Below are positions 1 to 64,000 of a DNA stretch of 64,000 bases, piece by piece. The position numbers and the translations under genes are program-made. The first letter of the stretch is position 1. Every line of letters starts with the position of its first letter. The notes below the pieces were generated by a model. The model worked only from the letters and a program-made list of their open reading frames with translations, was not told the origin of the DNA and did no database searches. The stretch is taken from NCBI RefSeq assembly GCF_030408355.1, contig NZ_CP046606.1, positions 868,001-932,000 on the forward strand, in the 5' to 3' direction. The DNA is from Corynebacterium afermentans subsp. afermentans (GTDB taxonomy: Bacteria; Actinomycetota; Actinomycetes; Mycobacteriales; Mycobacteriaceae).

Positions 1-177
1 GTGCTTGTACTCCACCTTTTCTCCGCATACCTCGCAGCGCCGTTCGTAGCGGATGCGCCCGCCGTCTTTGTCGTGGACTTGGTGGAAGGACAAATCGTGG
101 TCCTCGGTCGCCCCGTACGCTTTGACGGGGACGTTGACAAGGCCGAATGTGACGGAACCGGTCCAAACTGCGCGCAT
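1..177 (-). CDS. ku: Ku protein, N-terminal part (gene runs off the left edge)
   Basis: The reverse strand reads in frame from an ATG at 177 to base 1 with no stop, giving 59 residues that begin MRAVWTGSVTFGLVNVPVK and continue with ATEDHDLSFHQVH and a CEVC pair. This is the typical N-terminus of bacterial Ku, the homodimeric ring that binds double-strand DNA ends and recruits LigD in non-homologous end joining. It is divergent from ligD with only 35 bp between the two start codons, so both promoters must be compressed into or overlap that gap. The 3' part lies outside the window, so integrity cannot be judged. Identity is clear from the first 40 residues. Confidence 0.9.
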   Translation of the reverse strand, partial: MRAVWTGSVTFGLVNVPVKAYGATEDHDLSFHQVHDKDGGRIRYERRCEVCGEKVEYKH

Positions 178-212
178 GCGCCTCACTCTACGCACGCCTC
201 TACAGTGGGGCC

Positions 213-2498
213 ATGGGCAATGACCAGAAGGTGCGCGTCGGCGGCCGCGAGCTCACCGTGAGCAACTTGGACAAGGTGCTCTACCCGGCCACCGGCACCA
301 CTAAGGCCGATGTCATGCGCTATTACCAGGCTGTTGCCGAAGTGCTCGTCCCTCAAGCCAATAGGAGGCCGGTGACCAGGAAGAGGTGGCCCGAAGGCGT
401 CGATAAGCAAAGCTTCTTCCGCAAAGACCTCGAGGATTCGGCGCCCGAGTGGGTGCCAACCGGCACCATCCAGCACACCACAAGCGTCAACGCGTATCCG
501 CTTATCGACGGCTCCGCCACCCTCGCATGGCTTTCCCAAGTCGCGGCATTAGAGCTGCACACCCCGCAGTGGCGCTTCGGCGCGGACGGCAAACCGCAGA
601 ACCCTGACCGGCTGGTGCTGGACCTGGACCCGGGCTCCGGCGTCGAATTACACGACACCGCGGAAATCGCGCTGGAGTGCCGCGAGATTCTTGAAGACAT
701 GGGGCTGACCTGCGTGCCGGTGACCTCGGGATCCAAAGGCATCCACCTCTACGCGGGTCTGGACGGCACCAGCGACGCCGACGCCGTGGCCAAAGTGGCC
801 AAAACCCTCGCGCAGCACCTGCAGCGCGCGCACCCGGACCGCGTCACCGCCGCGATGGCGAAGGCCGAGCGCAACGGACGCGTGTTCATCGACTGGAGCC
901 AGAACAACGGGAAGAAAACCACCATCAGCCCGTACTCGCTACGCGGACGCGAGCGCCCCACGGTGGCGGCGCCGCGCACGTGGGAGGAGATCGCGGACCC
1001 GGCGCTGCGGCAGCTGGAGCTCGACGAGGTCATCGCCCGCGTTGAGGACGGGCTCGACCCCATTGCGGCCCTCGGCGCGCCGGGGGAGGACCGGCTGGCC
1101 ACGTACCGCTCCATGCGCGACAAAACCAAAACCGGCGAACCGGTGCCCGACGCCGCCCCGGCCCCGCGCGAAGGCGAGCCGATCTTCGTCATCGGCGAGC
1201 ACTACGCCTCCCACCTGCACTGGGATTTCCGCCTGGAGCACGATGGGGTGCTCGTCTCCTGGGCCGTGCCGAAGGGCCCGCCGCTGGAAACCGATATCAA
1301 CCGTCTCGCCGTGCAGACTGAGGACCACCCGATCGAATACGCCGAGTTCGAAGGCACCATCCCGAAGGGCCAGTACGGCGCGGGCACGGTGAAAATCTGG
1401 GACATCGGCACCTGCGAGATAGAAAAGTGGCGCGAAGACGAGATCATCGCCATCCTCCACGGCCGCGACGGCGGCGGCTTGGGCGGCATCCCGCGCCGCT
1501 TCGCACTCATCCGCACCGATGAGAAAAACTGGCTGCTCAAGCTCACCCGGGACCAGCCCAGCGCCGCGCCCGCCACAACGCCACTCGCCCCGATGCTGCC
1601 CACCGCGGCCACCCGCGGCGACATCACCCTCGAACAACACGACGGCACCGAGTTCGCCTACGAGATGAAGTGGGACGGCTACCGCATCCTCGCGGACGTC
1701 GGCGACACGGTCCGCCTGCGCAGCCGCAGCGGCAAGGACTACACGCCCCTATTCCCGCATACGGACGAGCTTGCGCACTTGCTTGTCGACGGCGGCTGCC
1801 TCGACGGCGAGCTCGTCGCCCTCGACGCCAACGGAAAGCCGGACTTCTCCGCCCTGCACCGCGCCGACCAACACGACATAGGGGCCAACCTGCGCTACAT
1901 GGTCTTCGACCTGCTGCGCCTGGGCGGGCGCGACCTCACCCACGAGTCCTGGAGCGCCCGCCGCGAGCTGCTCGAGCGTCTCGACGAAACCGAGCACGTG
2001 GTCATCCCGCCCGCAACCACCGGCTCCTTCGACACCGCATGGCGCGCCGCCGAGGAACTCGGGCTGGAGGGTGTGGTGGCCAAACGCACCGACGCCGAAT
2101 ACGCGCCGGGGGAGCGCTCCCGCGCGTGGCTAAAAGTCAAGCGCGCCCTGCACCAGGAGGTGGTGGTCGTGGGCGTGCGCACCGGCAATCGCGGCATCGC
2201 GTCGCTGCTGGTCGCGGTGCCCGACGAGGGCGGCGAGCTGCGCTACGCGGGCCGTGTGGGCACGGGTTTTTCCAACTCCCAGCTCGCCGACATCGGCCGC
2301 AAGCTGCGCCGCGTCGAGCGCACAACCCCGCCGATAGACATTCCCGCCTCCGATGCGAAGGACGCCTGGTGGGTGAGCCCGAAGTACGTCGCTGAGGTGC
2401 AGCTCGCTGGCGCTACCGCAGACCGAAAGGTGCGCCAGGCATCATGGAGAGGTTGGCGCGAGGACAAGGACCCCAGCCAGGTCCGCTGGGAAGTATAA
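213..2498 (+). CDS. ligD: ATP-dependent DNA ligase LigD (POL-PE-LIG)
   Basis: 761 residues in the mycobacterial domain order. The N-terminal primase/polymerase domain carries LDLDPG, with the metal-binding Asp pair near residues 137 and 139. The central 3'-phosphoesterase domain carries SHLHWDFRLEHDG, with His336 and Asp338. The C-terminal ATP-dependent ligase domain carries EMKWDGYR, with the adenylated lysine at about 486. LigD fills, trims and seals double-strand breaks with Ku. It starts 35 bp from the divergent ku gene, and a 2H phosphoesterase gene follows after 10 bp. No clear Shine-Dalgarno sequence precedes the ATG; a TACAGT hexamer lies just upstream, which fits a leaderless start. 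All three domains look complete, so end joining should be functional. Confidence 0.96.
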   Translation: MGNDQKVRVGGRELTVSNLDKVLYPATGTTKADVMRYYQAVAEVLVPQANRRPVTRKRWPEGVDKQSFFRKDLEDSAPEWVPTGTIQHTTSVNAYPLIDGSATLAWLSQVAALELHTPQWRFGADGKPQNPDRLVLDLDPGSGVELHDTAEIALECREILEDMGLTCVPVTSGSKGIHLYAGLDGTSDADAVAKVAKTLAQHLQRAHPDRVTAAMAKAERNGRVFIDWSQNNGKKTTISPYSLRGRERPTVAAPRTWEEIADPALRQLELDEVIARVEDGLDPIAALGAPGEDRLATYRSMRDKTKTGEPVPDAAPAPREGEPIFVIGEHYASHLHWDFRLEHDGVLVSWAVPKGPPLETDINRLAVQTEDHPIEYAEFEGTIPKGQYGAGTVKIWDIGTCEIEKWREDEIIAILHGRDGGGLGGIPRRFALIRTDEKNWLLKLTRDQPSAAPATTPLAPMLPTAATRGDITLEQHDGTEFAYEMKWDGYRILADVGDTVRLRSRSGKDYTPLFPHTDELAHLLVDGGCLDGELVALDANGKPDFSALHRADQHDIGANLRYMVFDLLRLGGRDLTHESWSARRELLERLDETEHVVIPPATTGSFDTAWRAAEELGLEGVVAKRTDAEYAPGERSRAWLKVKRALHQEVVVVGVRTGNRGIASLLVAVPDEGGELRYAGRVGTGFSNSQLADIGRKLRRVERTTPPIDIPASDAKDAWWVSPKYVAEVQLAGATADRKVRQASWRGWREDKDPSQVRWEV

Positions 2499-2508
2499 GG
2501 AGCAATCG

Positions 2509-3000
2509 GTGTCGCCCGAGAACATACTGCTGCGCCTGCCAAAGGCCGAAGAGCAAGCCGTGCGCGAGATCTACGCCGAGCTCGCCGGGCGCGGCTTCCC
2601 GCAGCAGCACCAGCGCCCGCACATCTCCGTCACCTTCGCGCCTGCCATGCACCGCCGCGCCATCGCCGCGGCGACGGACCTTCTACCGCCCGTGTTGCCT
2701 GCAGCTTTACGACGTTCCGGTCTCGCCATCTTCGGCACCAAGTCCAAACAGACCGTTGCTTGGCTGCTCGAGGCGCCGGAGGAGCTCGAGCGTGCAGCCC
2801 GGGCCGTCAGCAGCGCGAACCCGGAGGGCCGCGGCGAGCGCTGGATCCCGCACCTGACCATGGGGCTGCGCCTGCCCAAACGCATCGTGCCGGACTACAT
2901 CGCCGCGCTACAGGAGGTCACCTCGCCTCACTTCAAGGAGCTCACCGCGCAGCGGGCCGCGTTCTACCAGCCCAGTCTGGGCACTGAGCTCGAGCTCTAG
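2509..3000 (+). CDS. 2H phosphoesterase (2'-5' RNA ligase/ThpR-like family)
   Basis: 163 residues with the two HxT/S signatures of the 2H superfamily: HISVTF at His38 and HLTMGL at His115. Members hydrolyse or ligate 2',5' bonds or open cyclic phosphates in RNA or small nucleotides. The start is GTG at 2509, supported by the AAGGAG just upstream at about 2497-2502, which overlaps the ligD stop codon. The 10-bp spacing makes it part of the ligD transcript. That context suggests, but does not prove, a role in processing RNA-like or cyclic phosphate ends during repair. The specific substrate cannot be read from the sequence. Confidence 0.8.
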   Translation: MSPENILLRLPKAEEQAVREIYAELAGRGFPQQHQRPHISVTFAPAMHRRAIAAATDLLPPVLPAALRRSGLAIFGTKSKQTVAWLLEAPEELERAARAVSSANPEGRGERWIPHLTMGLRLPKRIVPDYIAALQEVTSPHFKELTAQRAAFYQPSLGTELEL

Positions 3001-3003
3001 GGG

Positions 3004-3747
3004 CTAGTCGTGCAGGGGCGAAGCGCCGTCGATAGGCAATTGAGCGTCAGGGAGCGGCGCATCGGACGCGGCTACGACGACGTTGCCGTAGCCGCGGCCC
3101 GTAAACGTCGCGGCGGTATTGGCGAAAACCTCTTGCAGTCCGGCGACAGTGGCGCGGGCGCGGGGCAGGCCAGCCACATCGCCGACGTTGACCACGAATA
3201 GCCCGCCCGGGGTCAGGGCGCGGTACGCCGCCCGGTAGAACTCCACCGTGGTCAGCGGGCGGGGAGTGTCGGCACCGGCGAAGACGTCGCGCACGATCAC
3301 GTCCACCGATCCGGGCGCGAGCGCGTGGGTGAACGCACGCGCTTCTGCGACAGCGATCTCTACCGGCGGATCAAACGCCTCGCGCACCAGGTGGGCCAAC
3401 CCCCGGTCCAACTCGACGGCGATGTTGCGGCTGTCCCACCGGTGCTGCACATAGCTCGGCAGCGCGCAACCGGCCGCGCCCAGGTGCACTGCAATAAACG
3501 GTTCCGGAACGCTCGCGGCCTCGATGAAGTCCGCGATCCACCGCATGTAGTCGTACCCCAGCACCTCCGGCGCGCCGGGCACGACGTACGACGACGGCAC
3601 CCGGTTGACCTCCAACACGTACGCGCCGTCGCGTTCCGGGTCCGCGAGGATGCTGGCCGTGCCGGTGTCGATGGGGTAGGTGCCCTCGATGCGTTTCTTC
3701 CGAGCGCGCGGCTTACGGCGGCGGTGGTTGGACATGGGAGTATGCAT
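3004..3747 (-). CDS. Spermidine synthase-like SAM-dependent protein
   Basis: 247 residues. A basic N-terminus (RRRKPRARKKR) precedes a Rossmann-type fold with a glycine-rich strand (VHLGAAGCALP), an acidic end of the second strand (AVELD), and DVIVRDVFAG followed by PRPLTTVEFYRAAYRALTPGGLFVVN. This is the pattern of the spermidine synthase-like family common in Actinobacteria, which often lacks polyamine-binding residues and may not make spermidine. Two starts are possible, ATG at 3747 or ATG at 3735, and neither has a strong Shine-Dalgarno. It is convergent with the phosphoesterase gene, ending 3 bp from it. The methyltransferase-like fold is clear; the substrate is unknown. Confidence 0.75.
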   Translation of the reverse strand: MHTPMSNHRRRKPRARKKRIEGTYPIDTGTASILADPERDGAYVLEVNRVPSSYVVPGAPEVLGYDYMRWIADFIEAASVPEPFIAVHLGAAGCALPSYVQHRWDSRNIAVELDRGLAHLVREAFDPPVEIAVAEARAFTHALAPGSVDVIVRDVFAGADTPRPLTTVEFYRAAYRALTPGGLFVVNVGDVAGLPRARATVAGLQEVFANTAATFTGRGYGNVVVAASDAPLPDAQLPIDGASPLHD

Positions 3748-3805
3748 ACCTGTTGTGTGGCCGGTATCGCACCCGAATCGAGGACCCGGGGGTAGGCGGG
3801 GTTGG

Positions 3806-3811
3806 TACGAT
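3806..3811 (+). promoter_or_regulatory. -10 hexamer for a leaderless start
   Basis: TACGAT lies 6 nt before the ATG at 3818, with no Shine-Dalgarno sequence between them. This spacing puts the transcription start on or next to the start codon, as in leaderless actinobacterial mRNAs. Confidence 0.5.
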
Positions 3812-3817
3812 CACAGC

Positions 3818-4330
3818 ATGGTTTATCTGTCACGGGACTACATCGGGGAACTGGAAACCTCCCAGGCCCCCATTGTCGCCCCTGACTTCACCTCGCTGCC
3901 TCGCGACCCGAATGAGCTGTTCGCGGCCTGGTTCATGGAAGCCGTGGAAGCGGGAATGCTCGATGTTAGCGCGACGGCGGTTGCAACTGTCGACAAGCAC
4001 GGGCACCCAGACGCGCGCATCATGGACCTGCTCCACCTGGATTCAGACGGCTTCCACTTCGGCACCGGCAAGAACACCGCCAAGGTCCAACAACTGGAAA
4101 CCACCTGGGCGGCCGCGCTCACCTTTTGGTGGCAGCCGCTGCGGCGCTCCGTGCGCGTGAAAGGGATCGCTCACCGAAAGGTGGACGGGGAGCGGTTCAA
4201 CCTGTGGTGCGTGAAGCCGCACCACTTCGAGTTCTTCTACCTTTGGGAAGACCGCCTCAAAACCGACAGGGTGGTCTACCAGTGCGACGACACCGATTTC
4301 TGGGACCGCATCCGCATCATGGACAACTAG
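3818..4330 (+). CDS. Pyridoxamine 5'-phosphate oxidase family protein
   Basis: 170 residues with the FMN-binding split-barrel pattern of the PNPOx family: NELFAAWFMEAVEAGMLDVSATAVATVD, then PDARIMDLLHLDSDGFHFGTG and ALTFWWQPLRRSVRVKG. The start at 3818 was chosen because homology begins there and a -10 hexamer sits 6 nt upstream; the frame is open further upstream but overlaps the divergent gene. It is about 40 residues shorter than classical PdxH (roughly 210-220) and its end (WDRIRIMDN) lacks the RLAP-type terminus that closes the PLP site. It may be a general flavin-dependent oxidoreductase of the family rather than true PdxH. Confidence 0.75.
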   Translation: MVYLSRDYIGELETSQAPIVAPDFTSLPRDPNELFAAWFMEAVEAGMLDVSATAVATVDKHGHPDARIMDLLHLDSDGFHFGTGKNTAKVQQLETTWAAALTFWWQPLRRSVRVKGIAHRKVDGERFNLWCVKPHHFEFFYLWEDRLKTDRVVYQCDDTDFWDRIRIMDN

Positions 4331-4336
4331 GCGCTG

Positions 4337-5761
4337 TTAATCGTTCCAGGATTTCGTCCTTGCGAAGAAGCATGCGACCACGGCGCCTGCCGCGATGACG
4401 GCGCACGGCAGCCAGATCGAATTGCTCATCGCCAGCGCGAACGGTTCGTGCAGCGCCTCCGGCAGCGGGCCTGTCGCCTGACCCGCGGTGGCCATGTCGC
4501 CCGCGCCGGCTCCGTCGCCAAGCTTGGCGGCGAGCTGCGACGACATCATCGCCGCGATCGCCGCCGACCCGATCACCCCGCCGATCTGGCGGGTGGTGTT
4601 GTACACGCTCGAGCCGGCGCCGGCCAGGCGCGGGTCCAAGTTGCGGGTGGCGATCATGGAAAGCGGGCCCCACATCAGCGAGTTGGCCACGCCATAGACC
4701 ACGGCGATGGCGTACATCCAGCGCGGGTCCACCGCCGGGGTGGTGATCAGCGCCGAGATGCCTATCGACGCCGCCGCCAAGGTGAGGCCGGTGATGGCGA
4801 AGGGCTTCGGGTCGTGCGTGTTGGTCAGCTTGCCAACCCACGGCGACAGCAGACCGGAGACCACACCCGACGGCAGCACCAGCAGCGCCGCCTGGGTGGG
4901 GGTAAAGCCCTGCACCGTCTGCACGTAGATCATCCACGGGATGATGTAGGTGGAAATAGCGAAGCCGACCGTGGAGATAGTGGCGCCGGCGAGAGAGAAG
5001 TTGCGGTCCTGGAACAACGCCAACGGCACTAGCGCGCTACCGCCCTGCCTGGACTGCCAGCTGAAAAACAGCACCATCGTCGCCGCACCCGCGAAAAGCA
5101 GCGCCCACACGCGCCAGTCCCAGTTGAAGTTCTCCGCTTCCTGGATGCCAAAGACCAGGCAGAACATGCTCACGGTGCTTAACCCCACGCCCACCCAGTC
5201 GAAGTGCCTGTTGGTCTTGTCCAGGCGCGGCACGTAGATCCACGCCAGGACCAGGCCGAGCACACCGACGGGGACGTTGACGAAGAAGATCCAGGGCCAA
5301 CCGGAGGCGTCGACAAGCACACCGCCCAACAGCGGACCCGTGACGGTGGCGAGGCCAGCCGTGGCGCCCCACACACCCATCGCGCCGCCGCGCTCCTTCG
5401 GAGAGAACGTGCGGATCATCACCGACATGGTTTGCGGCGTGACCATCGCACCACCAAAGCCCTGGAACGCGCGGGCGGCGATCAGCGCGGCCGAGGTGGA
5501 GGCCAACCCGCACGCCAGCGACGACGCCGTGAACAGCGCCAGGCCGGTGAGGTAGATGGTTCGGGGGCCGAAACGGTCGCCGAGGCGGCCAGTGATCAAC
5601 AGTGGCACCGCGTACGCCAAAAGGTACGCGGAGTTGACCCAGATGACCTCGTTATAGGAGGCATCGAGGCCCTCTGAGATCGCGGGGATCGCCACCGAAA
5701 CAATGGTGGAATCCACCAGGATCATGAAAACCCGAGCATCATCGACCACAGGGCCGGCCAC
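4337..5761 (-). CDS. MFS drug:H+ antiporter, DHA2 (14-TM) family
   Basis: 474 residues, strongly hydrophobic, with the DHA2 landmarks: FMILVDSTIVSVAIP in TM1, GRLGDRFGPRTIYLTG after TM2, ARAFQGFGGAMVTPQ in TM4 and GPLLGGVL in TM5. These transporters export drugs, dyes or small metabolites using the proton gradient. The start used is GTG at 5761. The frame stays open for about 15 codons upstream without another good start, so the N-terminus before TM1 is short. It lies 45 bp downstream of the secreted DUF4185 gene on the same strand and is probably cotranscribed with it. The substrate is not predictable. Confidence 0.85.
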   Translation of the reverse strand: MAGPVVDDARVFMILVDSTIVSVAIPAISEGLDASYNEVIWVNSAYLLAYAVPLLITGRLGDRFGPRTIYLTGLALFTASSLACGLASTSAALIAARAFQGFGGAMVTPQTMSVMIRTFSPKERGGAMGVWGATAGLATVTGPLLGGVLVDASGWPWIFFVNVPVGVLGLVLAWIYVPRLDKTNRHFDWVGVGLSTVSMFCLVFGIQEAENFNWDWRVWALLFAGAATMVLFFSWQSRQGGSALVPLALFQDRNFSLAGATISTVGFAISTYIIPWMIYVQTVQGFTPTQAALLVLPSGVVSGLLSPWVGKLTNTHDPKPFAITGLTLAAASIGISALITTPAVDPRWMYAIAVVYGVANSLMWGPLSMIATRNLDPRLAGAGSSVYNTTRQIGGVIGSAAIAAMMSSQLAAKLGDGAGAGDMATAGQATGPLPEALHEPFALAMSNSIWLPCAVIAAGAVVACFFARTKSWND

Positions 5762-5806
5762 GGTGAACGAGTTGAGGTTTGACGCACCGGGGAGATGATA
5801 CCGGGC

Positions 5807-7261
5807 CTAGAACGGCAGCATCTGCTGGATCGGCTCCGGCAGCATGTCCCTGTACATCGGCAGCGTCACCGCCCCGATGGCGCCGATGGCCGCGAGCACG
5901 CCCAGAATGATGCCGACGGTGCGCAGGGTACTCAGCGTGTTGCTGTCCTCCGAGGACAAGAACAGCTCGGGCTTGTCGTTGACCAGGTTGTCCTCAGCCT
6001 CCATGTCGGTGGTGGACTCCGACCCCTGCTTGACTACAGTGACCTCGGGCTCCTCGCGCACCTCGTCCGCGTCGATGCCGTTCACCTCGTCCAGCCCCTT
6101 CACGTTGAACTGGGTGGCGGTGTAGCGGCTGTTGTCGGTGGTGTTCCACTGAGAGACCACAATGTCCATGTCGTCCAGGTGCGAGCCCGGCACGATGTAG
6201 CCGCCGTAGGGCTGCGACCAGTTCAGCGGGGTCTGCTTGCTGTCCCAGGACCCGTGCCGTGCGATTTTGGCTACCCGGACGTCGTCCCAGTCGCGTTCCA
6301 AAGTCTCGGAGATGCGCACCTCGACGCTCAGCGAGTCCTCGTTGAACATGACCAGAACCCAGTGGCCGTCGATGTAGCGCAGGCACATCTCGCCGGCCTT
6401 CACGTTGTCCTGCAGGATCGGTTCGGCGTGATCGGTCCAATCGTCGATCGAGGCGCTGTAGCCCTCCCAGTTGCCCGGGTTGTGAATGTCTTCCGGCTTG
6501 AAGCGGAACAGGTACACCGCCGAATCGCGGCCGAATTTGGTGGTGGTGGCGTAGATGTAGCCGTCCGGGCCCTCGTCCCAGCTAATCAGTTGCGTCACAC
6601 CGCCCATGTGATTGCCGCGGGTGGAGCTGATTTCTTTCCAGGTTTTACCGCCGTCGTCGGACTTCCACACGTTGGAGGAAACCACGTCGCCAAAAGCGGG
6701 GGCATGGAAGGTGCCGTGCAAGTACAGCGTGCCGTCGATGTTGATCACGTCGGACGGAATCAGGGTGCTTTGGTTGATGCGGCGGTACGAGATCATGTCG
6801 CTGACCTCGGAGGTGTTGTCGATGGGGCGCAGGATCTTGATAAAGCCGTCCTCGTCCATGGTGGCCACCACCCCGACCGGGCTCATCCACCCTTGGCCGA
6901 AATCCCCGCGGAAGGAGTCGCCGAAGATCATGGCGAACTCGCCGTTGCCCATCGGCGCCATCGCCCCCAGGTCGCCGCTGCGGAACCCGGTGTGGGCGGA
7001 GTATTTACCCAGCACGTCGTCCATGATTTGGATGGTGGTGCCGTTGGGCAGCCGCAGCGGATTCGACGCGGTCTTCTTCGGCGGCTCCACGGGCACCCAC
7101 GGCTTCTTCTCGCGCTTCTTCTTCGCGGGGGTGCCGGAGGAAGAAGACAGGCTGGACAGGCTCGATTCCGCATGCGCCTGGGGCGCGGTCACGGCCGTCA
7201 GCGCGAGGGCGCTGGCCACACCTGCGCTGAGAAGGATCTTCGGGGTTGTCTGGGTGCGCAT
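5807..7261 (-). CDS. Secreted, C-terminally anchored DUF4185 protein (candidate D-arabinan hydrolase)
   Basis: 484 residues. A signal peptide ends at about Ala31 (APQAHA), followed by a Ser/Lys-rich linker. A beta-propeller-like DUF4185 domain covers roughly residues 60-390 (MGNGEFAMIFGDSFRG, WMSPVGVVA, VWKSDDGGKTW, GGVTQLISWDEGPDGYIY). An acidic stalk and a C-terminal membrane segment near 444-466 follow. To my knowledge DUF4185 includes recently described endo-D-arabinanases (family GH183), which would fit turnover of the arabinogalactan in this cell wall; that function is inferred from the family. AAGGCGAG precedes the ATG. A DHA2 exporter follows 45 bp downstream. Confidence 0.75.
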   Translation of the reverse strand: MRTQTTPKILLSAGVASALALTAVTAPQAHAESSLSSLSSSSGTPAKKKREKKPWVPVEPPKKTASNPLRLPNGTTIQIMDDVLGKYSAHTGFRSGDLGAMAPMGNGEFAMIFGDSFRGDFGQGWMSPVGVVATMDEDGFIKILRPIDNTSEVSDMISYRRINQSTLIPSDVINIDGTLYLHGTFHAPAFGDVVSSNVWKSDDGGKTWKEISSTRGNHMGGVTQLISWDEGPDGYIYATTTKFGRDSAVYLFRFKPEDIHNPGNWEGYSASIDDWTDHAEPILQDNVKAGEMCLRYIDGHWVLVMFNEDSLSVEVRISETLERDWDDVRVAKIARHGSWDSKQTPLNWSQPYGGYIVPGSHLDDMDIVVSQWNTTDNSRYTATQFNVKGLDEVNGIDADEVREEPEVTVVKQGSESTTDMEAEDNLVNDKPELFLSSEDSNTLSTLRTVGIILGVLAAIGAIGAVTLPMYRDMLPEPIQQMLPF

Positions 7262-7350
7262 GGGGCTCGCCTTTTCTACAGATGTTGGTGAGACATTTCA
7301 GAACCAGAGAGCACTTTAGCACCGGATACGCGCCCGAGTTGGCGTTTGAA

Positions 7351-7386
7351 AAAGCCCGGAAACGAACCTTCGCGTTTCCGGGCTTT
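7351..7386 (-). terminator. Rho-independent terminator of the cupin gene
   Basis: A 14-bp perfect stem (7351-7364 with 7373-7386) encloses an 8-nt loop. On the minus strand it is followed by a run of five T, directly after the cupin stop codon. The symmetric AAAA/TTT flanks could let it work in both directions. Confidence 0.75.
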
Positions 7387-7408
7387 CGCCAGTTTTACAC
7401 AGCGCTGT

Positions 7409-7828
7409 TTACACAGCGTCGGTTTCCTGCGGGTCGTTATCCGCGTCCGCCTTGGTTTCGTGGCGGGTGCCGGGGGCGTGCTCCGGCGGGGAGTAGATGG
7501 AGTACAGCTTCGCCGGCGCGTCGGATTCGTTGACGAAGTTGTGCCACTTGCCGGCCGGCACGAATGCGGCCCAGTCGGCCTTGATCACTTCGTCGATTTC
7601 CAGGTCGTCCTCGGACGGGCCGATCTGTGCGCGCAGTTCGCCTTCCTCGAGGCGGAGGAACTGGTCGTGGTCGTCGTGGATCTCGGCGCCGATTTCGCCG
7701 CCGACCGGGATGGTCATCACGGTCAGCTGCAGGTTCTTGCCGGTCCACAGCGTGTCGCGGAACGCCTCGTTGTCCAGCGTCGCCTTCTCAATGTCCACCA
7801 CAAACGGGTTGGGGCCCTTGTCAGCCAT
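7409..7828 (-). CDS. Cupin-domain protein
   Basis: About 139 residues with cupin motif 1 (GGEIGAEIHDDHDQFLRLEEGE, containing the metal-binding His and Glu residues) and motif 2 (PAGKWHNFVN). These small beta-barrels bind a divalent metal and act as isomerases, dioxygenases or sensors; the reaction is not predictable. Two adjacent ATG codons follow a strong GAGGAGG. The second, at 7828, has the more usable 4-nt spacing, while 7831 has only 1 nt. The gene ends in a clear terminator and stands alone. The C-terminal 25 residues are acidic and probably disordered. Confidence 0.8.
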   Translation of the reverse strand: MADKGPNPFVVDIEKATLDNEAFRDTLWTGKNLQLTVMTIPVGGEIGAEIHDDHDQFLRLEEGELRAQIGPSEDDLEIDEVIKADWAAFVPAGKWHNFVNESDAPAKLYSIYSPPEHAPGTRHETKADADNDPQETDAV

Positions 7829-7881
7829 CATGCCTCCTCGGTTGTTGGAAGTGTTCCACGTCCGAGCCTAGGGGCTTTCGC

Positions 7882-8934
7882 TTATCGACGGTGGCGTCCG
7901 CCCCGCCGACGCTTCCTATTTTTCCTCCTGAGCTGGACTTTCTCCACCTCGGTGAGGTAGCCGTCCCGGGTGTTTTGCGCCGCAACTGCCGTCGGCTCCG
8001 GTCGCTTCGGCGCCTCGGTGTCATCAGGCTCGTCCACGCGGCCGAACATCTCCGTCGGCGCGGCAATGTCCTCGGGGCGCGCGCCACCGCCGAGCGAGAC
8101 GTAACGGGCGGTGTGCTTCGGCTTGACCGCATCGGCCGGGTCGGTAGCGAAGTCGCGCTCCACGGTGACGGCCCAGCCGCCGCCGGGAAATTCGATCAGC
8201 TGCCACGGCTCCGGGCGGCGCTGCGGTGCAGTACTCAAGGCGGGGATGTTCTCAATGCCCTCGTCCGGGGCGCCGGCGTCGAGGGCCGCCATGCCGCCCA
8301 GGACAACCGCGCGCGCCCACAGCCCGCCGTTGGGAAAGCCCGCCAACCACTCCAGCACGGCCTCACCGTCGGGCCCGGCAATAGCGCCGAGGACGCGGCC
8401 GTCGAGGGTGGCCAGCGGGGTGCCGTCGGTAGGCAAAAGCCCCACGAACCACTGGCCGGGGGAGCGGGCCGCAAGCTCATCGGCTGAGAACTCGCCGACG
8501 GAAGTGTCGATGACCAGCATGTCTCCCGGCAGTAGCACCGCAGCTTCCTCGGGTGCGTTGTTGCGCGGCACCGCGAGCTGCGGCTCCGGCAGCACCACGT
8601 GCACCTCGAAACGCCCCGTGTCTTCATTCAGGCTGACCGCGGCCACCGTTGCGGGCTGCAGAAACGACGAGTGGACGCGCTCCACCTCATCGAAGTGGGC
8701 GCGCCACTCGGGCGCGACCTCGCCGAGCACAGGACCAGGCAGCTCGCCGCCGCTGCGACGGCGCACGCGCCACGAGCGGTTCAGCGGGTTCGCCTCCAAC
8801 ACCACGTCGACGTACGTGGTGCCCCTGCGGCCCGCGAAATCGGAGAAGAGGGCGGCCTGCGAGACGTGGTCCACCGGGACTTCCACGCCGGCACCCCACG
8901 TGGACGGGGCGAGAGAGTACTGCTTGGCTGCCAT
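7882..8934 (-). CDS. Conserved hypothetical protein with basic C-terminal tail
   Basis: 350 residues, family not recognised. No signal peptide or membrane segment is visible. The N-terminal half contains predicted beta-rich stretches (GTTYVDVVLEANPLNRSWRVRRR, RFEVHVVLPEPQLAVP) and the middle is Gly/Ala-rich. The end is a strongly basic tail (RRKNRKRRRGGRHRR) that could bind nucleic acid. The stop codon lies inside a copy of the recurring word CGTCGATAAGC. It is followed by the cupin gene on the same strand 50 bp away; upstream is the DUF808 gene in the same direction, 21 bp away. Confidence 0.6.
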   Translation of the reverse strand: MAAKQYSLAPSTWGAGVEVPVDHVSQAALFSDFAGRRGTTYVDVVLEANPLNRSWRVRRRSGGELPGPVLGEVAPEWRAHFDEVERVHSSFLQPATVAAVSLNEDTGRFEVHVVLPEPQLAVPRNNAPEEAAVLLPGDMLVIDTSVGEFSADELAARSPGQWFVGLLPTDGTPLATLDGRVLGAIAGPDGEAVLEWLAGFPNGGLWARAVVLGGMAALDAGAPDEGIENIPALSTAPQRRPEPWQLIEFPGGGWAVTVERDFATDPADAVKPKHTARYVSLGGGARPEDIAAPTEMFGRVDEPDDTEAPKRPEPTAVAAQNTRDGYLTEVEKVQLRRKNRKRRRGGRHRR

Positions 8935-8955
8935 GGGGCGAATTGTAGGCAGGCG

Positions 8956-9864
8956 TTAGCGCAACTTCTTCACCAGCTGCACCACGCCCAGCACAATGAA
9001 ACCGACGATTAGGCCCGCCACCAGGGACACGCCGGTGTCCACCAGCCAGCCCAGCGCGCCGCCGCCGACGGCCTCCTGACCCTTGGCGATGACGTCGTGC
9101 GGCCAGTGCCAGCCGAAGATTTCGTCGAAGCCGCGGATGAGCAGGTGGCCGCCCACCCACAGCATTGCCACGGTGCCGATGATGCCGATGGCGTTGAGCA
9201 CGTACGGCATGCCCTTGACCAGCGCGCGGCCGGTGTTTTCGGCGTTGCCGCGCTTGATCATGCCGTGGCCGATGTCGTCGATCTTGACCAGCAGCGCCAC
9301 AGCGCCGTAGACGGCGATGGTGATGAAGATCGCCACCGCGACCAGCACGGCGGCTTCCATCCACACCGACTGATCCTTGACCTCATCGAGGGAGATGAAC
9401 ATGATCTCCGTGGACAAGATCAGGTCCGTGCGGATAGCGCTGTTGACCAGCGTGTCTTCGTCCTGGTCGGACTTGTTGGCCGCCTTCTCGGCTTCCTCGT
9501 CGTCGTTGGAGGACAGCTTGTGGGCGATCTTTTCCGCACCCTCGAACGCGAGGTAGGTGCCGCCGAGCATGAGAATCGGGGTCAGCGCCCACGGCGCGAA
9601 CGCGTTGAGCAGCAGCGCGACCGGCAAAATGAAGACCAGCTTGTTGCGCAGCGAGCCCTTGGTGATGCGCCAGATCATCGGCAGCTCACGCGCCGGTGTG
9701 ACCCCGTCGACGTACTGCGGGGTCACCGCGGCGTCGTCGATGACCACGCCGGCGGCCTTGGAAGATGTCTTTGCGGTCATGCCCGCGACGTCATCGACGC
9801 TCGCGGCGGCTTGGCGCGCGATCAAGGCGACGTCATCGAGCAGGGCGAGTAGGCCACCGGCCAT
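8956..9864 (-). CDS. DUF808 (YedI-like) inner membrane protein
   Basis: 302 residues beginning MAGGLLALLDDVALIARQAAASVDDVAGMT, the hallmark N-terminus of the DUF808 family, followed by several membrane segments (VFILPVALLLNAFAPWALTPILMLGG, VLVAVAIFITIAVYGAVALLV, VLNAIGIIGTVAMLWVGG and a C-terminal helix). The start at 9864 was chosen because homology begins there and GAGGAG lies upstream; the frame continues to 9951 but that part is not conserved-looking. The function of DUF808 is unknown; a transporter-like role is often assumed. The upstream region is shared with the divergent TPP riboswitch. Confidence 0.85.
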   Translation of the reverse strand: MAGGLLALLDDVALIARQAAASVDDVAGMTAKTSSKAAGVVIDDAAVTPQYVDGVTPARELPMIWRITKGSLRNKLVFILPVALLLNAFAPWALTPILMLGGTYLAFEGAEKIAHKLSSNDDEEAEKAANKSDQDEDTLVNSAIRTDLILSTEIMFISLDEVKDQSVWMEAAVLVAVAIFITIAVYGAVALLVKIDDIGHGMIKRGNAENTGRALVKGMPYVLNAIGIIGTVAMLWVGGHLLIRGFDEIFGWHWPHDVIAKGQEAVGGGALGWLVDTGVSLVAGLIVGFIVLGVVQLVKKLR

Positions 9865-9961
9865 GTGGGGGTTCTCCTCGGGAAGTCGGGGGCGGGGGAC
9901 CAGACCAGCATACGGTGCATTTTCCCGATGAGGTAGCATCATCTGACGCAACTGCTTTACA

Positions 9962-10055
9962 CACGGGTGCTACCGCGGAAAATGCGGTGGCTGAGATGCC
10001 GAAGCGCTTCGGCGAACCGTTGAACCTGATCCGGGTAATGCCGGCGATAGGAAGG
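9962..10055 (+). promoter_or_regulatory. TPP riboswitch (THI element)
   Basis: The leader contains the diagnostic conserved strings of a thiamine pyrophosphate aptamer. CGGGTGC is in the first stem, GGCTGAGATGCC lies at about 9989-10000, and ACCTGATCCGGGTAATGCC lies at about 10024-10042, followed by GGCGATAGGAAGGA. The end of the aptamer is next to the Shine-Dalgarno GGAAGGAAG of ykoE at 10067. TPP binding would therefore most plausibly mask translation initiation, since no terminator hairpin with a T-run is visible between aptamer and gene. Confidence 0.93.
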
Positions 10056-10066
10056 AAGATTCGCAC

Positions 10067-10684
10067 ATGACTGCGCCTGCAAACTCTGCCGCACCAAAGA
10101 ACAACTCCTGGCGCGTGGTGGACATTGTCACCGCCGCCGTCCTCGGCGTGGCCTGCGGCCTGCTGTTCTGGGTGTGGAACAGCATCGGTGATGCGGGGTT
10201 TAAGGCGCTCGACGCCCTGACCCCGGGCCTCGGTGGTCTGGTCACCGGCATTTGGTTCACCGGCGGTGTGCTTGGCGGCCTGATCATCCGGAAGCCGGGT
10301 GCCGCGGTGTTCGTCGAGGTTGTCGCCGCATCCGTTTCCGCGGTACTTGGCAGCCAGTGGGGCATTGAGACGCTTTACTCGGGTCTGGCCCAGGGCTTCG
10401 GCGCCGAGCTGATCTTCCTGATCTTTGCTTACCGCCGCTTTGGCCTGTCCACGGCGGTGCTCTCCGGTATCGGCGCTGGTATCGGCGCGTTCATCCTGGA
10501 GCTGTTCCTCACGCCGAACCTGGCGATGAGCCTGCAGTTCAACCTCATCTACCTGGCCTGCCTGATCATTTCCGGTGCGGTCCTCGCGGGCGTGGTGGCC
10601 TACTACCTGGTCAAGGCGCTGGTGAAGACTGGGGCGCTGGACCGCTTCGGCGCTGGCCGCGAGCGCTTCAACACAGCCGCGTAA
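10067..10684 (+). CDS. ykoE: YkoE, substrate-binding S component of a thiamine-precursor ECF transporter
   Basis: 205 residues with about five to six membrane helices (VDIVTAAVLGVACGLLFWVWN, GLVTGIWFTGGVLGGLIIRKPGAA, GSQWGIETLYSGLAQGFGAELIF, and two C-terminal helices). This is the pattern of YkoE S components. YkoE proteins are assigned to uptake of hydroxymethylpyrimidine or thiamine from their regular association with TPP riboswitches. Here the riboswitch directly precedes the gene and the ATPase and T component follow without gaps, forming ykoEDC. The membrane-embedded S unit binds substrate and toppling is driven by the ATPase pair. Confidence 0.9.
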   Translation: MTAPANSAAPKNNSWRVVDIVTAAVLGVACGLLFWVWNSIGDAGFKALDALTPGLGGLVTGIWFTGGVLGGLIIRKPGAAVFVEVVAASVSAVLGSQWGIETLYSGLAQGFGAELIFLIFAYRRFGLSTAVLSGIGAGIGAFILELFLTPNLAMSLQFNLIYLACLIISGAVLAGVVAYYLVKALVKTGALDRFGAGRERFNTAA

Positions 10685-12031
10685 ATGTCGCTGGCTATCT
10701 CGGCGCGGGGGCTTTTCTACCAGCACGCGACGCGCCCGCAGCCCGCGTTTCGCCACGTCGACCTCGACATCGCGCGAGGGGAGCGGGTGCTCATCACCGG
10801 CGATTCGGGCTCGGGTAAGTCAACGTTGCTTGCGGTGATTGCCAAGCTTATCGACGACTCCGAGGACGGCAGCCGCACCGGCACCTTGCACGTGGACGGG
10901 ACCGTCGGCATGGTGCTGCAGGACCCGGAGGCGCAGACGATCCTGTCGCGGGTGGGCGACGACGTCGCCTTCGGCGCCGAGAACCTCGGCGTACCCCGCG
11001 AGGAAATCTGGCCGCGTGTACAGCGCGCCCTCGACGCCGTGGGCCTCGACATCCCCCTGGACCACCACACCGCGCACTTATCCGGCGGGCAGAAGCAGCG
11101 TCTGGCTTTGGCGGGCGTGATCGCGATGGGGGCGGACATCCTCATCCTGGACGAGCCCACCGCGAACCTGGACCCGCACGGGCGCGACGAGGTCATCGCC
11201 GCGGTGGACCGCGTCTGCAAGCGCACCGGCGCCACCTTGATCGTGGTGGAGCACCGCCCGAAGCACTGGGCGCACGTAGTTCAGACCTACTACCGCCTGG
11301 ACCAGACGGGCCTTTCCCGCATCAGCGCCGACGAGCTGCCGGACGCCCCGGCCCTGCCGCCGGCGAAGAAGGTGCCACGGGGAGTGCCTGCGGCCGTCGC
11401 AACGCAGGAGGTGCTTACGCGTTTCGGTCCGCCGCGCACCATGCACGCGCCGGAGGGGTATTCCACCGTGATTACCGGCGAGAACGGCTCCGGCAAGACC
11501 ACGCTGGTGCAAGTGTTGGCGGGCTTGACCCCGCCTGAAAAGGGCGAGGTCGAGTACTCGGAGACGATCCGGCAGGGGCTGGCCTCCCCGTCGATTACAT
11601 GGTCGTCGAAGGATCTGGCCAGCCGCATAGGGTATGTGTTCCAGGAACCGGAGCACCAGTTCGTCACCGCCACCGTGCGCGAGGAGATGGCGCTGTCCGG
11701 CGCGCCGCAGGAGCGTATCGACGACCTCCTGCACCGCCTGCGCCTGGGGCACCTGGTGGACGCGAACCCGTTCACCCTCTCCGGCGGCGAGAAGCGGCGC
11801 CTGTCGGTGGCCACCGCGCTGGTCAACGCCCCGAGGCTGCTGATCCTGGACGAGCCCACGTTCGGCCAGGACGACCGCACCTTCGTCGAGCTCGTCGGGC
11901 TGATCCGCGAGCTGACGGAGCAGGGCGTGACCGTCATGTCCATCACCCACGACGAGGCGTTCATCGCCTCGCTGGGCGACCACGTCGAGCGCGTCCTCGC
12001 ACGCTCGGACGCTGAAGGAGATGGCCGATGA
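10685..12031 (+). CDS. ykoD: YkoD, double ECF ATPase
   Basis: 448 residues containing two complete nucleotide-binding domains. NBD1 has GDSGSGKST, LSGGQKQRLALAG and ILDEPTANLD; NBD2 has GENGSGKTT, LSGGEKRRLSVA and ILDEPTFGQD. Both ATP sites look competent, unlike the second double ATPase of this window (57971-59131). The start codon follows the ykoE stop directly and the stop overlaps the ykoC start, so translation is coupled. It energises the YkoE/YkoC membrane complex. Confidence 0.93.
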   Translation: MSLAISARGLFYQHATRPQPAFRHVDLDIARGERVLITGDSGSGKSTLLAVIAKLIDDSEDGSRTGTLHVDGTVGMVLQDPEAQTILSRVGDDVAFGAENLGVPREEIWPRVQRALDAVGLDIPLDHHTAHLSGGQKQRLALAGVIAMGADILILDEPTANLDPHGRDEVIAAVDRVCKRTGATLIVVEHRPKHWAHVVQTYYRLDQTGLSRISADELPDAPALPPAKKVPRGVPAAVATQEVLTRFGPPRTMHAPEGYSTVITGENGSGKTTLVQVLAGLTPPEKGEVEYSETIRQGLASPSITWSSKDLASRIGYVFQEPEHQFVTATVREEMALSGAPQERIDDLLHRLRLGHLVDANPFTLSGGEKRRLSVATALVNAPRLLILDEPTFGQDDRTFVELVGLIRELTEQGVTVMSITHDEAFIASLGDHVERVLARSDAEGDGR

Positions 12032-12789
12032 ACCTACTGCGCGGTATCAACCCTGTCACCCGCATCCTCGGCCTAATACTTCTGACCACGCCGCTGATGT
12101 TCACCATCGACTGGGTCTCCGCCACCTTCGTGCTCGCGTTCACGCTGCTCATGGTGCCTGTGTGCGGGCTGGGCTACGGCCGCTTCTTCAAACGTGCGCT
12201 GCCGATCCTGCTCATCGCGCCGCTGGCGGGCATCCCCATGGCGCTCTACGGCCAGGCAGGCGGGGACACCTACCTCGAGTGGGGGCTTGTGCACGTCACC
12301 GAGCTGTCGGTGTCGTTGGCGTGGGCGGTGATCCTGCGCGTGCTCGCGATCGCGCTGCCGGTGGTGCTGCTGTCTGCGGACGTGGACCCCACCGACCTGG
12401 GCGACGGGCTCGCGCAAGTGCTGCACCTGCCGGAACGCTTCGTCATCGGCACCGTCGCGGCACTTCGCATGCTCACGCTGCTGCGCGACGACCTCGACGC
12501 CATGCGCCGCTCCCGCCGCGCCCGCGGCATTGCCGACCAGGGCAAAATCAAGTACTGGTTCTCGCTGTCGTTCGGCCTGCTGGTGATGTCGCTGCGCCGC
12601 GCCGGCAAGCTCGCCACCGCCATGGAAGCGCGCGGCTTCGGCGGGCCGAACAAGCGCTCCTGGGCGCGCGAATCCAAGCTGCACTCCCGCGACTGGGCGG
12701 TCATGGCCGCCGGCCTCGCCGTCGCGCTCGCCGCGCTCGCGCTTGCGTGGGCGACCGGCTACCTTCGCCCGGTGTGGGCGGTGCGATGA
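12028..12789 (+). CDS. ykoC: YkoC, ECF transporter T component (transmembrane coupling protein)
   Basis: 253 residues. The N-terminal helices (ITRILGLILLTTPLMFTIDW, TFVLAFTLLMVPVCGLGYG) are followed by the coupling region typical of EcfT proteins, with Ala-Arg-Gly-type motifs (RRARGIADQ and ATAMEARGFGGP) that contact the ATPase. The start overlaps the ykoD stop by 4 nt (ATGA) and its stop overlaps the start of the next gene in the same way. It links YkoE to YkoD. Confidence 0.9.
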   Translation: MNLLRGINPVTRILGLILLTTPLMFTIDWVSATFVLAFTLLMVPVCGLGYGRFFKRALPILLIAPLAGIPMALYGQAGGDTYLEWGLVHVTELSVSLAWAVILRVLAIALPVVLLSADVDPTDLGDGLAQVLHLPERFVIGTVAALRMLTLLRDDLDAMRRSRRARGIADQGKIKYWFSLSFGLLVMSLRRAGKLATAMEARGFGGPNKRSWARESKLHSRDWAVMAAGLAVALAALALAWATGYLRPVWAVR

Positions 12790-13253
12790 CGTACACCCTG
12801 CTTATCGACGGCCCCTCGGGCTCCGGCAAAACCACCCTCGCCAACCAAATCGGGGCCGCCCTCGGCATCCGGGTGGTGCACCTGGACGATTTCTACCCAG
12901 GCTGGGGCGGGCTGGCCGAGGGCGCCCGGATGGTCGCCGACGACGTCCTCGACCCGGTGACGCCCGGGTTCTGGCGCTGGGACTGGGAGCAGGATAGACG
13001 TGCAGAATGGGTGCCGTTGGTGCCCGGCGCGGACCTCGTGGTGGAGGGGGTGGGGGCGGTGACGGAGGCGTCGATAAGCAAGGCGAAAGCGCGCGGGGAC
13101 GTGGACACGCTGAGGGTGACCGCGGCCGATGCGACGCGAAAAGCCCGGGCCCTCAAGCGGGACCCGGGCTACGCGCCTTGGTGGGACATGTGGGCCGAGC
13201 AGGAAAAACTCCTGCCCGTACTCCCCGTGGACGTGGAGGTTAGGAGGGTGTGA
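12786..13253 (+). CDS. P-loop NTPase, uridine kinase-like
   Basis: 155 residues with a Walker A motif GPSGSGKTT at residues 9-17, an acidic substrate loop (VVHLDDFYPGWGG) and DLVVEGVGAV in the position of the kinase Walker B strand. This resembles small uridine/nucleoside kinase-like proteins. The ATG overlaps the ykoC stop codon, so it is the fourth cistron behind the TPP riboswitch. That position suggests, without proof, phosphorylation of a thiamine precursor after uptake. A DDFYPGW loop is frequent in actinobacterial ATP-binding proteins of unknown function, so a housekeeping role is equally possible. The 3' end overlaps the convergent oppF remnant by 14 bp. Confidence 0.7.
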   Translation: MTYTLLIDGPSGSGKTTLANQIGAALGIRVVHLDDFYPGWGGLAEGARMVADDVLDPVTPGFWRWDWEQDRRAEWVPLVPGADLVVEGVGAVTEASISKAKARGDVDTLRVTAADATRKARALKRDPGYAPWWDMWAEQEKLLPVLPVDVEVRRV

Positions 13254-13865
13254 CCTCCTCCGGCTTGTACACCGTACGCTCGCGCGCACGCTCCGCGTCC
13301 GGATCGGGGATCGGAATCGCAGACAACAACGCCTTGGTGTAGGGGTGCTGCGGGTTGTCGAAGACGTCGTCGGTGTCGCCGAACTCCACAAAGTCGCCCT
13401 TGTACATCACCGCCACGCGGTCCGACAGGTAGCGCACCACCGACAGGTCGTGGGCGACAAACAGGTAGGACAGGCCCAGCTTGCGCTTGAGCGAATCCAG
13501 CAGGTTGATCACGCCCGCCTGGATGGACACGTCGAGGGCGGAAACCGGCTCATCCAGCACGATCACGGACGGGTTGGTGGCAAGAGCGCGGGCCAGGCCG
13601 ATGCGCTGGCGCTGGCCACCGGAAAAGTGCCCGGGGAAACGGTCGATCTGCTTCGCGTCTAGACCCACGGTGCGCATCAGCTCGGAGATGCGGGCGTCGT
13701 TGTCGCCCTCGTAGCCGAGGGCGACCAGCGGCTCCTGGATGATTTCCTTGACCGTCATGCGCGGGTTGAGCGAGCTCATCGGGTCCTGGAAGACCATCTG
13801 GATGTTCTTTCGCGCCTCGCGTCGTTGCGCGGAGTTCATCTGCGCTGCATCCTGGGAGAACGGGT
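13240..13865 (-). pseudogene. Truncated peptide ABC transporter ATPase (3' part of oppF/dppF)
   Basis: The open part (ATG at 13839) encodes 199 residues starting MNSAQRREARKNIQMVFQDP. It keeps the Q-loop (FQDPMSSLNPR), signature (FSGGQRQRIGLARAL), Walker B (VIVLDEPVSALD), H-loop (VAHDLS) and the oligopeptide-transporter tail (DNPQHPYTKALLSAIPIPD). The Walker A P-loop and the roughly 80 residues before it are missing. The same frame can be followed upstream for about eight more codons (HPFSQDAAQ) before it merges with the oppA remnant. Without a P-loop it cannot bind ATP normally. It is the 3' side of a large internal deletion of an opp operon. Confidence 0.85.
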
Positions 13866-14159
13866 GTGCAGGTTCATGTTCGCGTGGAACATATTCTGCT
13901 GCTCGGCGATTTCGGTGATCGCGAGCGTGAGTTCGCCGCCGTCCTGGATCTGGTCGCGCTCGAGCGGGTTGTAGTCGCCCGCGGCGTTGACTTCGAGCTT
14001 CTCGCCGTTGTCGCCAGAGTTCTTAGACTTGGTGTTCGCGGTGTCTTGGCCGCCACCTGCGGTTGTGCCCTCGGTGTTTCCGTCCGAGGAGCAGGAGGCG
14101 AGGACGAGGGAGATGGAGGAGAGGCCGGCGAGAGCCGCGACGCGGAGGCGTTTGCTCAT
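13836..14159 (-). pseudogene. Truncated peptide-binding lipoprotein (5' part of oppA/dppA)
   Basis: 107 residues. A lipoprotein signal peptide with lipobox VLASC (Cys23) is followed by a low-complexity linker and the start of a family-5 peptide-binding domain (GGELTLAITEIAEQQNMFHANMN). It then breaks off after about 100 residues, where a full protein would have about 500. The last codons (HTRSPRMQRR) are already sequence from the oppF region read in another frame. The stop overlaps the ATG of the oppF fragment. oppB, oppC and oppD are absent. The promoter region and a GlxR-like site remain upstream, so a short lipoprotein may still be made. Confidence 0.85.
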
Positions 14160-14480
14160 GGTCAGTTCCTTTCATAGGTCGTCCGTTCGCAGTGTGCTTT
14201 GCGACGGTTGCCCAAGGCGGGCAATGGTGCCGGTAGATTCCGGCGGCCCCTGCACACGACACCGTTTTGGTAAACACGACGTGAATCAGGTTGAACACAA
14301 CCTACCGCACGTGTCACCTAGTTCACATTGCTTTGGCAAAGTATTTTGTGGTTTATGCCCAGTGATTTTTCAGCGAATTTGCATGGAACTGAAAAAAGTG
14401 CACGTCAATCGCGGCATTTGGTCGCTCTTGATATAACTGCCCAGCTATAGAAAAAGTGAATGATATTTGCGCAACGCAAA
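14160..14480. other. AT-rich regulatory region upstream of the opp remnant
   Basis: About 320 bp without a gene. It is clearly richer in A and T than its surroundings, holds a GlxR-like site at 14312-14327, and has the Shine-Dalgarno-like AGGAACTG just before the lipoprotein start at 14159. It was presumably the control region of the former opp operon. I see no RNA gene or additional reading frame with coding character in it. Confidence 0.6.
14312..14327. promoter_or_regulatory. GlxR (CRP-like regulator) binding site
   Basis: TGTCACCTAGTTCACA matches the corynebacterial GlxR consensus TGTGANNTANNTCACA at every defined position except the fourth base. It lies about 150 bp upstream of the truncated oppA gene, a usual location for cAMP-GlxR control of uptake systems. 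Confidence 0.6.
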
Positions 14481-14511
14481 AACCCCACCCGCCGCTGCGG
14501 CGGATGGGGTT
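14481..14511 (-). terminator. Rho-independent terminator of the DUF402 gene
   Basis: AACCCCACCCGCCG pairs with the following CGGCGGATGGGGTT with one mismatch. On the minus strand the stem is followed by a run of five T. It lies 14 bp after the DUF402 stop codon. Confidence 0.75.
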
Positions 14512-14524
14512 AACGGAAGGTGAA

Positions 14525-15061
14525 TTAACCGGCCGGGGTTAGCTCCACATTGTCGGCCCACGTCAGTTCGATGCCTTGGGCGCGCAGCCACTCCATGGCG
14601 TCGTCGCCGTGGCGGGTGATGCCTTCGACGGCGGCCAGCGTGACGTCGATAGCCTTCTCGGCGTCCTCGGCGGTGATGAAGCCCGCAGAGGTGGCGGCGG
14701 CGAGCTCGTCGATGTCGAGAACGTCGATCGGGTTGCCGGTCAGCGACACGAGGTCGACGTACAGGTCGCGGGTGCTCCACACCTCACCGTCGACGTCGAT
14801 GTCGGCGACGTCGAAGTAGAAGTCCTGCTCCCGCCCGGCGCCCTCGCGGAAGTGGAAGATGTTTGCGCGCAGCCCCAGCTCCGGCAGCAACCAACTCTCC
14901 AGGTAGCCGAACTCCGGGTGGTCGGCGCCGCGACCCATGTACAGGCCAAAGTCTGTGATGCGGAACGTGTCCACCTCGCGCAAAAACCCCTTCGGGTCGG
15001 TGTTGATGTTCGCTGCGGTGTCGAACGTCTCCTGCTTCACGGGGTGCAGATCGGCGGCCAT
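14525..15061 (-). CDS. DUF402 protein (FomD-like nucleotide hydrolase family)
   Basis: 178 residues with the DUF402 core: YLESWLLPELGLRANIFHFREG, QDFYFDVADIDVDGEVWSTRDLYVDLV and an acidic stretch DVLDIDELA. The family includes nucleoside diphosphate or CMP-adduct hydrolases such as FomD, using Asp/Glu-bound metal ions; the physiological substrate here is unknown. It starts 3 bp after the stop of the secreted-protein gene, so both share a transcript, and it ends in its own terminator. Confidence 0.8.
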   Translation of the reverse strand: MAADLHPVKQETFDTAANINTDPKGFLREVDTFRITDFGLYMGRGADHPEFGYLESWLLPELGLRANIFHFREGAGREQDFYFDVADIDVDGEVWSTRDLYVDLVSLTGNPIDVLDIDELAAATSAGFITAEDAEKAIDVTLAAVEGITRHGDDAMEWLRAQGIELTWADNVELTPAG

Positions 15062-15064
15062 GGG

Positions 15065-15754
15065 TTACCTCACGTCAATCGATGCGGCGGTCGGTGCGAA
15101 GGGGCAGACCTTGTCGACGGTGCGCACACTCCCGTCAACAACTGCCAGAACCCGCCCAGAGCCCGTGTCCGCGGTCGCGGACACGGTGGCCGGTCCTGTG
15201 GGGTTAATCCCGTTGTTGTCCAACGGCGTTACGCCGGTGCGGAAATTGGCCAGGTTGATCCAGTACACCTTCATGCCGCCCTGCTCCTTCGCGGCCGCCG
15301 GGGTGCCCAGCGCGGTGAAGACGAAGGTGGTTTGGCCGGCCTTCGCGCCCGGGGCGGGGGACTGGGCGGGCCCGGGTACTGCGATCGCGGAGGCGGTGGA
15401 GTGCAGTCCCTCGCCGATGCAGTTGCCGGAGACGGTGGGCCAGTAGAACTGGGTGAACCGTGGGGCGTTCGCAGGCAGTGGCGGGCCGCCGATTTCGTCG
15501 CCACCCGCGTAGAACTGCACCGCGGTGCGCAGCGCGTTGCCCACCTTTTGCGGGACGTGAGGCTGATCTGCGAACGCGTTGACGCGCGCGACAGTCTCGG
15601 GCGTGGGCCGGCCCAGCGGGTCGAGGAATGAGGACTGCGCAGAGGCAGTTTGCTTAGCGACGCCTCCGGTCACCAACAAACCGGCAGCGCACACCGCCGC
15701 AACGACGGTCCTGAAGAGTGAAAGATAGTTGTGCACTTGCGCCACATTAGTCAC
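15065..15754 (-). CDS. Secreted hypothetical protein with one cysteine pair
   Basis: 229 residues. A signal peptide (VVAAVCAAGLLVTGG) has a likely cleavage after TASA at residue 39. The mature part contains FTQFYWPTVSGNCIGEGLHSTASAIAVPGPA and ends with KVCPFAPTAASIDVR. Only two cysteines remain in the mature part (in GNCIG and KVCPF), suggesting a disulfide. It resembles small exported proteins of unknown function of Corynebacterium and relatives. It is transcribed with DUF402 and divergently from typA. Confidence 0.6.
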   Translation of the reverse strand: MTNVAQVHNYLSLFRTVVAAVCAAGLLVTGGVAKQTASAQSSFLDPLGRPTPETVARVNAFADQPHVPQKVGNALRTAVQFYAGGDEIGGPPLPANAPRFTQFYWPTVSGNCIGEGLHSTASAIAVPGPAQSPAPGAKAGQTTFVFTALGTPAAAKEQGGMKVYWINLANFRTGVTPLDNNGINPTGPATVSATADTGSGRVLAVVDGSVRTVDKVCPFAPTAASIDVR

Positions 15755-15901
15755 ATCCGTAACAACGTCAAGCGGAACTGGGATATTACTGTGGGAACCG
15801 TGCGTGCGCCTCGCCGCGGTTTGCTGGCGGGATAATGCGATTCAGTGCAGGCGGGAGTATCGTTTAGGCGTTATTTCCGCCAACGCAAAGGACCTATCTC
15901 T

Positions 15902-17818
<1,917 letters not shown>

Positions 17819-17829
17819 CCTGTTCTTCC

Positions 17830-19512
17830 ATGCACCCAAGTAGAACGCGCCGCCCAGCCACCCGCGCTGCGGCGGCGCTTTCCGTGCTCTGCCTAGTGGC
17901 GTCGTGCGCGGCCAACCCTGGCCCGCCGCCGTTGGTGGAACCGGAGGACCGCCCGGATGCCGTCTCGGAGCGCGACGCCGATAGCGACGGCTCAGACAGC
18001 GCTAGCGGCGCTGACAACGCCGAGGAGCAAGGCACCAACCAGGAACCGGCCAATGGACGTCCGCAGGCGCAGATCGGCGTCGACCCGGTACGCGCGGGGT
18101 TCAACCCGCACCTAGTCGGCGACGAGTCCGCCGTGGTGCGCGGCATCGCAGACCTTGTCCTGCCCAGCGCGTTCCAAGCAGACGGCGCAAAGGACCCGAA
18201 CCTGCTCGTTGGCGCGTCGGTGCTGCCGACGTCCCCGGACGCGTTCACGGTCCGGTACGTCATCGCGCCGAACGCCCAGTGGTCCGACGGCACCCCGATC
18301 ACCGGCGCGGACTTCGCCTACCTGTGGCGCGGCATGACAAAAACCGCCGGCGTGGTGAGCCCGGCAGCGTACCGCGCGGTGTCGAACGTGCGAGTCAGCG
18401 GCCCCGGCGGCAAGGTCGTGGACGTGGATTTCGCGCAGCCGGTGGCGAATTGGAAGGTGCTGTTTCGGCACCTTTTACCGTCGCACTTACTCGCCGCTGA
18501 CGCCGCCGATTTCGCTTACGCGCTGCGCAACACCGTCCCCGCCTCCGCGGGGCGTTACCTGGTGCGCAGCGTGGACCGCGCGCACGGCACCGTCACGCTG
18601 AACCGCAACGACAGGTTCTGGGGGCCGGACCCGGCGCCGATTGACATTCTCACTCTCGCCGCGGCGCGCGACACCACCCAGGTGGCGGACCAGCTGCGCA
18701 GCGGCCAGCTGGCGTTCGTGGACATGGTGCCGCAGGACACCACCGAGGATGTTCTCGGGCTCATCCCGGGTGCGGACACCCGCACGTTTGCGGGCACCCG
18801 CACCCTCGGTGTGACGCTTTCGGCCACCAGCGGGCTTTCGGCGCAGGCGCGCGCCGAGGTGCGTTCGCTTATCGACGTCCCCCTGCTCGCCCACATCGCC
18901 GCCCGCCGCAGCACCAACGTTCACGCCGCGGCACCCACCGAACCTGGCTCGCTGGCGCTGCTGCACGCACTGGCTGCGGACGGCAAGGTGCTGCGCGTGG
19001 CAGCCGACACCGCGGACCCAGCGGCCACCGCGGCCGCGCGTTCGCTGGTGGATTTGCTGGACGCCGCCGGCGTGCCCGCACGCATCGTGGCCAACGAGCT
19101 GCCCGCCATCGCCGCGCGCAGCTTGCCTGCAGGCGAGGTGGACGTTGTGGTGCACTGGCGCAACGACGGCGACTCCGCAGACACCCTGGCCAGCCGCATC
19201 GCCTGCCCTGCGGAGACCGGCCGCGCCGGAAATCTCGCCGGCTTTTGTTCGGTGGCCGGCGACGAGTTTGCCCGCGCAATCCTCGCGGGCGAGATTCCGC
19301 CCGCCGTTGCAGCTGAGCGCGCCGCGGCGATCGAGCACCGCGAAGCGCTCTGGGTGCCCCTGCTGCACGAAACGCGCCTTGCCGCCACCGCGGGCGGGGT
19401 GCGCGCGGCCGGCACGCAGCCGGGGCAGTGGCCGGGCGGGTTGTCGTCGGCAGGCAAATGGAAGCTAGCCGATACAGTGAAGCGGCGATCAACAACTCAG
19501 GAGGTTCCATGA
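17830..19512 (+). CDS. lpqW: Lipoprotein LpqW, family-5 solute-binding-like
   Basis: 560 residues. The lipobox is LVASC (Cys26), followed by an acidic Ser/Asp/Glu-rich linker to about residue 75 and a family-5 extracellular binding fold (GFNPHLVGDESAVVRGIADLVLPSAF, WSDGTPITGADFAYLWRGM, VTLNRNDRFWG). In mycobacteria LpqW, located between typA and mshB exactly as here, steers phosphatidylinositol mannosides towards lipomannan/lipoarabinomannan synthesis; the corynebacterial orthologue affects mannosyltransferase MptB. No permease genes are nearby, which agrees with a non-transport role. The ATG at 17830 starts directly before the signal peptide. The end overlaps mshB by 4 nt. Confidence 0.88.
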   Translation: MHPSRTRRPATRAAAALSVLCLVASCAANPGPPPLVEPEDRPDAVSERDADSDGSDSASGADNAEEQGTNQEPANGRPQAQIGVDPVRAGFNPHLVGDESAVVRGIADLVLPSAFQADGAKDPNLLVGASVLPTSPDAFTVRYVIAPNAQWSDGTPITGADFAYLWRGMTKTAGVVSPAAYRAVSNVRVSGPGGKVVDVDFAQPVANWKVLFRHLLPSHLLAADAADFAYALRNTVPASAGRYLVRSVDRAHGTVTLNRNDRFWGPDPAPIDILTLAAARDTTQVADQLRSGQLAFVDMVPQDTTEDVLGLIPGADTRTFAGTRTLGVTLSATSGLSAQARAEVRSLIDVPLLAHIAARRSTNVHAAAPTEPGSLALLHALAADGKVLRVAADTADPAATAAARSLVDLLDAAGVPARIVANELPAIAARSLPAGEVDVVVHWRNDGDSADTLASRIACPAETGRAGNLAGFCSVAGDEFARAILAGEIPPAVAAERAAAIEHREALWVPLLHETRLAATAGGVRAAGTQPGQWPGGLSSAGKWKLADTVKRRSTTQEVP

Positions 19513-20381
19513 CCGTTCGAGACCTTTCCGGCTACCGCGTTGTCGCCGTGCACGCCCACCCCGACGACGAAGCAATCACCACCGCCGGCGCCCTCGCAGA
19601 CCTTTCCGCCCGCGGCGCGGACGTGCTGGTGGTCACCTGCACCCTCGGCGAGGAAGGCGAAGTCATCGGCGAGCCGTATCAGCACCTCGTGGTCGATGAA
19701 GCGGACCAGCTCGGCGGTTTTCGCATCCAGGAGCTGCGGCGCTCCTTAGACGCGATCGGTGCGCGCGGGCAGTTCCTCGGCGGCGCCGGCCGCTTCCGTG
19801 ACTCCGGTATGGCGGGCTCGCCCGCGAGCCGAAACCCGCGGGCGTTTGTGAATTCGGGCGACGTAGCCGTCGAGAAGCTTGCTGCCATCTTCGAAGCGGA
19901 AAAGCCGCACCTTGTGATCACCTACGGCCCCGACGGCGGCTACGGCCACCCGGATCACATCCGCGCCCACGAGATCACCCACGCCGCCGCCGAGCGTGTG
20001 GATGTCCCACGAATCATGTGGGCGGTGCGGCTTGCCGAGGAGACCGCGGCGCTCATGCCCGCCGAGGCCCCCGAGGGCTGGCGCCTGCCCGAAGACGGCG
20101 AGCTCGACGGCGTGGAATCCTCCGACATCCGCGTCGAGCTCGACGACGCCGCCTACAGCGCCAAGGTGGAAGCGATGCGCGCGCACGCCACACAGCTGTG
20201 GATCGCGGACGGGCGCACCACCGACGTCAACCCGCACGCCGCGCTCGCCGCGGGCCCGGTGGTGTACTACGCGCTGTCCAACCTGATCATCCAGCCGATC
20301 CAGCGCGTCGAGCACTACCAGCTGGGCGCGGGGCTACCGCTTCACGACGCCACTTCGCTGCTCGCCGGGATCGAGCGATGA
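19509..20381 (+). CDS. mshB: Mycothiol biosynthesis deacetylase MshB
   Basis: 290 residues. The zinc motif AHPDDE (His17, Asp20) and a later GHPDHIRAHEI motif supply metal ligands of the LmbE-type deacetylase fold. MshB removes the acetyl group from GlcNAc-inositol, the second step of mycothiol synthesis. AGGAGG precedes the ATG at 19509, which overlaps the lpqW stop (ATGA). The gene stop in turn overlaps the start of the small membrane protein, so the three are translationally linked. Confidence 0.95.
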   Translation: MTVRDLSGYRVVAVHAHPDDEAITTAGALADLSARGADVLVVTCTLGEEGEVIGEPYQHLVVDEADQLGGFRIQELRRSLDAIGARGQFLGGAGRFRDSGMAGSPASRNPRAFVNSGDVAVEKLAAIFEAEKPHLVITYGPDGGYGHPDHIRAHEITHAAAERVDVPRIMWAVRLAEETAALMPAEAPEGWRLPEDGELDGVESSDIRVELDDAAYSAKVEAMRAHATQLWIADGRTTDVNPHAALAAGPVVYYALSNLIIQPIQRVEHYQLGAGLPLHDATSLLAGIER

Positions 20382-20701
20382 CCCAACCCGTAGTGCGCGA
20401 CGACTTCTCTCGGGGCGAAGCCGTGGCCGGTTTAGTGTGGCTCAGCGTCGGCGCACTGGTCTCGCTCGCGCTGGAAGTGGTCTACCTCAACTGGATCTGG
20501 GCGGTTGTGGCGCTGCTGTTTAACGCGGTGCTGACGAAGACGGCGCGGCTGTGGTCCGAAACCTGGGCGCTCGCGCCGCTGGGGGTGTGGGGATGCGCGT
20601 TTTTCATTTCACTGGCCGTGCTCCCGCCAACCGGCTGGTCGCTGGTGCTATTCGTTGCCGGCATAGTGGGTGGCGTTTGGCCCATGGTTCGACGGAAGTG
20701 A
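20378..20701 (+). CDS. Small conserved membrane protein
   Basis: 107 residues with three to four hydrophobic segments (GLVWLSVGALVSLALEVVYLNWIWAVVALLFNAVL, LGVWGCAFFISLAVLPP, SLVLFVAGIVGGVWPMV). It overlaps the mshB stop by 4 nt. The same position between mshB and the ferredoxin gene is occupied by a membrane protein in mycobacteria, so the order is conserved, but no function is known. Confidence 0.75.
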   Translation: MTQPVVRDDFSRGEAVAGLVWLSVGALVSLALEVVYLNWIWAVVALLFNAVLTKTARLWSETWALAPLGVWGCAFFISLAVLPPTGWSLVLFVAGIVGGVWPMVRRK

Positions 20702-20714
20702 CATACTGTTTGCC

Positions 20715-21038
20715 ATGACTTACGTGATTGCTCAACCGTGCGTCGATATCTTGGACCGCAGCTGCGTTGAAGAGTGCCCCGTCGACTGCATCTACGAGGG
20801 AAAGCGCATGCTCTACATCCACCCCGACGAGTGCGTCGACTGCGGCGCCTGCGAGCCGGCATGCCCGGTCGAGGCCATCTTCTACGAGGACGACACCCCC
20901 GACGAGTGGGCCGAATACTATGATGTCAACGTCGGCTTCTTCGACGAACTCGGCTCCCCAGGCGGTGCCGCCAAGACCGGCCCGCAGGACTACGACCACC
21001 CGTTTGTGGCCGCCCTGCCGCCGCAGAACCAGGACTAG
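20715..21038 (+). CDS. fdxC: 7Fe ferredoxin FdxC
   Basis: 107 residues. Cysteines at 9, 17, 21 and 25 and at 40, 43, 46 and 50 (CVDCGACEPACP) match actinobacterial seven-iron ferredoxins that carry one 3Fe-4S and one 4Fe-4S cluster. They serve as low-potential electron carriers. A CATACT hexamer 7 nt before the ATG and the absence of a Shine-Dalgarno suggest a leaderless mRNA. dapC begins 4 bp after the stop, so the two are cotranscribed, as in mycobacteria. Confidence 0.92.
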   Translation: MTYVIAQPCVDILDRSCVEECPVDCIYEGKRMLYIHPDECVDCGACEPACPVEAIFYEDDTPDEWAEYYDVNVGFFDELGSPGGAAKTGPQDYDHPFVAALPPQNQD

Positions 21039-21042
21039 GCCC

Positions 21043-22143
21043 TTGGCTCGCACTCCACTCGGATCGCGGCTGCCGGACTTTCCCTGGGACACCATCGCGG
21101 ACGTGCGCGAGCGCGCCGCCGCCCACCCAGGCGGGCTGATTGACCTGTCCGTCGGCGGCCCCGTCGACCCGGTCGCGCCGTCGATCCAACTCGCGCTGAC
21201 CGAGGCCGCCGCGGCCCCCGGCTACCCGCAGACCGCTGGCACGCCTGAACTGCGTGCCACGATCGTCTCCTCGCTTGCCCGCCGCTTCGGCATCGCCGCG
21301 CTGAACGAGCGCTCCGTGCTGCCCGTCATCGGCCTGAAGGAGGCCGTGGCGTGGCTGCCCATGCTTTTGGGCCTGCGCGGCGCGAAGGTGGTCATCCCGG
21401 AGGTCGCGTACCCCACCTACGAGGTCGGCGCCCTGATGGCCGAATGCGAAGTCGTGCGTTGCGACGACCCCGCGGACGCCCCGCGCGACGCCTCGCTAGT
21501 CTTCGTCAACTCCCCGTCGAACCCGACCGGGGCAGTAGCGTCCGCAGAGCAGATGCGCGCCTGGGTGGAGTTCTCCCGTGACACGGGCGCGATCATCGCC
21601 TCCGACGAGTGCTACCTCTACCTCGGCTGGTCCGCCGAGCCGGTGTCCATCCTGCACCCGTCCGTCACCGGCGGCGACAACACCGGGCTCCTCGCCCTGC
21701 ATTCGCTGTCGAAGACATCCAACCTGGCGTCCTATCGCGCCGGCACCATCTCCGGCGACGAGAAGCTGGTGCAGGAGCTGCTGCTCGTGCGCAAGCACTC
21801 CGGCCTCATCGTGCCGGGCCCCATCCAGGCCGCCATGGTCGCGGCCCTCGGCGACGACTTGCACGAGGAAATGCAGCGCTCCATCTACGCCACGCGCCGC
21901 GTCGAACTCATGAAGGCGCTGCCTGAAGCTGGCTTTACTATCGACGACTCTGATGCCGGGTTGTACCTTTGGTGCCGTCGAGAAGCAATGAGCTCCCGCG
22001 AAATCCTGGAATGGCTCGCGGACCGCGGCATCCTGGCAGCCCCCGGCCACTTCTACGGGCCCGCCGGCGCGAACCACGTGCGCATCTCGCTGACCGCCAC
22101 CGACGATCGCATCAACGAAGCCGCCAAGCGCCTGATTTCATAG
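21043..22143 (+). CDS. dapC: Succinyldiaminopimelate transaminase DapC
   Basis: 366 residues, class I/II aminotransferase. SLSKTSNLASYRAG contains the PLP-binding lysine, NSPSNPTG is the usual substrate/PLP loop, and ASDECYLYLGW holds the Asp that contacts the pyridine nitrogen. It transfers an amino group to N-succinyl-2-amino-6-ketopimelate in the lysine/diaminopimelate pathway; dapD, dapD2 and dapE are further along in this window. The start is probably TTG at 21043, since the family N-terminus (LPDFPWDTI) follows closely and no ATG is available. Confidence 0.9.
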   Translation: MARTPLGSRLPDFPWDTIADVRERAAAHPGGLIDLSVGGPVDPVAPSIQLALTEAAAAPGYPQTAGTPELRATIVSSLARRFGIAALNERSVLPVIGLKEAVAWLPMLLGLRGAKVVIPEVAYPTYEVGALMAECEVVRCDDPADAPRDASLVFVNSPSNPTGAVASAEQMRAWVEFSRDTGAIIASDECYLYLGWSAEPVSILHPSVTGGDNTGLLALHSLSKTSNLASYRAGTISGDEKLVQELLLVRKHSGLIVPGPIQAAMVAALGDDLHEEMQRSIYATRRVELMKALPEAGFTIDDSDAGLYLWCRREAMSSREILEWLADRGILAAPGHFYGPAGANHVRISLTATDDRINEAAKRLIS

Positions 22144-22203
22144 CGCCGACCTCCCGCGACTACACTCACGTAAGTTTTGCGTACTTTTCCGAGGAGGTTG
22201 ACC

Positions 22204-22767
22204 GTGACGCACGAGCACACCGCCGCCCCAGCCGGCGGGAGCACAGCGGTGCAATTCGTCGCCGGACTGCGCCAGTTTCTGCGCTTCGGCATCGTCGGCG
22301 GCTCCGGCGTGCTGGTCAACTTCATCGTGTTCTACTTGGCCAACAAGGCCCTGGAAAACGGCCTTGACCTCCACGCCAACGACGTGGTGATGCAACTTGG
22401 TTCCACCCGCTGGAACGTGCGCTGGTACCACGTGATGTCCACACTCGCGTTCGTGCTGGCGAACACCTGGAACTACCAGCTCAACCGCTCCTGGACCTTC
22501 CGCGGCGTGCACGCGCGCTCCTGGCTACGTGGTTTCTTCCCGTTTTCGGCCACCGGCGCGCTCGCGTTCGCGGTGTCGCTGACCTGCATGACGCTTCTGA
22601 TGAACCCCACCACGCCAGTTGGCCTGCCGGACCACATCTTCGACGACTCCTCCGGGCTGCGCACCAAGTCCTACTGGGCGCAAGCCATTTCGACGTTCAT
22701 TGCCATGCCGGTGAACTTCATCATCAACAAATTCTGGACCTTCGGAAAGCCAAAATCTTCCGTCTAA
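22204..22767 (+). CDS. GtrA-like membrane protein
   Basis: 187 residues with four membrane helices. The first is FGIVGGSGVLVNFIVFYLAN and the last is SFIAMPVNFIINKFWTFG-like (TFIAMPVNFIINKFWTFG), with NRSWTF between helices: the GtrA family pattern. Such proteins are thought to flip or hold polyprenyl-phosphate-linked sugars for cell-wall glycosylation. GTG at 22204 was chosen because GAGGAGG lies 6 nt upstream; the longer frame from 22177 lacks a ribosome-binding site. Confidence 0.85.
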   Translation: MTHEHTAAPAGGSTAVQFVAGLRQFLRFGIVGGSGVLVNFIVFYLANKALENGLDLHANDVVMQLGSTRWNVRWYHVMSTLAFVLANTWNYQLNRSWTFRGVHARSWLRGFFPFSATGALAFAVSLTCMTLLMNPTTPVGLPDHIFDDSSGLRTKSYWAQAISTFIAMPVNFIINKFWTFGKPKSSV

Positions 22768-22795
22768 CTGGGGATTGTGAAATTCTCAGGAAAAG

Positions 22796-22804
22796 TTATC
22801 CACA
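22796..22804 (+). promoter_or_regulatory. Single consensus DnaA box
   Basis: TTATCCACA is a perfect match to the DnaA box consensus, lying in an AT-rich 87-bp gap upstream of the HNH gene. No cluster of boxes or dnaA/dnaN genes accompany it, so it is not an origin. It could be a titration or regulatory site, or chance. Confidence 0.4.
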
Positions 22805-22854
22805 TTTTGGCCCGGGTCTAGAAACGGGTCTTGCGCGGTCGTAGCTTGTGTGCC

Positions 22855-23943
22855 ATGACACCATTCCAAGAGTTTCTAGACACACAACCGACCATCCGCG
22901 TGCTTGAAGGCTTTGACAAGCGCGCCGCCATCGCCGCCGGCGTGATACCAAACCTGGCCAGCAAGTGGGAAGCCATCCACAAGGTCTATTTCGGCGCCAC
23001 CCGATGGACCAAACACCAACGTTTAGGCCGCAAAGCCGCCGAAGCCTTCCCGCTGAGTCAGCTGGTCTACATCGAAGACCGGTTAAAGAAGATCCCCAAC
23101 GAAGCCGAGCGGTGGCGCGTGCGCCGCAAGCTGCTGGAAAAGTTCAGCACCCACCACGAGCTGAAAGCCAAGGCCGACCGGCTGATTCTTAAACCGGCAC
23201 GGACAAAGCCGAAGCTGCAGGTCACTTTTGGACGGTCGGTGCACGGCCGACGAACGATCCGCATTACTGCCGACGAGCACGACGCCGCCGATATCGAGGC
23301 CTACCTGCGTGAGGACCTCGACCCGACCAAGCCACCGGGACCGCAGATGCTGCGAAGATTCCTCGATCTGGTCCGCGGCTGCGGAGGGGGCATACCTTTC
23401 GCCGCGCGTCGCCCGATCGTGGTTGTTGGGCTGGACCAGCACGTGCAGATCCTCTCCGGCGACGGAGACGACGTGATCCTCGGGCTCACCGACGGCACGA
23501 CCATCACCGGCGCCGAATACCTGGCATCGGAGCCCGAGCTCGCGGAAGTCGCGCTGTTCCACCCGACCGAAGGTGCGTTGAACCTGTACCAGACGCAGCG
23601 CTACGCCAACGACAAGCAGCGCGACCTTGCCCGGATGACGTTGACCGTGTGCCCGTGGCCGGGCTGCCGCCACGGCTCCGATGCCTGCGAGATCCACCAC
23701 ATGCAGTCCTGGGCCGAAGGCGGCGAGACGAACATGCGCAACCTCGTGCCGGTGTGCCGCTACCACAACCAGATCAACCACGACATCGCCTCGCACGCGA
23801 ACCGCCGCGGCAGCGTCAAACGCGTCAAGGGCAAGCCCATGTGGGTATCGCCCAACGGGATCCCCGCGGCGAACCGGTACCACCCCTACGGGGCGATGGA
23901 GGTGCTGTTCGGCTCCGGTTCCTCTGGAGCGCGGAGCACGTAG
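22855..23943 (+). CDS. HNH endonuclease of a corynebacterial family
   Basis: 362 residues. The C-terminal HNH module reads CPWPGCRHGSDACEIHHMQSWAEGGETNMRNLVPVCRYHNQINH in shortened form: zinc cysteine pair, EIHH catalytic histidines, NL and the final H. The N-terminal 220 residues are basic and helical and have no recognised catalytic motif. Related HNH proteins occur in several copies per actinobacterial genome; whether they act on phage, mobile or self DNA is not established. Start ATG 22855 is preceded by TAGCTT 7 nt upstream and lacks a Shine-Dalgarno. The 3' end overlaps the convergent acetyltransferase by 58 bp. Confidence 0.8.
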   Translation: MTPFQEFLDTQPTIRVLEGFDKRAAIAAGVIPNLASKWEAIHKVYFGATRWTKHQRLGRKAAEAFPLSQLVYIEDRLKKIPNEAERWRVRRKLLEKFSTHHELKAKADRLILKPARTKPKLQVTFGRSVHGRRTIRITADEHDAADIEAYLREDLDPTKPPGPQMLRRFLDLVRGCGGGIPFAARRPIVVVGLDQHVQILSGDGDDVILGLTDGTTITGAEYLASEPELAEVALFHPTEGALNLYQTQRYANDKQRDLARMTLTVCPWPGCRHGSDACEIHHMQSWAEGGETNMRNLVPVCRYHNQINHDIASHANRRGSVKRVKGKPMWVSPNGIPAANRYHPYGAMEVLFGSGSSGARST

Positions 23944-24419
23944 CGGGCCATCTGGTCCTCGTGGCCGCGCAGGCGCACCGGGTCGGGGAGAAGCCCGTCG
24001 TATGTGAAGCCTGCTTTCTCGGCCGTGCGGCGCGAGGCAGCGTTGTCCACGGCGATGTGCAGTTCTAGCCGCCGCAGACCTTGGGTGTACGCGTGGGCGG
24101 CGACAAGTCGCAGTGCGCGGGCGGTGAGCCCCTGGCCGCGGGCCCACGGCGCGGTGTTGTAACCCAGCACACCGCCGGGGCGTAGTTCGATGTTGCCGCT
24201 GTACCGGACGTCAACCACATACGCCCACCGCTCGACACCCTCCGGCACAACGGCGAGGAATTCGTTGGCGTGCTCGGGCGTGTAGGGGTGCGGCACGGTG
24301 GTCCAGCGCACCATTACCGGGTCGTTGCACGACGCGATGATGTCGGCGCGCACCCCTGGCAACGATTCGACATCGCGCCAGGGGAGCAGCGTCAGCTCCG
24401 TGTCCCGGAGGAGGGGCAC
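23886..24419 (-). CDS. GNAT N-acetyltransferase
   Basis: 177 residues of the RimJ/RimL type: LGYNTAPWARGQGLTARALRLVAAHAY covers the acetyl-CoA loop (RGQGLT), and LELHIAVDNAASRRTAEKAGFTYDG is the typical GNAT C-terminal motif. The likely start is GTG at 24419, one base after the dapD stop; the upstream open frame runs through dapD out of frame and is not real. It therefore follows dapD in the same transcript. The acceptor substrate is unknown. Its last 58 bp overlap the HNH gene on the other strand. Confidence 0.8.
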   Translation of the reverse strand: MPLLRDTELTLLPWRDVESLPGVRADIIASCNDPVMVRWTTVPHPYTPEHANEFLAVVPEGVERWAYVVDVRYSGNIELRPGGVLGYNTAPWARGQGLTARALRLVAAHAYTQGLRRLELHIAVDNAASRRTAEKAGFTYDGLLPDPVRLRGHEDQMARYVLRAPEEPEPNSTSIAP

Positions 24420-24420
24420 G

Positions 24421-25395
24421 CTAGTTGGCGTGCAGCGCTTCGTTAAGCTCGATGCCCTTCGCGGGCACGGCTTCGACGGAGCCGGAAACGGAGTTGCGGC
24501 GGAACTGCAGGCCGTTTGCGCCGGAGAGCTCCAGCGCCTTGATCTCGGTACCGGGCTCCTTGCCCAGCGCTTCGGCCACTGGGGCAGTGAGGACCACCTT
24601 GGTGCCGGCGGTGACGTAGAGGCCGGCTTCGACGATGCAGTCGTCGCCGAGCGAGATGCCCACGCCGGCGTTGGCGCCGAGGAGGCAGCGCTCGCCGAGC
24701 GAGATGACTTCCTTACCGCCGCCGGACAGGGTGCCCATGATGGAGGCGCCGCCACCGATGTCGGTGCCGTCGCCGACGACAACGCCCGCGGAGATGCGGC
24801 CCTCGACCATGGAGGCGCCGAGCGTGCCGGCGTTGAAGTTCACGAAACCTTCGTGCATGACGGTGGTGCCTTCGGCGAGGTGGGCGCCAAGGCGGATGCG
24901 GTCGGCGTCGCCGATGCGCACGCCGGACGGCACCACGTAGTCGACCATGCGGGGGAACTTGTCCACGGAGAACACCACAACCGGGCCCTTTGCGGCAAGG
25001 CGGCCGCGGGTCATCTGGAAGTCGGAGACGGCGCAGGGGCCGTAGTTGGTCCACACCACGTTGGACAGCAGGCCGAACACGCCGTCCATGTTGGCGCCGT
25101 GGGGGCGGATCAGACGGTGCGACAGCAGGTGGAGGCGCAGGTAGACGTCGTAGGCGTCCACGGCTGGCTCGGCCAGGTCCTTGATTGCCGTTTCCACGGC
25201 CACACGCGCCACGCCGCGCGCCTCGTCGGGGCCGACGAGGTCCTCGAAGCGGGCGTCGGGCTCTGCCAACCGACGCGTCCCGGTTTCCTCAACCGGCTCA
25301 TCTACTAACGGGGCGGGGTACCAGACGTCAAGCACGGTGCCGTCGTGGGTGATGGTGGCGACGCCGCGCGCGATAGCGGAAGTTGGGGAATTCAT
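24421..25395 (-). CDS. dapD: Tetrahydrodipicolinate N-succinyltransferase DapD
   Basis: 324 residues. The actinobacterial DapD N-terminal domain ([44 protein letters not shown]) is followed by the left-handed beta-helix of hexapeptide repeats ([55 protein letters not shown]). It succinylates tetrahydrodipicolinate on the way to lysine and diaminopimelate. ATG 25395 is preferred because AAGGTGA lies 5 nt upstream; a GTG at 25404 is possible. A second, divergent paralogue (dapD2) lies beyond the two permease genes. Confidence 0.93.
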
Positions 25396-25400
25396 GCCAG

Positions 25401-26765
25401 TCACCTTACGGCACCCCGGTCACGGGTGAGGAAGGACATGGCAATCAGGATCAGCGACAGGATGGTGACGCTGATGACCTGGGAGCGCGAAGCGTCGTCG
25501 AAAAGCATGAGCACCGTCAGCCCCAGCAGCGCCGCCAGGGTCACCCACGGCACCCACGACGCTCCACGCACACGCACCGCAGAGGAGCTGATCCGCGGGT
25601 GGAGCTTGATAAAGCTCAGGGTGATCATGATCCAGGTGACGATGAGGCAGCCGCCGGTGGCGGACATGATGAAGTCGATCATCCCCGGCGGGTTCCACCA
25701 CTGCAGACCCACGGCCACGAATGCGAAGAACACGGAGATGAGCACGGAGTTGCGCGGCACTCCGGCGGCGTTGGTGCGCGCCATCCACGCTGGCGCGTCG
25801 CCCTCGAGCGCCTGCTGGTAGCCCAGGCGCGAGGTGCCGTAGATCTGCGCGTTGAACGCGGACAACAGCGCGAGCACGATCACGACCTCCATGAACCTGG
25901 CTGCGCCCGGGATGTTGGCCATTTCCAAAACGGCGGTGAAGCGGGAGTCGGCGGCGGAGTCCGCGCCGTCGATCGCCGTGTACGGCAGCAGCAGGATGAT
26001 CACGGTCACGGAGCCGATGTAAAACAGCGCGATGCGCCAGATAATGGAATTGACGGCGCGCTTGACGTTGTCGGAGGGGTTTTCGGACTCGGCCGCAGCG
26101 ATGGTGACCACTTCGATGCCGCCGAACGCGAACGCCACTGCAAGCAGGCCTGCGGCGATGCCGGCGATGCCGTTGGGGGCGAAGCCGGATTCGCGCACGT
26201 TGCCGAAGCCGACGAACCCGCTCGCAGGCAGCACGCCGGACCACAGCAGCACGCCGATGACCAAGAATCCCAGGATGACGGCGATTTTGATCATGGCGAA
26301 CCAGTACTCGAACTCGCCGAAGCCTTTGACGTGCGCGAGGTTCACGGCGGTGAGCACGACCACGACGATGAGGCCGGGCACCCATTGCGGCACGCCGAAC
26401 CAGCCGGCCATCATGGCGGAGGCGCCGGTGAGTTCGGCGCCGCACGCCATGATCAACAGGAAGTAGTAGATCCAGCCGAGCAGGAACCCGGCCCAGTGGC
26501 CGAACGCCATGCGCCCGTAGGTGGCAAAGGAGCCGGAGGAGGGGTGCGCGGCGGCCATTTCGCCGAGCATGCGCATCACGGCGATGACGATCAGCCCGGC
26601 GATTGCGTAGGCGATGAGGATCGCGGGCCCGGCGGCGCGGATGCCCACGCCGACGCCGAGGAACAGCCCGGCGCCCACGGCGGTGCCGAGCCCCATGAGG
26701 GTGAGGTGCCGCGATTTCAGGCCGGAGCCGAGATCGCTGTTGCTTGTCGACGTCCCTCCGGCCAT
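25401..26765 (-). CDS. AroP-like amino acid permease (APC family), second copy
   Basis: 454 residues, 12 membrane helices. [31 protein letters not shown] is the substrate-binding start of TM1 in the AAT/AroP subfamily, followed by [31 protein letters not shown] and [21 protein letters not shown]. It is about 60 percent similar by eye to the gene upstream. The ATG at 26765 overlaps the stop of that gene (TGATG). In C. glutamicum aroP, the aromatic amino acid permease, lies at this place between dapD and dapE; the exact substrate here is not fixed. Confidence 0.85.
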
Positions 26766-28153
26766 CACCCGACCGCCTTCTTTTGCACGTTTTGGTGGAT
26801 CACGCCGGCGACGGCGATGACGCCGACGACGACGGTGACGGCGAGCATCTGGAAGCGCCCGTCCGCGTCGGCCAGCATCAGCGCGATGACGCCTGCGGCG
26901 AGCGCGATCATGACCCACGGCATGACAGCCGGCGCCCACATGCGCACCTCGGTGATCTCGCCGGTGGCAACGAGCTTCGGGTGGATGCGCACGAACGACA
27001 GGGCAACGACGATCCACAGCACGATCAGGCAGCCGCCGACCGCGTTGAGCAAAAATGCCAGCAGGCCCGGCGGGTTCCAGTACTGCAGGGCCACGGCGGC
27101 GAAGCCGAAGGCGACGGAGACCACGACGGCGCGCATGGGCACGCCGCGGGTGTCGGTGCGGCCGAAGGAGGCGGGTGCGTCGCCGCGCACGGCGAGGTTT
27201 TGCAGGAAGCGCGAGGAGCCGTAGATCTGGGTGTTGCAGGCGGACAGCAGCGCCACGACGATGACGGCCTCCATGATGCCCACCGCGCCCGGGATGTTGG
27301 CCAGCTCGAGCACGGCGGTGAAGGGGGAGTCGGCGGCGGAGTCGGCCCCGCCGATCTGGTCGAACGGCAGAAGCAGCACGATCAGCAGCACGGAGCCGAT
27401 GTAGAACACGGAGATGCGCCAGATGATCGAGCGGATGGCGGAGTGCACGCCCGCCTGCGGGTCCTCGGATTCGGCGGCGGCGACGGTGACCAGCTCGATA
27501 CCGCCGAACGCGAACGCCACGGCTAGCAGCGCGGTGGCGACGCCGGACCAGCCGTTGGGCATGAAGCCGACTTCGCTGACGTTTTCCAGCCCGACGAAAC
27601 CGCCGGCGGGCAGCAGCCCGAGCCAAAGTGCGACGCCGATGATCAAAAACGCGACGATGACTGCGACCTTGATCAGGGCGAACCAGAATTCGAACTCGCC
27701 GAAGTTTTTCACGGCGGAGAAGTTGATCACGGTAAACGCCACGATGGCCATGAGCGCGGGGATCCACGGCGAGATGCCGAACCACGCGGCGACGATGGCG
27801 GAGGCGCCGGTGATTTCCACGGCCATGATCATGATCATCATGAACCAGTACAGCCAGCCGATGGTGAATCCGGCCCACGGGCCGAACGCCTGGGCGGCGT
27901 AGGTGGAAAACGTGCCGGAGGACGGCCTGGCGGCGACCATTTCGGCGAGCATCTGCATGAAGCAGACGGTGATGAATCCGGCGATGACGTACGCGATCAG
28001 CACGGCGGGCCCGGCGGCTGCGATGCCCACGCCGGTGCCCAGAAACAGGCCGGCGCCGATGGCGGAGCCGAGGCCCATCATGGTCAGGTGGCGTGTCTTC
28101 AGCCCGCGGGCGAGCGCGGTGGATTCCGCGACGGGGGAAACTGGTGTCGACAT
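26765..28153 (-). CDS. AroP-like amino acid permease (APC family), first copy
   Basis: 462 residues with the same architecture as its downstream neighbour: KTRHLTMMGLGSAIGAGLFLGTGVGIAAAGPAVL at TM1, ARPSSGTFSTYAAQAFGPWAGF at TM3 and [20 protein letters not shown] at TM6. The ATG at 28153 has AAGGTG 6 nt upstream and is preferred over the GTG at 28162. The two permeases are tandem paralogues in one transcript, placed between dapD and dapD2/dapE where C. glutamicum carries a single aroP. They may differ in substrate range. Confidence 0.85.
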   Translation of the reverse strand: MSTPVSPVAESTALARGLKTRHLTMMGLGSAIGAGLFLGTGVGIAAAGPAVLIAYVIAGFITVCFMQMLAEMVAARPSSGTFSTYAAQAFGPWAGFTIGWLYWFMMIMIMAVEITGASAIVAAWFGISPWIPALMAIVAFTVINFSAVKNFGEFEFWFALIKVAVIVAFLIIGVALWLGLLPAGGFVGLENVSEVGFMPNGWSGVATALLAVAFAFGGIELVTVAAAESEDPQAGVHSAIRSIIWRISVFYIGSVLLIVLLLPFDQIGGADSAADSPFTAVLELANIPGAVGIMEAVIVVALLSACNTQIYGSSRFLQNLAVRGDAPASFGRTDTRGVPMRAVVVSVAFGFAAVALQYWNPPGLLAFLLNAVGGCLIVLWIVVALSFVRIHPKLVATGEITEVRMWAPAVMPWVMIALAAGVIALMLADADGRFQMLAVTVVVGVIAVAGVIHQNVQKKAVG

Positions 28154-28176
28154 GTCGAACACCTTAAACGCAAGCT

Positions 28177-28196
28177 ATTGCGTCAAGGGCAATATA
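28177..28196 (-). promoter_or_regulatory. Promoter with overlapping inverted repeat upstream of the permease pair
   Basis: On the minus strand a TATATT hexamer (28191-28196) could be a -10 box. An inverted repeat ATTGC-7 nt-GCAAT (28177-28193) overlaps the expected transcription start and sits between the -10 box and the first permease. This would suit a repressor operator, though the protein cannot be named. Confidence 0.4.
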
Positions 28197-28211
28197 TTCC
28201 GCAAGTTTTCG

Positions 28212-29144
28212 CTAATCGACGCCTAAAGTGTTCCGCCGCACCACCGGCGAGGTGGAAAACGGTTCGCGTTCGATGCGAAGATCGGCGCGCCCGGCGATGG
28301 TCCGCGCGGGCACCTGGGTACCGGTTTCCACGTCGAAGACCATGGTGTCCGGTTCGAGCATGACGTTGACGCCGATTTCGCACCGGTCGCCCAAATCCAC
28401 CCCGATCACGCCGGCTGACGGGTGCAGCCGGCAGTCCCGCCCGACCCGCATCGGTGCACGCTCAAACTCGCTGACCCGTGACGCCATCAGCGCCGACGAC
28501 AGCGACAGATCGGTCCCGCCGCCGACCACCACGGAAGACGACAGCCGCCCCTCAATCCGCGCAGGTCCCAGCGAGCCGGCGTTGTAGGAGACGTAGCCTT
28601 CGCGCATGACTGAAGTTCCCTCGGCCAGGTATGCGCCGAGTCGCACGCGCTCGGCTTCGGCGATGGTCACCCCGGACGGCACGACGTAGTCGACCATGCG
28701 CGGCAGCCGATCGATGCCGTAGACGTGGATCAGCCCGCGCGCCCGCAGGTTGGTGCGCACGGTTTCGAAGTTGTCCGCCAGGCACGGGCCTTTGTTGGTC
28801 CACACCACCGGCTGCAGCAGCTCCAGCGCGCCGGCCATGTTGATCGTCAGCGGCTCCACCATGCGGTGCGACAGCAGATGAAGGCGCAGAAACACGTCGT
28901 GCGCGTCGATGGGTGGTGCGTCCAGGTCCGCGATGACGGTGCACACCGGCACGAGTTCCACCAGCCGGTCGTGGTCTGCGCCAATAAGTTTCAGGAACTT
29001 CGGGCTGAGTTCGTGGGCGGAGACGCGGTGGGTGCCGGAGGTGCCGCCGATAGGCAGTAGCTCCGGCGACGGGAACCAGGTGTCCAGCACGGTGCCGTTA
29101 ACGGCGATGTTGGCGATTCCGACGGCGCGCGCTCCTTGAGACAT
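28212..29144 (-). CDS. dapD2: DapD paralogue (DapD2)
   Basis: 310 residues, colinear with Dap[49 protein letters not shown], then hexapeptide-repeat helix (EAERVRLGAYLAEGTSVMREGYVSYNAGSLG, DLGDRCEIGVNVMLEPD). C. glutamicum also has two dapD genes near dapE. The helix is shorter and the glycine-rich turn present in DapD ([13 protein letters not shown]) is replaced by FERAPMRVGRDC, so activity may differ. ATG 29144 is the start of homology. It diverges from dapE with 29 bp between the start codons. The stop codon is inside a variant of the recurring 11-base word. Confidence 0.88.
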   Translation of the reverse strand: MSQGARAVGIANIAVNGTVLDTWFPSPELLPIGGTSGTHRVSAHELSPKFLKLIGADHDRLVELVPVCTVIADLDAPPIDAHDVFLRLHLLSHRMVEPLTINMAGALELLQPVVWTNKGPCLADNFETVRTNLRARGLIHVYGIDRLPRMVDYVVPSGVTIAEAERVRLGAYLAEGTSVMREGYVSYNAGSLGPARIEGRLSSSVVVGGGTDLSLSSALMASRVSEFERAPMRVGRDCRLHPSAGVIGVDLGDRCEIGVNVMLEPDTMVFDVETGTQVPARTIAGRADLRIEREPFSTSPVVRRNTLGVD

Positions 29145-29161
29145 GCCTGCGAGTCTAAACG

Positions 29162-29167
29162 TAGGAT
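29162..29167 (+). promoter_or_regulatory. -10 hexamer of dapE
   Basis: TAGGAT ends 6 nt before the GTG start at 29174 and no Shine-Dalgarno is present, so the dapE mRNA is probably leaderless. The site lies in the 29-bp gap shared with divergent dapD2. Confidence 0.5.
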
Positions 29168-29173
29168 CGCCGT

Positions 29174-30265
29174 GTGACTTCCTTAGATCTCTTCGCCGAC
29201 CCAATTGCACTTTCCGCGGCGCTCGTGGACATCGAGTCGCCCTCGCATCACGAGGAGGCGATCGCGGACGCCGTCGAGGGCGCGCTTCGCGGCCTGGAGC
29301 ACGCGGAGGTTGCGCGCTTCGGCAACACGGTGGTGGCGCGCACGAATTTCGGCCTGGGGTCGCGGGTGGTGCTGGCCGGGCACATCGACACCGTCCCGCT
29401 CGCGGACAACACGCCGCACAAGCTTGTCGACGGCACCCTGCACGGCTGCGGATCCGTCGACATGAAATCCGGCATGGCCTGCTACCTGGCAGCCTTCGCG
29501 CGCCTGGCTGAGCCGGGCAAGTCGGACCACGACCTGACCGTTATCGCCTACGAGGGCGAGGAGGTCGCGCAGGAGTACAACGGCCTGCACCACCTGGAGT
29601 GCGACCACCCGGAGTGGCTCGAGGGCGACATCGCGCTGCTCGGCGAGCCGTCCGGCGCCATCATCGAGGCTGGCTGCCAGGGCACCATCCGCGTGTTCGT
29701 GGACGCGCACGGCACCCGCGCGCACTCCGCGCGAAGCTGGCTCGGCCACAACGCCGCGCACGATCTGGCCGGTGTGCTCACGCGCATCGCCGCCTACACC
29801 CCGCGCGCCGTGGAGATCGACGGCTGCGAGTATCGCGAGGGCCTCAACGTGGTGGGCCTGGAGGGCTTCGTGGCCACCAACACTATCCCGGATCACGCGC
29901 GGCTGATCGTGAACTTCCGCTACGCGCCGGACCGCTCCGTCGAGGAGGCGAAGGCCCACTTGGAGGAAGCGCTTTCGCTTGACGACGGGCTCACGCTGAC
30001 CTACGACGACATCGCGCCGGGCGCGCTGCCAGGCCTGGGCGACCCGGTGGCCGCCGGCCTAGTCAAGGCTGTGGGCGGGAATTTCCGCGCGAAGTTCGGA
30101 TGGACGGATGTCGCGCGCTTTTCTAGCCTGGGTGTTCCCGCGGTCAATTTCGGCCCCGGCGACCCTGGTTTTGCCCACAAGAAGGACGAGCAGTGCCCGA
30201 CGGACCAGATCACGCAGGTCTTCGAGCAGCTGATGTCGTACCTGAGCGTTAACGAAAGCGAGTAG
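29174..30265 (+). CDS. dapE: Succinyldiaminopimelate desuccinylase DapE
   Basis: 363 residues of the M20 metallopeptidase fold. AGHIDTVPLAD carries the first zinc His and the catalytic Asp, GCGSVDMKSGMAC the bridging Asp, YEGEEVAQEYNG the general base Glu pair, and GPGDPGFAHKKDEQC the final zinc His. It releases succinate to give LL-diaminopimelate. GTG 29174 is the first codon of the homologous region. The LOG gene follows after 3 bp. Confidence 0.94.
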   Translation: MTSLDLFADPIALSAALVDIESPSHHEEAIADAVEGALRGLEHAEVARFGNTVVARTNFGLGSRVVLAGHIDTVPLADNTPHKLVDGTLHGCGSVDMKSGMACYLAAFARLAEPGKSDHDLTVIAYEGEEVAQEYNGLHHLECDHPEWLEGDIALLGEPSGAIIEAGCQGTIRVFVDAHGTRAHSARSWLGHNAAHDLAGVLTRIAAYTPRAVEIDGCEYREGLNVVGLEGFVATNTIPDHARLIVNFRYAPDRSVEEAKAHLEEALSLDDGLTLTYDDIAPGALPGLGDPVAAGLVKAVGGNFRAKFGWTDVARFSSLGVPAVNFGPGDPGFAHKKDEQCPTDQITQVFEQLMSYLSVNESE

Positions 30266-30268
30266 TCA

Positions 30269-31054
30269 ATGGCCCCGCTGAACATCCCCCGTCCGGAGCG
30301 CGACCGGAAGCTGCGTGGCCCGATCGCGCTGCGCGGTTCGGACCACCAGGCGTCCACGTTCGACCAGCGCCTGCTTGAGGCGTTCGGGCATGCGGACAGC
30401 CAGTGGCGCCACGAGGACCCGTGGCGCGTGATGCGCATCCAGAGCGAGTTCGTCGCGGGCTTCGACGCGCTTTCGGAGATGCCGAAGGCCGTCACCGTCT
30501 TTGGCTCGGCGCGCCTGGGGGAGGGCACGGACGAGTACCAGCTGTCCTACGACGTTGGCAGGGCGCTGGTGGAGGCCGGCTACGCGGTGGTCACCGGCGG
30601 CGGCCCGGGCTTGATGGAGGGCCCGAACCGCGGCGCGCACAACGCCGACGGCCTGTCGGTCGGCCTAGGCATTGAGCTGCCGTTCGAGCAGGGTTTGAAC
30701 GACTGGGTGGATCTGGGGCTGAACTTCCGCTACTTCTTCGCCCGCAAGACCATGTTTTTGAAGTATTCGCAGGCGTTTATCGCCCTGCCGGGCGGCTTCG
30801 GCACGATGGACGAGGTCTTTGAGGTGCTGTGCATGGTGCAAACCGGCAAGGTCACCAACTTCCCGATTGTGCTGATGGGCACCGAGTTTTGGTCTGGGCT
30901 GGTGGCTTGGATTGAGCAGCAGCTGCTGGGCCGCGGGCTGATTTCTCCGGGCGACGAGAAGCTGTTTTTGGTCACCGACTCGGTGGACGAGGCGGTGGCG
31001 CACATCGTGGACACGCACAAGGTGATGACGGATCAGCGCCTCAAGGATGACTAA
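30269..31054 (+). CDS. LOG family protein (TIGR00730)
   Basis: 261 residues. VTVFGSARLGEGTDEY opens the Rossmann-like fold. VVTGGGPGLMEGPNRGAH and ALPGGFGTMDEVFEVL carry the lysine-decarboxylase-like signature PGGxGTxxE, which in active members is a phosphoribohydrolase motif converting cytokinin-type nucleoside 5'-monophosphates to free bases. The usual catalytic Arg of the first part is present in FFARKTMF. In bacteria of this order the gene sits between dapE and folP2, as here. It overlaps folP2 by 8 nt. Confidence 0.85.
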   Translation: MAPLNIPRPERDRKLRGPIALRGSDHQASTFDQRLLEAFGHADSQWRHEDPWRVMRIQSEFVAGFDALSEMPKAVTVFGSARLGEGTDEYQLSYDVGRALVEAGYAVVTGGGPGLMEGPNRGAHNADGLSVGLGIELPFEQGLNDWVDLGLNFRYFFARKTMFLKYSQAFIALPGGFGTMDEVFEVLCMVQTGKVTNFPIVLMGTEFWSGLVAWIEQQLLGRGLISPGDEKLFLVTDSVDEAVAHIVDTHKVMTDQRLKDD

Positions 31055-31898
31055 GCAGCTCGCCGAGGTGATGGCGATTGTCAACCGCACACCCGACTCG
31101 TTCTACGACAAGGGCGCGACGTTCGCTTCCGAGAAAGCACTTTTGCGTATCGACGGCGCCGTGTCCGCCGGCGCCAGCATCATCGACGTCGGCGGGGTCA
31201 AAGCAGGTCCCGGCGATGACGTGGACGTTGCCGAGGAGATCGACCGCGTCGTGCCGCTGATCGCCGCCGCACGAGGACGCCACCCGGACGTGACGTTGAG
31301 CGTGGACACGTGGCGCGCGCCCGTGGCGGAGGCCGCGATCGCCGCCGGCGCGGACCTGATCAACGACACGTGGGCCGGTTTCGACCCGGAGCTGGTGGAG
31401 GTCGCCGGCTACCACCGGGTGGGCTACGTCTGCTCGCACACCGGCGGGATCACCCCGCGCACCCGCCCGCACCGGGTGCATTACGACGACGTGGTCGCCG
31501 ACGTCATCGCCGAGACCACGGCGCTGGCCGAGCGCGCGGCGTCGCTGGGCGTGCCGGAGGAGCGCATCTTCATCGACCCGACCCACGATTTTGGCAAGAA
31601 CACCTACCACGGCTTGGAGCTGCTGCGGCGCGTGGACGAGCTCGTGGCCACGGGCTGGCCGGTGCTGATGGCGTTGTCGAACAAGGACTTCGTCGGCGAG
31701 ACCTTGAACCGTGGCCTCAACGGCGCGGACATCACCGAGCGCGTCCCCGGCACCCTCGCCACCACCGCGTGGGCGGCCGCGCGCGGGGTGGCGGCGTTCC
31801 GCGTGCACGAGGTCGAGGCCACGCTGGACGTGATACGCATGACCGCCGCGATCCAGGGCGAGATGGCCCCGCTGCACACCGTGCGGGGGCTCGCGTGA
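31047..31898 (+). CDS. folP2: FolP2, divergent dihydropteroate synthase homologue
   Basis: 283 residues with the pterin-binding TIM barrel: MAIVNRTPDSFYDKGATF at the N-terminus, DLINDTWAGFDPE and IDPTHDFGKNTYHGLELL. The loop that should read DxGGxSTRPG is DVGGVKAGPG at 47-56, so the sulfonamide/pABA-side Ser-Thr-Arg-Pro motif is missing. The mycobacterial FolP2 in the same gene order does not complement DHPS activity, and this copy fits that class. It may serve envelope or glycosyl metabolism with gpgS, whose start overlaps its stop by 4 nt. Confidence 0.88.
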   Translation: MTKQLAEVMAIVNRTPDSFYDKGATFASEKALLRIDGAVSAGASIIDVGGVKAGPGDDVDVAEEIDRVVPLIAAARGRHPDVTLSVDTWRAPVAEAAIAAGADLINDTWAGFDPELVEVAGYHRVGYVCSHTGGITPRTRPHRVHYDDVVADVIAETTALAERAASLGVPEERIFIDPTHDFGKNTYHGLELLRRVDELVATGWPVLMALSNKDFVGETLNRGLNGADITERVPGTLATTAWAAARGVAAFRVHEVEATLDVIRMTAAIQGEMAPLHTVRGLA

Positions 31899-32611
31899 GG
31901 GTCAGTGTGGTCATTCCTGCGTTGAATGAGCAGGACACGGTGGGCGGTGTCGTCGAGAAGTGTTTGGCATCGAGCGCCGACGAGGTGCTGGTGATCGACC
32001 CGGACTCCACCGACGCCACCGCCGCCCGCGCCGCAGCCGCGGGCGCGAGGGTGGTGCCGTGGCGCGAGGTGGACCCGCGCGAGCCCTGGGAGGGCAAAGG
32101 CGAGGCCCTGTGGCGCGGCGTGAAGGCGGCCGCCGGTGACGTCGTAGTCTTCGTGGACGCGGACGTGACCTCACTTAAGCCGTGGTGGGTCGACGCGCTT
32201 GCGGAGCCGTTGTGGGATCCGGGCGTCCACCTGGTCAAAGCCTCCTACGAGCGCGCCCGCGCCGGCGGCCGCGTGACCGAACTGACCGCCAAGCCGCTGT
32301 TGCGCGCGCTGTTTCCGCAGCTCGCCCACATCCGCCAGCCGCTCGCCGGCGAGTACGCCATCCGCCGCCGCACCGCGCTTGGTCTCCCGTTCGTCGCAGG
32401 TTACGGCGTCGAGGCTGGCTTGCTCATCGACGTCGCCTCCGCCCACACCCCCGCCTCCATCGCGCAGGCCGAGCTGAGCCCGCGCACGCACCGCAACCGC
32501 CCGCTGACGCAACTGGGGCCCATGGCGGACGTGGTCTCCCGCACGATCTTGGCGCGCGCCGGGGTGGGCGAAATACAGGTCCGCGAGCGCCCCGCCTGGG
32601 TGGACGGTTAA
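31895..32611 (+). CDS. gpgS: Glucosyl-3-phosphoglycerate synthase-like glycosyltransferase
   Basis: 238 residues of GT-A fold: VSVVIPALNEQDTVGGVV, VLVIDPDSTDATA and the metal-binding FVDADV. GPMADVVSRTILAR occurs near the end, and EYAIRRRTALGLPFVAGYGVEAGLLID is characteristic of GpgS (GT81), which starts methylglucose lipopolysaccharide synthesis. It is about 80 residues shorter than mycobacterial GpgS, mainly at the N-terminus and the end. GTG 31895 overlaps the folP2 stop (GTGA). The gene position after folP2 is the same as in mycobacteria, which supports the assignment. Confidence 0.8.
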   Translation: MRVSVVIPALNEQDTVGGVVEKCLASSADEVLVIDPDSTDATAARAAAAGARVVPWREVDPREPWEGKGEALWRGVKAAAGDVVVFVDADVTSLKPWWVDALAEPLWDPGVHLVKASYERARAGGRVTELTAKPLLRALFPQLAHIRQPLAGEYAIRRRTALGLPFVAGYGVEAGLLIDVASAHTPASIAQAELSPRTHRNRPLTQLGPMADVVSRTILARAGVGEIQVRERPAWVDG

Positions 32612-32621
32612 ACTAACCGGC

Positions 32622-32930
32622 ATGCTTTCCTGGATCGTGTTAATCCTCATCCTCGCACTGCTGAGCATCATCGGCGTGCGCGTGTTCGCCTCCGTCTTCG
32701 GACGCGGTGAGGCACAGCCGCCGATGCCGCCGACCGCCGACGTCAAGGAAGCCAACCGCCGCGCCGTGGAGGAGGGCAATTTCGGCGATATCCAGCTCGA
32801 GGTTGTGCACCGCGGCTACCGCATGGATCAGGTGGATGCGCTGCTGGAGCAGTTGGCTGGTGGCAACCTTGGGCCCGTCGAGAGGCAGGATGCTCAGGTA
32901 GAATCGTCTACGTCAACTATCGCGAAGTAA
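32622..32930 (+). CDS. Small membrane-anchored DivIVA-domain protein
   Basis: 102 residues. The N-terminal membrane helix (WIVLILILALLSIIGVRVFASVFG) is followed by a linker and FGDIQLEVVHRGYRMDQVDALLEQLAGG, the YRxxQVDxxL pattern of the DivIVA N-terminal domain. It may bind curved or polar membrane together with Wag31/DivIVA; the family is conserved in Corynebacteriales downstream of gpgS. It is probably in the same transcript as DUF3117. Confidence 0.8.
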   Translation: MLSWIVLILILALLSIIGVRVFASVFGRGEAQPPMPPTADVKEANRRAVEEGNFGDIQLEVVHRGYRMDQVDALLEQLAGGNLGPVERQDAQVESSTSTIAK

Positions 32931-32945
32931 AAGGAGCGTAGACGA

Positions 32946-33116
32946 ATGGCAGCAATGAAGCCGCGTACCGGCAGTGGCCCGATGGAAGCGGTGGAGGAGT
33001 CCCGCAAGATCGTGATGCGTATCCCGTCCGACGGCGGCGGCCGCCTCGTGGTGGAGCTGTCCAAGGAGGAGGCCGGCGAGCTCGGCCGACTGCTCACGGA
33101 GGCCGCAGAAGCCTAA
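32946..33116 (+). CDS. DUF3117 small protein
   Basis: 56 residues, MAAMKPRTGSGPMEAVEES at the start and LVVELSKEEAGELGRLLTE near the end. This is the highly conserved actinobacterial DUF3117 family (Rv1211-like), of unknown function. AAAAGGAG lies about 10 nt upstream of the ATG. Gene order (gpgS, DivIVA-like, DUF3117, then the glycogen genes) is the same as in mycobacteria. Confidence 0.9.
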   Translation: MAAMKPRTGSGPMEAVEESRKIVMRIPSDGGGRLVVELSKEEAGELGRLLTEAAEA

Positions 33117-33142
33117 CGCGCCGAACGCGGTAGTATCGCCAC

Positions 33143-34006
33143 ATGCTCAACGACATTGTGGACGTGCTCGCCGACCCGGCAGATCTCACCCCGCTTCGGG
33201 GCGAAGACGATTTTTCCCGTCTCGTCTCCGAATCGGGGCATTCTTATGACGTGGCCAAGCAGGGCTACGTCACCCTCGCCGCCGGCAAGGGCATCGGGCA
33301 CGAGGGTGACTCGCTGGAGATGGTCAACTCCCGCGAGACGTTTTTGTCCAACGGCCACTTCGCCCCGTTCGTGGAGGCTGTCTCCGACGCGCTCGCCGAT
33401 GTGGTGGAGCGCGCCGCCGGCGACACCGAACACCCGGTGATCATGGAGGCCGGCGCCGGCACCGGCTACTACCTGGCCCACACCCTGGACCTGATCGCAG
33501 GCGCGCGCGGCGTTGGCCTGGATGTGTCCGTGCCGGCCGCGAAGCACCTGGCCAAGTCACACCCGCGCGTGGGCGCTGTGGTGGCGGATGTGTGGGAGCA
33601 GCTGCCGATCCGCACCGGTTCCGTCCACGCGCTCGCCGTCGTGTTCGCGCCCCGTAACCCGGCCGAGTTCGCGCGCGTGCTCGTCGACGGCGGCGAAGCC
33701 GTCATGCTCGTCGCCGACCAAGGCCACCTGGACGAGCTGCGCGAGCCGCTGGGCATCCTCGGCGTCGAGGAGGGCAAGGTCGAGCGCCTCATCGCCCAGT
33801 CCGAGGGCCACTTGGTTCCGGCGGCGGATCCTGAGCTCATCGAGTTTCCGATGCTGCTGGAGCGCGATGCTATCGCCGCCCAGGTGGGCATGAGCCCGTC
33901 GGCGCGCCACCTGGACTCAGGCACGCTTCAGGCCCGCCTGGCGGAGCTGCCGGAGCAGATGCGGGTCACCGCGCGTGCGCAGTTGATCCGCATGCGCAAG
34001 GCATAA
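33143..34006 (+). CDS. RlmA-like rRNA guanine-N1 methyltransferase homologue without zinc cysteines
   Basis: 287 residues. GHSYDVAKQGYVTL matches the RNA-binding segment that follows the zinc finger of RlmA/TlrB. The SAM-binding motif is IMEAGAGTGYYLAHTL, with GVGLDVSVPAAKHLAK after it and ALAVVFAPRNPAEFARVL as the catalytic-strand region. The four cysteines that bind zinc in E. coli RlmA are absent from the first 40 residues (LADPADLTPLRGEDD). It probably methylates G745/G748 of 23S rRNA or a related site, conferring or modulating macrolide response. Confidence 0.78.
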   Translation: MLNDIVDVLADPADLTPLRGEDDFSRLVSESGHSYDVAKQGYVTLAAGKGIGHEGDSLEMVNSRETFLSNGHFAPFVEAVSDALADVVERAAGDTEHPVIMEAGAGTGYYLAHTLDLIAGARGVGLDVSVPAAKHLAKSHPRVGAVVADVWEQLPIRTGSVHALAVVFAPRNPAEFARVLVDGGEAVMLVADQGHLDELREPLGILGVEEGKVERLIAQSEGHLVPAADPELIEFPMLLERDAIAAQVGMSPSARHLDSGTLQARLAELPEQMRVTARAQLIRMRKA

Positions 34007-34009
34007 GCG

Positions 34010-35410
34010 TTAGCGCACGTAGCCGCGGCGCCACTCGGAGTGGATTTCCGCGCCGTTGTAGGCGCGGGTGCGGATGCCGGAGCAGCCGCCGTTGAGCCAT
34101 ACGCGCGAGGACATGACCACGCTGCCGCCGCCGGCGTAGACCTCGATGGTGGCGCCGTCGACGATGACGGTGATGTTGTCTTCGTCATCGTCGTGGAGCT
34201 CGGCGCTGGCGGGGGAGCCGTCCTTGCGGTCGAGGACGATCTGGTCGCCGGAGTGGGTGATCTCTACGCCCGGTTCACCGTCGCCGTCGAGCACCTCCAC
34301 GACGACGGAGGCTCCTGGCGCGACCTCGCAGAGCCCGGCCCACATGCGGGCGCGGTCGGTGCTGTCCACCGCGTCCGGAAGCCCCGGGGCGGGCACCTGG
34401 TAGAGGCGGCCGCCCTGCAGGGTGATGCGGCGCGGCAAGGTCAGGGCGTTGGCCCAGCCTTCGGCGTCCCAGTTGGGTTCTTGGGTGGGGTCGCCGGCGC
34501 GGTCGGTGTTGGTCATGAACCCGTACAAGTAGGCGCGTTCGTACAGCTTCGCCGTTTCTGCCAGGCTGTAGGTGGTGTTGCGGGGGCGGGTGAAGTCGTG
34601 GCCGTGGTCGACGATGGTGAACGGCGTGTCCACGCGGAAGGTGTGGCCGCGCAGCTCGCCGACGGCGTAGACGGCGGTGTCTTTGCCGTCGCGTTCGAGC
34701 GTGACAAACAAAACGTCGCGGATCTGGCCGTCCACTTCGTCGCGCAGGCGCACGATGCGAGGGGCGACCAAGGATGTGTCGAGGTCGAAGCCGGTGTCGC
34801 CTTCGAATTCGAGGACGCCTTCGAGCTTCCAGTCGCGGCCGTCGTCCGAGGTGAGCACGACTGGCTTCGGCGCGGTTTCGGGGCCGGAGACGGCGAGCAT
34901 GAGCCAGCCGTCGTGGTCGTCGTCGCGGTCGGTGTCGGCGTCCCAATCGGGCACGACGCAGGGGGAGCGGAAGTTGCTCACGCCTGCGACGTCTTCGACC
35001 ACGGCGCCGAGGCGGGCTGCGGCGCCGGAGACGTCGAGGTCGGCGTCGTCGTCGAGGTCGGAGCACAGCTCGTTGACGTGGGGGACGTGCGCGACCTGGA
35101 TGGTGCTGCCGGCGGCGGTGGCGGAGGTGAAAAACAGGTCCACGCCGTCGCCTGCGGGGGAGATGCTGCCGGCGCGAACGGCGATTTCGCCGCCGACGGG
35201 CACGATGACGTCGTTGCAGTCCACCCAGCTAAACGCGTCTTCTTCGCTTTGCTGGTGGCCCCAGCGGCTCGGTGAGTCGGGGGTGGGGCGGTACTGGTAG
35301 AACATGTTCCACATGCGCTCGGCTGCCTTGCCGGTGCGGTAGATGCCGGCGGGGCCTTCGAGGATGCCGCGCTCGGCGGTGACGTGCAGTTCCGGACGGT
35401 AAACGGTCAT
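34010..35410 (-). CDS. GH32-like five-bladed propeller protein lacking the catalytic acids
   Basis: 466 residues with the layout of GH32 (invertase/levanase): FYQYRPTPDSPSRWGHQQSEED, LMLAVSG, VLTSDDGRDWKLEGVLEF in the propeller and a C-terminal beta-sandwich (ASVVVEVLDGDGEPGVEITHSG, TIEVYAGGGSVVMSSRVW). The three conserved acid motifs do not carry the acids: WxNDPNG is GILEGPAG (15-22), RDP is RSP (148-150), and EC is not found in the region around LDTSLVAPRIV. It may be a pseudoenzyme or carbohydrate-binding protein. The ATG overlaps the glgA stop codon (ATGA), so it is translated with glgA. Confidence 0.7.
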   Translation of the reverse strand: MTVYRPELHVTAERGILEGPAGIYRTGKAAERMWNMFYQYRPTPDSPSRWGHQQSEEDAFSWVDCNDVIVPVGGEIAVRAGSISPAGDGVDLFFTSATAAGSTIQVAHVPHVNELCSDLDDDADLDVSGAAARLGAVVEDVAGVSNFRSPCVVPDWDADTDRDDDHDGWLMLAVSGPETAPKPVVLTSDDGRDWKLEGVLEFEGDTGFDLDTSLVAPRIVRLRDEVDGQIRDVLFVTLERDGKDTAVYAVGELRGHTFRVDTPFTIVDHGHDFTRPRNTTYSLAETAKLYERAYLYGFMTNTDRAGDPTQEPNWDAEGWANALTLPRRITLQGGRLYQVPAPGLPDAVDSTDRARMWAGLCEVAPGASVVVEVLDGDGEPGVEITHSGDQIVLDRKDGSPASAELHDDDEDNITVIVDGATIEVYAGGGSVVMSSRVWLNGGCSGIRTRAYNGAEIHSEWRRGYVR

Positions 35411-36564
35411 CTGTTCAGCCCCTTGTAAATCTCTACGGTTTCTTGCGCAATGGTCGCCCAGGAAAAGTCGGTTTTGGCCCGCGTGAGCCCGGCCGCGCCC
35501 AGGGCGGCGGCGCGGCCGGCATCGCCTGCGACGGCGTTGACGGCTTCGGCCAAGGCGGCTTCGAAGCCCGCGGTGTCGTCGGCATCGTAGTCCACCAGCA
35601 CGCCGGTTTCGCCGTCGACGACGACCTCCGGGATGCCGCCGACGCGCGAGGCTACCACGGCGGTTTCGCACGCCATCGCCTCGAGGTTCACGATGCCCAG
35701 CGGCTCGTAGATGGACGGGCAGACGAACACGTCTGCCAGCGAGTACACCTCGCGCACCTTCTCGGGCGGCATCATTTCCTGGATCCAGAACACGCCGTCG
35801 CGCGACGCCTTCAGCTTTTCGACGAGCCCTTCGGTCTCCGCCGCAATCTCCTTGGTGTCCGGGGCCCCGGCGCACAGGATGAGCTGGATGTCCTCGTCGA
35901 AGGATTGGGCGGCCTTGAGCAGGTGGGCCACGCCCTTTTGGCGTGTGATGCGCCCGACAAAGGCCACAACGGGCTTGTCCGGGTTCACGCCCAGCTCATC
36001 GGCGATGGTGCCAGAGTCGGGGTACCACTTCTCCGGGTCGATGCCGTTGAGGACGGTGTGGACTTTAGTGTCGTCGATACGCGGGTATGCGCGCAGTACC
36101 GCTTCCTTCATTCCGGCGGAGACCGCGATGACCGCATCGGCGTATTCGAAGGCGTTCTTCTCCGACCAGGAGGAGACGTTGTAGCCGCCGCCGAGTTGCT
36201 CGCGTTTCCACGGGCGGTCCGGCTCCAGGGAGTGGGCGGTGACCACGTGGGGGATTTCGTGCAGCTGGCCGGCCAGGTGCCCGCCGAGCCCCGCGTACCA
36301 GGTGTGGGAGTGCACCACGTCCAGGCCGGCGGCGGCGTCGGCCATGCGCAGGCCGGTGGACAGCGTTTTCATCGCCCCGTTGGCCTCCGCCAACGCGGGG
36401 TCGACGCCGTGCACGTAGACGCCTGCTGCGTCGCGCGGTGCGCCCATGCAGTGCACGTCCACCTCGACGATGTCGCGCATGAAGCGCGTCAGCTCGGTGA
36501 CGTGGACGCCGGCGCCGCCGTAGACCTCCGGTGGGTATTCGCGGGTGAACATTCCGACTTTCAT
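35407..36564 (-). CDS. glgA: Glycogen synthase / maltose-1-phosphate synthase, GT4 type
   Basis: 385 residues. [21 protein letters not shown] is the donor-binding N-terminus of actinobacterial GlgA/GlgM, GWP-like [20 protein letters not shown] and [24 protein letters not shown] are the GT-B C-terminal motifs with the ExxxE pair. The mycobacterial counterpart GlgM uses ADP-glucose to make maltose-1-phosphate; the corynebacterial enzyme is annotated GlgA. It is divergent from glgC, which supplies ADP-glucose, and translationally coupled to the GH32-like gene. Confidence 0.92.
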
Positions 36565-36593
36565 GACCGCCGAGCCTACTTACCCGCGCGATT

Positions 36594-36603
36594 CCCTGCA
36601 GGG
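36594..36603. promoter_or_regulatory. Palindrome in the glgA-glgC divergent promoter
   Basis: CCCTGCAGGG is a perfect 10-bp palindrome centred in the 67-bp gap between the divergent glgA and glgC starts. It could bind one regulator controlling both directions. Confidence 0.4.
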
Positions 36604-36631
36604 GCCTGAATTTCTCATTAGCCTGGTTAGT

Positions 36632-37849
36632 ATGAAAAGCCAGCCTCGGGTTCTCGCCATCGTCCTCGCCGGCGGTGAGGGCAAGCGTCTGTTTCCGTTG
36701 ACCGCCGACCGTGCCAAGCCCGCCGTGCCGTTCGGCGGCAACTACCGTCTCATCGATTTCGTCCTGTCCAACCTGGTCAACGCGGGCTACATGCGAATCG
36801 CGGTGCTGACGCAGTACAAGTCGCACTCGCTGGACCGCCACGTCGCTACTGCGTGGAACGTCTCCGGCCCGACGCAGCAGTACATCGCCTCGGTGCCGGC
36901 GCAGCAGCGCCGCGGCAAGCGCTGGTACTCGGGTTCGGCGGACGCGATCGTGCAGTCGCTGAACTTGATCTACGACGACGCGCCGGACTACGTGCTGGTC
37001 TTCGGCGCGGACCACGTTTACCGCATGGATCCTTCGCAGATGGTGGAGGACCACATCGCCTCGGGCAAGGCCGCGACTGTGGCGGGCATCCGCGTGCCGC
37101 GCTCGGAGGCGCACGCGTTCGGCTGCATCCAGGCGGCAGACGACGGCACCATCACCGAGTTTCTGGAAAAGCCCGCCGACCCGCCGGGCACCCCCGACGA
37201 CCCGGAGACCACGTTCGCGTCGATGGGCAACTACTGCTTCTCCACCGAGGCGCTGATCCAGGCGCTGCTGGAGGACGAGCAGAATGAGGATTCCGCCCAC
37301 GACATGGGCGGCGACATCATCCCGTACTTCGTGGCCCAGGGCGAGGCGAACGTGTACGACTTCTCCCGCAACGAGGTCCCGGGCGCGACGGAGCGCGACC
37401 GCGGCTACTGGCGCGACGTGGGCACCGTCGACTCGTTCTACGAAGCCCACATGGACCTCATTTCCTCGCACCCGGTGTTTAACCTCTACAACAAGGCGTG
37501 GCCCATTCACGCCACGGAGGAGGACAACCTGCCGCCGGCGAAGTTCGTCATGGGCGGCATCGCGCAGGAGTCCATCGTGGCGTCCGGCTCCATCATCTCG
37601 GGCGCGACAGTGCGCAACTCGGTGCTGTCTACCGACGTCCGCGTTGAGGAAGGCGGCACCGTGGAAGGCTCAGTGCTGATGCCGGGCGTGCGCGTGGGCA
37701 AGGGCGCGGTGGTGCGCCACTGCATCCTGGACAAAAACGTCTACGTCTCCGACGGGGAGATCATCGGGGTGGATCCCGAGCGCGACCGCGAGCGCTTTAA
37801 CGTCTCCGACAGCGGCGTGGTGTGTGTGGGCAAAAACGAGGTGATTTAG
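36632..37849 (+). CDS. glgC: Glucose-1-phosphate adenylyltransferase GlgC
   Basis: 405 residues. [25 protein letters not shown] is the pyrophosphorylase signature with the catalytic loop, [10 protein letters not shown] carries the metal-binding Asp, GNYCF and a C-terminal left-handed beta-helix ([37 protein letters not shown]) follow. It makes ADP-glucose for glycogen and trehalose. ATG 36632 is the start of homology; there is no Shine-Dalgarno sequence. Confidence 0.95.
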
Positions 37850-38508
37850 CGCCGCTTGGTCAGAAGGGTCAGCCCGTTGTCGAGAGGCAGGCGCGCAATG
37901 GCGGCCTCTTCGAGCGCCAGCGTATCGACGAAAGCGTCCGCCTCCCTCGCCGCCTCAGTTTCGCGGTCGCGGCGGGTGGGGTCGGCCACGGTGCCGTCGA
38001 GAAGCGAGCCTGCGATGACGAGTGTGCCGCCGGGGGCGAGCAGGGGCCACGCGGCGTCGATGAGCGGGCGCAGCTCCACGGCCGAGACGTCGGCGTAGAT
38101 GAGCTGGTACGCGCCCGTTGCCAGGCGGCCCATCACATCGAGCGGGCGGGAGGTGAGGAAACGCACGCGCGACGGCGCGAAGCCCGCGGCGCGGAATGCC
38201 TCCTTGGCGCCTGCCTGCAGCGCCGCCTCCGGTTCGATGCAGGTCAGGGTGGCCTTCTTGGGGAGGCCGGCGAGGATGTGCAGGCCCGCAACACCCGCGG
38301 CCGGGGTCACCGCGACCGCGCCCTGGGCGGCCTCGTTGCCCGCCGCCAGCACGGACAGCAAATCGCCCACGATCTGGCTGGGAACCGGCACGCCGTTTTC
38401 CCCGGCGTCCTCGCGGGCGCGGGCGAGTGCTTCGCCCACCGCCTCCGGCAGGTGGTCCCGGCGGGAGTCGATGTAGGTGCTCAGTTGGGTAAACGCTGTC
38501 TCACTCAC
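37846..38508 (-). CDS. O-methyltransferase (Rv1220c-like)
   Basis: 220 residues with a class I SAM fold: [65 protein letters not shown] and [11 protein letters not shown] at the end. It corresponds in order and length to mycobacterial Rv1220c, upstream and divergent of sigE. The start GTG 38508 is preferred because TATGAT lies 7 nt upstream; an ATG at 38520 would overlap that promoter. Substrate unknown. It is convergent with glgC, overlapping by 4 nt. Confidence 0.8.
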
Positions 38509-38515
38509 ACCGGCA

Positions 38516-38521
38516 ATCATA
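38516..38521 (-). promoter_or_regulatory. -10 hexamer of the O-methyltransferase gene
   Basis: TATGAT, 7 nt before the GTG at 38508 with no ribosome-binding site between, fits a leaderless transcript. Confidence 0.55.
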
Positions 38522-38596
38522 GCGGGGCGCATGCGCCCAGGGAGCTCACAGCTGGCGTGCTGGCATCTGGGAGGTTGATCTGCCAGACTACTTGCT

Positions 38597-39190
38597 ATGA
38601 CCTCTGAGGAGAACCAGCTGTCCGGCACTGCCGCGTTCGACGCGGGCGAGGGGGCCATGCCCACCTGGTCGGAGCTGGTGCAGGAACACGCCGACAGCGT
38701 GTACCGCCTTGCCTACCGCCTGTCCGGCAACCAACACGACGCGGAAGACCTGACGCAGGAGACGTTCATGCGCGTGTTCCGGAGCTTGAAGAACTACCAG
38801 CCGGGCACCTTCGAAGGGTGGCTGCACCGCATCACTACCAACCTGTTTTTGGACATGGTGCGCCGCCGCGCGAAGATCCGCATGGAGGCGCTGCCGGAGG
38901 ACTACGAGCGCGTCCCGGGCACCGACATGACGCCGGAGGAGGCATACAACGTGGCCAACCTGGACCCGGCGCTGCAGCGCGCACTGGATGATTTGGCGCC
39001 GGACTTCCGCGTCGCCGTCGTGCTTTGCGACGTCATGGGCATGACCTACGAGGAAATCGGCGACACCCTCGGCGTGAAGATGGGCACTGTGCGCTCCCGC
39101 ATCCACCGCGGGCGCGCGCAGCTGCGCGAGTCGCTGGAGGCGCAGGCGCTTGACGACGCGCACGCGAAGGAGCTCATCCGCACCCGCTAA
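38597..39190 (+). CDS. sigE: ECF sigma factor SigE
   Basis: 197 residues. Region 2 is [29 protein letters not shown] and region 4 is [44 protein letters not shown]. The following gene encodes a zinc-binding anti-sigma factor, then tatB and mrp: the SigE arrangement of Corynebacterium and Mycobacterium, where it controls surface-stress responses. The htrA gene found there in mycobacteria is absent here. The start ATG at 38597 has no Shine-Dalgarno. Confidence 0.92.
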
Positions 39191-39199
39191 CCAAGCGAC

Positions 39200-39580
39200 G
39201 TGATGATGTCCATGGCCAAACGCGAATTCAACTCCACCGACCACCTGAACCCGGAAGCGGTTGCCGCCTTCGTCGACGGTGAGCTGTCTGATTCAGCGTT
39301 TCGCCGCGCCGCCCGCCACCTGACCGACTGCGACGAGTGCAGCGCCGAGGTCGACGCCCAGCGCCGCGCCGCGAACCGGCTGCGCGTGGTGGATAACTCG
39401 GGCGTGCATGCCCCGGCGTCGCTGGTGGAGCGCTTAGCTGGCATGAGCGCCGGGGATCTCGACAGGGTGGGCGAGGTGGGTGAGGCGCCAGGCCCTCGCG
39501 ACCGGGTCAGGGATCTAGGCGCCAACCTCAGCTCGGCGCTGCAATCGGCTTTGGGCGCGCTGAAGCGCCGCGGGGAGTAG
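39200..39580 (+). CDS. cseE: Zinc-binding anti-sigma factor for SigE (CseE/RseA-like)
   Basis: 126 residues from GTG 39200. The ZAS motif HLTDCDEC (His40, Cys44, Cys47) lies in the sequence LNPEAVAAFVDGELSDSAFRRAARHLTDCDEC. No membrane helix is visible, so it is a soluble anti-sigma factor. Three ATG codons (39203, 39206 and 39212) are alternative starts, and none has a clear Shine-Dalgarno. It would hold SigE inactive until zinc or thiol chemistry releases it. Only 9 bp separate it from sigE. Confidence 0.88.
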   Translation: MMMSMAKREFNSTDHLNPEAVAAFVDGELSDSAFRRAARHLTDCDECSAEVDAQRRAANRLRVVDNSGVHAPASLVERLAGMSAGDLDRVGEVGEAPGPRDRVRDLGANLSSALQSALGALKRRGE

Positions 39581-39590
39581 GGTGTTGTAG

Positions 39591-40007
39591 GTGTTTTCCA
39601 ACATCGGCTGGGGCGAGATTTTCTTCATCCTGATCATCGGGCTCATCGTGATCGGGCCCGAACGCCTGCCTGCCGTCGTGGAGGATGTGCGCGCGGCCAT
39701 CTACGCCGCGAAGAAAGCCATCAACAACGCCAAGGCTGAGCTCAACGGGGAGCTAGAGGGCTTTGATGAGTTTAAAAAGCCGATCAACACCGTGTCCCAG
39801 TACGCGTCGATGGGCCCGCGCCGCGCGATGGCGAAGGTGTTGTTCGAGGACGAGGCCGTCGATCCGCGCCAGGCCACGCCCGAGCCCACCCGCTCGGGCC
39901 CGCGCCCCGCGGCGCAGGAGCAGCCGCGCCCGGAGCAGCCTGCGCAGCCGGATCAGGCGGAGCGGCCGTCGAAAGGCAGGAGCTTCTCCTGGGAGGACGT
40001 TATTTAA
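39591..40007 (+). CDS. tatB: Sec-independent translocase protein TatB
   Basis: 138 residues. FSNIGWGEIFFILIIGLIVIGPERLPAVVEDV is the typical TatB membrane helix with the GPERLP hinge, followed by an amphipathic helix and a Pro/Gln-rich acidic tail. It receives folded twin-arginine substrates with TatC. The start is GTG 39591, 10 bp after the anti-sigma stop. It ends 8 bp into the convergent mrp gene. Confidence 0.92.
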   Translation: MFSNIGWGEIFFILIIGLIVIGPERLPAVVEDVRAAIYAAKKAINNAKAELNGELEGFDEFKKPINTVSQYASMGPRRAMAKVLFEDEAVDPRQATPEPTRSGPRPAAQEQPRPEQPAQPDQAERPSKGRSFSWEDVI

Positions 40008-41136
40008 CCTGCGGGTTGAGGCTCTTGCCGGCGAGGGATTCGCGGCGCACCTTCAACTGATCCGCGACCGCCTGGATGGCCTTGGCGGCGGGGGAGTCCG
40101 GCTCGGAGATGACGACGGGGGTGCCGGTGTCGCCGTGCTCGCGAAGCTGCGGGTCCAGGGGGATGGAGCCGAGCAGCTTCACATCGGAGTCCGTCAGCTG
40201 CGTCAGGCGCTCGGCGACCTGCTCGCCGCCGCCCTCGCCGAAGATGTTCATCACGGTCCCGTCGGGCATGGTCATACCGGACATGTTCTCGATGACGCCG
40301 GCGATCTTCTGGTCCGTCTGCTGCGCGATCGTGCCGGCGCGCTCCGCCACCTCCGCGGCGGCGGCCTGCGGAGTGGTCACGATGAGCAGCTCTGCGTTCG
40401 GCACCAGCTGCGCCACCGTGATGGCCACGTCGCCGGTTCCAGGCGGCAGGTCCATGAACAACACGTCCAAATCGCCCCAGTACACGTCGGCCAGGAACTG
40501 CTGGATCGCGCGGGTGAGCATGGGTCCGCGCCACACGATCGGCGCGTTACCTTCCACGAACTGGCCCACCGAGATGTGGCGCACGCCGTGGGCGATCGGC
40601 GGCATGATCATCTCGTCGACCACAGTCGGACCCTTGTCGTTCGAGCCCATCAGCCCGGGCACGGAGTGGCCGTAGATGTCCGCGTCCACCACGCCGACGC
40701 TCAAGCCCTGCGCAGCGAGGGCGGTGGCCAGGTTCACGGTCATGGAGGACTTGCCCACGCCGCCCTTGCCGGAGGCGACGGCGAAGATACGGGTGCGCGT
40801 GTCCGGGTCCGCGAACGGGATCGCAGGCCCGGTCTGCTCGCCGCGCAGCTTCAGTGCGAGCGCTCGGCGCTGCTCGTCGCTCATGGTGTGCAGCGTGACG
40901 GAGACGTCGCCGACGCCGTCGAGTTCCTCTAGTACCGCGCGCGTGTTGGACTCAATGGTGTCGCGCATGGGGCAGCCGGCGATGGTTAGGTAGATGCCCA
41001 CGGCCACGTCCGTGCCGCTAATGCGCACGGATTCCACCATGTCCAGTTCGGTGATGGGCTTGCCAATCTCGGGGTCTTCCACGCGCTCGAGTGCCGCGAG
41101 GACGTCCTGTTCTGTGATTTTTTGTTTTGTAGCCAT
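40000..41136 (-). CDS. mrp: Mrp/ApbC iron-sulfur cluster carrier ATPase
   Basis: 378 residues. The N-terminal MIP18/DUF59 domain (VLAALERVEDPEIGKPITELDMV, IAGCPMRDTIE) is followed by the ATPase with the deviant Walker A SGKGGVGKSS and DLPPGTGDVAITVAQ. Mrp proteins bind and transfer 4Fe-4S clusters. The CxxC pair used for cluster binding in many ApbC proteins is not present, which is common in this actinobacterial group. ATG 41136 was chosen by homology; the frame to 41265 is not conserved-looking. A TATACT hexamer precedes the start. Confidence 0.9.
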   Translation of the reverse strand: MATKQKITEQDVLAALERVEDPEIGKPITELDMVESVRISGTDVAVGIYLTIAGCPMRDTIESNTRAVLEELDGVGDVSVTLHTMSDEQRRALALKLRGEQTGPAIPFADPDTRTRIFAVASGKGGVGKSSMTVNLATALAAQGLSVGVVDADIYGHSVPGLMGSNDKGPTVVDEMIMPPIAHGVRHISVGQFVEGNAPIVWRGPMLTRAIQQFLADVYWGDLDVLFMDLPPGTGDVAITVAQLVPNAELLIVTTPQAAAAEVAERAGTIAQQTDQKIAGVIENMSGMTMPDGTVMNIFGEGGGEQVAERLTQLTDSDVKLLGSIPLDPQLREHGDTGTPVVISEPDSPAAKAIQAVADQLKVRRESLAGKSLNPQVK

Positions 41137-41188
41137 GTTGCCCTGCAGTATAACGGTGCCCCGGAGGCGAGCGGATACACTGGTGGGC

Positions 41189-41710
41189 ATGACAATTCCC
41201 ATGAGCAACTCTTCCCGTGTGCCTGCGCGCGAGGTTCCCACGGGCTGGCCTGTCGGCAGCTTCAAAACCTACGCGGAGGCGCAGGCGGCGGTGGATTCGC
41301 TATCTGACAAGGAGTTCCCGGTGGAGAAGCTGTCCATCGTGGGCGTGGATCTGATGCAGGTGGAGAAGATCACGGGCCGTCTGACTTGGGGCAAGGTGCT
41401 GGGCACCGGCGCGCTTTCCGGCCTGTGGATGGGCCTGTTCATCGGCCTGATCCTGTCGGTGTTCACCGAGCCGGGCTCGGGTTGGGTGACGTTTACCACC
41501 ACGCTGGTCATCGGCGCGATCTTCGGCGTGATTTTCGCGGCAGTGGCCTACGCGTTCACCGGCGGCAAGCGGGACTTCTCCTCGGCGACGACGATCGTGG
41601 CGGGCCGCTACGACGTGCTCTGCGAGCCGGATTCCGCACCGCAGGCGCGCGACCTCATCGCGGGCCAGCTGCCTATCGACGACACGTCGCACCCCAACCC
41701 CGATGCATAA
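41189..41710 (+). CDS. General stress protein 17M-like membrane protein
   Basis: 173 residues. SFKTYAEAQAAVDSLSDKEFPVEKLSIVGVDL is the general-stress-17M-like domain; two membrane helices follow (LGTGALSGLWMGLFIGLILSVF, VTFTTTLVIGAIFGVIFAAVAYAF), then a small hydrophilic end. TACACT 7 nt before ATG 41189 suggests a leaderless mRNA. Divergent from mrp, and overlapping the following lipoprotein gene by 8 bp. Confidence 0.8.
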   Translation: MTIPMSNSSRVPAREVPTGWPVGSFKTYAEAQAAVDSLSDKEFPVEKLSIVGVDLMQVEKITGRLTWGKVLGTGALSGLWMGLFIGLILSVFTEPGSGWVTFTTTLVIGAIFGVIFAAVAYAFTGGKRDFSSATTIVAGRYDVLCEPDSAPQARDLIAGQLPIDDTSHPNPDA

Positions 41711-42428
41711 GCGCTACCGCGCCGCGGCGGCGCTTTCCGTGTGCGCACTGACGGTCTCCGGGGCGTTGTCCGGGTGCGCTGCGCTAGGCCAGAAGAGCAC
41801 GAGCAAGGAACCGATCGCGATCGGCATCGACGCCGAGGACCCGGAGCAGCGTGTCCTGGGCGAGATTTACAGCCGCGTGCTGCAGCAGCTGGGTAGGCCC
41901 ACCAGCGTGACCGCTGCCGACTTCTCCGCCGGCGACACGCTGCGGGTGCTCAAGGAAACCCCGGTGGACTTTGTGGTGACATGCACCGGCCGCCTCGTCG
42001 AAGAAACCGACGTGGATGCCGCCAAGCGCTTAAAGAAGGAGGCGAAGGATGCTCCGGCCGGGTTCTCGGACGTGGTCTACGACCAAGCCATCGCCGGCCT
42101 GCCCAGCACCCTGCGAACCGTGGATCCCTCGCCGGCGCAGAGCTGCGGCCGCGCGGGCGAGTTGCCGCAGAACATCATCCCGCTGTTCGACAAGTCCGGC
42201 TTCGACCGCGGCGAGATCAACCGCCTGAACTTCATCACCCGCGTCATTTCCACCAAGTCGCTGGAGGAGATGGTCGAAGACATCGAGGGCGGCGCCGACG
42301 TCCAGGACACGCTGGCGGCGTGGATGGTGGAAAACGCCCACATCAACATCTACGACGACGAGCTGCCGGAGGCGGACGAGGACGGGGCAGCGGCGGGCGA
42401 TTCCGCAGACAGCGCCGGCGTGCGCTAG
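41703..42428 (+). CDS. Lipoprotein resembling an OpuAC/ProX-type binding domain
   Basis: 241 residues. Lipobox ALSGC (Cys25), then IAIGIDAEDPEQRVLGEIYSRVLQQLGRPTSV, similar to the start of osmoprotectant-binding proteins (betaine/choline type). DFVVTCTGRLVEE and INIYDDELPE follow, and the end is acidic. No permease or ATPase lies nearby, so it may be a solitary or regulatory binding protein. Two cysteines (TCTG and SCGR) may form a disulfide. It is cotranscribed with the stress-protein-like gene. Confidence 0.65.
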   Translation: MHKRYRAAAALSVCALTVSGALSGCAALGQKSTSKEPIAIGIDAEDPEQRVLGEIYSRVLQQLGRPTSVTAADFSAGDTLRVLKETPVDFVVTCTGRLVEETDVDAAKRLKKEAKDAPAGFSDVVYDQAIAGLPSTLRTVDPSPAQSCGRAGELPQNIIPLFDKSGFDRGEINRLNFITRVISTKSLEEMVEDIEGGADVQDTLAAWMVENAHINIYDDELPEADEDGAAAGDSADSAGVR

Positions 42429-42448
42429 GTAGGCCCCAGACACAAGGA

Positions 42449-42474
42449 AGGGCCCCGGGGTATCCCGGGGCCCT
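42449..42474. terminator. GC-rich hairpin between convergent genes
   Basis: AGGGCCCCGGG (42449-42459) pairs perfectly with CCCGGGGCCCT (42464-42474) over a 4-nt loop. It lies between the convergent lipoprotein and odhA genes. Neither side has a long T-run, so it may slow or stop transcription in both directions. Confidence 0.6.
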
Positions 42475-42515
42475 GACGCTTGTGGGGGAGCACCGGGGGC
42501 GCTCCCGTCGTCAAG

Positions 42516-45500
42516 CTACTTTGCAAATGCCTCCTCGAGCAGCTGCTTCTCCTCCTGCTGGTGCACCTTGGCCACACCGGTTGCGGTGGTGGACTGGGCG
42601 CGGCGGGACACGCGGACCATCTCCGGCATGTCCGGGATCAGGGTGCGCAGGTGCTCGTTGTAGAACGGCCATGCGCCCTGGTTTGCCGGCTCGTCCTGGA
42701 CCCAGCGGATCTCCTTGGCGTTCGGGTAGTTCTTGAACGCGTCGGCGAGGCGGTTGAACGGGATCGGGTGGAGCATCTCCACGCGGATGATCGCGACGTC
42801 GTCGCGGCCTTCCTTCTCCTTCTTCTTGGCCAGCTCCCAGTAGATCTTGCCGGAGCACAGCATGATCGTGGTGACCTTGTCGGTGTCGCCGACAACCTTG
42901 TTGCCGCGCTCGACGAAGTTCGGGTCGTCGATGACGGACTGGAAGCGGTCCACCTCGATGAAGTCAGCCGGCTGCGAGACAGCCGCCTTGTTGCGCAGCA
43001 TCGACTTCGGGGTGAAGACGACCAGCGGGCGCTTCATCTCGCCGAGAGCCTGGCGGCGCAGCAGGTGGAAGTGGTTTGCCGGGGTGGACGGCTGGGCAAT
43101 CGTCATCGAGCCCTCTGCCACGAGCTGCAGGTAGCGCTCGATGCGGGCCGAGGAGTGGTCCGGGCCCTGGCCCTCGTAGCCGTGCGGCAGCAGCGCGATC
43201 AGCGAGGACAGCTCGCCCCACTTGGTCTCGGAGGAGGACAGGTACTCGTCGATGATGGTCTGCGCGCCGTTGGCGAAGTCGCCGAACTGCGCCTCCCAGG
43301 CCACCACGGCGTCCTTGTTGCCCAGGGTGTAGCCGTACTCGAAGCCCATGCCGGCGAACTCGGTCAGGGCGGAGTTGAACACCTGGAAGTGGCCGCCGTT
43401 GTCGGCCTCTTGCGCGTTGTGGTCCAGCGGGTTGTACGCCTCGGCGTTATCCGGGTTGTACAGCACCGCGTGGCGCTGGGTGAAGGTGCCGCGCTGGGAG
43501 TCCTCGCCGGCGAGGCGGACAAACTTGCCCTGCTCCGCCAGGGAACCGAAGGCGAGCAGCTCGCCCCAGCCCCAGTCGATGTCGCCGTCGGTGAACGAGC
43601 CGCCGCGCTTCTTCAGCACGGACTTCAGGCGCTTGTTCGGCGTGAAGTCCTCCGGCAGGTTCGCGAACGCGTCGGCGAGGCGCTTGAACTGGTCCTCGGA
43701 GATGTTCGTGTCTAGGCCGCGGGTGAGCTCCTGCGACTCGGTGATGCCGGTCTGCTCGCTCGGCTGGCCCTTCTCTGCCTTGACGTCGGAGAAGACGGAA
43801 TCCAGCTGGTCGTGGAAGTCCTGTGCTGCCTTCTGTGCGTCTTCCTCGGTGATGTCGCCGCGGCCGATGAGGTCCTGGGTGTAGCGGGTGCGCACCGACG
43901 GGTGGGACTGGATGCGGTCGTACATGACCGGCTGGGTCACCGTCGGGTCGTCGGCCTCGTTGTGGCCGCGCAGGCGGTAGCAGATCAGGTCGATGAAGAC
44001 GTCCTTGCCAAACTCGCGGCGGTACTCGGTGGCCAGTTGGGCAACCCAGGCGGCTGCCTCCGGATCGTCGCCGTTGACGTGGAACACCGGGCAGTCGAAG
44101 CCCTTGGCTAGGTCGGTGGCGTAGTAGGAGGAACGGCCGGAGTCCGGGGTGGTGGTGAAGCCGATTTGGTTGTTCACCACGATGTGGATGGTGCCGCCGA
44201 CGGTGTAGCCCGGCAGGCGGGACAGGTTCAGCGTCTCCTGGACCACACCCAGGCCGGTGAAGGAGGCGTCGCCGTGCAGCATCAGTGGCACGACCGGGTG
44301 GTCCTCGCGGCCCTTGGCAAACTTGATCTGGTCTTCCTTGGCGCGTGCCATGCCCACCAGGACCGGATCCACGGCCTCGAGGTGGGACGGGTTGGCGGCC
44401 AGGGAGACCTTGATCTCGCCGTCGCCGAACATCTGGATGTGCTCGCCCTCGAAGCCGAGGTGGTACTTCACGTCGCCGGAGCCGCCCTGCTGGGCGGCGC
44501 GCATATTGCCCTCAAACTCGTTGAAGATGGTGGCGACCGGCTTGCCCACGATGTTGAACAGCACATTCAGGCGGCCGCGGTGCGGCATGCCGACGACGAC
44601 CTCTTCCAGGCCCTGGCCAGCTGCGGTGTCGATGATGGCGTCCATCAGCGGGATCAGGGTCTCGGCGCCCTCCAGGGAGAAGCGCTTCTGGCCGAGGTAC
44701 TTGGTCTGCAGGAAGTTCTCGAACGCCTCGGCGGCGTTGAGCTTCTGCAGGATGTACTTCTGCTCCGGGCCGGTCGGCTTCGGCATGCCGGCCTCGACGC
44801 GGTCGCGCAGCCACTCGCGCTCGTCGCGGTCCATGATGTGGGAGTACTCGGTGCCCACCTTCAGGGTGTACGCGGCGCGCAGGCGGGTCATGACCTCACG
44901 CAGGGTCATCTGCTCCTTGCCGCCGAAGCCGCCGACGTGGAAGACGCGGTCCAGGTCCCACAGGGTCAGGCCGTGGGTTTCCATCAGCAGGTCGCGGGAG
45001 TCCGGCTTGGGCAGGCCCGGCTGGTGCCAGTGCAGCGGGTTGGTGTCGGCGATGAGGTGGCCGCGGGAGCGGTACGCCTCGATCAGCTGCATGACACGGG
45101 TGTCCTTGTTGATGCCGGTGTTCGGCTCGTCCTGTGCCCAGCGCAGCGGCGCGAACGGGATGCGCAGGGAGCGGAAGATCTCGTCCCAGAACTTGTCGTC
45201 GATGAGCAGCTGGGAGATGTCGCGCAGGAACTCGCCGGACTCAGCGCCCTGGATGACGCGGTGGTCGTAGGTGGAGGTCAGGGTGACCAGCTTGCCCACG
45301 CCGAGCTCGGCGAGGCGGTCCTCGGAAGCGCCGGCGAACTCTGCCGGGTAGTCCATTGCGCCGACGCCGACGATGGTGCCCTGGCCCTTGGTCAGGCGCG
45401 GGATGGAGTGGCGGGTGCCGATGCCGCCCGGGTTGGTCAGCTGGATGGTCACGCCGGAGAAGTCGTCCATGGTGAGCTTGCCGTCACGGGCGCGGGCGAC

Positions 45501-46250
45501 GATGTCCTCGTATGCCTCGACGAACTCGTTGAAGGACTTGGTCTCGCACTCCTTGATGGCGGCGACGACCAGGGAGCGGGAGCCGTTCTTGCCCGGCAGG
45601 TCGATGGCCAGGCCGAGGTTGATGTGCTCCGGCTGCACCGCGAAGGTCTTGTTGCCGTCCTCCTTGTAGTTCTTGTTCATGTCCGGGTGCAGCTTGGTGG
45701 CCAGGACAATGGCGTAGCCCAGGATGTGGGTGAAGGAGACCTTGCCACCGCGGGTGCGCTTGAGGTGGTCGTTGATCAGCGCGCGGTTTTCAAACATGAG
45801 CTTGACCGGCATGTCGCGCACGGTGGTCGCGGTCGGCACCTCGAGCGACTCGTTCATGTTCTTGGCAATGGCCTTGAAAGCGCCCTTGAGCTGGAACTCG
45901 CCGGGCTCGGCTTCGATCTGGTTGACCTTGTCCAGCGGGGAAGCCTTCGCTGCGGCGGCGGGGCGCTTCGGCTGGGTTGCCACCTTGGCGGCTGCCTCGT
46001 CCACCTTGGTCTCGCGGCCGTCCTGGCTCGGGGCACCGGTGGAGCGTGCGACCTTCGGGTCGGTCTTTGGCGCGCTCGCGCTCGCGGCGGAAGGGGTGAC
46101 GTTGGGGGTGCCCTTCGCGGTCTTCGGAGCGCCCTTGTCCTCGAAGAGTTCGCGCCATTCGGCGTCCACCGAGTTCGGGTCGTCCTTGTACTGCTGGAAC
46201 ATCTCGTCAACCAGCCAGCTGTTCTGGCCGAACGTGTTTTCGCTGCTCAC
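42516..46250 (-). CDS. odhA: 2-oxoglutarate dehydrogenase fused E2o-E1o subunit OdhA
   Basis: 1244 residues. A short N-terminal segment (SWLVDEMFQQYKDDPNSVDAEWRELF) and an Ala/Pro/Lys-rich linker lead into a succinyltransferase-like domain at about 90-370, with YDHRVIQGAESGEFL as its catalytic-type end. The thiamine-diphosphate E1o part follows to the C-terminus (HGDASFTGLGVVQETLNL, MPHRGRLNVL, HYNEADDP-like RGHNEADDP). The E2 part has no lipoyl domain, which is the rule in Corynebacteriales, where OdhA works with the lipoylated E2 of pyruvate dehydrogenase and is inhibited by OdhI. The start is GTG 46250. Confidence 0.96.
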   Translation of the reverse strand: MSSENTFGQNSWLVDEMFQQYKDDPNSVDAEWRELFEDKGAPKTAKGTPNVTPSAASASAPKTDPKVARSTGAPSQDGRETKVDEAAAKVATQPKRPAAAAKASPLDKVNQIEAEPGEFQLKGAFKAIAKNMNESLEVPTATTVRDMPVKLMFENRALINDHLKRTRGGKVSFTHILGYAIVLATKLHPDMNKNYKEDGNKTFAVQPEHINLGLAIDLPGKNGSRSLVVAAIKECETKSFNEFVEAYEDIVARARDGKLTMDDFSGVTIQLTNPGGIGTRHSIPRLTKGQGTIVGVGAMDYPAEFAGASEDRLAELGVGKLVTLTSTYDHRVIQGAESGEFLRDISQLLIDDKFWDEIFRSLRIPFAPLRWAQDEPNTGINKDTRVMQLIEAYRSRGHLIADTNPLHWHQPGLPKPDSRDLLMETHGLTLWDLDRVFHVGGFGGKEQMTLREVMTRLRAAYTLKVGTEYSHIMDRDEREWLRDRVEAGMPKPTGPEQKYILQKLNAAEAFENFLQTKYLGQKRFSLEGAETLIPLMDAIIDTAAGQGLEEVVVGMPHRGRLNVLFNIVGKPVATIFNEFEGNMRAAQQGGSGDVKYHLGFEGEHIQMFGDGEIKVSLAANPSHLEAVDPVLVGMARAKEDQIKFAKGREDHPVVPLMLHGDASFTGLGVVQETLNLSRLPGYTVGGTIHIVVNNQIGFTTTPDSGRSSYYATDLAKGFDCPVFHVNGDDPEAAAWVAQLATEYRREFGKDVFIDLICYRLRGHNEADDPTVTQPVMYDRIQSHPSVRTRYTQDLIGRGDITEEDAQKAAQDFHDQLDSVFSDVKAEKGQPSEQTGITESQELTRGLDTNISEDQFKRLADAFANLPEDFTPNKRLKSVLKKRGGSFTDGDIDWGWGELLAFGSLAEQGKFVRLAGEDSQRGTFTQRHAVLYNPDNAEAYNPLDHNAQEADNGGHFQVFNSALTEFAGMGFEYGYTLGNKDAVVAWEAQFGDFANGAQTIIDEYLSSSETKWGELSSLIALLPHGYEGQGPDHSSARIERYLQLVAEGSMTIAQPSTPANHFHLLRRQALGEMKRPLVVFTPKSMLRNKAAVSQPADFIEVDRFQSVIDDPNFVERGNKVVGDTDKVTTIMLCSGKIYWELAKKKEKEGRDDVAIIRVEMLHPIPFNRLADAFKNYPNAKEIRWVQDEPANQGAWPFYNEHLRTLIPDMPEMVRVSRRAQSTTATGVAKVHQQEEKQLLEEAFAK

Positions 46251-46348
46251 GGCAGGTTCTCGCCTTCCTTCTGGGTTGTGTTCGCGGAACGTTTCTTTGA
46301 CTGTAATCGTCGGCGCTGGTAGAGCGCTAACTTGGGTTGTTCCTCTCC

Positions 46349-46374
46349 ACGGGGGCCTTGTGTTTCACCCCCGT
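46349..46374 (-). terminator. Hairpin at the end of the ABC exporter gene
   Basis: ACGGGGG (46349-46355) pairs with CCCCCGT (46368-46374) over a 12-nt loop, just after the exporter stop codon and upstream of odhA. No T-run follows, so it is a weak terminator candidate. Confidence 0.35.
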
Positions 46375-49300
46375 TATCGGTTAACAGCCCACATATGGGC
46401 ATATCTTCCGCCTGCGGAGATGAGGTCCTCGTGGCAGCCGTCTTCAATGATACGTCCTTCATCAATCACGAGTATTCGGTCGGCGCGCGCGGCGGTGGCG
46501 AGCCGGTGCGCGACGACGACGGAGGTGCGGCCGGCCATCGCGCGATCGGAGGCGTCGAGGACGGCGCGTTCGGTGGCGGGGTCGAGGGTGGCGGTGGCTT
46601 CGTCTAAAAGCAGCACCGCGGGTGTGAGCATCTCGGCGCGGGCGAGCGCGATGATTTGGCGCTGCCCGGAACTTAGGCCCCGGCCGCGTTCGCCGACCCG
46701 CGCGTTGAAGCCGCCGGGGATGGTGCCGATCACGCCGAGCGCGCCGATGCGCTCTACCGCGGCCTGCACTTCAGCGTCCGTGGCGTCGGCGGTGCCGTAG
46801 GCGATGTTGTCCGCGACGGTGCCGGGGAAGAGGTAGGACTCCTGCGGCACCTGTGCGAGCGCGCGCCGCCACTCCGCGAGCGGAAACTCGGCAATGTTCG
46901 TCCCCGACGCGCGCACGGTGCCATCGGTCGGGTCGTAGAAGCGGGCCAGCAGCTTGACGACGGTTGACTTGCCCGCGCCCGTCGGCCCCACCAACGCCAC
47001 CGTGGAGCCGGGCGAAAGGGCAAGCTCCATCCCGTCGATGACTGGCTCTGAGTCCGGTGAGTAGCCGAAGGTGACGTCGTCAAGCACAAGCTTCCCGGAC
47101 GCCGCGGTGTGCGCACCGAGGCGCGAGCCGGTGTCTGGGACGGTGGTGCGCTCGGCGAGCAGTTCGCGGATGCGGTCGAAGCTGACGGTGGCTTGCTGCC
47201 AGGAGTCGAAGATTTGTCCCAGCTGCTGGATGGGGCCGTAGAGCTGGCTTAAGTACATGGTGAAGGCGACAAGCACGCCGACCGACAGCGTGCCGTTAGC
47301 GATGCGGGTGGCGCCGACGCCGATGATCACCGCGGTCATAATTTGGGAGACGAACTGCATGCCGGGGAAGTACAGGCCCACCAGGCGCACCGAGCGCATG
47401 CGGATGCGGCGGTAGGTGTCGCTCATTTCCGCGAAACGCGACTCGAAGTGGTCTTGGGCGAGGTGGGTCTGGGTGACTCGGATGCCGCCGATCAGCTCGG
47501 CGAACTCGCCGTTGACCGCGGAGATCTGCGCGCGCGAGGCGGCGTAGAAGCGCTTGGAGAAGTGCCTGAACCCCCAGGTGGCCAGCGCGATGACGGGCAT
47601 TGCGGCAAACGCGACCAGGGCGAGCTGGCCGTCGGTGGCCACCAGCATCACCGTCACACCGGCAAGCGAGCCGACCGCGACGATGGCTTGGGCCAGCCCG
47701 GTTTGCAGGAAGCTGGACAGGGTGTCGATGTCCGTGGTCATGCGCGTCATGATCTTGCCGGACAGGCGCGACTCGAAAAAGCTTAAGCCCAGCTGCTGCA
47801 GGTGCGCATACGAGCGCAGGCGCAGGCCGTAGAGGAGACGCTCGCCGGAGCGCGACGACAGCACCGTCATCACGGTCATGGACGCCCACGCCACCGTCAC
47901 TACGGCCAGCGCGATCAGTCCGGTGCGGATCAGGCTGGCCTGGTCGGCACCCGCGATGCCGCGGTCCACAGCCGCGCGCACGAGGGTGGGAAACGCCAGG
48001 TCTGCCAGCACGCCGACCACCAGCAGGGCGACGGTGCCGGCGATGAGCCAGCGCACCGCGCGGAACAGCTCGCGCACGTGGAAGTCGCTGGACGGGGTGC
48101 GCAGCTGCTCCAGGCGCTTCTCGCTTAAGTCCGGCTGCTCGGTGGCCTCTGGGAGTTTCTCCACCCGCGCGAGCAGCTCCGGGGTGGCGTTGACCGTGGA
48201 CGCGCGCCCAGTGGTGGGCACGATCACACGCTCGCGCTCCGGCTCGGCCGCCTCGGGCCACAGCTCGTCGTGCGTCGGGGCGGCGGGCAGCTGCGTCGGC
48301 GTGTCGGCGGACATGGTGGCCAGGTACTCCGGGCTCTGCACAACCTCGTCGCGGCGGCCTTGCTTGACGACGACTCCGCGGTCGACCACCGCCACCATAT
48401 CCGCATGATCCACCGTGGACTGCCGGTGCGCGACGGTGAGCACCGCGACGTTTCTGAGCTCGTCGCGCAGGTTGGCCAAAATCTGCGCCTCGGTGACCGC
48501 GTCGATGGCGCTGGTGGCGTCATCGAGCACGAGCACCTCGGGTTTCGCCATAAGCGCACGCGCCAGGGCGATGCGTTGGCGCTGCCCGCCGGATAAGGTC
48601 AGGCCGCGCTCGCCGACTTCGGTGTCGTAGCCGTCGGGTAGACGCTCGATGAATTCGTCGGCGCAGGCCAGCCGCGCCGCTTCGCGCACGGCGGCGTCGA
48701 GCTGATCGGGCGGAAGATCTGTACCCATGGCGATGTTCTCGCGCACGGACGAGGAGAACAAAAACGCCTCGTCGAACACGCACAGGACTTTGCGGCGTAA
48801 GGCGGCGGGGGAGGCGGAGCCGTCGAGAAGCTCGACGCTTCCGGAATCCGGCTGGTAGAAGCCGCCGGCGAGCTGGACGGCCATGGTTTTGCCCGCGCCG
48901 GGCGGGCCGACGAGCGCGACCGTCTCACCCGGGCGCACGGTGAGCGAAAAGCCGTTGAGCACCGGGTTGCCGCCGGTGGTAGAGCGCACGTTGTCGAAGC
49001 GCAGGCCCGCGCCCTCCGCGGGGCCGCCGGTGGCTTCGCGGGCGGGGGCGAGCTTGAGCACGTCGTCGAGGCGGTCGAATGAGCTCATGCCCATCTGCAG
49101 CCGCACGTACTGGTTGGTCAGCATGGACAGCATCGACGTCATGGAGGTCAGATATGCCGTGAACGCGACGAACTGGCCGATGGTGATCTGCCCGCGGATA
49201 GCCAGCATGCCGCCGGCGATGATGGTGACCACCAACGCGACCTTGGGCAGCTGGGACAGGATCGGCTGGAACCGCGCCGTGAGCTTCGCCGCACGCATCT

Positions 49301-49901
49301 TCACCGCGTACAGGTGGCGGCCCAGCTGATCCAGCTGGTCGATCTCGCGCTGCTCCTGGCCGAACGCTTTGACCACGCGCACGCCGGAGACGGTCTGCTC
49401 GACGTGCTCCGCCAGCTCCGCGGTGGCGTGCTGGTTGACCCACGTGGCGGCGTAGAGCGTTTTGCGTGAGCGGTTGGCCTCCCACAGGATCAGCGGCAAC
49501 AACGCCAGGGACATCAGCGTCAGCGGGACGTCCATGTACAGCATCACCGCAAGCGTGAGCACAAGTTGCACGGTGCGGGTGAGCATCATGGCCAGGGTGT
49601 CTAACACCATCTGGTACATGTTCAGATCCGAGATGGAGCGCGAGACGATCTGCCCGGTGACAATCTTGTCGTGGCCAGGTCCGTCGAGGCGGTGCAGGGT
49701 GCGCAGGATCTCGGTGCGCAGCCAGTGCTGTGAGCTGGATGCCAGCCGGCCCGCCGTCACGCGGCGGGTGAAACTTAAGCCGTAGGTGGCTGCGGCGACG
49801 GCGACCATCAACCACGCCGTGCGCGTCACCGATCCCTCCGCGTTACCGGTGGCGATGTCCACCGCGCGGCCTGTCAGCGCCGGCACCGCCGTTTGGAACA
49901 C
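46374..49901 (-). CDS. Double ABC exporter (TMD-NBD-TMD-NBD in one chain)
   Basis: 1175 residues from GTG 49901. Each half has about six helices and an ATPase domain. NBD1 has GPPGAGKT, signature LSGGQRQRIALARAL and Walker B VLVLDDATSAID, with Asp in place of the catalytic Glu. NBD2 has GPTGAGKST, signature LSSGQRQ and LLLDEATATLD. This is the asymmetric pattern of heterodimeric exporters, fused here. In-frame coding character continues upstream of the GTG (NPLLTRSLRANRAPATAAF), up to an ATT at 49982 overlapping the stop of the preceding gene, so the true start may be a non-AUG codon. Substrate unknown; lipid or peptide export is plausible. Confidence 0.85.
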   Translation of the reverse strand: MFQTAVPALTGRAVDIATGNAEGSVTRTAWLMVAVAAATYGLSFTRRVTAGRLASSSQHWLRTEILRTLHRLDGPGHDKIVTGQIVSRSISDLNMYQMVLDTLAMMLTRTVQLVLTLAVMLYMDVPLTLMSLALLPLILWEANRSRKTLYAATWVNQHATAELAEHVEQTVSGVRVVKAFGQEQREIDQLDQLGRHLYAVKMRAAKLTARFQPILSQLPKVALVVTIIAGGMLAIRGQITIGQFVAFTAYLTSMTSMLSMLTNQYVRLQMGMSSFDRLDDVLKLAPAREATGGPAEGAGLRFDNVRSTTGGNPVLNGFSLTVRPGETVALVGPPGAGKTMAVQLAGGFYQPDSGSVELLDGSASPAALRRKVLCVFDEAFLFSSSVRENIAMGTDLPPDQLDAAVREAARLACADEFIERLPDGYDTEVGERGLTLSGGQRQRIALARALMAKPEVLVLDDATSAIDAVTEAQILANLRDELRNVAVLTVAHRQSTVDHADMVAVVDRGVVVKQGRRDEVVQSPEYLATMSADTPTQLPAAPTHDELWPEAAEPERERVIVPTTGRASTVNATPELLARVEKLPEATEQPDLSEKRLEQLRTPSSDFHVRELFRAVRWLIAGTVALLVVGVLADLAFPTLVRAAVDRGIAGADQASLIRTGLIALAVVTVAWASMTVMTVLSSRSGERLLYGLRLRSYAHLQQLGLSFFESRLSGKIMTRMTTDIDTLSSFLQTGLAQAIVAVGSLAGVTVMLVATDGQLALVAFAAMPVIALATWGFRHFSKRFYAASRAQISAVNGEFAELIGGIRVTQTHLAQDHFESRFAEMSDTYRRIRMRSVRLVGLYFPGMQFVSQIMTAVIIGVGATRIANGTLSVGVLVAFTMYLSQLYGPIQQLGQIFDSWQQATVSFDRIRELLAERTTVPDTGSRLGAHTAASGKLVLDDVTFGYSPDSEPVIDGMELALSPGSTVALVGPTGAGKSTVVKLLARFYDPTDGTVRASGTNIAEFPLAEWRRALAQVPQESYLFPGTVADNIAYGTADATDAEVQAAVERIGALGVIGTIPGGFNARVGERGRGLSSGQRQIIALARAEMLTPAVLLLDEATATLDPATERAVLDASDRAMAGRTSVVVAHRLATAARADRILVIDEGRIIEDGCHEDLISAGGRYAHMWAVNR

Positions 49902-49977
49902 TGCGGCGAGCGCGGCCGCGATGAACGCGGCTGTCGCAGGCGCGCGGTTGGCGCGGAGGGATCTGGTGAGCAGGGGG

Positions 49978-50865
49978 TTAATTGTCGCCGCCGTCCTTCG
50001 TGTCTTCCTTGTCGTCCTTCTTATCGTCCTTGAACTGGCGCAGGATCCAGGCCGCGAACTCCTTCGGGTTCAGGCTCAGGCCCTTGCCGTCCTCGTCGGT
50101 GTCCTTCTCCGGCAGCGGGGAGGCAAACGCGGCCGGCATCGCTGACAGGCCGGACTGCACGTTGTCGATCACGCCGTCTGCAAGCTTGCGGTTGGCGGTG
50201 GTGCCGGCGATCGCGCCGATGCCCAGCGGCATGAGCTTGCCCAGCCACGCACGCCGCAGCGTCTTGCGTATGGAGCGCGTGGCGATGCGCTCCAGCACGC
50301 TGTTCGTGTTCGCCAGCGTCGGCCCGGAGAACTTTGCCAGCGTGGACTTGCCGGGGATTTTGCCGGCGTCGTCGCCGAGCATGGCGTCCACAATCGCCAG
50401 CCCCTTCGTGCCCATCAGCAGCGACAGCACGAGCGTGCGGCGCCGCTCCGGGTCGGCGATGTCTTCACCGCGCAGGTAGGCGGACGCGACGGCGTAGAAC
50501 GCCGCGAGGTCTAAAAACAGCACGGATTCACCCGCGACCGCGGCCGCGCCAGCGAACAGGCCGATGCCGGGCACGGCAGCTGCGGCGCCCACACCCGCGC
50601 CGGTGCCGGTGACGGTGTTTTTCAGATGCTTGTCCATCAGCTTTTGAATCTCGGCCGGCGTGGCGTCCGGGTTCTGGCGGCGCAGCCAGTCCACGTAGGT
50701 GCGGATGGTGGAGGTCTGCAGCTGCACCGCCTTATCCACCGCGCCGATAAACGCCCGCCCCAGCGGGCCAGCGTCCTTTTCCAGCTGCGTCGGGTCCTCG
50801 CGCAGCGCCTCATCGATCTCCTGGCGCACGGCCAGATCCTTGGACTTCTTCTTGGTGCCAAACAT
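49978..50865 (-). CDS. Conserved protein with central glycine-rich hydrophobic segment and acidic tail
   Basis: 295 residues of a family conserved in Corynebacteriales, function unknown. A basic start (MFGTKKKSKD) and helical region are followed by TVTGTGAGVGAAAAVPGIGLFAGAAAVAGESVLFLDLAAFYAVASAYL, which could insert in the membrane. RTLRRAWLGKLMPLGIGAIAGTTANRKLADGV-like segments (KTLRRAWLGKLMPLGIGAIAG) follow, and the tail is Lys/Asp-rich (KDDKKDDKEDTKDGGDN). It directly precedes the double ABC exporter on the same strand; the exporter reading frame may begin within its stop codon, so they may act together. Confidence 0.65.
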   Translation of the reverse strand: MFGTKKKSKDLAVRQEIDEALREDPTQLEKDAGPLGRAFIGAVDKAVQLQTSTIRTYVDWLRRQNPDATPAEIQKLMDKHLKNTVTGTGAGVGAAAAVPGIGLFAGAAAVAGESVLFLDLAAFYAVASAYLRGEDIADPERRRTLVLSLLMGTKGLAIVDAMLGDDAGKIPGKSTLAKFSGPTLANTNSVLERIATRSIRKTLRRAWLGKLMPLGIGAIAGTTANRKLADGVIDNVQSGLSAMPAAFASPLPEKDTDEDGKGLSLNPKEFAAWILRQFKDDKKDDKEDTKDGGDN

Positions 50866-50933
50866 CGTGTGCTCTTTCGCTAATGGTCTGATTTACGTCG
50901 ATCCAGCATAGTTGGACTTCGCGCACATCCGTC

Positions 50934-50939
50934 TACGCT
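50934..50939 (+). promoter_or_regulatory. -10 hexamer of the carboxylesterase gene
   Basis: TACGCT lies 7 nt before ATG 50947 with no Shine-Dalgarno, fitting a leaderless mRNA. Confidence 0.5.
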
Positions 50940-50946
50940 TGAGACC

Positions 50947-52530
50947 ATGACTGCCGCCGAGCACCCTGTCGCAGACACCACCGCGGGCAAGGTCCGCGGA
51001 GTGGTGGACGAGCGCTCCGGCATGCGCACCTGGCGCGGCGTGCCGTTCGGCGCATCCACCGCGAGCACCGGCCGCTTCCGCGCGCCCCAACCCGCCGAGA
51101 AGTGGCAGGGGCTTTACGACGCCTCCCGGTTCGCCCCGCCGGCCATGCAAGGCACGTTCGGCTGGCGCGACATGGTCATCGGCAGCGAGGACTGCCTCAC
51201 CCTCGACATCGTGCGCCCGGACACGGACGAAGAATTGCCGGTGGTGGTCTACTTCCACGGCGGCACCTTCGTCACCGGCGCAAGCAACGAGAAGGTGCTG
51301 CAGGGGCATTTGCTCGCAGACGCTACCAAGGTGGTGTACGTTTCCGTGAATTTCCGCCTCGGTGTGCTTGGCTACCTGGACTTCCGCTCGCTCGGCCACG
51401 ACTGCGTGGCCACGCCCGCGCTTTTGGACCAGATCCTGGCGCTGGAGTGGGTGCGCGCGAACATCGCCAACTTCGGCGGGGATGCGAACCGGGTGACCAT
51501 CATGGGCGAATCCGCCGGAGGAGCGGCCGTGGTGCACCTCATGTGCGCCCCAGCCGCCCGCGGGTTGTTCCACGGGGCGGTGGCGCAGTCGCCGCCGCCG
51601 GCCAGCGTGCACTCGCGCCTCCAAGCCGCCATGTGGGTGCGCGAACTGGCTACCCGGATGGGCCTGCCGCGCACCACCACACTGGAGGATATGCGCGCCA
51701 CCAGCGCAGAAGAGCTCGTGCGCGCCGGGCAGTCGATGCTGCTGAACTCCAAGGAACTGGTGCAGCTCAACACCAGCTTCATGCCCACCGTGGACGGCGA
51801 CACGCTTACCGCCCACCCCATCGACACCTTCGAGGCCGGCGAGCAGGCCACCGTGCCGCTGATCGTGGGCACGAACTCGGATGAAGCCAGCTTTGCCAAG
51901 GCCATCTACCAGACCACGAAGGCCCGCCAGCGCGCTGCGCGCCGGGCGCTGGAGGCGTTCGACCCAGACAATTCTCAGGCGGTGCTGCGCGCCTACGGCT
52001 ACGCGGGCGGGCGGGGCGACTACGCCGATCTCATCGCGGATGCGGTGTTCTGGGCGCCGACGGTGATCCTGGCGACGGCGCACCGTCGAAAGGCAAAGAC
52101 TTGGATGTACCGCTTCGATTACGCCTCCGCGGCGATGCGCATGCTGGGGTTGGGTGCGATGCACACCTCGGACTTGGGTGCGGTGTTCGGCGAGCCGAAC
52201 GCAACGAAGGCCTCGCGGTGGGACGTTTTCGGCGGATCCGAGGGGTTTGCGGAGGTCAGCCGCGTCATGCAGCACCACTGGGGCAAGTTTTTCCACACTG
52301 GCGCGCCGGGGGAGGAGTGGCCCGTGTACGGCTTCCGCTCCGACGATAAGCCGGGCCGCGCCACCGCCGTGTTCGACGCGGGGATGCACGTGGAGTGGGA
52401 CCCGAAGGCGGTGCAGCGCAGGGCCTGGGAGAGCTTTGACATGCGCGAGTGGGGCACCCACCGCCAGGATCTGATGAATTCCGCGGCGTCCCTGTTGGGG
52501 GCTGCGCATCCGGCGTGGGGCGACGACTAG
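50947..52530 (+). CDS. Type B carboxylesterase
   Basis: 527 residues of alpha/beta-hydrolase fold. TWRGVPFGASTASTGRFRAPQP and SEDCLTLDIVRP are carboxylesterase type-B signatures, YFHGGTFVTG is the oxyanion loop and MGESAGGAAVVHLM carries the nucleophile Ser; later Glu (TNSDEASFAKAI) and His (MGAMHTSDL) complete the triad. It hydrolyses esters or carbamates, substrate unknown. No signal peptide is present, so it is cytosolic. Transcribed divergently from the 49978-50865 gene. Confidence 0.9.
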   Translation: MTAAEHPVADTTAGKVRGVVDERSGMRTWRGVPFGASTASTGRFRAPQPAEKWQGLYDASRFAPPAMQGTFGWRDMVIGSEDCLTLDIVRPDTDEELPVVVYFHGGTFVTGASNEKVLQGHLLADATKVVYVSVNFRLGVLGYLDFRSLGHDCVATPALLDQILALEWVRANIANFGGDANRVTIMGESAGGAAVVHLMCAPAARGLFHGAVAQSPPPASVHSRLQAAMWVRELATRMGLPRTTTLEDMRATSAEELVRAGQSMLLNSKELVQLNTSFMPTVDGDTLTAHPIDTFEAGEQATVPLIVGTNSDEASFAKAIYQTTKARQRAARRALEAFDPDNSQAVLRAYGYAGGRGDYADLIADAVFWAPTVILATAHRRKAKTWMYRFDYASAAMRMLGLGAMHTSDLGAVFGEPNATKASRWDVFGGSEGFAEVSRVMQHHWGKFFHTGAPGEEWPVYGFRSDDKPGRATAVFDAGMHVEWDPKAVQRRAWESFDMREWGTHRQDLMNSAASLLGAAHPAWGDD

Positions 52531-52633
52531 CGGCGCGTCGGCGAAGTCCCACGCATTTGCGGGCATTCGTGGCTAGGCTTGTCCGCGTTGCGGCAAGCCA
52601 GCCCGACGGCGCGACGTGGAAGGAACCACAGAC

Positions 52634-53470
52634 ATGAGCTTTTTCGAGGACATTGCAGCGGCGCTCGACCGCGAAGGCATCGAGTCCCGCGTGGGCGGGG
52701 ACACCATGTTCGTGCCCATGACCGCAGCACTGGAGATCCAGTTCGTAGAAATTGACCCGCACTTGCCGGCCGCCAACGTCTACATCGCGGCCGCGGACGT
52801 GGACGAGGACGACGAGGATTTCGAGGCCGTGTTGGTGGCCGTGGTCTTCTCCGTGGAGGACGCCGTGGCCGCGGTTGCGGAGCATATAGCGACCGACCAG
52901 GTGATCACCGTGCTGCGCGACCTGCTGGAGGGCACCGACGAGCGCATCGGCGACCTAGAGTTTTTCCAGGACCACGTGAACCCGCAGCAGGTGCGCGCCG
53001 AGGTGGGTGACAACGCTGAGCTGCTGGTCACCATCGACACCGTCGACGGCACCCCGCACGCCAAGGTCACCTTCATCGCGCTGCCCGAGGATTACGACGA
53101 CGTGCTCGACGACGCCGAAGGTGAGCTCTGGGAGTCCGACGGCGACGCGGAGCTGACCGAGGAGGACCGCGCCCGTCTCTTCGACGCTATCCACGACGAG
53201 GCGCTCGTCGACGCCGAGCGCCTCGAGCTGGGCAGCTTCACGGACTTTGACCGGCTTTTCGACGTGCTTTCGCTCGCCGCCGACCAGGCCGAGGACTGGG
53301 AGTCGCAGCTTTTGCCCGTGGACGACGAGTACGACGAGCCCGAGGTCTACGACCTGTTCGGCCAGGACGACGAAGACGACGATGACGATGACGTTGACGA
53401 TGTCGACTACGACGAAGACGACACGGACGACGCAGACGCCGACGACGAGGACCCCAGCCCTCGCCGTTAG
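52634..53470 (+). CDS. Highly acidic protein, possibly YbjN-like
   Basis: 278 residues. MSFFEDIAAALDREGIESRVGGDTMFVPMTAALEIQFVEID resembles the start of YbjN-type folds. The middle has two similar beta-rich parts, and the last 60 residues are extremely acidic (EDDDDDDVDDVDYDEDD). Acidic tails of this kind often act as nucleic-acid mimics or chaperone-like shields; no function can be assigned. A GGAAGGAA lies upstream of ATG 52634. The stop overlaps the convergent gene by 4 bp. Confidence 0.6.
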   Translation: MSFFEDIAAALDREGIESRVGGDTMFVPMTAALEIQFVEIDPHLPAANVYIAAADVDEDDEDFEAVLVAVVFSVEDAVAAVAEHIATDQVITVLRDLLEGTDERIGDLEFFQDHVNPQQVRAEVGDNAELLVTIDTVDGTPHAKVTFIALPEDYDDVLDDAEGELWESDGDAELTEEDRARLFDAIHDEALVDAERLELGSFTDFDRLFDVLSLAADQAEDWESQLLPVDDEYDEPEVYDLFGQDDEDDDDDDVDDVDYDEDDTDDADADDEDPSPRR

Positions 53471-53991
53471 GCCGCGCGAAGCCCCTCGAACATCGACGAC
53501 GGTGACGCGATCGGCGTGAAGGTCCCGTCGACGAGCCAGACGTAGTTCGCCGTGCGTGTCCCAGCCAGCTCATGGACCGCGTGGGCGCTGTCGTCGGGGA
53601 GCAGTGCGCGCACCCACGCTTCGGTGAGCACGGTGTCAACCACGCTGCCGGTCGTGTCCGCAATACGGACCTCAATCAGGTACGCCGGCACCTGGCTGCC
53701 TCCGTAGCCCTGTATCCGGGCCCGCGCCCGTGGGCCGACCCTGCGCCGGGTCACGGCCAATGTCAGCTGTGGCCCGTTGGCCACCCGCGGCAGTGTGAGC
53801 ACCGGTGGGCGCCACGCGGCGGTGGGCCGGGACAGCGACCGCGGGTGGTGCATGACGGCCTGTGCGGACTCGATGATTTCCGGGTGGCGCTCGCGGATGA
53901 CCTCGGCGAGGGATTCCGGGGTGGAGACGGGGGAGTGGGACATGTCGTTTCGGCTGACGCTTCGCAGCGGATTCTTCGTGGTGAACTTCAT
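53467..53991 (-). CDS. Hypothetical protein
   Basis: 174 residues, family not recognised. It reads MKFTTKNPLRSVSRNDMSHS at the start, then PQLTLAVTRRRVGPRARARIQGYGGSQVPAYLIEVRIADT and ends VWLVDGTFTPIASPSSMFEGLRAA. Beta-rich, basic in the middle, no signal peptide. Start ATG 53991 is supported by TAGTGT 7 nt upstream; the frame runs further upstream but becomes unlike coding sequence. It sits divergent to the MFS gene. Confidence 0.55.
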   Translation of the reverse strand: MKFTTKNPLRSVSRNDMSHSPVSTPESLAEVIRERHPEIIESAQAVMHHPRSLSRPTAAWRPPVLTLPRVANGPQLTLAVTRRRVGPRARARIQGYGGSQVPAYLIEVRIADTTGSVVDTVLTEAWVRALLPDDSAHAVHELAGTRTANYVWLVDGTFTPIASPSSMFEGLRAA

Positions 53992-54133
53992 GGCGCACAC
54001 ACTATGAAGCCCGTCGACATCACCGACCCGGCAATCGAACACACGGTCGAATTCTGGTTGGCTGCCAGGGGTGATATGCCATTGCGGAAAATATTTGCCA
54101 CATTGCCAAATCAGACCACCCCACCTGGCGATG

Positions 54134-54139
54134 TACCCT
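54134..54139 (+). promoter_or_regulatory. -10 hexamer of the MFS-nucleoside hydrolase operon
   Basis: TACCCT ends 8 nt before ATG 54148 and no ribosome-binding site lies between, consistent with a leaderless start of the operon. Confidence 0.45.
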
Positions 54140-54147
54140 AGCCAGCA

Positions 54148-55356
54148 ATGAACGCCGACAATCCAACTCAACAGCAGACGCCGCGCACCCAGCCGAAGAT
54201 CCCGCGCACGATCTGGGTGCTTGTCGGCGCCGCGTTCATCATCGCCCTCGGCTACGGGCTCATCGCCCCAGTGCTCCCGCAGTTCGCCGGCAGCTTCGGC
54301 GTGTCCATGGCGGCCGCCGGAGCGGTCACCTCCATTTTCGCACTGGCGCGCCTTCTGGGGGCTCCGGGGGCCGGCCGGCTCGTCGATAGGCTTGGCTCCC
54401 GCCCGATCTACCTCACCGGCTTGCTTATCGTTGCCGCCTCCACGTTCTTCGTGGCCTTCGCGCAGGCATATTGGCAGATCCTCGCCCTGCGGTTTATCGC
54501 CGGGTTCGGCTCCACCATGTTCACTCTGTCGGCGCAGGCGTTGATCGTGCGCGTGACGCACCCGTCCATCCGCGGGCGTGCCAACGCGCTGTACGCCTCC
54601 GCGTTTCTGGTCGGCAACGTCGTCGGCCCGGTCATCGGCGCCGCGTTGTCTTTCCTGGGTTTCCGCGCACCGTTTGTCATTTACGGCATCGCGGTGGCGG
54701 GCGCGGCGGTTGCCGTCGGCGCGCTGACCCAGCCAAAGCCGGGCTCCGAGCCGCTGCCCGCAGCGAAGCCGAAGATGCGCGTGCGCCAGGCGTGGCAGAG
54801 CTCCACCTACAAGGCGCTGCTGGCCGCCGGTTTTACCAACGGCTTTGTCAACATGGGCTCGCGAGTGGCCATCTTGCCGCTGTTCGCTGCGGCCGTGTTT
54901 GAGCGCGGGGGAGCGGCCGCCGGGTTTGCGCTGACCGCCTTCGCGTTCGGCATGGCCGTGACTCTGCAGTTCTCCGGCCGCCTCGCCGACAGCCTCGGCC
55001 GCCGTCCGCTGGTCGCCGCGGGTCTTGCCACCTCGGGCGTGTTCACGGCACTCCTTGGCGGTGCCACCAGTTTCTGGCCGCTCGTGCTACTCTCCGCCGC
55101 CGCAGGCATCGGCGCGGGCCTGATGAGCCCCGCCACCCAGGCCACGCTCGCGGACATCATCGGCAACGAGCGCTCCGGCGGTACAGTGCTGTCCACGTAT
55201 CAAATGACGCAGGATGCCGGCTCGATCCTCGCGCCGGTGCTGCTCGGCACGGTCGCGGAGGCGGCGGGCTTCCAGGCCGCGTTCGGCATGTGCGGGGCGG
55301 TGTGCGCCGCCACGTTAATCATTTGGCTTGTCGCCGGAAAGGAAACAAAACCGTGA
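54148..55356 (+). CDS. MFS transporter, DHA1-like (12 TM)
   Basis: 402 residues with twelve helices. GLVGAAF-like IWVLVGAAFIIALGYGLIAPVLPQFAGSFG is TM1, GRLVDRLGSRPIYLTGL the A-motif, RFIAGFGSTMFTLSAQALIV TM4, and GRLADSLGRRPLVAAGL the repeat of the A-motif in the second half. The stop overlaps the nucleoside hydrolase start (GTGA). This link suggests transport of nucleosides or a product of their breakdown, but export of another compound cannot be excluded. Confidence 0.82.
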   Translation: MNADNPTQQQTPRTQPKIPRTIWVLVGAAFIIALGYGLIAPVLPQFAGSFGVSMAAAGAVTSIFALARLLGAPGAGRLVDRLGSRPIYLTGLLIVAASTFFVAFAQAYWQILALRFIAGFGSTMFTLSAQALIVRVTHPSIRGRANALYASAFLVGNVVGPVIGAALSFLGFRAPFVIYGIAVAGAAVAVGALTQPKPGSEPLPAAKPKMRVRQAWQSSTYKALLAAGFTNGFVNMGSRVAILPLFAAAVFERGGAAAGFALTAFAFGMAVTLQFSGRLADSLGRRPLVAAGLATSGVFTALLGGATSFWPLVLLSAAAGIGAGLMSPATQATLADIIGNERSGGTVLSTYQMTQDAGSILAPVLLGTVAEAAGFQAAFGMCGAVCAATLIIWLVAGKETKP

Positions 55357-56357
55357 GAGTCATCCTGGATTGCGACCCCGGCATCGACGACACCTACGCA
55401 ATCATCTTCCTCACCGCCGCGGCCCACGCGGGGCTCATAGAGCTCGATTGCCTCACGACGACCTCCGGCAACGTCCCCGCCGAACAATGCGCCCAGAACG
55501 GCGCCTGGATCCTGGGACTGAGCGGTCTGCCCATCATCTCGCTGGCCGCGGGCCTGCCCGGGCCGCTCGAGGTGGAGCTGACCACCACGCCGGAAACCCA
55601 CGGGGAGACCGGCTTGGGCTACGCCACCGCGCCCGAGCGCCACGTGGAGCACGACTGGGACGCGCTGTGGATCGACTCCATCGAGCGCGGCACCGAGGAT
55701 TTGCACCTCATCGTCACGGGGCCTTTGACCAACCTGGCCGCCTTTGCCCACGCCCACCCGGAGCATTTTCAAAAGCTCAAGCACATCACCGTGATGGGCG
55801 GAGCAGTGCATTACCCGGGCAACACCACGCCCAGCGCGGAGTGGAACTTCTGGGTGGACCCGCACGCCGCCGCCGACGTGTTCGCCATGACACCGGTGCC
55901 GATCACACTGTGCTCGCTCGGCGTGACAGAGCGGATGTTGCTCGGTCCGGAGGCGTTGGCGGAGTTCGTCGATAAGCTTGGCGGCTCCCCGCTCGCCGAG
56001 CATCTCGAGGCGATCACTCGGTTCTACTTCGAGTTCCACGAAGACGTCGGCGAGGGCTATCAGGCTCAGATCCACGACTTGCTCACCGTGCTCATCGCTC
56101 TTGACCTGGTGGATTACCAGGCGACCGAGACCACCGTCGACGTGGAGGCCGACTCCGAGCTCATGCGCGGCACCTCGGTGGCGGATCTGCGTGGTATTTG
56201 GGAGCGCGACCCGAACGCGCGCCTGGTCACCGACGTCACCGACGAGGCCATCACCGCCGCCTGGGAACGCTTCGACTGGGCCTGCGAGGTGCACGCCAAG
56301 GCCGCCGCCGGCGACGCCGAGATTGTGGAGCTGCGCCACCTGCGCGCCGACGACTAG
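55353..56357 (+). CDS. Nucleoside hydrolase (IunH/RihB family)
   Basis: 334 residues. ILDCDPGIDDTYAI is the calcium-binding DxDxGxDD motif, VTGPLTNLAAFAH and ITVMGGAVHYPGNTTPSAEWNFWVDPHAA the conserved ribose-site motifs, and HDLLTVLIAL carries the leaving-group side. It splits ribonucleosides into base and ribose. AAAGGAAA precedes GTG 55353, which overlaps the MFS stop. It precedes an ECF transporter operon on the same strand, which suggests that a free base or nucleoside is the transported molecule. Confidence 0.9.
   Translation: MRVILDCDPGIDDTYAIIFLTAAAHAGLIELDCLTTTSGNVPAEQCAQNGAWILGLSGLPIISLAAGLPGPLEVELTTTPETHGETGLGYATAPERHVEHDWDALWIDSIERGTEDLHLIVTGPLTNLAAFAHAHPEHFQKLKHITVMGGAVHYPGNTTPSAEWNFWVDPHAAADVFAMTPVPITLCSLGVTERMLLGPEALAEFVDKLGGSPLAEHLEAITRFYFEFHEDVGEGYQAQIHDLLTVLIALDLVDYQATETTVDVEADSELMRGTSVADLRGIWERDPNARLVTDVTDEAITAAWERFDWACEVHAKAAAGDAEIVELRHLRADD
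55967..55977 (-). repeat. Ninth perfect copy of the 11-base word
   Basis: CGTCGATAAGC inside the nucleoside hydrolase gene (Val-Asp-Lys codons). One-base variants are also present at 26742, 28211, 29422, 31145, 36072, 37920, 41671, 54381 and 62781. Confidence 0.7.
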
Positions 56358-56377
56358 GCCGGGAAAACTCCCCCTGC

Positions 56378-56465
56378 TACACTTTCCGAACCGATAGCCC
56401 AGCCGAGGTGACATAGGCGAGAAGGGCTGCACCTTCCCGTTTTCCGCGCACCACTCGGAGCACCC
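56378..56465 (+). promoter_or_regulatory. Structured leader with pseudoknot-type sequestration of the ECF S Shine-Dalgarno
   Basis: TACACT (56378-56383) is a possible internal promoter -10 box. The leader can form helix AGCCC (56396-56400) with GGGCT (56424-56428). Its loop contains CCGAG (56403-56407), which can pair with CTCGG (56454-56458) overlapping the GGAG ribosome-binding site (56457-56460) of the next gene. A small hairpin GAAGG-GCTGCA-CCTTC lies between. This geometry would allow ligand- or RNA-controlled translation. No known riboswitch consensus matches convincingly. Confidence 0.45.
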
Positions 56466-57266
56466 ATGTCACACGCAACCACCCCGGCCGCGCAGGCCGC
56501 GCAGAAGGCCGAATGGACCCCCGCCCGCCGCGCCCTCGCCGTCGCAGGCACCCTGTTTATCGCCGCCACCTGGCTCTACTTCGTCCTCGTCCACCCGGCG
56601 GATTGGGACCAGGTCACCGGCTCCGGCCAGGGCATCGCGCTGCTTGCCGGCTACGGCATCGGCACCATCTTGCTGCTGGCCGCGGTGATCCCCGTGCTGC
56701 CGGCGCGCACGCTGGGTCTGATCCCGATCGCGATCATCATCAACTCTGTCGTTGGCGAGATCGTCGGTTCCATCGGCCTGCCGCTGTACCTGGACTCCGT
56801 GGGCACCGTGCTCGTCGCGGCCTTGGCAGGCCCGGTCGCGGGCATGGCCACCGGCGCGCTGAACAACGTCGTGTGGGGCCTGCTCAACCCGGCGGCGCTG
56901 CCGTTCGCCGCGGGTGCGGCGCTCGTCGGTTGGCTGGCCGGCGTGTTCATCCACCGTTTCAACGCGCTGCGCAACATCGCCACCGTGATCGGTTTCGGCC
57001 TGGTGCTCGGCGTTGTCGGCGGCGTGGTCGCAGCCCCTGTGGCCGCATACGTCTACGGCGGCACCGCTGGTGTGGGCACCGGCGCGCTGGTCAGCCTGTT
57101 CCGCGAGATGGGCGGCTCGCTCATCGCATCCGTGACCACCCAGGCGTTCATCTCCGACCCGGTGGACAAGGTCATTGTCATGCTGGTGGCGTACTTCACG
57201 GTCAAGGCGCTGCCCAAGCGCACTGTCGCCACCTTCGCCCCGCAGAGCAACCCGCAGAGCAAGTAA
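56466..57266 (+). CDS. ECF transporter S component of unknown substrate
   Basis: 266 residues with about six membrane helices: ALAVAGTLFIAATWLYFVLVHP, IALLAGYGIGTILLLAAVIPVL, LGLIPIAIIINSVVGEIVGS, and PLYLDSVGTVLVAALAGPVAGMATGALNNVVWGLLNPAALPFA, a pattern typical of S components (LDSVGT..LAGP..G). The C-terminal helices end before a short tail. It follows the nucleoside hydrolase on the same strand and is followed by T and A components, so the substrate is probably a base or nucleoside. Its leader may be regulated (see the leader entry). GGAG precedes the ATG. Confidence 0.8.
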   Translation: MSHATTPAAQAAQKAEWTPARRALAVAGTLFIAATWLYFVLVHPADWDQVTGSGQGIALLAGYGIGTILLLAAVIPVLPARTLGLIPIAIIINSVVGEIVGSIGLPLYLDSVGTVLVAALAGPVAGMATGALNNVVWGLLNPAALPFAAGAALVGWLAGVFIHRFNALRNIATVIGFGLVLGVVGGVVAAPVAAYVYGGTAGVGTGALVSLFREMGGSLIASVTTQAFISDPVDKVIVMLVAYFTVKALPKRTVATFAPQSNPQSK

Positions 57267-57281
57267 CCCCAAGCAACCCCA

Positions 57282-57970
57282 GTGTCCCAGCCACACACCC
57301 GCCTGAACCCGCTGACCGCTTTGGCCGTCGGCGCGTCCGGCTGGATCCTGGCGCTGGGGCTGAATACTCCGCGGGCCTCGCTCGCCATCATCGCTGTGGC
57401 CCTCGCCGCCGGCACCTGTCGCACCCGCAACCCGTCCGTCGTGGCGGCCACAGTAATCATCGCCGCGCCCGTCGCCGCGTCGATGGTGCTCATCCACGCG
57501 CCCTACGGCGAGCACAAAATCGCCCCGCTGCTCACCTCCGACGGGCTCGCGGATGCCGCGCACCTCACCGCTCGTTTCACCGCGTTGGTGGCGTGCCTGC
57601 TCGCCGCCGTGGCGTGGACTCGCACGCCGGATCTGGCCAAGGCCCTGCAGAGCACAAAGGGCGGCAACCGCATCGGCTACATCGCCGGCACCACGCTGCA
57701 GCTCGGCCCCCAGGGCGCGCACCGCGCACGCATCACGCGCGACGCCAACCGCCTCAAGCAGCGACCGATCAAAGCCAAAACCGTCGTCCCGCACCTGATC
57801 ATGCCCGTACTCACGGAGCTGCTCACCCAGGCCGGCGCCCGCGGCCAGGCCCTGGAGACTGCAGGCTACGACCTCACCGGCCCCCGCACCGTCCTGCGCC
57901 CGGTCCACGACAGCCCCGCCCAGCGCGCCGCCCGCATCCTTGTCCCGCTTACCTGCGTGGCGGTGGTCCT

Positions 57971-57980
<10 letters not shown>
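57282..57980 (+). CDS. ECF transporter T component
   Basis: 232 residues. LNPLTALAVGASGWILALGL and LAIIAVALAAGTC are N-terminal helices; the coupling region GYIAGTTLQLGPQGAHRARITRDANRLKQR and LLTQAGARGQALETAGYD carries the ARG-type motif that touches the ATPase. The end is a membrane helix (AARILVPLTCVAVVLWI). GTG 57282 follows the S gene by 15 bp and the stop overlaps the ATPase start by 10 nt. Together with 56466 and 57971 it is a complete ECF transporter. Confidence 0.85.
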
Positions 57981-59131
<1,151 letters not shown>

Positions 59132-59339
59132 CCGCAGTACCCTGCGTTTCGAGGTCGTTAGTGCCCGGCCAATGGGACCCAAAAACGGAGGCTGCTGACG
59201 GCGGAGATGCTGTGACATGGACCAGCACGCCGTCTCCTCAACCTTCCGGGCGACCCGCAATAACCCGAGGAACCTCAGCAGAAGAAAAGCCGCGAACCGG
59301 CCTGATTCTTCAAGGAGAAGCTGGCTTTGAAGGGGAGAC
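59132..59339. other. Junction between the ECF operon and the low-GC helicase gene
   Basis: 208 bp without a gene. The G+C content falls across it from that of the ECF operon towards that of the helicase. I see no direct repeats, tRNA or integrase remnants in it; the left end of the presumed transferred piece is probably here, but it is not sharply marked. Confidence 0.5.
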
Positions 59340-62300
59340 TTACTGCTCCAAATGACGTTTGCCTTCCGAATCTTCTCTGACCATGTGGCCAGGGTTTCGG
59401 TGGCGTTCCGCCTTCATGCCGTCATCAAACGGATCCTGGATGCTCGAGCGCTTGTTTGTGGTGAGTGCCTTGTACAGCGGGGCACGGACAGGTTCGTCTA
59501 ATCCCAACCTCATGACCACCACGTCGAGCAATTCATCTTTGTTTCCAGTCATGTGCCGCTCTTCGGCGTGCCTGACTTCAGCTTGCCCGAGGTAGTAAAA
59601 CTCCAAGCCGTCTGCGTCTTCTCGCTTCACAAAGAGGTGGAGGTCGGCGGAGCCATCCAAGATTGGCTGGAGTTCGTTGCTCTTCAGCGTCCGATTGCTC
59701 TTGGAGAACCATTGCATTGTGGATTGGTCAATGAATGTGTCGTCGTATCGGTGGCTCGCCAGGACATCGGCGTCCTTGTGGTAGGTGACGAAGATCGGGC
59801 AAGTGTTGGTGTTTGAATCCACCGCGTACCCGTAGATCGTGGACTCCCTATTGTGATGCCAGTTGAGGAGTCTTGCTGCGTCTTTTCGGGTGTACGTTTT
59901 CCCTCGGACGAACATGTCGCTCTGGCGGTACTGGCGCCGGTTGACGAGGAGGCCAGTTTCGATGAGGTCATCAATGTGGGAGCGGAAACTGACTTCCGGG
60001 TTCGGGTGTTGCTCGTCGTAGGAGAAGTACAACTCTGAGAACCGCTCACCGAGCTGAAAACCGCTGCTTGTGCGGACAGCGAGTGGACTACCCCCATAGC
60101 GTTGGGCAGCAGCCTTCGTGAACCAGTCCAGGTTCAAAACGAGCTCTACCGACTGCATGAGGTTAGCCGAGGAATCAAGCTCCGGTGAGTACTCCTCAAT
60201 TGCGGTCTTGAAGTCGTGTGCGGAAAGCGTCCCTTTAGGTCCGCGGCGCACAAGTTCGGAGAGAAGAAGAAGTTCCTGCGGTCGTTTTCCGTTGAGCAGC
60301 TCCGCGGCGATGAGGGAGAGGAAGCCGTCTTCTTCGCGGGAGGGCGCAGAGTTAACTTCCTTCAATTTGTACAAAAGCGACCAGTAGTTTCGGGTGTGTT
60401 GATCGGTTGCGCACAGCACAGACGGATCCATGGACTCGTGGTAAAGGAAATCGACGAGCCTCGGAATCCGGCCGAGCCGGTACTTTAACTCGGCGATGGC
60501 TTCGCGCTTCGCTTTAACTCCGGTGATACGGGCCTTTTGCAGAGACTCGATTACTCGAGCGGCGGAGACCTTGTCGAAGCTCACCGTGGAAGACCCGGCT
60601 TTTGGGCGAGGGTCGTTGACGTCGTCGAGAATCTTTGGCTTGCGGCCAGTCTTGTTTCCGGTGAGAGCAATAGCAATGAGGTAGTTGTTCGCGTAGTTAC
60701 CAATAAAATCGATGACGCGCAGCGAGTGCTTGTCGGCGGACTTTCGCAACCCGCGTCCTAGTTGTTGCGTGAAAATAATTGAGGATTCAGTGCTTCGGAG
60801 CAGGACGATCACATTCACCGAGGGGATGTCGATTCCCTCGTTGAAAATGTCCACCGTGAAGATGTAATCGAGCTCGCCATTTTCCAGCTTCGAAACGACC
60901 GACTCTCGCTGTTCAATCGTGTCCGCTCCCGAGAGACTCCTCGTTCTCAACGGACGGCCGTGAGCGGTGCGCGAGGAGAGTGCTTCCGCGAGGATGCGGG
61001 ATTCTTCGTTACTACTGCAGAACACTAGGCCTTTCGTACCTTCTGCGAACGAGTATTTCTGCAGTGCATCAACGATGTGCTCGACGCGACTTTCCGCAAC
61101 CAGATCTTTGAGCTTTGACTTGTCTCCGATTGATCCCTGCGCCGATTCGTAGTCGGCAATGCCGTAGTAGTCGAAGGGGACGAGCATCCGGTTTTCAAGG
61201 GCGCCTTCAAGACGAATCTCGTACGGAACGTTGTATCCAAAGAGTTCGAAGACGTTAAACCCATCCGTACGCTCCGGGGTGGCGGTCAAACCTAGCGTGA
61301 AGTTGGGGCGGAAGTGGTTCAGGATCGACTGGTACGACTTGGCCCCGGAACGGTGAACTTCGTCGATGATGACCAGATCGAACTGGAGCGGCGAGATTGA
61401 CGCCAGATTCTCTTTCCGTGAAAGAGACTGAACCGTTGCAAACACCAAATCTTTGTCTAACTCTCGCCGCGCTCCCACGAAGAAACCGATTTGTGAGTCG
61501 TCGACTTCCAACACCTTGGCAAACTCTTGAGCTGCCTTTTTCAAGATCTGCTCACGGTGCACGATGAAAAGCGTTTTTGAAGGCTTCATCTGGCGCGTAG
61601 CCAACGCTGCCAAAATAGTCTTTCCCGTGCCGGTTGCTGAGATGATCAATGCGCGTTTTTCGCCGGAGTCGACCACACTCTGCAGCTGCTCAAGCGCCTC
61701 CACCTGCATCAGGTTTGGAAGAATCTTCTCGCCTTCCGGAGAAACCTCCATCGGTTGAGTTTCCGTGAAAACGATTGTGCGGTTGGCCCTCTTCTGCTCG
61801 TACTCGCTGATCCATTCCTCGGTCAGTGGTACTGCCTTTTCGAGGTGCTTGTCGACCCCACTTTGAAGCTGTGACGCAATGTTGCCGTTTCGGTGCGAGG
61901 AAACTCGGATGTTCCACTCGTGGTTTTCCATCAGGGCGTAGCGCGTGAGGTTTGAGCTGCCGACGAGCGCGGTGACATGATCGCCGTGATTGAAGATGTA
62001 GCCCTTGGCATGGTGGGCGTATTCAGACATAACGTAGACATCGACGTTTTCCAGAGTTAGTAGCTCGCGCAATGCAGCTGGCTCGTTGAAGTCCTGGTAC
62101 GAGGACGTGATGATCGTGCCCTTGCCTTGAAACTCAACGAGTTGCTGTTTGAGCGCGCCGATACCGCCGACCGTCACGAATGCAACGGAGAAGACGTAAC
62201 TATCAGCGAACTCAAGTTCGTTCTTGAGCGCCTCGTACATGGTGTTTGAGTCACCGTTGGTGATGAGCTCCGGGTTTTCTTGCTTGTTGGCAAGAACGGC

Positions 62301-62357
62301 TTCGTCGATGAAGCCGTACTCAAGGTCGCGTTGCAGCGAGGAAAGCAAAGGATCCAT
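59340..62357 (-). CDS. PLD-nuclease / SF2 helicase / DUF3427 protein
   Basis: 1005 residues. Residues 1-150 form a phospholipase D-like nuclease half-domain (HAKGYIF, H116 and K118; GSSNLT at 133-138). Residues about 220-560 are a superfamily II helicase (ATGTGKT 241-247, DEVH 332-335, TATPE 358-362, IDIPSVNVIV, QLGRGLR). The rest matches DUF3427-type C-terminal regions. It could unwind and cut nucleic acid, as in antiviral or repair helicase-nucleases. Sampled lines run near 47-52 percent G+C against about 68 percent for ldh next door, a sign of transfer. Start ATG overlaps the Nudix stop (TAATG). Confidence 0.85.
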   Translation of the reverse strand: MDPLLSSLQRDLEYGFIDEAVLANKQENPELITNGDSNTMYEALKNELEFADSYVFSVAFVTVGGIGALKQQLVEFQGKGTIITSSYQDFNEPAALRELLTLENVDVYVMSEYAHHAKGYIFNHGDHVTALVGSSNLTRYALMENHEWNIRVSSHRNGNIASQLQSGVDKHLEKAVPLTEEWISEYEQKRANRTIVFTETQPMEVSPEGEKILPNLMQVEALEQLQSVVDSGEKRALIISATGTGKTILAALATRQMKPSKTLFIVHREQILKKAAQEFAKVLEVDDSQIGFFVGARRELDKDLVFATVQSLSRKENLASISPLQFDLVIIDEVHRSGAKSYQSILNHFRPNFTLGLTATPERTDGFNVFELFGYNVPYEIRLEGALENRMLVPFDYYGIADYESAQGSIGDKSKLKDLVAESRVEHIVDALQKYSFAEGTKGLVFCSSNEESRILAEALSSRTAHGRPLRTRSLSGADTIEQRESVVSKLENGELDYIFTVDIFNEGIDIPSVNVIVLLRSTESSIIFTQQLGRGLRKSADKHSLRVIDFIGNYANNYLIAIALTGNKTGRKPKILDDVNDPRPKAGSSTVSFDKVSAARVIESLQKARITGVKAKREAIAELKYRLGRIPRLVDFLYHESMDPSVLCATDQHTRNYWSLLYKLKEVNSAPSREEDGFLSLIAAELLNGKRPQELLLLSELVRRGPKGTLSAHDFKTAIEEYSPELDSSANLMQSVELVLNLDWFTKAAAQRYGGSPLAVRTSSGFQLGERFSELYFSYDEQHPNPEVSFRSHIDDLIETGLLVNRRQYRQSDMFVRGKTYTRKDAARLLNWHHNRESTIYGYAVDSNTNTCPIFVTYHKDADVLASHRYDDTFIDQSTMQWFSKSNRTLKSNELQPILDGSADLHLFVKREDADGLEFYYLGQAEVRHAEERHMTGNKDELLDVVVMRLGLDEPVRAPLYKALTTNKRSSIQDPFDDGMKAERHRNPGHMVREDSEGKRHLEQ

Positions 62358-62746
62358 TATTGCTGCTGTACTCGTTCAACAGTCTCGATGTCGGCTGGTG
62401 CCCATTCAAGTTGGTGCAGCTCAGCTTTAGGCACCCAGCGGATTTCCTGGTGCTCGGAAAGCTTCGGGGTGCCGGAGCGAAGCGTGCAGTAGTACGTGGT
62501 GAGGTTGATGACTACAGAGTTGGTTTCGTGCCGGCTCGTCACGATCCGATCCAATACATCAACCTCAACACTGAGTTCCTCGAAAAGCTCACGCTGCAGG
62601 GCCTGTTCCGGAGTCTCGCCGGGTTCAATCTTTCCGCCGGGAAACTCCCACAATCCGCTCATCGATCGGCCCAATCCTCGCTGTGCAGCAAACACAAGTT
62701 CGCCGTCGAGGATCACTGCTCCAACCACATCGATGTTTTTGGCCAT
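62357..62746 (-). CDS. Nudix hydrolase (MutT-like)
   Basis: 129 residues. The Nudix box GGKIEPGETPEQALQRELFEEL is complete (GX5EX7REUXEEXGU pattern) and the start AKNIDVVGAVILDGELVFAAQRG is like 8-oxo-dGTP diphosphatases. Its TAA overlaps the helicase ATG, so the two are cotranslated. A small nucleotide hydrolase coupled to a nuclease-helicase suggests clearance of modified or signal nucleotides. It may also be just MutT-type sanitation. -10 box TAGGAT lies 6 nt before the ATG. Confidence 0.85.
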   Translation of the reverse strand: MAKNIDVVGAVILDGELVFAAQRGLGRSMSGLWEFPGGKIEPGETPEQALQRELFEELSVEVDVLDRIVTSRHETNSVVINLTTYYCTLRSGTPKLSEHQEIRWVPKAELHQLEWAPADIETVERVQQQ

Positions 62747-62752
62747 GGTGAC

Positions 62753-62782
62753 ATCCTAGACGTCAGCCGGGCGAAGCTGACG
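62753..62782 (-). promoter_or_regulatory. Promoter and hairpin between ldh and the Nudix gene
   Basis: TAGGAT (62753-62758 on the minus strand) lies 6 nt before the Nudix start. Immediately upstream a perfect 7-bp stem CGTCAGC / GCTGACG (62761-62782, 8-nt loop) could be the ldh terminator or an operator of the pair. A variant of the recurring word (CGTCGACAAGC) follows at 62781-62791. Confidence 0.45.
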
Positions 62783-62799
62783 TCGACAAGCAAAGGCCC

Positions 62800-63759
62800 C
62801 TAGAACTCGGCGTGGTCGATGACCTCGCGCAGGGCCTTGGCGGAGTAGCGGAACTTCTCCAGCTCGTCGGAGTCGAGGCGCAGTTCGACAACGTTGCGTA
62901 CGCCGCTGCGGTTGAGGACGGTGGGGGTGCCGATGTAGAGGTCCTCGAGCCCGTACTCGCCTTCGAGTAGCGCGGAGACGGGCAGGACCACGTCCTCGTT
63001 GCGCAGGACCGCGCGCGTGATGCGGGCGAGCGCGTTGCCGATGCCGAAGGCGGTGTTGCCCTTGCGCTTGATGATGTCGTAGGCGGCGTCGCGGGTGCGG
63101 ATGAACATCTCGTCCATCTGGGTGTAGATGTCCGGGTTGGTCTCCGCCTCGGTCTCCAGCATGGCGCGCAGCGGCACACCGCCGACGGAGCCGGAGGAGA
63201 ACACGGGCAGTTCGGTGTCGCCGTGCTCGCCGATGATGTGGGTGTGCACGGCGGATGGGGCGATGTCGAAGTGCAGGCCGAGGTTGTGGCGCCAGCGGGC
63301 AGTGTCCAGCACGGTGCCGGAGCCGATGACCTGGTTGGACGGCAGGCCGGTCTGCTTCCAGGTGATGTAGGACAGCACATCCACGGGGTTGGTGGCCACG
63401 ACGTAGATGCCGTTGAAGCCGTTGGCCATGACCTCGGAGTTGATGGACTGGAAAATCTTGGCGTTGCGGGCGATCAGGTCGATGCGGGTCTCGCCGTCGC
63501 GCTGCGCCACGCCCGCGCAGTTGACCACCATGGCGGCGTCGCGGCAGTCCTCGTAGGTGCCCACCGTGACGTCCATGTGGTGGCCCGAGAACGGGATGGC
63601 GTGGTTGAGGTCCTCAACCTGGGCCCAGACGAGGTCCTCGTTGAGGTCGATGATGGCCAGGTGGTCCGCCAGGCCCTGGTTGACAATTGCGTATGCGTAG
63701 GCGGTGCCGACAGCGCCGGCGCCGATAAGGACGATCTTGTTGCCATGAGTCACGGTCAT
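62800..63759 (-). CDS. ldh: L-lactate dehydrogenase
   Basis: 319 residues. GAGAVGTAYAYAIVNQG is the NAD-binding motif, NPVDVLSYITWK and GSGTVLDTARWRHNLGLHFDI the substrate/cofactor motifs, and IIGEHGDTELPVFSSG holds the catalytic His with its partner Asp. It interconverts pyruvate and lactate with NADH. ATG 63759 is the start of homology; CACACT 7 nt upstream fits a leaderless mRNA. The Nudix-helicase pair lies downstream on the same strand but has a different base composition. Confidence 0.93.
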   Translation of the reverse strand: MTVTHGNKIVLIGAGAVGTAYAYAIVNQGLADHLAIIDLNEDLVWAQVEDLNHAIPFSGHHMDVTVGTYEDCRDAAMVVNCAGVAQRDGETRIDLIARNAKIFQSINSEVMANGFNGIYVVATNPVDVLSYITWKQTGLPSNQVIGSGTVLDTARWRHNLGLHFDIAPSAVHTHIIGEHGDTELPVFSSGSVGGVPLRAMLETEAETNPDIYTQMDEMFIRTRDAAYDIIKRKGNTAFGIGNALARITRAVLRNEDVVLPVSALLEGEYGLEDLYIGTPTVLNRSGVRNVVELRLDSDELEKFRYSAKALREVIDHAEF

Positions 63760-63816
63760 ACGACCAAGTGTGGCAGAGCCGCCGGGATCGCGCGCGGTGG
63801 GGGTTGGGCGCAAAAA

Positions 63817-63852
63817 CACAGCCGCCGCAGCGAGCGGGCTGCGGCGGCTGTG
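63817..63852 (-). terminator. Rho-independent terminator of the next gene
   Basis: A 14-bp perfect stem CACAGCCGCCGCAG / CTGCGGCGGCTGTG (63817-63830 with 63839-63852) is followed on the minus strand by five T. It terminates the membrane-protein gene that enters from the right and isolates it from ldh. Confidence 0.8.
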
Positions 63853-63876
63853 CGGGGGAGGGGAGGTTGCGCGGGA

Positions 63877-64000
63877 TTATGCCTTCGCGTACTCCTCCTG
63901 GGACTGTGCAACCACCTGTGGGCGTCCAGTGGCGAAGTACAGCACCGTCATGATCACCGTGAACGCCACGCCGATGCCGAGCGCGAGGCGGAAGTCCGGC
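63877..64000 (-). CDS. C-terminal end of a membrane protein (gene runs off the right edge)
   Basis: About 41 residues ending at the TAA at 63877: DFRLALGIGVAFTVIMTVLYFATG is a membrane helix, followed by the short hydrophilic tail RPQVVAQSQEEYAKA. It resembles the last helix and cytosolic tail of a secondary transporter, but too little is present to name a family. Confidence 0.5.
   Translation of the reverse strand, partial: PDFRLALGIGVAFTVIMTVLYFATGRPQVVAQSQEEYAKA

Follow-up and report, generated by a model that had tools for sequence, protein, structure and literature searches.

Locus and gene arrangement

The module lies in the window, the 64-kb stretch of Corynebacterium DNA analysed here, as two minus-strand genes in a slot bordered on the left by an ABC ATPase gene (57971..59131, plus strand) and on the right by ldh (62800..63819, minus strand; Ldh_1_N/C), both of which are conserved beside differing cargoes. 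The Nudix and helicase reading frames that a preliminary description had placed at 59340..62746 were both recovered: a SauUSI-type Type IV restriction endonuclease (REase) gene encoding 1005 residues (59340..62357) and a NudG-like Nudix hydrolase gene encoding 129 residues (62357..62746), which overlap by the single base of TAATG at their junction as described. At 54.6% G+C, the 3.4-kb module falls below every one of 1119 overlapping segments of 3.4 kb taken upstream of it within the 64-kb stretch (mean 66.9%, minimum 63.4%). The low G+C reported earlier is therefore real, although the hand counts of 47–52% slightly underestimate the REase gene, which has 54.5%, against 65.9% for ldh.

The module had also been credited with its own promoter. 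A sigma-70 consensus scan for a module promoter returned no match, but a TAGGAT or TAGTAT element is positioned 6 nt 5' of the Nudix ATG in all four aligned related loci. In the window this element, TAGGAT (62753..62758, minus strand), is possibly the -10 element of a leaderless-type promoter for the module, which makes the earlier proposal plausible while unproved.

The large protein is a SauUSI-type enzyme

Judged from its sequence, the large protein is almost certainly a SauUSI-type Type IV modification-dependent endonuclease. It matches the PADLOC mREase_IV family PDLC03658 with 695 bits over residues 1–966 and Staphylococcus aureus SauUSI (PDB 7clg) with 679 bits over residues 2–966. The proposed PLD, SF2 helicase and DUF3427 architecture was borne out by Pfam matches, all encoded on the minus strand: PLDc_2 at residues 82–166 (35 bits; 61860..62114), ResIII at 214–363 (133.6 bits) and Helicase_C at 430–539 (53.1 bits), which together form the SF2 helicase-like ATPase of residues 214–539 (60741..61718), and DUF3427 at 683–966 (247.9 bits; 59460..60311). 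The resulting order of PLD nuclease, SF2 ATPase and DUF3427/SRA is that required of SauUSI-type enzymes and is shared with SauUSI over nearly the whole length. Within the PLD domain the HAK motif (116–118) supplies the H-x-K signature, with H116 and K118 aligning with SauUSI H119 and K121. The C-terminal part of the DUF3427 region corresponds to the SRA-fold 5-methylcytosine (5mC) reader of SauUSI, where four of the six named residues of the methylcytosine pocket are identical: Tyr844, Phe856, Asp873 and Trp883 align with SauUSI Tyr831, Phe841, Asp858 and Trp868, while Ile842 is replaced by Val and Met829 by Tyr. SauUSI is shorter, at 953 residues, and the window REase has the longer C-terminus. 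The REase system is thus already known.

A second PADLOC mREase_IV family, PDLC03659, has the same PLD–SF2–DUF3427 order and, within the genus, the same slot (in genome G052) and an upstream Nudix gene. It is 28–34% identical to the window REase over the aligned parts and differs in its longer N-terminus. In the phylum sample, 22 of 22 relatives with weak matches, which were not individually assigned to PDLC03659, have no Nudix gene alongside.

The host genome contains no match to the C5 cytosine methyltransferase profile PF00145, for which the control was positive in 10 of 14 named genomes; this absence is weak evidence, as 141 of 242 genus genomes also lack a match.

The Nudix protein resembles NudG

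The smaller protein matches the NUDIX Pfam profile with 76.7 bits and, over residues 1–128, the PADLOC family PDC-S07 (PDLC04899) with 169.8 bits and no difference found. We take the name PDC-S07 to mean phage defence candidate, and the family presumably originates from the Payne et al. 2024 preprint. By alignment the window Nudix carries E53, E56, E57 and Asp119. The catalytic Glu is kept in 126/126 aligned sequences, and Asp occupies the column of MutT Asn119 in 117 of 123 aligned sequences, both features being those of E. coli NudG (Orf135). With Asp at this column, the window Nudix lacks the Asn119 of MutT. The APAD/VPAD motif of NudG and MutT2 is also common to the window Nudix, 2rrk and 5zrc in the printed alignments. 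MutT position 78, which we take to be a base-binding site, gave a column without alignment to Phe in the Nudix alignment and was left unused. Against the NCBIfam NudG equivalog the protein scores 100 bits, under the cut-off of 156, and for this reason is called NudG-like rather than filed as NudG; against TIGR00586 (MutT 8-oxo-dGTP diphosphatase) it scores 86.1 bits, also under the cut-off (97.9). We know of no tie between NudG or mycobacterial MutT2 and restriction genes.

Both NudG and MutT2 are reported to hydrolyse 5-methyl-dCTP (PMC3744803, PMC5158307, PMC10742078), while MutT is described as weak on this substrate and strong on 8-oxo-dGTP (PMC3744803). Further reported substrates of NudG include CTP, dCTP and 2-OH-dATP, and the enzyme is annotated as a 5-hydroxy-CTP diphosphatase.

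The two genes usually travel together

The Nudix gene is the usual partner of the SauUSI-type REase, with pairing in three phyla. Of 103 REase matches in the genus, 100 have the Nudix gene upstream and in the same orientation, and so do 55 of 80 Bacillota loci. As 17 of these 80 have no Nudix (one more cannot be judged), the partner is not obligatory. The upstream, same-strand arrangement was also seen in all four plasmid-collection records opened, out of 21, and pairing at all three SauUSI-type loci other than the window in the phylum sample (one upstream, two convergent), and in one species the two proteins are fused in frame. Both families also have matches in Corynebacterium glutamicum, one of the named control genomes. 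The S. aureus record examined, in which the SauUSI frame is interrupted, likewise carries a Nudix gene immediately 5' of SauUSI, its product identical to PDB 5x1x at 130/130 residues. A figure legend from 2020 mentions MutT homologues adjoining SauUSI homologues; our literature search found no proposed role for the Nudix beside SauUSI.

Cassette exchange at a shared slot

In close relatives the slot between the ABC gene and ldh holds a window-type pair, the other Type IV family with a Nudix gene, or a C5-methyltransferase restriction-modification (R-M) system. When positions 54001–64000 of the window were compared by blastn with the corresponding locus of the close relative G091 (L202), the flanks matched at 88.6% and 90.8% nucleotide identity and 59092–62766 was without homology, which defines an exchanged cassette containing just the REase and Nudix genes. 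Against G052, whose occupant is the PDLC03659 system, the alignment resumes within the Nudix gene. An empty site was sought in stretches around the expected position in G088 and G232, which have neither system. As no ldh lies beside the ABC gene in either of the stretches scanned, cassette exchange stands in for the empty site.

These observations support the earlier view of a transferred defence module: transfer is indicated by replacement at the same slot in close relatives and by low G+C, and defence by the PADLOC matches and by R-M systems as alternative slot occupants. The findings that would have spoken against this view did not appear: the relatives do not all carry the pair at one site with a composition like that of the host, and repair genes are not its sole neighbours.

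C5-methyltransferases in the genus

Across 242 genus genomes, counted without kinship correction, a C5-methyltransferase is present in 14/103 genomes with the REase versus 87/139 without it (Fisher p = 4e-15), while the N6-methyltransferase control differs little (56/103 versus 86/139, p = 0.29). Position seems to account for most of this. Among genomes of at most five contigs that have a C5-methyltransferase, and with the slot loosely defined by the presence within 7 kb of one or more of 19 neighbouring gene families, 30/47 REase-less genomes have a C5-methyltransferase in the shared slot and 21/47 have one outside it, compared with 1/10 and 9/10 respectively for genomes with the REase; three of the 67 merged methyltransferase places (G013:C2, G117:C2 and G173) were excluded from this count, leaving 64. 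The depletion does not recur in the phylum sample of 296 genomes (8/26 versus 73/270) and is not significant among 191 genomes of the family to which the Pediococcus genome G537 belongs (11/55 versus 37/136, p = 0.36). Given the slot effect and the lack of recurrence in these two samples, biochemical exclusion of C5-methyltransferases by the REase is largely withdrawn, and the avoidance within the genus looks mostly like competition for the slot.

In nine REase-less genomes, or ten including a fragment in G101, a Nudix gene (at least 120 bits) lies within 3.3 kb of a C5-methyltransferase; restriction partners at the loci opened are NaeI, NgoMIV and a GIY-YIG enzyme. G143 and G001 have common flanks and a near-identical Nudix start, with a C5 R-M system as cargo in the former and an REase split into two ORFs in the latter, while G058 retains a 116-residue REase tail and G061 a decayed Nudix. 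We read the Nudix genes beside C5 R-M systems mainly as footprints of replaced Type IV modules, though some may be real, different partnerships.

A proposed self-protection mechanism

We tentatively propose, at a little short of an even chance, that the locus is a Type IV restriction module in which the Nudix hydrolyses 5-methyl-dCTP and so protects the cell from its own REase. By homology to SauUSI, the REase would dimerise through its PLD domains, use the SRA-like domain at its C-terminus to read 5-methyl- or 5-hydroxymethyl-cytosine, and move along DNA driven by ATP, shredding methylated invaders. Shredding would set modified dCMP free which, if re-phosphorylated and incorporated in the chromosome, would give the host the very mark that its nuclease targets. 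The co-translated Nudix would cleave 5-methyl-dCTP to the monophosphate, perhaps 5-hydroxymethyl-dCTP as well, and block this recycling. We infer this substrate and protective role from the resemblance to NudG, a 5-methyl-dCTP hydrolase, which suggests an enzyme that keeps methylcytosine out of host DNA. Removal of a modified dNTP was the guess of the preliminary description and is also our best guess, with self-protection no less fitting a role for the Nudix than an attack directed at phage. That SauUSI-type restriction is commonly built in this way, from a 5mC-dependent shredder and a dedicated 5-methyl-dCTP hydrolase as immunity factor, is possible but more doubtful.

SauUSI is reported to cleave DNA containing 5mC and 5hmC (PMC7913695), to require just ATP or dATP and modified DNA (PMC3874153, PMC7913695), and to be active in E. 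coli as a lone cloned gene (PMC3874153). A nuclease that works without its partner fits an accessory rather than an attacking Nudix. The same single-gene activity counts against a protective Nudix, though it is silent on long-term self-damage, as do the Bacillota loci that lack the gene, the acceptance of other nucleotides by NudG, the strength of C5-methyltransferase avoidance in this genus only, and the nine genomes with Nudix and C5-methyltransferase together, which could mean a different partnership.

For horizontal gene transfer in S. aureus, SauUSI is reported to form a major barrier (PMC7913695), and a nucleotide-pool enzyme adjoins most of its relatives examined. Whereas R-M systems carry a methyltransferase as antidote, a Type IV enzyme has none. 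If correct, a metabolic antidote would explain how the cell survives while shredding methylated DNA, and would represent self-protection for a restriction enzyme that no methyltransferase can protect. The slot data further show how cassettes of this kind replace one another between a conserved pair of flanking genes.

Alternative roles for the Nudix

Somewhat unlikely is a Nudix that acts as a general pool cleaner (8-oxo-dGTP, 2-OH-dATP, 5-OH-dCTP) limiting mutation during DNA damage, or that is a passenger kept as the recombination anchor of the cassette. The MutT-like fold and the substrate preference of MutT itself (PMC3744803) are consistent with cleaning, and the point within the Nudix gene where the G052 alignment resumes could be a crossover. 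However, no PDC-S07 match at E 1e-15 exists in 114 of 242 genus genomes, which rules out a housekeeping MutT encoded by a core gene, the MutT Asn119 is replaced by Asp in nearly all aligned sequences, and pairing in several phyla together with a fusion exceeds what a local anchor would explain.

It is unlikely that the Nudix provides a second means of attack, draining the phage pool of 5-hydroxymethyl-dCTP or 5-methyl-dCTP and starving replication while the nuclease cuts DNA already modified. PADLOC files the family as a defence candidate, T-even phages are reported to incorporate hm5C from a converted dCTP pool (PMC3874153), and the NudG-like residues argue for a hydrolase of dCTP analogues. 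Nevertheless, according to the same report SauUSI restricts lambda and plasmid DNA that is methylated without needing the Nudix.

Regulation of the nuclease by the Nudix, through direct contact or removal of an activating nucleotide, would suit the translational coupling and the one fusion but is very improbable given the reported partner-free activity of SauUSI on ATP or dATP and modified DNA (PMC3874153, PMC7913695), and the cassette contains no signal-making gene. Finally, the new, unnamed kind of nuclease-helicase defence system suggested by the preliminary description, which found no named counterpart for the pair, has the architecture alone in its favour and is ruled out by the PADLOC assignment of both genes, the REase as SauUSI type and the Nudix as PDC-S07, and by the 7clg match with its key residues kept.

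The SauUSI-type enzyme and its Nudix partner

The module consists of two minus-strand reading frames, 62357-62746 (129 aa) and 59340-62357 (1005 aa), which share one base (TAATG). The large protein carries the domains PLDc_2, ResIII, Helicase_C and DUF3427 (Pfam), and to this point the preliminary description stands. Its statement that the pair matches no named system does not: the large gene falls in the known SauUSI-type system, as the protein matches PADLOC mREase_IV (PDLC03658, residues 1-966, 695 bits) and, in the PDB, SauUSI itself (7clg, residues 2-966, 679 bits), with RadD as runner-up at 73 bits. The window pair is a member of a known system, and by family the large protein is a SauUSI-type Type IV enzyme with predicted activity. 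SauUSI is described in PMC7913695 as a dimer formed via PLD, with an SRA-fold reader, that translocates driven by ATP and then shreds DNA; its target is S-5mC-NGS, where the cytosine is 5mC or 5hmC. In the alignment, the PLD-site residues H119 and K121 of SauUSI correspond to H116 and K118 of the window protein, and the H119A mutant of SauUSI is nuclease-dead (PMC7913695). Tyr831, Phe841, Asp858 and Trp868 are likewise retained as Tyr844, Phe856, Asp873 and Trp883, whereas Ile842 is replaced by Val857 and Met829 by Tyr842.

The small protein matches Pfam NUDIX (76.7 bits) and the PADLOC family PDC-S07 (169.8 bits), and scores 100 bits with the NCBIfam NudG model and 88 and 86 bits with MutT models, every one under its cut-off. 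Its top PDB match is 5x1x (113.7 bits), a chain identical at 130/130 residues to the Nudix protein encoded directly upstream of SauUSI in a record from S. aureus, in which the SauUSI frame is interrupted. All 126 Nudix family members with a length of 100 aa or more keep E53, E56 and E57. The column of MutT Asn119 holds Asp in 117 of the 123 members with a letter there, and also in NudG. Reported kcat/Km values of NudG for 5-methyl-dCTP are 3 x 10^5 (PMC3744803) and 1.3 x 10^6 per M per s (a table in PMC5158307); that table also lists 2-OH-dATP on the basis of genetics, and the E. coli record annotates NudG as a 5-hydroxy-CTP diphosphatase.

Pairing across genomes

Among 242 genomes of the genus, mREase_IV (E 1e-60) was found in 103 and PDC-S07 (E 1e-15) in 128. 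The pairing is conserved, PDC-S07 lying upstream on the same strand at 100/103 loci, downstream at one and not adjacent at two. For 58 of the 60 strong matches the Nudix gene lies 3-189 nt upstream. It is also upstream of 42 of the 43 weak matches, with gaps of 357-440 nt (33), 526-532 nt (3), 924-936 nt (5) and 1746 nt (1), all measured from the start of the profile match, which falls well within the gene; transposase-like ORFs occupy the longest gap. Three weak matches were scored as the second PADLOC family, PDLC03659, and another, in G062, is a broken SauUSI-type gene. In 80 Bacillota loci, the best of 535 confirmed (phylum assigned by genus names), the Nudix gene lies directly upstream at 55. 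At 2 it directly follows the REase gene on the same strand, and at 6 it is downstream and convergent; none was seen at 17, one of which could not be judged. Plasmid-collection matches had a Nudix gene in 4/4 examined out of 21, including Hymenobacter (Bacteroidota). A phylum sample of 296 genomes gave 26 REase matches, with a Nudix gene at 3/3 SauUSI-type loci besides the window (1 upstream, 2 convergent) and at 0/22 weak matches in the short stretches around each locus.

In G202 (L030:1438-4914, L248:7761-11237) one reading frame of 1158 aa encodes both as a fusion. Screening 1183 candidates for long proteins that carry a Nudix domain of this type gave 4, and two of these, near-identical clusters in the protein database, are the G202 fusion at 99-100% identity, so the fusion appears to be one lineage. 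SauUSI-type genes are split or truncated in L047 (G178), L048 (G100) and L054 (G062); the Nudix gene is still in place in G178 and G100, and C5-methyltransferases occur elsewhere in the genomes of G178 and G062.

An exchange site between an ABC gene and ldh

Comparison with relatives shows that the interval between the ABC ATPase gene (57971-59131, plus strand) and ldh (62800-63819, minus strand) carries either a Type IV module or a C5 R-M system (window 57971-63819; L052, L190, L202, L205, L217, L243). The window pair recurs in G095, at 90.5% identity for the REase and 90.7% for the Nudix (flanking proteins 90-98%), and in G236 (81% and 78%; flanks 85-93%), while G052 has a PDLC03659 enzyme with a Nudix 57% identical, between ldh and ABC genes 91% identical. 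In G091, G061, G099 and G145 the slot holds a C5-methyltransferase whose partner is type II-like. This partner is NgoMIV-type in G091 (Pfam), and that of G099 clusters with it; those of G061 and G145 are taken as NaeI-like by resemblance to L037, which has the Pfam NaeI domain. Homology with G091 ends at 59091 and starts again at 62767, so the cassette is limited to Nudix plus REase. With G052 it resumes at 62598, within the Nudix gene, and shared Nudix 5' ends may therefore serve as crossover points. At least one gene family of the window neighbourhood is present at 32/41 REase loci sampled (one being the split gene of G001).

The low G+C noted in the preliminary description is borne out: 54.6% for the module, against a mean of 66.9% and a minimum of 63.4% elsewhere in the window (1119 overlapping 3.4-kb segments, all upstream of the module). 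Third codon positions are 68% GC in the large gene, 62% in the small gene and 92% in ldh; the host genome is one contig of 2,375,453 bp. Because REase gene GC was below that of its flanks in 39/39 loci measured, low GC is a general mark of Nudix-REase modules and alone no proof of recent arrival here.

A hairpin lies between ldh and the Nudix gene (62759-62784), with arms GACGTCAGC/GCTGACGTC in the window and GGCAGC/GCTGCC in three relatives, the arms having co-varied; in G091, which lacks the module, the ldh-side arm alone remains. At L190:4551-5936 (G061), a SIR2-domain gene (SIR2_2, 66 bits) lies next to the C5 R-M system that occupies the ABC-ldh slot.

A proposed role for the Nudix protein

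From its family, the REase is predicted to shred DNA containing 5mC or 5hmC. We favour a model in which the Nudix protein would hydrolyse 5-methyl-dCTP and so protect the host itself, since 5mC is the trigger of its partner, the pattern of residues and the closest characterised relatives both point to dCTP-analogue hydrolases, and Type IV enzymes lack a methyltransferase that would mark self. Restriction by SauUSI proceeds without Nudix (PMC3874153); the partner is thus dispensable for attack, which we count towards self-protection. In Streptococcus, small proteins adjoining SauUSI homologues are MutT homologues (PMC7641849, Fig. 9 legend), and the name PDC-S07 appears in PMC12988326 and in PMC13356809, each citing Payne et al. 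2024. The terms mutT, nudix and operon are absent from the main text of the SauUSI paper (PMC7913695), and among the matches listed in searches of open PMC papers we found no functional proposal for the partner. The gene merits more attention than it has received, mainly for its testable role.

Against self-protection we count the Bacillota loci where no Nudix gene was seen, the Nudix copies that adjoin C5 R-M systems, and the C5-methyltransferase results. In the genus, C5-methyltransferases (PF00145) occur in 14/103 genomes with the REase versus 87/139 without (N6-methyltransferase control, 56/103 versus 86/139). This depletion was not repeated in the phylum (8/26 versus 73/270) and was not significant in a Pediococcus family sample (11/55 versus 37/136); among Bacillota genomes that carry the REase, 48 could be searched, from 50 of the 80 loci, and 12 had a match. 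Ten genus genomes combine a strong REase match with a C5-methyltransferase, so the two can coexist. Biochemical incompatibility, which the genus counts first suggested, was largely set aside as the cause of the avoidance, which seems mostly to reflect competition for one slot.

In L035 (G112) and L036 (G173) a C5-methyltransferase lies 1.2-2.5 kb from the Type IV mREase gene, an apparently self-targeting combination. On an L. plantarum plasmid (L055:6877-7197), a gene for a MazG-like pyrophosphohydrolase (PF12643, which we take to be the Pfam family of human DCTPP1) is directly downstream of a SauUSI-type gene, which adds another nucleotide-pool enzyme to the module.
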